From assembly GCA_948467695.1 (NCBI GenBank), contig CAOKFJ010000023.1:1-12257 (forward strand): a stretch of DNA of 12,257 bases. Direction: 5' to 3'. The stretch comes from an uncultured Allobaculum sp. Lineage in GTDB: Bacteria > Bacillota_I > Bacilli_A > Erysipelotrichales > Erysipelotrichaceae. Below the pieces are notes generated by a model. That model saw only the letters and a program-made list of their open reading frames with translations. It did not search any database and had not been told where the DNA came from. The translations under genes were made by a program, and so were the position numbers. Shown one piece after another: positions 1-12,257 of this stretch. Numbering within the stretch: position 1 is the first letter of the stretch; each line of letters opens with the position of its first letter.

Positions 1-1
1 C

Positions 2-3000
2 ATTGGCCATCTGCTGTTTGCCACCCAGTTGGGCTCCAACATGAGTGTTGGCTATTCCAAGACCGTCAACGACAGCACTCTTGGTCTGTACAGCTTCAGC
101 AAAGCCGCCAAAGAACTCGATGCTTCTCCGGCAGTGACGGTTTCCGACGATTCCGTTCGCGCGTCCAGTACCGTGGATGGCGAATTTGTCGCCGAACTCG
201 AAATGGATGGACAGAAGACCGTTCGACCGCTTGTTGATCAAGCCGTTGTCTTTGCCGGTCTGAAAGAGAACACACCGTTTACGCTGCGTATTGTCAGCAC
301 GGATGGCGAACAGATGCTTAAAGCCAAATCCGGCACAACCGGCAAAGCGGATGTAACAGATGAAGCCGACTACGACGAACTCAACGACATGCAGAAAAAG
401 ATTCGCGAGCTTGCATCCCGCGATGAAAAGACCACCTGGCTGTTTATGGGCGACTCGATCACGCACGGCATTCTGACACAGGGCTATGATTCGACGATGC
501 AGGTGTTCGAACACTACATCCATGAAGATCTCGACCGCCCGCAGGATATGATCATCAACACCGGCGTATCGAACGGCGATTTCGAAAACTACACCGCGAA
601 CGAAGCCGATCGCTACGACCGTTACAAAAACGAAACCGATGTTGTCATTCTGATGCTTGGCACCAACGACTCCGCCTACACCGGAAATGACTGGCGCTAC
701 ACCAACTACAAGCAGAACCTGACCAACCTCGTCAAAAAGGTCAAAGCCAACGGTCAGGAAATGGTGCTTCGCGTTCCGCCGAAAATCTCGAGCGACGGCA
801 ACCGCACATGGCATGGTCCGCAGCTGGAAGAATTCCGCGGCTACATTTATGAAATCGCCGAAGAATACAACTGCATCGTTGCCGACCACTGGTCTCTTTT
901 CGATGAAAAGATGAAATCCGATGAAACCTGCACCACCGCACGCGGTACCTGGTACATCCAGGATACGATCCATCCCGATGGACGCGGTCAGCTGGCGATG
1001 GCAAAACAGGTGATTCAGGAAATGGGTCTCTGGGACAAGAGCTCCACAGTCGCCCAGAAAGACTACCTGCCCGCCCGCACGACAACCGAATCAATCATGG
1101 ATGTCGAAATCGTCTATGACGAAACAGCAGGAACTCTTTCCTATGACATTGCAGCGCTTGAAGATGCGATCGGACGGACAGCCGGCGAAGTGGTTCTTGA
1201 AGTGACAAAAGAGGGCGAGACCATCTCCAAAGAACTCATCCGCAAAGAAGATAAATCTCTTGGTTCGATTTCTGTCGATCTGCAGGATCTGAGCGGCGAC
1301 GTGGAGGCGAAAGTCAAAGTCATCACCACCAACGCGCCCAAATCTGAATGTGTCGTCGCAAAGAAAACGGTAACGATCAAAGAAGAAAGCGCCGAACTCG
1401 ATTACACCGCGCTTGGCAAAGTGATCGATGACATGAAGACGCTCAAAGGGGACGCGAACAGCGAACTGCCGGGTGCATGGAACGATCATCTCGCATCCCT
1501 GATTCAGGCAGGCGAATTCGCGCTGATGGGCGGCATGTTCGAAAATCAGGAACAGCTTGACCAGAGCACAGCTGCCTACGAAGCCATTTACGCTACAGCT
1601 GCAAAAGCAAGCGAAGGCTATAAAGCGATTGCTGCCGATAAAGACCTCGATCTTACCGGTTATACCGATGCCTCCGTATCGGCATACAACGCCGCAAAAG
1701 CTGCTCTTCAGGCAGAACTCGACAAGATGGCAAGCCTTGATGTCAGCGAAGCCGATCGCCTGATCAAAGCCTATGCCGATGCGAAAGCGGCTCTTGAAGA
1801 AAAAGCGCCCGAACTTGATATGACTGCGCTCAACACCGCACTTAACGGTATGAAGACACTCAAAGGCGATGCGAACAGCTGTCTGCCGCAGGACTGGATC
1901 GACTTCCTCGACCAGATGATCTTCATGACAGACGATGCGATCGCCAATGACGCATTCAAAACGCAGGATGATATCGACCGCTGGACGGCCTCTCTGGATT
2001 CTTTCCTGACAACAGCCAGCGCGGCAAGCGAAGCCTACAAAGCGCTTGATGCCAACAAAGATCTCGATCTTTCCGGCTATACGACAGAATCTGTCGCAGC
2101 CTACAACGCAGCCAAGACAGCACTCGAAACTGAACTGGCAAAAATGGCAGGACAGGATGCAGCGGAAACTAAGCGACTGACCAAAGCGTATACAGACGCC
2201 CGCGCGGCACTGGAAGAAAAAGCGCCCGAATTCAACCTTGACGAACTCAAGGCAGTCATTGCATCGACAAAAGATCTTGCCGGTGATGAAGCAAGCTGCC
2301 TGCCCGCAGACTGGGTAGACTATCTGAACATGCTTGTCATGGTCGGCGAAGGCTATATTGAAGATGGCTTTACGTCTCAGGAAGAAATCGACGAAATGAC
2401 AGGCTCGCTCAACATGGTGCTGACGGTTGCTGAAAAAGCGAGCGAAGGCTATGCCGCTCTCGATGCCAATAAGGATCTCGATCTTTCGATCTATACGGAC
2501 GAGTCTGCTGCAGCCTACAACGAAGCGAAAGCCGCTCTCGAAGCGGAACTGGCCAAGATGGCGAGTCTTGATGTGGATGCTGCCGATACACTGATCAACG
2601 CCTACTACGATGCATTTGAAGCGCTCCAGGAAAAAGCGCCTGAGTTCAATCTTGATGAACTCAACGCAGCGATTGCCTCTGCCAAAGACCTGGCTGCCGA
2701 TGAAACAAGCTGCCTGCCCAAACAGTGGGTTGACTACCTCGACTTCTTTGTCATGATCGGCGAAGGCTCCATCGCGGAAGGCTTTGCTTCTCAGGAGGAT
2801 ATCGATACCCTTACCGCTTCCTTCAATGTCGTTTTGACAACTGCCGAAAAAGCTTCTGAGGGCTACACGGCTCTCGATGCCAACAAAGCGCTTGATCTGA
2901 GCCAGTACACAGATGAATCCGTTGCTGTCTACAATGAAGCAAAAGCCGCTCTGGAAGCCGAACTGGCGAAGATGGCTGATCTTGATGTGGATGCAGCCGA

Positions 3001-3712
3001 TACGCTGATCAACGCCTACCTTGATGCCGTTGAAGGTCTTGATGAAAAGCCGGCTCCCGGATTCGATCTGTCCGAACTGACCAAAGCGGTGAATGATCTG
3101 AAGACACTTTGGAATGATGCCGGAAACTGCCTGAACGAAGACTGGATGCAATTCCTTGAAATGATGGTTCTCTCCGGTGAAGCTGCAATTGAAGAAAATG
3201 CCTTCGAATCGCAGGATGCCGTCGATCAGACAACACTTGGAATGAACATGATTCTCGATATCGCCTCCACCGCCAGCGAAGGCTATCGCGCGCTCGATGC
3301 CAACAAGACACTCGATCTCTCCATCTACACAGACGAGTCCGTCACAGCCTACAACGAAGCGAAAGCCGCGCTTGAAGCTGAACTCGCCAAGATGGCAAGT
3401 CTTGATGTGGAAGAAACCGATCGCCTGATCGCTGCCTACAATGCGGCCCGTGAAGCGCTTGAAGTAAAAGGCGGCGAAGTTGAAGTGGATCTGAGCATGA
3501 TCACCTACCTGATCGGTGTTGTTGAAGATGCAGATCTGTCTCTTTACAAAGAGGAAGGCAAAGCTGAACTTGCATCTGCACTTGCCAATGCGAAAGCCGT
3601 TCTCGATTCCAAAGACCAGGCGGAAATCGATAAAGCCATGAACGATCTGCTTATGGCATGGCTTGACATGCGTCTGATTCCCAACGAAGAGATGCTTAAA
3701 GATCTCATCTAG
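2..3712 (+). CDS. Secreted SGNH/GDSL hydrolase with five tandem helical/FIVAR-type repeats (5'-partial)
   Basis: The frame is open to the left edge, so the true start and any signal peptide lie outside. A short beta-rich, Fn3-like stretch (about nt 120-330) comes first. An SGNH hydrolase domain follows (about nt 420-1040) with all four blocks: GDS (nucleophile Ser at 455-457), block II Gly at 563-565, GTND (Asn 665-667) and DTIH (Asp 962-964, His 971-973). Such enzymes remove acyl or acetyl groups from esters, often on glycans. A beta module (about 1085-1390) leads into five ~138-residue repeats (1400-3475), then a ~75-residue C-terminal module. There is no LPXTG motif or membrane tail. The TTG at 29 and ATG at 41 are internal to the frame and are not taken as starts. 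The substrate is unknown; a link to sialidase-type proteins is only a guess. A terminator at 3791-3835 ends the unit. Confidence 0.9.
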   Translation: MGHLLFATQLGSNMSVGYSKTVNDSTLGLYSFSKAAKELDASPAVTVSDDSVRASSTVDGEFVAELEMDGQKTVRPLVDQAVVFAGLKENTPFTLRIVSTDGEQMLKAKSGTTGKADVTDEADYDELNDMQKKIRELASRDEKTTWLFMGDSITHGILTQGYDSTMQVFEHYIHEDLDRPQDMIINTGVSNGDFENYTANEADRYDRYKNETDVVILMLGTNDSAYTGNDWRYTNYKQNLTNLVKKVKANGQEMVLRVPPKISSDGNRTWHGPQLEEFRGYIYEIAEEYNCIVADHWSLFDEKMKSDETCTTARGTWYIQDTIHPDGRGQLAMAKQVIQEMGLWDKSSTVAQKDYLPARTTTESIMDVEIVYDETAGTLSYDIAALEDAIGRTAGEVVLEVTKEGETISKELIRKEDKSLGSISVDLQDLSGDVEAKVKVITTNAPKSECVVAKKTVTIKEESAELDYTALGKVIDDMKTLKGDANSELPGAWNDHLASLIQAGEFALMGGMFENQEQLDQSTAAYEAIYATAAKASEGYKAIAADKDLDLTGYTDASVSAYNAAKAALQAELDKMASLDVSEADRLIKAYADAKAALEEKAPELDMTALNTALNGMKTLKGDANSCLPQDWIDFLDQMIFMTDDAIANDAFKTQDDIDRWTASLDSFLTTASAASEAYKALDANKDLDLSGYTTESVAAYNAAKTALETELAKMAGQDAAETKRLTKAYTDARAALEEKAPEFNLDELKAVIASTKDLAGDEASCLPADWVDYLNMLVMVGEGYIEDGFTSQEEIDEMTGSLNMVLTVAEKASEGYAALDANKDLDLSIYTDESAAAYNEAKAALEAELAKMASLDVDAADTLINAYYDAFEALQEKAPEFNLDELNAAIASAKDLAADETSCLPKQWVDYLDFFVMIGEGSIAEGFASQEDIDTLTASFNVVLTTAEKASEGYTALDANKALDLSQYTDESVAVYNEAKAALEAELAKMADLDVDAADTLINAYLDAVEGLDEKPAPGFDLSELTKAVNDLKTLWNDAGNCLNEDWMQFLEMMVLSGEAAIEENAFESQDAVDQTTLGMNMILDIASTASEGYRALDANKTLDLSIYTDESVTAYNEAKAALEAELAKMASLDVEETDRLIAAYNAAREALEVKGGEVEVDLSMITYLIGVVEDADLSLYKEEGKAELASALANAKAVLDSKDQAEIDKAMNDLLMAWLDMRLIPNEEMLKDLI
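1400..3475 (+). repeat. Five tandem ~414-bp coding repeats (helical + FIVAR-like unit)
   Basis: Units start near nt 1400, 1817, 2231, 2645 and 3062, so the period is 414-417 bp or 138-139 codons. Each unit has a first half with a pattern like LPxxWxxxL and a second half like LDLSxYTDESVAAYNEAKAA followed by LExELAKMASLDV, which is FIVAR-like (helical bundle). Units 2-5 carry one cysteine at the same place (codons at 1880, 2297, 2711 and 3128). Unit 1 has Glu there instead. Copies differ at many synonymous positions, so this is an old, protein-level repeat rather than a recent DNA amplification. Such arrays usually act as stalks or spacers on surface enzymes; that role is inferred. Confidence 0.88.
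3484..3709 (+). other. C-terminal module of the SGNH protein, related to the tail of the 5640-10934 protein
   Basis: The last ~75 residues differ from the five repeats and share a pattern with the C-terminus of the leftward giant gene. Both contain a hydrophobic YLIGV or WLAGV stretch, then DLSLYKEEGK or NLDLFKDAGK, an Ala/Leu-rich helix, DMRL or DLRY, and a final EEMLKDLI or EELLKELM. It resembles a FIVAR-type helical hairpin. Its role (surface retention, partner binding) is not evident from sequence. Confidence 0.65.
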
Positions 3713-3790
3713 CTGTAAATCAATTTTCCGCTCTCACTGTATCGTCTTAACTTGAGCGACAGATAATGCGGAGGATATAAAAACAGACTG

Positions 3791-3835
3791 AATCCCCGCT
3801 GTTTCTGCTTTCGAGGCAGATCAGTGGGGATTTTT
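3791..3835 (+). terminator. Rho-independent terminator of the SGNH hydrolase gene
   Basis: AATCCCCGCTG pairs with CAGTGGGGATT (one G-U), and an inner TCTGC/GCAGA stem continues it, so 3791-3832 folds into one long hairpin. A run of five T (3831-3835) follows directly. It lies about 80 nt after the stop codon at 3710-3712. Confidence 0.9.
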
Positions 3836-3938
3836 GTCGTGTGTTCGAGAAGTTTCACATTACATGCCAAAGAGAGCGGAACGCTGTATCTAAGTATAAT
3901 TTTCGCCAATAAATTACACTCGAAGACACATGAGAAAA

Positions 3939-3978
3939 CTTCGAAGTGTAAAAAACGCCTCTTTTTTACACTTTGAAG
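3939..3978. promoter_or_regulatory. Inverted repeat B/C (17-bp arms, 6-nt loop)
   Basis: CTTCGAAGTGTAAAAAA (3939-3955) is mirrored by TTTTTTACACTTTGAAG (3962-3978) around CGCCTC. Only one position departs, and it would be a G-U pair in RNA. The T-run lies inside the stem and is not at the 3' side, so this is not a normal terminator. A dyad operator is more likely. Confidence 0.75.
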
Positions 3979-4089
3979 TGGGAATATTCTTTGCTTGGGA
4001 AGACATCCTCAATTGAGCTTTAAGTGGGTTATAGATTTGCAGGTGTAATTTCTAGCGAAAAAATACCCTTGAAATTGCCTGGAATAGGT

Positions 4090-4125
4090 TCGAAGTGTAA
4101 AAAATCTATGTTTTTTACACTTCGA
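4090..4125. promoter_or_regulatory. Inverted repeat D/E (15-bp perfect arms, 6-nt loop)
   Basis: TCGAAGTGTAAAAAA (4090-4104) is a perfect mirror of TTTTTTACACTTCGA (4111-4125) around TCTATG. It has the same motif and loop length as the dyad 150 bp upstream, while flanking and loop bases differ. That points to selection on the motif itself. Confidence 0.78.
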
Positions 4126-4138
4126 TTACGCTTTTTCT

Positions 4139-4166
4139 TTTTCAAGTGTAAAAAAGCTCCTAAAAT
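4139..4166 (+). promoter_or_regulatory. Possible promoter of the Fic gene, overlapped by repeat copy F
   Basis: TTTTCA (4139-4144, 4 of 6 to TTGACA) and TAAAAT (4161-4166, 5 of 6 to TATAAT) are 16 nt apart. Repeat copy F (4141-4155) fills the gap, which is where a repressor would block polymerase. AT-rich DNA gives such matches easily, so this is tentative. Confidence 0.4.
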
Positions 4167-4226
4167 AAGACTTCAAATACTTAAAGCTTCTATTTCTGTA
4201 TGGATAAAGATTGGAGGAAAGAGAGA

Positions 4227-5408
4227 ATGAACTACAAACTGTTAAAGAATTGTTTTCATGATTCAAAAATTGATTATGAAGAAGAGTATACAAAGCGCTT
4301 TGAATCGATGGTTGCTGTTCATCTTCCATTTGCTGTGGGAGAGTATCAAGCTTTCTTTCTTAGAAATATCGAAGTCAGTGATCTGATCTATCAGATCCAG
4401 AAAGAGAATAAAAATATTGAGAAAAAGGCTGCTAAGTTGTCGGAGTATGGCGCTCTTAGAACTCTTCTGAACACTTGCCTTTTCAAAGAGATTGAACAAA
4501 GCAATGCAATGGAAGAAGTGCATAGTTCCAGAAAAACACTGGCACTGATGTCAAAAACAAGCGAACGAAAAAATACGTATGTTCGTTTTGCAGGACAGTT
4601 GAAACAGTATAGTGCGCTGCTGCGCAATTCGCTGACTGTTCCGACAGACAGCCTGGATATTCGAAGGATTTACGATGTCCTGCTGGCAGATGATATTCGT
4701 TTGGATGATCCTAGTAATTTACCGGATGGAGAGATTTTTAGAAAAGATGCAGTGTATGTGAATGGCGGACTGAAGAATATCCATCGAGGGATCTTTCCTG
4801 AAAAGGAGATTGTGCGTGTAATCGATGAAACATTGGCGACTCTTGAAAATACACTTTCTCCTCTTCGCGCAGCTGTCTTTCATTTCGTATTCGAATATGC
4901 TCATCCCTTTTACGATGGCAATGGACGAATGGGGCGCTTTTTAAGCACTCTGCAGTTGTGTGATGATTTTCATCTTGCTGGAGTTCTTCAGTTGTCTTTG
5001 AAGTTGAGAGAACACAGGCATGCATATTATGAAATTTTTAGAACTTGCGAAAATGCATTGAATCGAGCCGATCTGACGCCATTTGTATTGTTCTTTCTAA
5101 CGCAGCTGCTGGAGGCGATGCGCGAAGGCAACGAAATGTTAGAGAAAAAAATAATTCTGTATGATGCGGGAATAGCAAGAATTGATCGGGAAGATCCTAA
5201 ACAAGGAACTGAACATCATTTTATGACTCTGATGCTTCATGCGGCACTCTTTGAACCAATCGGGTTGCGACAGGCAGAAATCAAAGAAGCATTGAATTGT
5301 TCCGATTCTACGGTGAAAAAACTCATTGGAAAGCATCGGGATGATTTGTACATCGAAAAAGATGGAGCGTATTCTTTATACTCATTACATTATGATTATC
5401 TCAAATAA
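4227..5408 (+). CDS. Fic family protein (predicted AMP-transferase) with C-terminal winged-helix-like tail
   Basis: A 393-residue protein. HPFYDGNGRMGR (residues 226-237, catalytic His226) is the complete Fic active-site motif, which transfers AMP from ATP to hydroxyl side chains of target proteins. VYVNG at 176-180 with the following IHRGIFPE fits the substrate-holding flap. SNAMEE at 92-97, before VHSSRK, matches the N-terminal inhibitory helix motif [ST]xxxE[GN] of class II Fic proteins, with Glu96 as the expected inhibitory Glu and an unusual Glu in the final position. Residues ~345-393 look like a winged helix-turn-helix. The start at ATG 4227 is chosen because GGAGG (4213-4217) lies 9 nt ahead; the in-frame ATG at 4200 has no such site. 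The gene is AT-rich relative to its neighbours, suggesting transfer. It stands alone, with its own repeat-rich control region and terminator and no adjacent antitoxin gene. Target unknown. Confidence 0.93.
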   Translation: MNYKLLKNCFHDSKIDYEEEYTKRFESMVAVHLPFAVGEYQAFFLRNIEVSDLIYQIQKENKNIEKKAAKLSEYGALRTLLNTCLFKEIEQSNAMEEVHSSRKTLALMSKTSERKNTYVRFAGQLKQYSALLRNSLTVPTDSLDIRRIYDVLLADDIRLDDPSNLPDGEIFRKDAVYVNGGLKNIHRGIFPEKEIVRVIDETLATLENTLSPLRAAVFHFVFEYAHPFYDGNGRMGRFLSTLQLCDDFHLAGVLQLSLKLREHRHAYYEIFRTCENALNRADLTPFVLFFLTQLLEAMREGNEMLEKKIILYDAGIARIDREDPKQGTEHHFMTLMLHAALFEPIGLRQAEIKEALNCSDSTVKKLIGKHRDDLYIEKDGAYSLYSLHYDYLK

Positions 5409-5473
5409 ATGGATTGACTCGAGAATCGAGATAATGTTTTGGCTTGAGGATTGAAAGAGAATGAGGTTTTACG

Positions 5474-5510
5474 AAGGCGGTGGCTGTGCTTGAAGAGTCA
5501 CCGCCTTTTT
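5474..5510 (+). terminator. Rho-independent terminator of the Fic gene
   Basis: AAGGCGGTGGCT (5474-5485) pairs with AGTCACCGCCTT (5496-5507), with one G-U and a 10-nt loop, and runs into TTTTT (5506-5510). It lies 65 nt after the Fic stop. Confidence 0.88.
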
Positions 5511-5550
5511 CTGATGCGGAATGCAGCGGCATGTGAGGCGATATGCAAAC

Positions 5551-5583
5551 AAAAAGGCGGAAGACAGAGAAACTGTCTTCCGC
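5551..5583 (-). terminator. Rho-independent terminator of the leftward multimodular enzyme gene
   Basis: GCGGAAGACAG (5557-5567) and CTGTCTTCCGC (5573-5583) form a perfect 11-bp stem with a 5-nt loop. On the minus strand it is followed by a T-run (AAAAA at 5551-5555 on the plus strand), 57 nt beyond the stop codon of the 5640-10934 gene. With the Fic terminator it separates two converging genes. Confidence 0.9.
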
Positions 5584-5639
5584 TCATATGCAGAAAAATC
5601 AGATTTAAGGCGTTTCTTGTTTTACTGACGCATTTACTT

Positions 5640-8600
5640 TTACTGCGCTTTATTCATCAGTTCCTTGAGAAGTTCTTCGTCTTCTTTGTAACGGAGATCG
5701 AGAATCGCTTTGTTCAGATTTGCGCCGGAACCATTCAGTGTATCCTGATCGATTCCATCGCTATTGCCGTTTTCGATATCTTCAAGCAGACGGTTGGTTT
5801 CAGACAGGGCATTCTGGAAAGCTTCCTTGCCTGCGTCTTTGAACAGATCGAGATTGAACTCGGCCGCCACACCGGCAAGCCATTTTACCAGAGCGGTATC
5901 GAGGCTCACGTGTTCGCGACCTTCGGCGATGACGCGGATTTCCGCGGCGCTGCTCCATTCCCCCTGTGTTTCGGTCGGCGCGATGCGGATCGCATTGGCG
6001 CTGGACGCATCGAAGGTGACGATTTTCCATTCGCGGTCGTTTGCCCAGTCAAAGGACGCGGCTTCCGTCCATGTCTGTCCTCCGTCGCTGGAGAGCAGGA
6101 TTTTTCCTTTAAGCAGGTTGCCGTGATCGCTCGAATCCTGACGCGGCAGAACGCGCACGCCTTTGATTTCGCGGATCTCATCCAGGTTGAGCTGGATCCA
6201 GCGGTCTTCAACGGGGATTGTTCCGGCATTGTATTTGGTATGCCAGATGGTGCCCTTGTTTCCGTCGAGAACATTTTTCGCCGGACCTTCGCTGCCGGTT
6301 GTCGAATGTTCGCTGCCTGCCGTAGCGCTCATGGTCGCGGGATCGACGGATTCATCGTTTCCATAGGCAACTAGACGAATGGTGTAAGTCTTCGAGGAAG
6401 CATTGCGTTCGGAACGCACCTGAAGACGTACTGTCTGCTCTTCATACGGCTTGTCGAGCGTGACGGAAATAGACTGTCCGGCTTCGACTTTTTCACGATC
6501 ATAGTAGATGGTCGCTTTTTCGCCATCTGCTGCGGGCGTCAGTTCAACGGTTCCGCCGTCAAGAGGAAGATTGATGGTGTAGTCGGTAAGGGCGGGATCA
6601 AAGGATTCATTGAGCGTGCCGCCTTTGACATCAAGAGACGCCATATCGCAGTTGCGGTCGATATCGGAGAGATCAGCCGCGTTTTCTTTTGTGGAAATCC
6701 ACTGAGGCGAGCCAGCTTTGATGGTCTGCGTTTTTGTACCGTCGTAGAAGTTTACGTCGACAGCGCGTTCGCTCATCACCTGAACGCTGACATTGGAGAC
6801 AACGTCTTCTGCAGGTGTGATGACAAGCTTGCCATCCGCCTCTGCAACGGAGCAGTTGAATGCTTCAAATGTGCCGTCTTCTTTTTCAAAGACATAAGCT
6901 TTGGTCAGAGCGACTTCGCCAAGCGCTTTGAAGACTTCGTGCACGTCGTTGTCGCAGCAGGCGCCCTGTGTGACTGAACCGCCCATATTGGTATAGCCGG
7001 GAACCCATGTATCTTTGGGCGCTTTCCACCAGTAGGAGATCATCGGAACGTACTGTTCACCGATGGTTCTCTGTTCATGTTTGCCCACGATAACGTCGTC
7101 GTGGGATTTTTCTTCATCTTTGACGAAGAATTTGGTGACACGCTGCGGATCGGGGATGAATGCCCAGTTGAGCTTTCCGTCATAGCCCATCAGCTGCGCG
7201 CAGGAGCCCATGGTGTTCATGCCGCGTTCAAGGTATTCGGTGTTGCCGGTCAGTTCATACAGATTGAACAGGCCGTAGATGTTCCACGCTGTCCAGCCGT
7301 GCGGAGAGTTCATCATGTTGGGCGCGGAACTGGTCAGTTTCATCTCCACGTCGTATTGCGCTTCCCAGAAACGGAGCGTTCCGCCCGACATGCGGGAGTC
7401 AGGGATCTGTGTCTGTTCATGCGAAGTGTGGCGATCCATATATTTCACGGCAGCGTCGGTGTATTTTTTGCGTTCAGCGCTTCCTTCAGGGAACATGAGC
7501 GCAAATTCGGAAAGCTGCGTGATGGAGCAGGAGTTGGCGCCGTCTTCATACGTGCCCTGACCTTCGGTATCGAAGTTGCCGTCAACGCGGACGAGTTTGT
7601 CCATTGCTTTGGTCAGCGAATCCATGTGCAGATCATAGCGTTCTTTGTAGTAGGCGCGCGTATCGGCATCGAGGGATTCATCGTTCATCAGACGTTTTTC
7701 GACATGAACGAGTTCCATGATGGATTTAGCGGGATAGATTACGGAGGTGTAGTCGGTTCCGCCGTTGTAGTAGCCGCCGTCGGCTTTCTGCTTGCTCATC
7801 AAAAAGTCGGCGAGGTGTTCGGCTTTGGCGAGCGCTTCTTCATTGCCGTTCGATTCATACTGGTCGACGAAAATGCCAAGTGTGGTCGAATGGTTCTGGA
7901 TGCGGTTTTCCCAGGAAGTCGGATTGCCGGATTCCATGTCGTACATCAGCGGATAGATTTCATCCCAGTTGTCATCCACCTGTTCGTCCCATTTTGCATC
8001 CGGGAAGTACTTGCGGGCAACGTACGCGGAGTAGAAGCCATAGTAGGTTTCCGCATGGCTCGAACCTTTCTGTCGTGCTTCAACAGAAGCTTCACGGGCT
8101 TTCTGGATATACCAGGACCAGTCGTTGCGGATCGAAAGCATCATTTCCGCTTCGTAGCCTGCTTCGTTGATAGCTATGACTTTGTATGCGCCGGCTTCTT
8201 TGCCTGCGGCATCAAAGGAAGCGGTGTATACCCCATCGCTGGCTTTTGTCACTTCGAGTGTGGATTCTTTGCCATCAGGCGCGGTGATATGAAGAACATT
8301 GTCTTTGATCGGCGATGCGGAGCGCAGTGTGATGGCGCTCTTTTCGCTGTCAGCCATGGTGTAGCGGTCGGCGTCGAATACCGGAACGGTTGTGCCTTTC
8401 GCAATGACAGGTTTGATTTCATCAATCGCGTTCAGTTCGCTTGCGGGCTGCAGAGCGATGGTCCATGTTTTTTCTTCATTGGCTTCAAGATGATCGAGTC
8501 CCTGCGGGTGGCGCTCAGGCAGATCGCCGGACTGGAGAACATCGAGAGAGGCGGAGTAGATGCGGTGCTGACCGCTCTGGTAGTCGAGGGTGTAGCTTGC

Positions 8601-10934
8601 AACAGGCGCGTCAGTCGCAAATGTCATCAGCATGCCCGAGGGAGAGGAGAAATAACCCCACGCGTGCGTTTTTTCGCAGCGCATCAGTGTTGGGAACAGC
8701 TGATAGTTGTAGTCGGGATAGCGTTCGAGATAGGTATCAAAGCCCATCTGGAGAGAAGCCTGATCGATTGCCTGGATTTCGTCTTTATTGTTTTTCAAAG
8801 ACGCTTCGATGATCAGCTGTCCTTCGTCATTGAGTTTGTATGCAAGATTGACGGCAACATCCGCGCCGTTTGCGGTGTATTTGCCAGTGTAGACAATTTG
8901 TCCGTTTTCATCGGCGTCCGCGGCGTTCATCGAGACGCGCTTGCCGTTGATGCGCCAGCCAAAACCGGAGTACTGGTCGTTGCGCACAGGAATTTCAAGC
9001 ATTTCGCCGCCGATGCGGGTTTTGAGGGCATTGATATTGCCGCCAGTATGATCGACAACCCAGTTTTCGTTATGGATCGTTTCATCTGTATTGGCAGGTT
9101 CAATATCCGAGAGTGTCACCGCGCTCAGGTTGATGTTGCCCCATTTGGCATCGTAGGCTTTTGTGACTCTGACGCGCAAAGAGACTGTGTCGTCTGCGGA
9201 AACGGTCTGATAGACAAGCGAAGCCATCTGATAAACAGTGGTATCGGGAGTGGTGTTCGAAGAACCGAATTTTGTCGAGTACTGCACTTTGTCATTGACG
9301 AGAATTTCAATAACGCCATCGGCAGCCCATGCGCCCGCATATACATTGACATAACGCGGTGCTGTCGAGGCAGGCAGGTTCATGGTCATGGATGTGCCTT
9401 CATGTTCGAGAACAGTCGCAAGATGACTGTCTTCAGCGCTGGCTTGTGTTGTGCCGTCTGTCCATGAGAAGGCGGTTTTCGCTTTTTTGGCGATCTGGTT
9501 CTGAATGGTTCCAGATGGAGTGATGTCTGTGATCAGCGGTGTCGAGGCGTTCTTGCGTTCAACTTTGGCAAGATCAAGATTGTTGAAATACACCCAGTCG
9601 AGCAGTCCCTGATCGGACAGGTTTGCGGCAGCCGGTGCGGATTTGATTTTTCCTCCGGCGATGCTTCCATCATCTTCCACGCGGGCTGTACCGAGCGTAA
9701 TGGCGCCGATGTTGATGTTGCCCCATTTCTGGTCGTAGACTTTGCCGACTTTTACCGTGACATTGACCATGTCGCCATCGCTGTCGGTATGGAAGTTTGT
9801 GCGCAGCACATTGTATTTTGCGGGAGATCCGGCTGTGGTGTCGGAGGAACCGAACGATTTTTTGAGGATTTCATTTCCGTTGACGGACATCGTCACTTCA
9901 ATATCGGCTGCCCAGCATCCGGCATAGATATCCAGATACTGCTCCGCGGTTGAGCCGGGCACGCTGAAAGAGAAGCCATTGTTCGCGCCGGTGAAAACAA
10001 GCGCGTCATGCTTGCCTGGTTTGGAGAGCATGGTATCCGATCCGTCGGAATAGACAAACTCGGTTTTATGGTTGGTGGTGACATAGTCCTGCTTGCCGAT
10101 CAGAGTCATTTCGCCAAGTTTGCCTTCCGGAACGTTTTTGCGGGTAAATCCAGCAAAGTCGGTATTGTCCATGCAAAGCCAGTCGATGTCGCCCTGCTTG
10201 GTCAGATTGACGCGCGAGGGAGATTCTTCGACAACAGCGGTAGCGTATTCGGTTTCCGTGCCATCGGAAAAGTCCTGAGGCGCATCAGATACGGCAACAG
10301 CCTGAATGCTGTGGTTGCCGTAGACACTGTCAGCAACCTCAACGGTTTCGATCACGACGCGAACGGTGTCGTCAGCAGAGTCGGTGTGATAGTGGAACTG
10401 TGTAAGGTAGCTCTTGGCGCCTTTGCCGGTGGACATGGAGCCATGCGTGTTGGTGTAGTATTCAACGTCGTTGATGAATACGCTCAGTTTGATCTGCGAA
10501 GCCCAGCTGCCCGTGAAGATGGACACATAGGTTTCTTCGGTGCGTGCGGGGAGCGTGAATTCGCTCTTGCCGCCGATTTTGTTGATGACCTGCCCTTTGC
10601 GGTTGTTTTCGGGCGCACCGGTGTAGACAAAGTTGGTGTCGGTATCGGTCATGATCTGGGCAATCGTGCCGCTCATTGTCACGGACGAGATCAGACCTTT
10701 TTTTGCTCCGGCCCATTTGGACTGGTCTTTATCGCAGGCATGGAACCAGTCGAGATTTCCGGCAGCTTCCAGGTCAGCGCTTTGCGGAGCGCGCTTGACG
10801 CTGCCGACTGTCGTTTCTTTTGTTTCTTCTTTGGCAAGGACGATCTGGCCTGTCATCTGCGGCAGCGCGTTAGGAATAATCATCGCTGCGGCAAGCAGAG
10901 CGGCAGATGCCCTTTTCATAAAGCGTTTTTTCAT
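5640..10934 (-). CDS. Secreted multimodular glycan-active enzyme (predicted six-hairpin glycosidase/lyase fold, CBM32)
   Basis: A 1764-residue protein. Residues 1-34 form a signal peptide (MKKRFMKR, hydrophobic core ~9-20, likely cut after VLA). Three homologous beta-sandwich modules follow, marked by LDW/IDW at residues 61, 250 and 445. Residues ~620-840 look like a beta-sandwich, ~840-935 like an Ig-type module, and ~940-1390 like an alpha/alpha barrel with conserved-looking stretches SWENRIQNHS, PDSRMSGGTLRFWE, MMNSPHGWTAWNIYGL and CCDNDVHE (1326-1333). Then come a cadherin-like sandwich (~1428-1520), a CBM32/F5-8C module (~1530-1670) and a FIVAR-like tail (~1675-1764). Sandwich plus barrel fits polysaccharide lyases or glycosidases, but I cannot name the family or the catalytic residues. 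The start at 10934 follows GGGAAGAGAG and gives a clean signal peptide; the upstream in-frame ATG at 11006 does not. A cre site suggests catabolite repression. Confidence 0.88.
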   Translation of the reverse strand: MKKRFMKRASAALLAAAMIIPNALPQMTGQIVLAKEETKETTVGSVKRAPQSADLEAAGNLDWFHACDKDQSKWAGAKKGLISSVTMSGTIAQIMTDTDTNFVYTGAPENNRKGQVINKIGGKSEFTLPARTEETYVSIFTGSWASQIKLSVFINDVEYYTNTHGSMSTGKGAKSYLTQFHYHTDSADDTVRVVIETVEVADSVYGNHSIQAVAVSDAPQDFSDGTETEYATAVVEESPSRVNLTKQGDIDWLCMDNTDFAGFTRKNVPEGKLGEMTLIGKQDYVTTNHKTEFVYSDGSDTMLSKPGKHDALVFTGANNGFSFSVPGSTAEQYLDIYAGCWAADIEVTMSVNGNEILKKSFGSSDTTAGSPAKYNVLRTNFHTDSDGDMVNVTVKVGKVYDQKWGNINIGAITLGTARVEDDGSIAGGKIKSAPAAANLSDQGLLDWVYFNNLDLAKVERKNASTPLITDITPSGTIQNQIAKKAKTAFSWTDGTTQASAEDSHLATVLEHEGTSMTMNLPASTAPRYVNVYAGAWAADGVIEILVNDKVQYSTKFGSSNTTPDTTVYQMASLVYQTVSADDTVSLRVRVTKAYDAKWGNINLSAVTLSDIEPANTDETIHNENWVVDHTGGNINALKTRIGGEMLEIPVRNDQYSGFGWRINGKRVSMNAADADENGQIVYTGKYTANGADVAVNLAYKLNDEGQLIIEASLKNNKDEIQAIDQASLQMGFDTYLERYPDYNYQLFPTLMRCEKTHAWGYFSSPSGMLMTFATDAPVASYTLDYQSGQHRIYSASLDVLQSGDLPERHPQGLDHLEANEEKTWTIALQPASELNAIDEIKPVIAKGTTVPVFDADRYTMADSEKSAITLRSASPIKDNVLHITAPDGKESTLEVTKASDGVYTASFDAAGKEAGAYKVIAINEAGYEAEMMLSIRNDWSWYIQKAREASVEARQKGSSHAETYYGFYSAYVARKYFPDAKWDEQVDDNWDEIYPLMYDMESGNPTSWENRIQNHSTTLGIFVDQYESNGNEEALAKAEHLADFLMSKQKADGGYYNGGTDYTSVIYPAKSIMELVHVEKRLMNDESLDADTRAYYKERYDLHMDSLTKAMDKLVRVDGNFDTEGQGTYEDGANSCSITQLSEFALMFPEGSAERKKYTDAAVKYMDRHTSHEQTQIPDSRMSGGTLRFWEAQYDVEMKLTSSAPNMMNSPHGWTAWNIYGLFNLYELTGNTEYLERGMNTMGSCAQLMGYDGKLNWAFIPDPQRVTKFFVKDEEKSHDDVIVGKHEQRTIGEQYVPMISYWWKAPKDTWVPGYTNMGGSVTQGACCDNDVHEVFKALGEVALTKAYVFEKEDGTFEAFNCSVAEADGKLVITPAEDVVSNVSVQVMSERAVDVNFYDGTKTQTIKAGSPQWISTKENAADLSDIDRNCDMASLDVKGGTLNESFDPALTDYTINLPLDGGTVELTPAADGEKATIYYDREKVEAGQSISVTLDKPYEEQTVRLQVRSERNASSKTYTIRLVAYGNDESVDPATMSATAGSEHSTTGSEGPAKNVLDGNKGTIWHTKYNAGTIPVEDRWIQLNLDEIREIKGVRVLPRQDSSDHGNLLKGKILLSSDGGQTWTEAASFDWANDREWKIVTFDASSANAIRIAPTETQGEWSSAAEIRVIAEGREHVSLDTALVKWLAGVAAEFNLDLFKDAGKEAFQNALSETNRLLEDIENGNSDGIDQDTLNGSGANLNKAILDLRYKEDEELLKELMNKAQ
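5643..5915 (-). other. C-terminal FIVAR-like tail module of the multimodular enzyme
   Basis: About 90 residues after the CBM32 module. It shares landmarks with the C-terminus of the 2-3712 protein: WLAGV, NLDLFKDAGK, DLRY and EELLKELM. It carries a ~15-residue insertion (IENGNSDGIDQDTLNGSG region) relative to that tail. There is no LPXTG sorting signal and no membrane helix after it. Confidence 0.6.
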
Positions 10935-10936
10935 TT

Positions 10937-10946
10937 CTCTCTTCCC
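10937..10946 (-). promoter_or_regulatory. Ribosome binding site deciding the start at 10934
   Basis: On the minus strand GGGAAGAGAG directly precedes AAATG at 10934. It supports this Met, 24 codons inside the longest open frame, as the real start. The translation from here begins MKKRF, a typical signal peptide charge cluster. Confidence 0.65.
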
Positions 10947-11012
10947 TTTTTCTGTTTTGTCCGGCAGGGATTCCGGATTCTTTTCTTCTTTTGAAAAGTG
11001 AAGCAAAATGAT

Positions 11013-11026
11013 GCGCAGCGTTTTCA
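11013..11026 (-). promoter_or_regulatory. Possible second, weaker cre-like half site
   Basis: The minus strand reads TGAAAACGCTGCGC. The left ten bases fit the cre consensus apart from none, but three of the last four do not (G, G and C at the W, C and W positions). Its centre is 34 bp from that of the perfect cre site. It may instead be the partner arm of a 9-bp inverted repeat with the first site. Confidence 0.35.
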
Positions 11027-11046
11027 GGCAAGTTGCCCACCCTTGA

Positions 11047-11060
11047 AGAAAACGCTTTCA
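11047..11060 (-). promoter_or_regulatory. cre site (CcpA operator) at the multimodular enzyme promoter
   Basis: The minus strand reads TGAAAGCGTTTTCT, which fits every position of the Gram-positive cre consensus TGWAARCGYTWNCW. It begins about 9 nt downstream of the -10 box, at or next to the expected transcription start. That position is typical for CcpA repression in the presence of preferred sugars. The CcpA role is known for the consensus; its use here is inferred. Confidence 0.75.
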
Positions 11061-11068
11061 TCCAATTT

Positions 11069-11098
11069 TATATAGCCCCACAGATTGGCGGGAGTCTA
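11069..11098 (-). promoter_or_regulatory. Predicted promoter of the multimodular enzyme gene
   Basis: On the minus strand TAGACT (11098-11093, 4 of 6 to TTGACA) and TATATA (11074-11069) are separated by 18 nt. The expected start of transcription falls near 11061, directly at the cre site, leaving a leader of about 125 nt. Confidence 0.5.
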
Positions 11099-11112
11099 TA
11101 GGTGAAGACGAT

Positions 11113-11159
11113 AAAAACAATCGATTTGCCGAAATCCGACAAACGATAGATTGCTTTTT
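11113..11159. terminator. Terminator-like hairpin with U-tracts on both sides, between divergent promoters
   Basis: CAATC/GATTG (11118-11122 and 11149-11153) and an inner 7-bp TTTGCCG/CGACAAA stem (one G-U, 5-nt loop) make a hairpin with a 2/5 internal loop. AAAAA (11113-11117) flanks the left and TTTTT (11155-11159) the right, so either strand could terminate here. No gene is seen that would need it. Confidence 0.5.
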
Positions 11160-11160
11160 A

Positions 11161-11363
11161 ATGTGATGCCAAAGAAAGCAGATGTTCTAAGAGATATAGA
11201 ACGTGTGAAACGGAAGTAAAGAGATAAGGAAATGTTTGACTGACATGGTTTTATGCATAGACAGTTGTAGTTTGAAAGCGGATTTGCGCAGTCGTTCATT
11301 GCGGCATTTATGCGGAATCTGATACGATCACTGTGCATTTTTAAACAGCGCATCAACGTATGA
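11161..11363. other. Intergenic stretch with no recognisable gene
   Basis: The remainder of the 511-bp divergent intergenic region (10935-11445). A 17-codon ATG frame (11166-11219) has no ribosome binding site. I see no convincing RNA gene or repeat. The hairpin just left of it leaves open a small leftward transcript from this stretch. Confidence 0.5.
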
Positions 11364-11395
11364 CCGGCAGGCTGAAGCGCATGCCGGCGATGCGC
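11364..11395. promoter_or_regulatory. Two overlapping inverted repeats in the acetyltransferase promoter
   Basis: CCGGCA (11364-11369) mirrors TGCCGG (11382-11387), and GCGCAT (11377-11382) mirrors ATGCGC (11390-11395). They cover the -35 region just upstream of TATAAT at 11398. This could be an operator or activator site; each arm is only 6 bp, so chance is possible. Confidence 0.35.
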
Positions 11396-11403
11396 CGTAT
11401 AAT
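11372..11403 (+). promoter_or_regulatory. Predicted promoter of the acetyltransferase gene
   Basis: A consensus -10 box TATAAT lies at 11398-11403. The -35 is poor (CTGAAG at 11372-11377 with a long spacer is the best I find), which suggests activator dependence or a weak promoter. Transcription would start near 11410, directly before the hairpin at 11413-11428. Confidence 0.5.
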
Positions 11404-11412
11404 ACAGAAAAA

Positions 11413-11428
11413 GACTCGAAACCGAGTC
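11413..11428 (+). promoter_or_regulatory. Stem-loop at the 5' end of the acetyltransferase mRNA
   Basis: GACTCG (11413-11418) and CGAGTC (11423-11428) form a perfect 6-bp stem with an AAAC loop, 1 nt before the AAGGGG ribosome binding site (11430-11435). At the predicted 5' end it may protect the transcript from degradation or affect ribosome access. Confidence 0.4.
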
Positions 11429-11445
11429 CAAGGGGAAAACAGAAT

Positions 11446-12096
11446 ATGGCATTGCGAACGGATATCCTGACATGGTCCAAAGGGGATCTGATGGAAACGT
11501 ACTGGAAGGTGTTCTTCAAAAGACAGAACACGACAAGCGGATGGAAAAGAGATCTGTACACGATCTTTCTCAACCGCAGCGCACGCAAACATGGGGGATA
11601 TATCGGAAAAGATACGACGTTTGCGTCAAGACCGCGTCTTCCGCATGGTCTGCATGGCATTTACATTTCCAGATATGCCGCGATTGGCGAAGAATGCTGG
11701 ATTTATCAGAATGTCACGATTGGCGAAGTGAATGGAAAAGCGCCTGTGATTGGAAACAATGTATTCATCGGTGCCAATGCGGTGATTGTCGGCGACATCA
11801 AGATTGGAAACAATGTGACGATCGGAGCCGGCGCGCTGGTGGTCAAGGATGTGCCGGACAACGCCAAAGTGCTCAGCCAGCCCGCGCGAATTGTGCTTTG
11901 CGAAACGGATGAAGCAAAGAAAGCAGAGATCGATAAAATGGAAGACGTACATGTCCCTGCAGCGCGAAAACCGCGTACTGCAGCACCGAACAAACCGTAT
12001 CCGCATGATCTTGATGCGCTTGGGCATGTCAAATCGAATAAAGCGGAAGAAACAGACAGGACATTCGAACTTCCGCATATTCCGGACGCTGAATAA
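11446..12096 (+). CDS. Left-handed beta-helix acetyltransferase (serine acetyltransferase-like)
   Basis: A 216-residue protein. Residues ~60-150 carry hexapeptide repeats of the left-handed beta-helix fold (YAAIGEECWIYQNVTIG, VIGNNVFIGANAVIVGDI, IGNNVTIGAGALVVKDV), ending with a SQPARIV cap. LPHGLHGI (His67, His70) matches the segment carrying the catalytic His in CysE-like and polysaccharide O-acetyltransferases, which use acetyl-CoA. The helical N-terminal domain of true CysE is missing, so serine acetylation is uncertain and a sugar or cell-surface acceptor is equally possible. The last ~60 residues are charged, Pro-rich and probably disordered. The start at 11446 follows AAGGGG; ATG 11491, after a second AAAGGGG (11479-11485), is an alternative. 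The next gene begins 72 nt downstream with no clear terminator between. Confidence 0.85.
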   Translation: MALRTDILTWSKGDLMETYWKVFFKRQNTTSGWKRDLYTIFLNRSARKHGGYIGKDTTFASRPRLPHGLHGIYISRYAAIGEECWIYQNVTIGEVNGKAPVIGNNVFIGANAVIVGDIKIGNNVTIGAGALVVKDVPDNAKVLSQPARIVLCETDEAKKAEIDKMEDVHVPAARKPRTAAPNKPYPHDLDALGHVKSNKAEETDRTFELPHIPDAE

Positions 12097-12157
12097 TCGC
12101 TGATACGTGACAATTTCAAAGATGCGCAGAGAGCAAAAGGCAGTCTGTGCGGGAAAA

Positions 12158-12162
12158 GAGGA
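12158..12162 (+). promoter_or_regulatory. Ribosome binding site of the P1-family peptidase gene
   Basis: GAGGA lies 6 nt before ATG at 12169. It supports the start of this gene although only 89 bases of it are in the window. Confidence 0.7.
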
Positions 12163-12168
12163 AAAAAG

Positions 12169-12257
12169 ATGAAAAAGATTTCCATTACCGAACTGGAGGG
12201 TTTTCAGATCGGACAGGCGCAGGACCGCGAAAACGGAACCGGTGTAACCTGCATTTT
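12169..12257 (+). CDS. P1-family peptidase, DmpA/S58-like (3'-partial, N-terminus only)
   Basis: Only the first 29 codons are present. They read MKKISITELEGFQIGQAQD and go on through a TGVTC stretch. The GFQIGQAQDRENGTG pattern resembles the start of S58 (DmpA / L-aminopeptidase D-esterase-like) proteins, which mature by autocleavage and remove N-terminal residues from peptides. The catalytic nucleophile lies beyond the window. No signal peptide is visible, so it is probably cytoplasmic. It probably shares a transcript with the acetyltransferase, 72 nt upstream. The call rests on a short N-terminal pattern. Confidence 0.6.
   Translation, partial: MKKISITELEGFQIGQAQDRENGTGVTCI

Follow-up and report, generated by a model that had tools for sequence, protein, structure and literature searches.

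The array of inverted half-sites upstream of a Fic gene in an uncultured Allobaculum sp. is likely to be the autoregulatory operator of the downstream protein, a Fic enzyme with a C-terminal winged helix-turn-helix (wHTH) domain, whose dimers would bind cooperatively at 51-52 bp intervals, cover the promoter and keep the AMP-transferase low. Dyads of similar geometry and different letters stand before divergent Fic-wHTH genes of the Bacillota, and their half-sites recur at this same distance.

In the window, by which we mean the whole stretch of 12,257 nucleotides that was analysed, sequence inspection and a repeat search found GTGTAA half-sites in alternating orientation at 3914-4155, five strong and one degraded, in agreement with the original prediction of six alternating copies over ~240 bp (Table 1). 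The half-site is the 8-mer AAGTGTAA or its complement, with AAGTGTAA(AAAA) as its longer form, and half-site starts lie 22 and 29-30 bp apart. AAGTGTAA occurs five times in 3900-4200, whereas 5000 dinucleotide shuffles average 0.02 and never exceed 2. Two hairpins with equal 6-nt loops of different bases had also been predicted, and both are present: 3938-3955/3962-3979 has 18-nt arms, 94% complementary, around cgcctc, and 4090-4104/4111-4125 has 15-nt arms, 100% complementary, around tctatg.

Table 1 Features of the half-site array and the Fic-wHTH gene in the window.
Feature	Position	Strand	Basis or match
Half-site TTACACTC, degraded	3914	-	sequence
Half-site, AAGTGTAA-type	3944-3951	+	sequence
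Half-site, AAGTGTAA-type	3966-3973	-	sequence
Half-site, AAGTGTAA-type	4093-4100	+	sequence
Half-site, AAGTGTAA-type	4115-4122	-	sequence
Half-site, AAGTGTAA-type, strong	4144-4151	+	sequence
Weak dyad, centre 3906.5; left arm CTAAGTATAATTT, right arm includes degraded TTACACTCGA (3914)	3890..3923	.	arms 8 and 7 of 13
Strong dyad A, centre 3958.5, 6-nt centre cgcctc	3938..3979	.	arms 13 and 12 of 13
Weak dyad, centre 4055.5; GGTGTAA at 4042 (+; GTGTAA at 4043), degenerate - partner	4039..4072	.	arms 7 and 6 of 13
Strong dyad B, centre 4107.5, 6-nt centre tctatg	4089..4126	.	arms 13 and 13 of 13
Dyad, centre 4158.5; strong + half-site 4144-4151, weak right arm	4140..4175	.	arms 11 and 7 of 13
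Promoter-like TTTTCA-16-TAAAAT, overlaps last dyad	4139..4166	+	promoter scan
Ribosome-binding site GGAGG	4213..4217	+	sequence
Fic-wHTH gene, 393 aa	4227..5408	+	Pfam, motif, model
C-terminal wHTH, residues 328-387	5208..5387	+	AlphaFold2 model, mean pLDDT 92.4; structural matches

The five dyad centres follow one another in steps of 52, 97, 52 and 51 bp, and the half-site of the last dyad, 51 bp from dyad B, is the first-ranked match among 96 offsets. The weak dyads (3906.5, 4055.5 and the right arm of 4158.5) are argued from their phase of 51-52 bp relative to the strong ones, because singly they do not rise above background: at least 8 of 13 positions are matched at 181 places in the window, and an out-of-phase arm at 3974 matches 9 of 13, above every weak-dyad arm other than the strong left arm of 4158.5. 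Neither the 149 bp between dyads A and B nor the middle gap of 97 bp is a multiple of 51. A 68-aa GTG open reading frame at 4024-4230, with no Pfam match, crosses the array and extends over the start codon of fic; it is probably a by-product of the repeats.

The letters of the array are almost confined to the fic upstream region in this 68%-complete genome. Ten places in the 1.99-Mb assembly match the 16-mer with at most two mismatches, five of them being the array itself, and a reversed control pattern gave seven matches. A lone TTTTTTACACTTGAAA half-site (L005:1501-1516; G000 contig C5, 19800-19815) is found 25 bp from the end of the contig, immediately 5' of a minus-strand ATG that possibly marks a second target gene.

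The downstream protein scores 43.6 bits against the Pfam Fic domain PF02661 (gathering cut-off 24), and its Fic motif HPFYDGNGRMGR at residues 226-237 fits HPFx(D/E)GN(G/K)RxxR, with H, P, G, N, G, R and the last R invariant across 50 aligned sequences. SNAMEE at residues 92-97 resembles the class II inhibitory helix (S/T)xxxE(G/N) in its S and E, with E in place of G/N at the last position; the alignment consensus there is TNxIEG. With 45.5 bits, the protein falls far under the NCBIfam cut-off of 550 for the SoFic equivalog NF046030. The winged-helix-like C-terminus anticipated in the original prediction is borne out by the AlphaFold2 model and by fold matches, with HTH helices at 349-356 and 360-369 and wing strands at 374-379 and 382-387.

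That prediction had also noted no adjacent antitoxin or regulator gene, and we recognised none beside fic: six small flanking open reading frames have no Pfam match, a search that a tiny or novel antitoxin might escape. The larger neighbours (29-3712 and 5640-11006) code for a protein with a GDSL-lipase domain and for a large one that combines F5/8 type C with cadherin-like domains; no connection between either and Fic was seen. Nor does any neighbour gene recur across 83 Fic loci; the commonest has relatives in five other loci, and by eye these commonest neighbours resemble site-specific recombinases. Distant matches to the window protein include ORF56 of the Lactococcus phage TP901-1 (27% identity) and several genes of streptococcal satellite phages, and this suggests carriage of such Fic relatives as lysogenic cargo.

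The original prediction named homologous genes lacking the motif as evidence against it, and as far as letters go this is what we found. In the 450 bp upstream of 22 homologues (31-37% identity; the closest, P0002-P0004, P0006 and P0007, at 44-50% over most of their length, lay outside this comparison), none carries two or more GTGTAA copies, six carry one and 16 none. On its letters the prediction is therefore contradicted; what is conserved is the spacing, a feature it had not seen.

Dyads as such are common before these genes. A dyad score of at least 10 was found upstream of 31/52 Fic loci (window included, five loci dropped beforehand), and 29 of the 31 were matched by at most one of 60 shuffles. 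Counted as AT-rich dyads at -150..-1, the 31/52 compares with 3/81 control upstreams (Fisher p 3e-13); these controls, intergenic regions 5' of other genes at the same loci, reach 5/81 when all dyads are counted. More genomes and prophage contigs brought the set to 99 loci, after 11 had been dropped for lacking a start, N-terminus or upstream region, and clustering at 80% identity left 83 (the window gene among them, with 26-38% identity to the rest; start codons of compared genes were mostly chosen by script). Of these non-redundant genes, 36 have their own dyad within 150 bp upstream (at most two of 100 shuffles as good) and 47 have no significant one. When 37 dyads (score at least 10, at most three of 100 shuffles) were aligned by their centres, an A-tract spanning distances 3-7 (0.55-0.77) and a T at 11 (0.70) were common to them, and they differed elsewhere. 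One homologue from the same genus (L036) has an upstream two-dyad array in other letters; it and L045 are reported with one in-frame stop.

The spacing emerges when the half-site of each of the 37 genes is scored at all offsets from that gene's dyad. Two offsets, 51 and 52, stand apart from the rest, with mean z of 1.40 and 1.13 (1.30 and 1.13 with the window left out), followed by 53 and 50 at 0.50 and 0.39 and by 0.37 as the best elsewhere. The half-site recurs 50-53 bp away at z >2 in 23/37 genes, the median over offset windows being 4/37. A threshold-free lag test, which matches repeats at each lag over -260..+20 without calling dyads, again placed 51 and 52 first in the 83 upstream regions (mean z 1.02 each, SE 0.11). 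Lags 50-52 exceeded z 2 in 38/83 Fic genes (median of lag windows 6), and even the 46 genes without a called dyad gave 1.02 and 0.87 at lags 51 and 52, with 20/46 over z 2. Coding controls scored 0.57 and -0.01 (12/83 over z 2, median 7.5), where we take the value at lag 51 to reflect three-base periodicity, and distal upstream controls scored 0.37 and -0.10 (7/78, median 7).

The rule follows the long C-terminal tail, which serves as a proxy for the wHTH in the compared genes, the domain having been modelled for the window protein only. With a cut at 160 residues, lags 50-52 were found in 8/13 long-tailed compared with 0/16 short-tailed Fic genes. Among other Fic genes (30 of 37 loci usable, seven dropped), dyads precede 8/20 whose tail beyond the motif is 150 residues or longer (two of the 20 being one place and both carrying a dyad) and 0/10 with a shorter tail. 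The SoFic-type set (six of 47 loci dropped, then 41 reduced to 34) peaks at lag 51 with mean z 1.84 (SE 0.17; 21/34, controls 3/34 and 4/34), a recurring half-site in it being TTGAAATAAG; since loci are shared, it is not independent of the long-tail lag-test set. One locus, L136, has an alternating array closely resembling that of the window.

We do not claim the 51-bp ruler outside the Bacillota, where plasmid loci from other phyla gave no clear signal. In 21 plasmid loci, mostly non-Bacillota (one from Bacillota, six shared with the SoFic-type set, three starts guessed, two of these without a start codon), lag 51 had a mean z of 0.66, with 6/21 over z 2 (median 2), and lags 41, 30, 24 and 31 scored higher. 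The strongest lag in the upstream regions of L203-L224, mostly non-Bacillota plasmids, is 41 bp, one helical turn under 51, and may be a variant spacing or background. The cyanobacterial pair L204/L205 fits the 51-bp spacing (z 2.8 and 2.4). A scan of viral contigs with an alphaproteobacterial SoFic query found no match.

A second regularity concerns the promoter, and it is firm for SoFic-type genes only. In 21 SoFic-type promoters a dyad centre lies 25 bp upstream of the -10 (mean z 1.74, SE 0.22). Additional symmetry appears at -76, -50.5 and +0.5 to +1, so the -10 is about midway between dyad positions. For window-type genes the register is weak. A strong promoter match was found in 29/82 of them compared with 9.4 in shuffles, and in these 29 the top-ranked position for a dyad centre is 25.5 bp downstream of the -10 (0.77, SE 0.19), followed by -5.0 (0.63) and -46.0 (0.53). 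In the 16 strict-promoter genes with a dyad, -59.5 (1.14) equals +25.5, and in the 13 without one +25.5 is outside the top ten; 54 looser promoters are led by -5.0 and -9.0 (0.46), with -25.0 at just 0.39. No promoter of fic was recognised in the window: its one promoter-like site is off the 25-bp register seen in SoFic-type genes and is not evidence by itself, because one such site was found where shuffles give a mean of 1.4.

In Phd-Doc and other autoregulated toxin-antitoxin operons, a Fido-fold toxin is under an upstream palindromic operator to which a separate antitoxin binds; in the window, by contrast, enzyme and predicted DNA-binding domain are one protein. Autorepression by Phd is mentioned in PMC2686095, whose authors noted HTH tails on Fic enzymes as early as 2009 and proposed that Fic-fused HTH domains may regulate fic expression. 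The nearest parallel, judged on its published description, is CccR of Yersinia pseudotuberculosis, a class II Fic protein with a C-terminal HTH that represses its own promoter by binding to an inverted repeat there (PMC9755527). It shares with the window a Fic enzyme with a C-terminal HTH (modelled here) and an inverted repeat upstream of its own gene. Its dyad was footprinted, autorepression was found and the excerpts of PMC9755527 describe no separate regulator, whereas binding and repression in the window are predicted from sequence. CccR has a single dyad with 10-bp arms 26 bp apart, unlike the repeated dyads at 51-52 bp in the window, where a 6-nt centre, not 26 bp, separates the arms; CccR is also secreted by a T6SS and used between cells (PMC9755527). 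No CccR entry was recognised among the fold matches listed, which carries no meaning.

Sofic of E. coli, one of the SoFic/Sofic anti-phage Fic proteins (PDB 3EQX, 3ZCN; PADLOC model SoFic; PMC12249575), has a small downstream antitoxin gene, AS1, the like of which we did not recognise beside the window fic. The words DNA-binding, HTH and transcription are absent from the main text of PMC12249575. Coxiella Fic2 shares the C-terminal wHTH with the window protein, and DNA binding stimulates its activity, with a proposed shift to a deAMPylating dimer; it differs in that random DNA was tested, that the excerpts of PMC10628234 describe no operator, and that it targets host histones (PMC10628234).

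In the simplest mechanism, Fic dimers occupying adjacent sites would repress their own gene. Each dimer would read a pair of inverted half-sites through its C-terminal winged helices; as 51-52 bp is about five helical turns, neighbouring dimers would lie on one face of the DNA and could bind cooperatively, and once bound they would cover the promoter and keep a toxic or otherwise costly AMP-transferase low. That Fic itself binds, that control is repressive and that binding is cooperative we infer from these patterns; a coupling to AMPylation is conjectural for the window. Comparative support for the putative enzyme-operator-only module first proposed is strong, coming from dyads of similar geometry before divergent Fic-wHTH genes and from the 51-52 bp spacing with long tails, but the motif letters are not shared. 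Against the operator reading we count the 47/83 genes without a significant dyad, the 97- and 149-bp gaps, the off-register promoter-like site of the window, the weak -10 register of window-type genes, the plasmid loci from other phyla with no clear ruler, an excess of G-T mismatches in the dyad arms and the lack of recognition-helix covariation. On the last point, half-site similarity correlates with wHTH similarity in 34 genes (r 0.21, p 0.0005; dyad genes with proteins <375 aa dropped), and the Fic domain and N-terminus correlate too; given the Fic domain, partial Mantel tests on the 34 genes gave p 0.07 for the wHTH and p 0.69 for the helix. The half-site letters thus follow overall protein relatedness and not the recognition helix.

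It is conceivable, if doubtful, that Fic-wHTH goes further and forms a regular polymer on its own promoter, one protomer per ~25.5 bp, with the enzyme held inhibited or deAMPylating; alternating half-sites would then supply two kinds of twofold axis and 51-52 bp per dimer. If so, the occupied promoter would keep fic silent and at the same time serve as a reserve of inactive enzyme, and active AMP-transferase would be set free once the array was lost, as might happen when a phage takes over the chromosome.

Among explanations that do without binding by Fic, an operator for a different, unlinked transcription factor controlling fic and perhaps other genes is improbable. The absence of specific covariation with the recognition helix and the lone half-site on contig C5, ahead of a minus-strand ATG, would suit such a factor. 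However, the array is nearly unique in the genome, with five of ten loose matches being the array itself and the reversed control giving seven, and the 51-52 bp rule tracks Fic genes with long tails, in several groups of Bacillota and on prophage contigs, and is absent with short tails, a pattern not easily accounted for by a host regulator. We consider it less probable again that the dyads act as RNA hairpins in a long leader transcript, through attenuation or stability. An intrinsic terminator scan found no terminator-like site in 3700-4300, the window has no Rfam match, the fixed-distance A-tract and the 51-52 bp spacing fit duplex DNA more naturally, and SoFic-type dyads lie upstream of the -10 and therefore outside the transcript; these outweigh, in our estimate, the complementary arms of 15-18 nt and the small lean towards RNA pairing in arm mismatches (eight G-T compared with one A-C). 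That the array is what is left of a mobile element (a MITE or its terminal inverted repeats), or arose by chance and regulates nothing, is highly improbable: clusters A and B do form a 37-nt inverted repeat, 84% complementary and 111 nt apart, but their outer spacers resemble each other no more than shuffled ones do (nine matches, with 909 of 1000 shuffles as good), the 68%-complete genome has no second array, and the same layout recurs in other letters before homologous genes.

Autoregulation by a cooperative array of Fic dimers thus remains our preferred reading. Autorepression by a Fic-HTH protein is already known from CccR (PMC9755527), and a 2026 AMPylation review describes such self-regulation (PMC12894286). 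Among the matches listed from the open-access literature, to which subscription papers and preprints do not belong, CccR is the sole natural Fic-HTH operator that we recognised, and the titles and abstracts of the open-access matches listed, within the same bounds, make no mention of a fixed spacing of repeated operators. As a regularity of many divergent Bacillota Fic-wHTH genes, the 51-52 bp rule predicts the binding sites of Fic-wHTH proteins, supplies a large group of enzymes, SoFic-type proteins included, with candidate operators, and makes the coupling of DNA occupancy and AMPylation testable.
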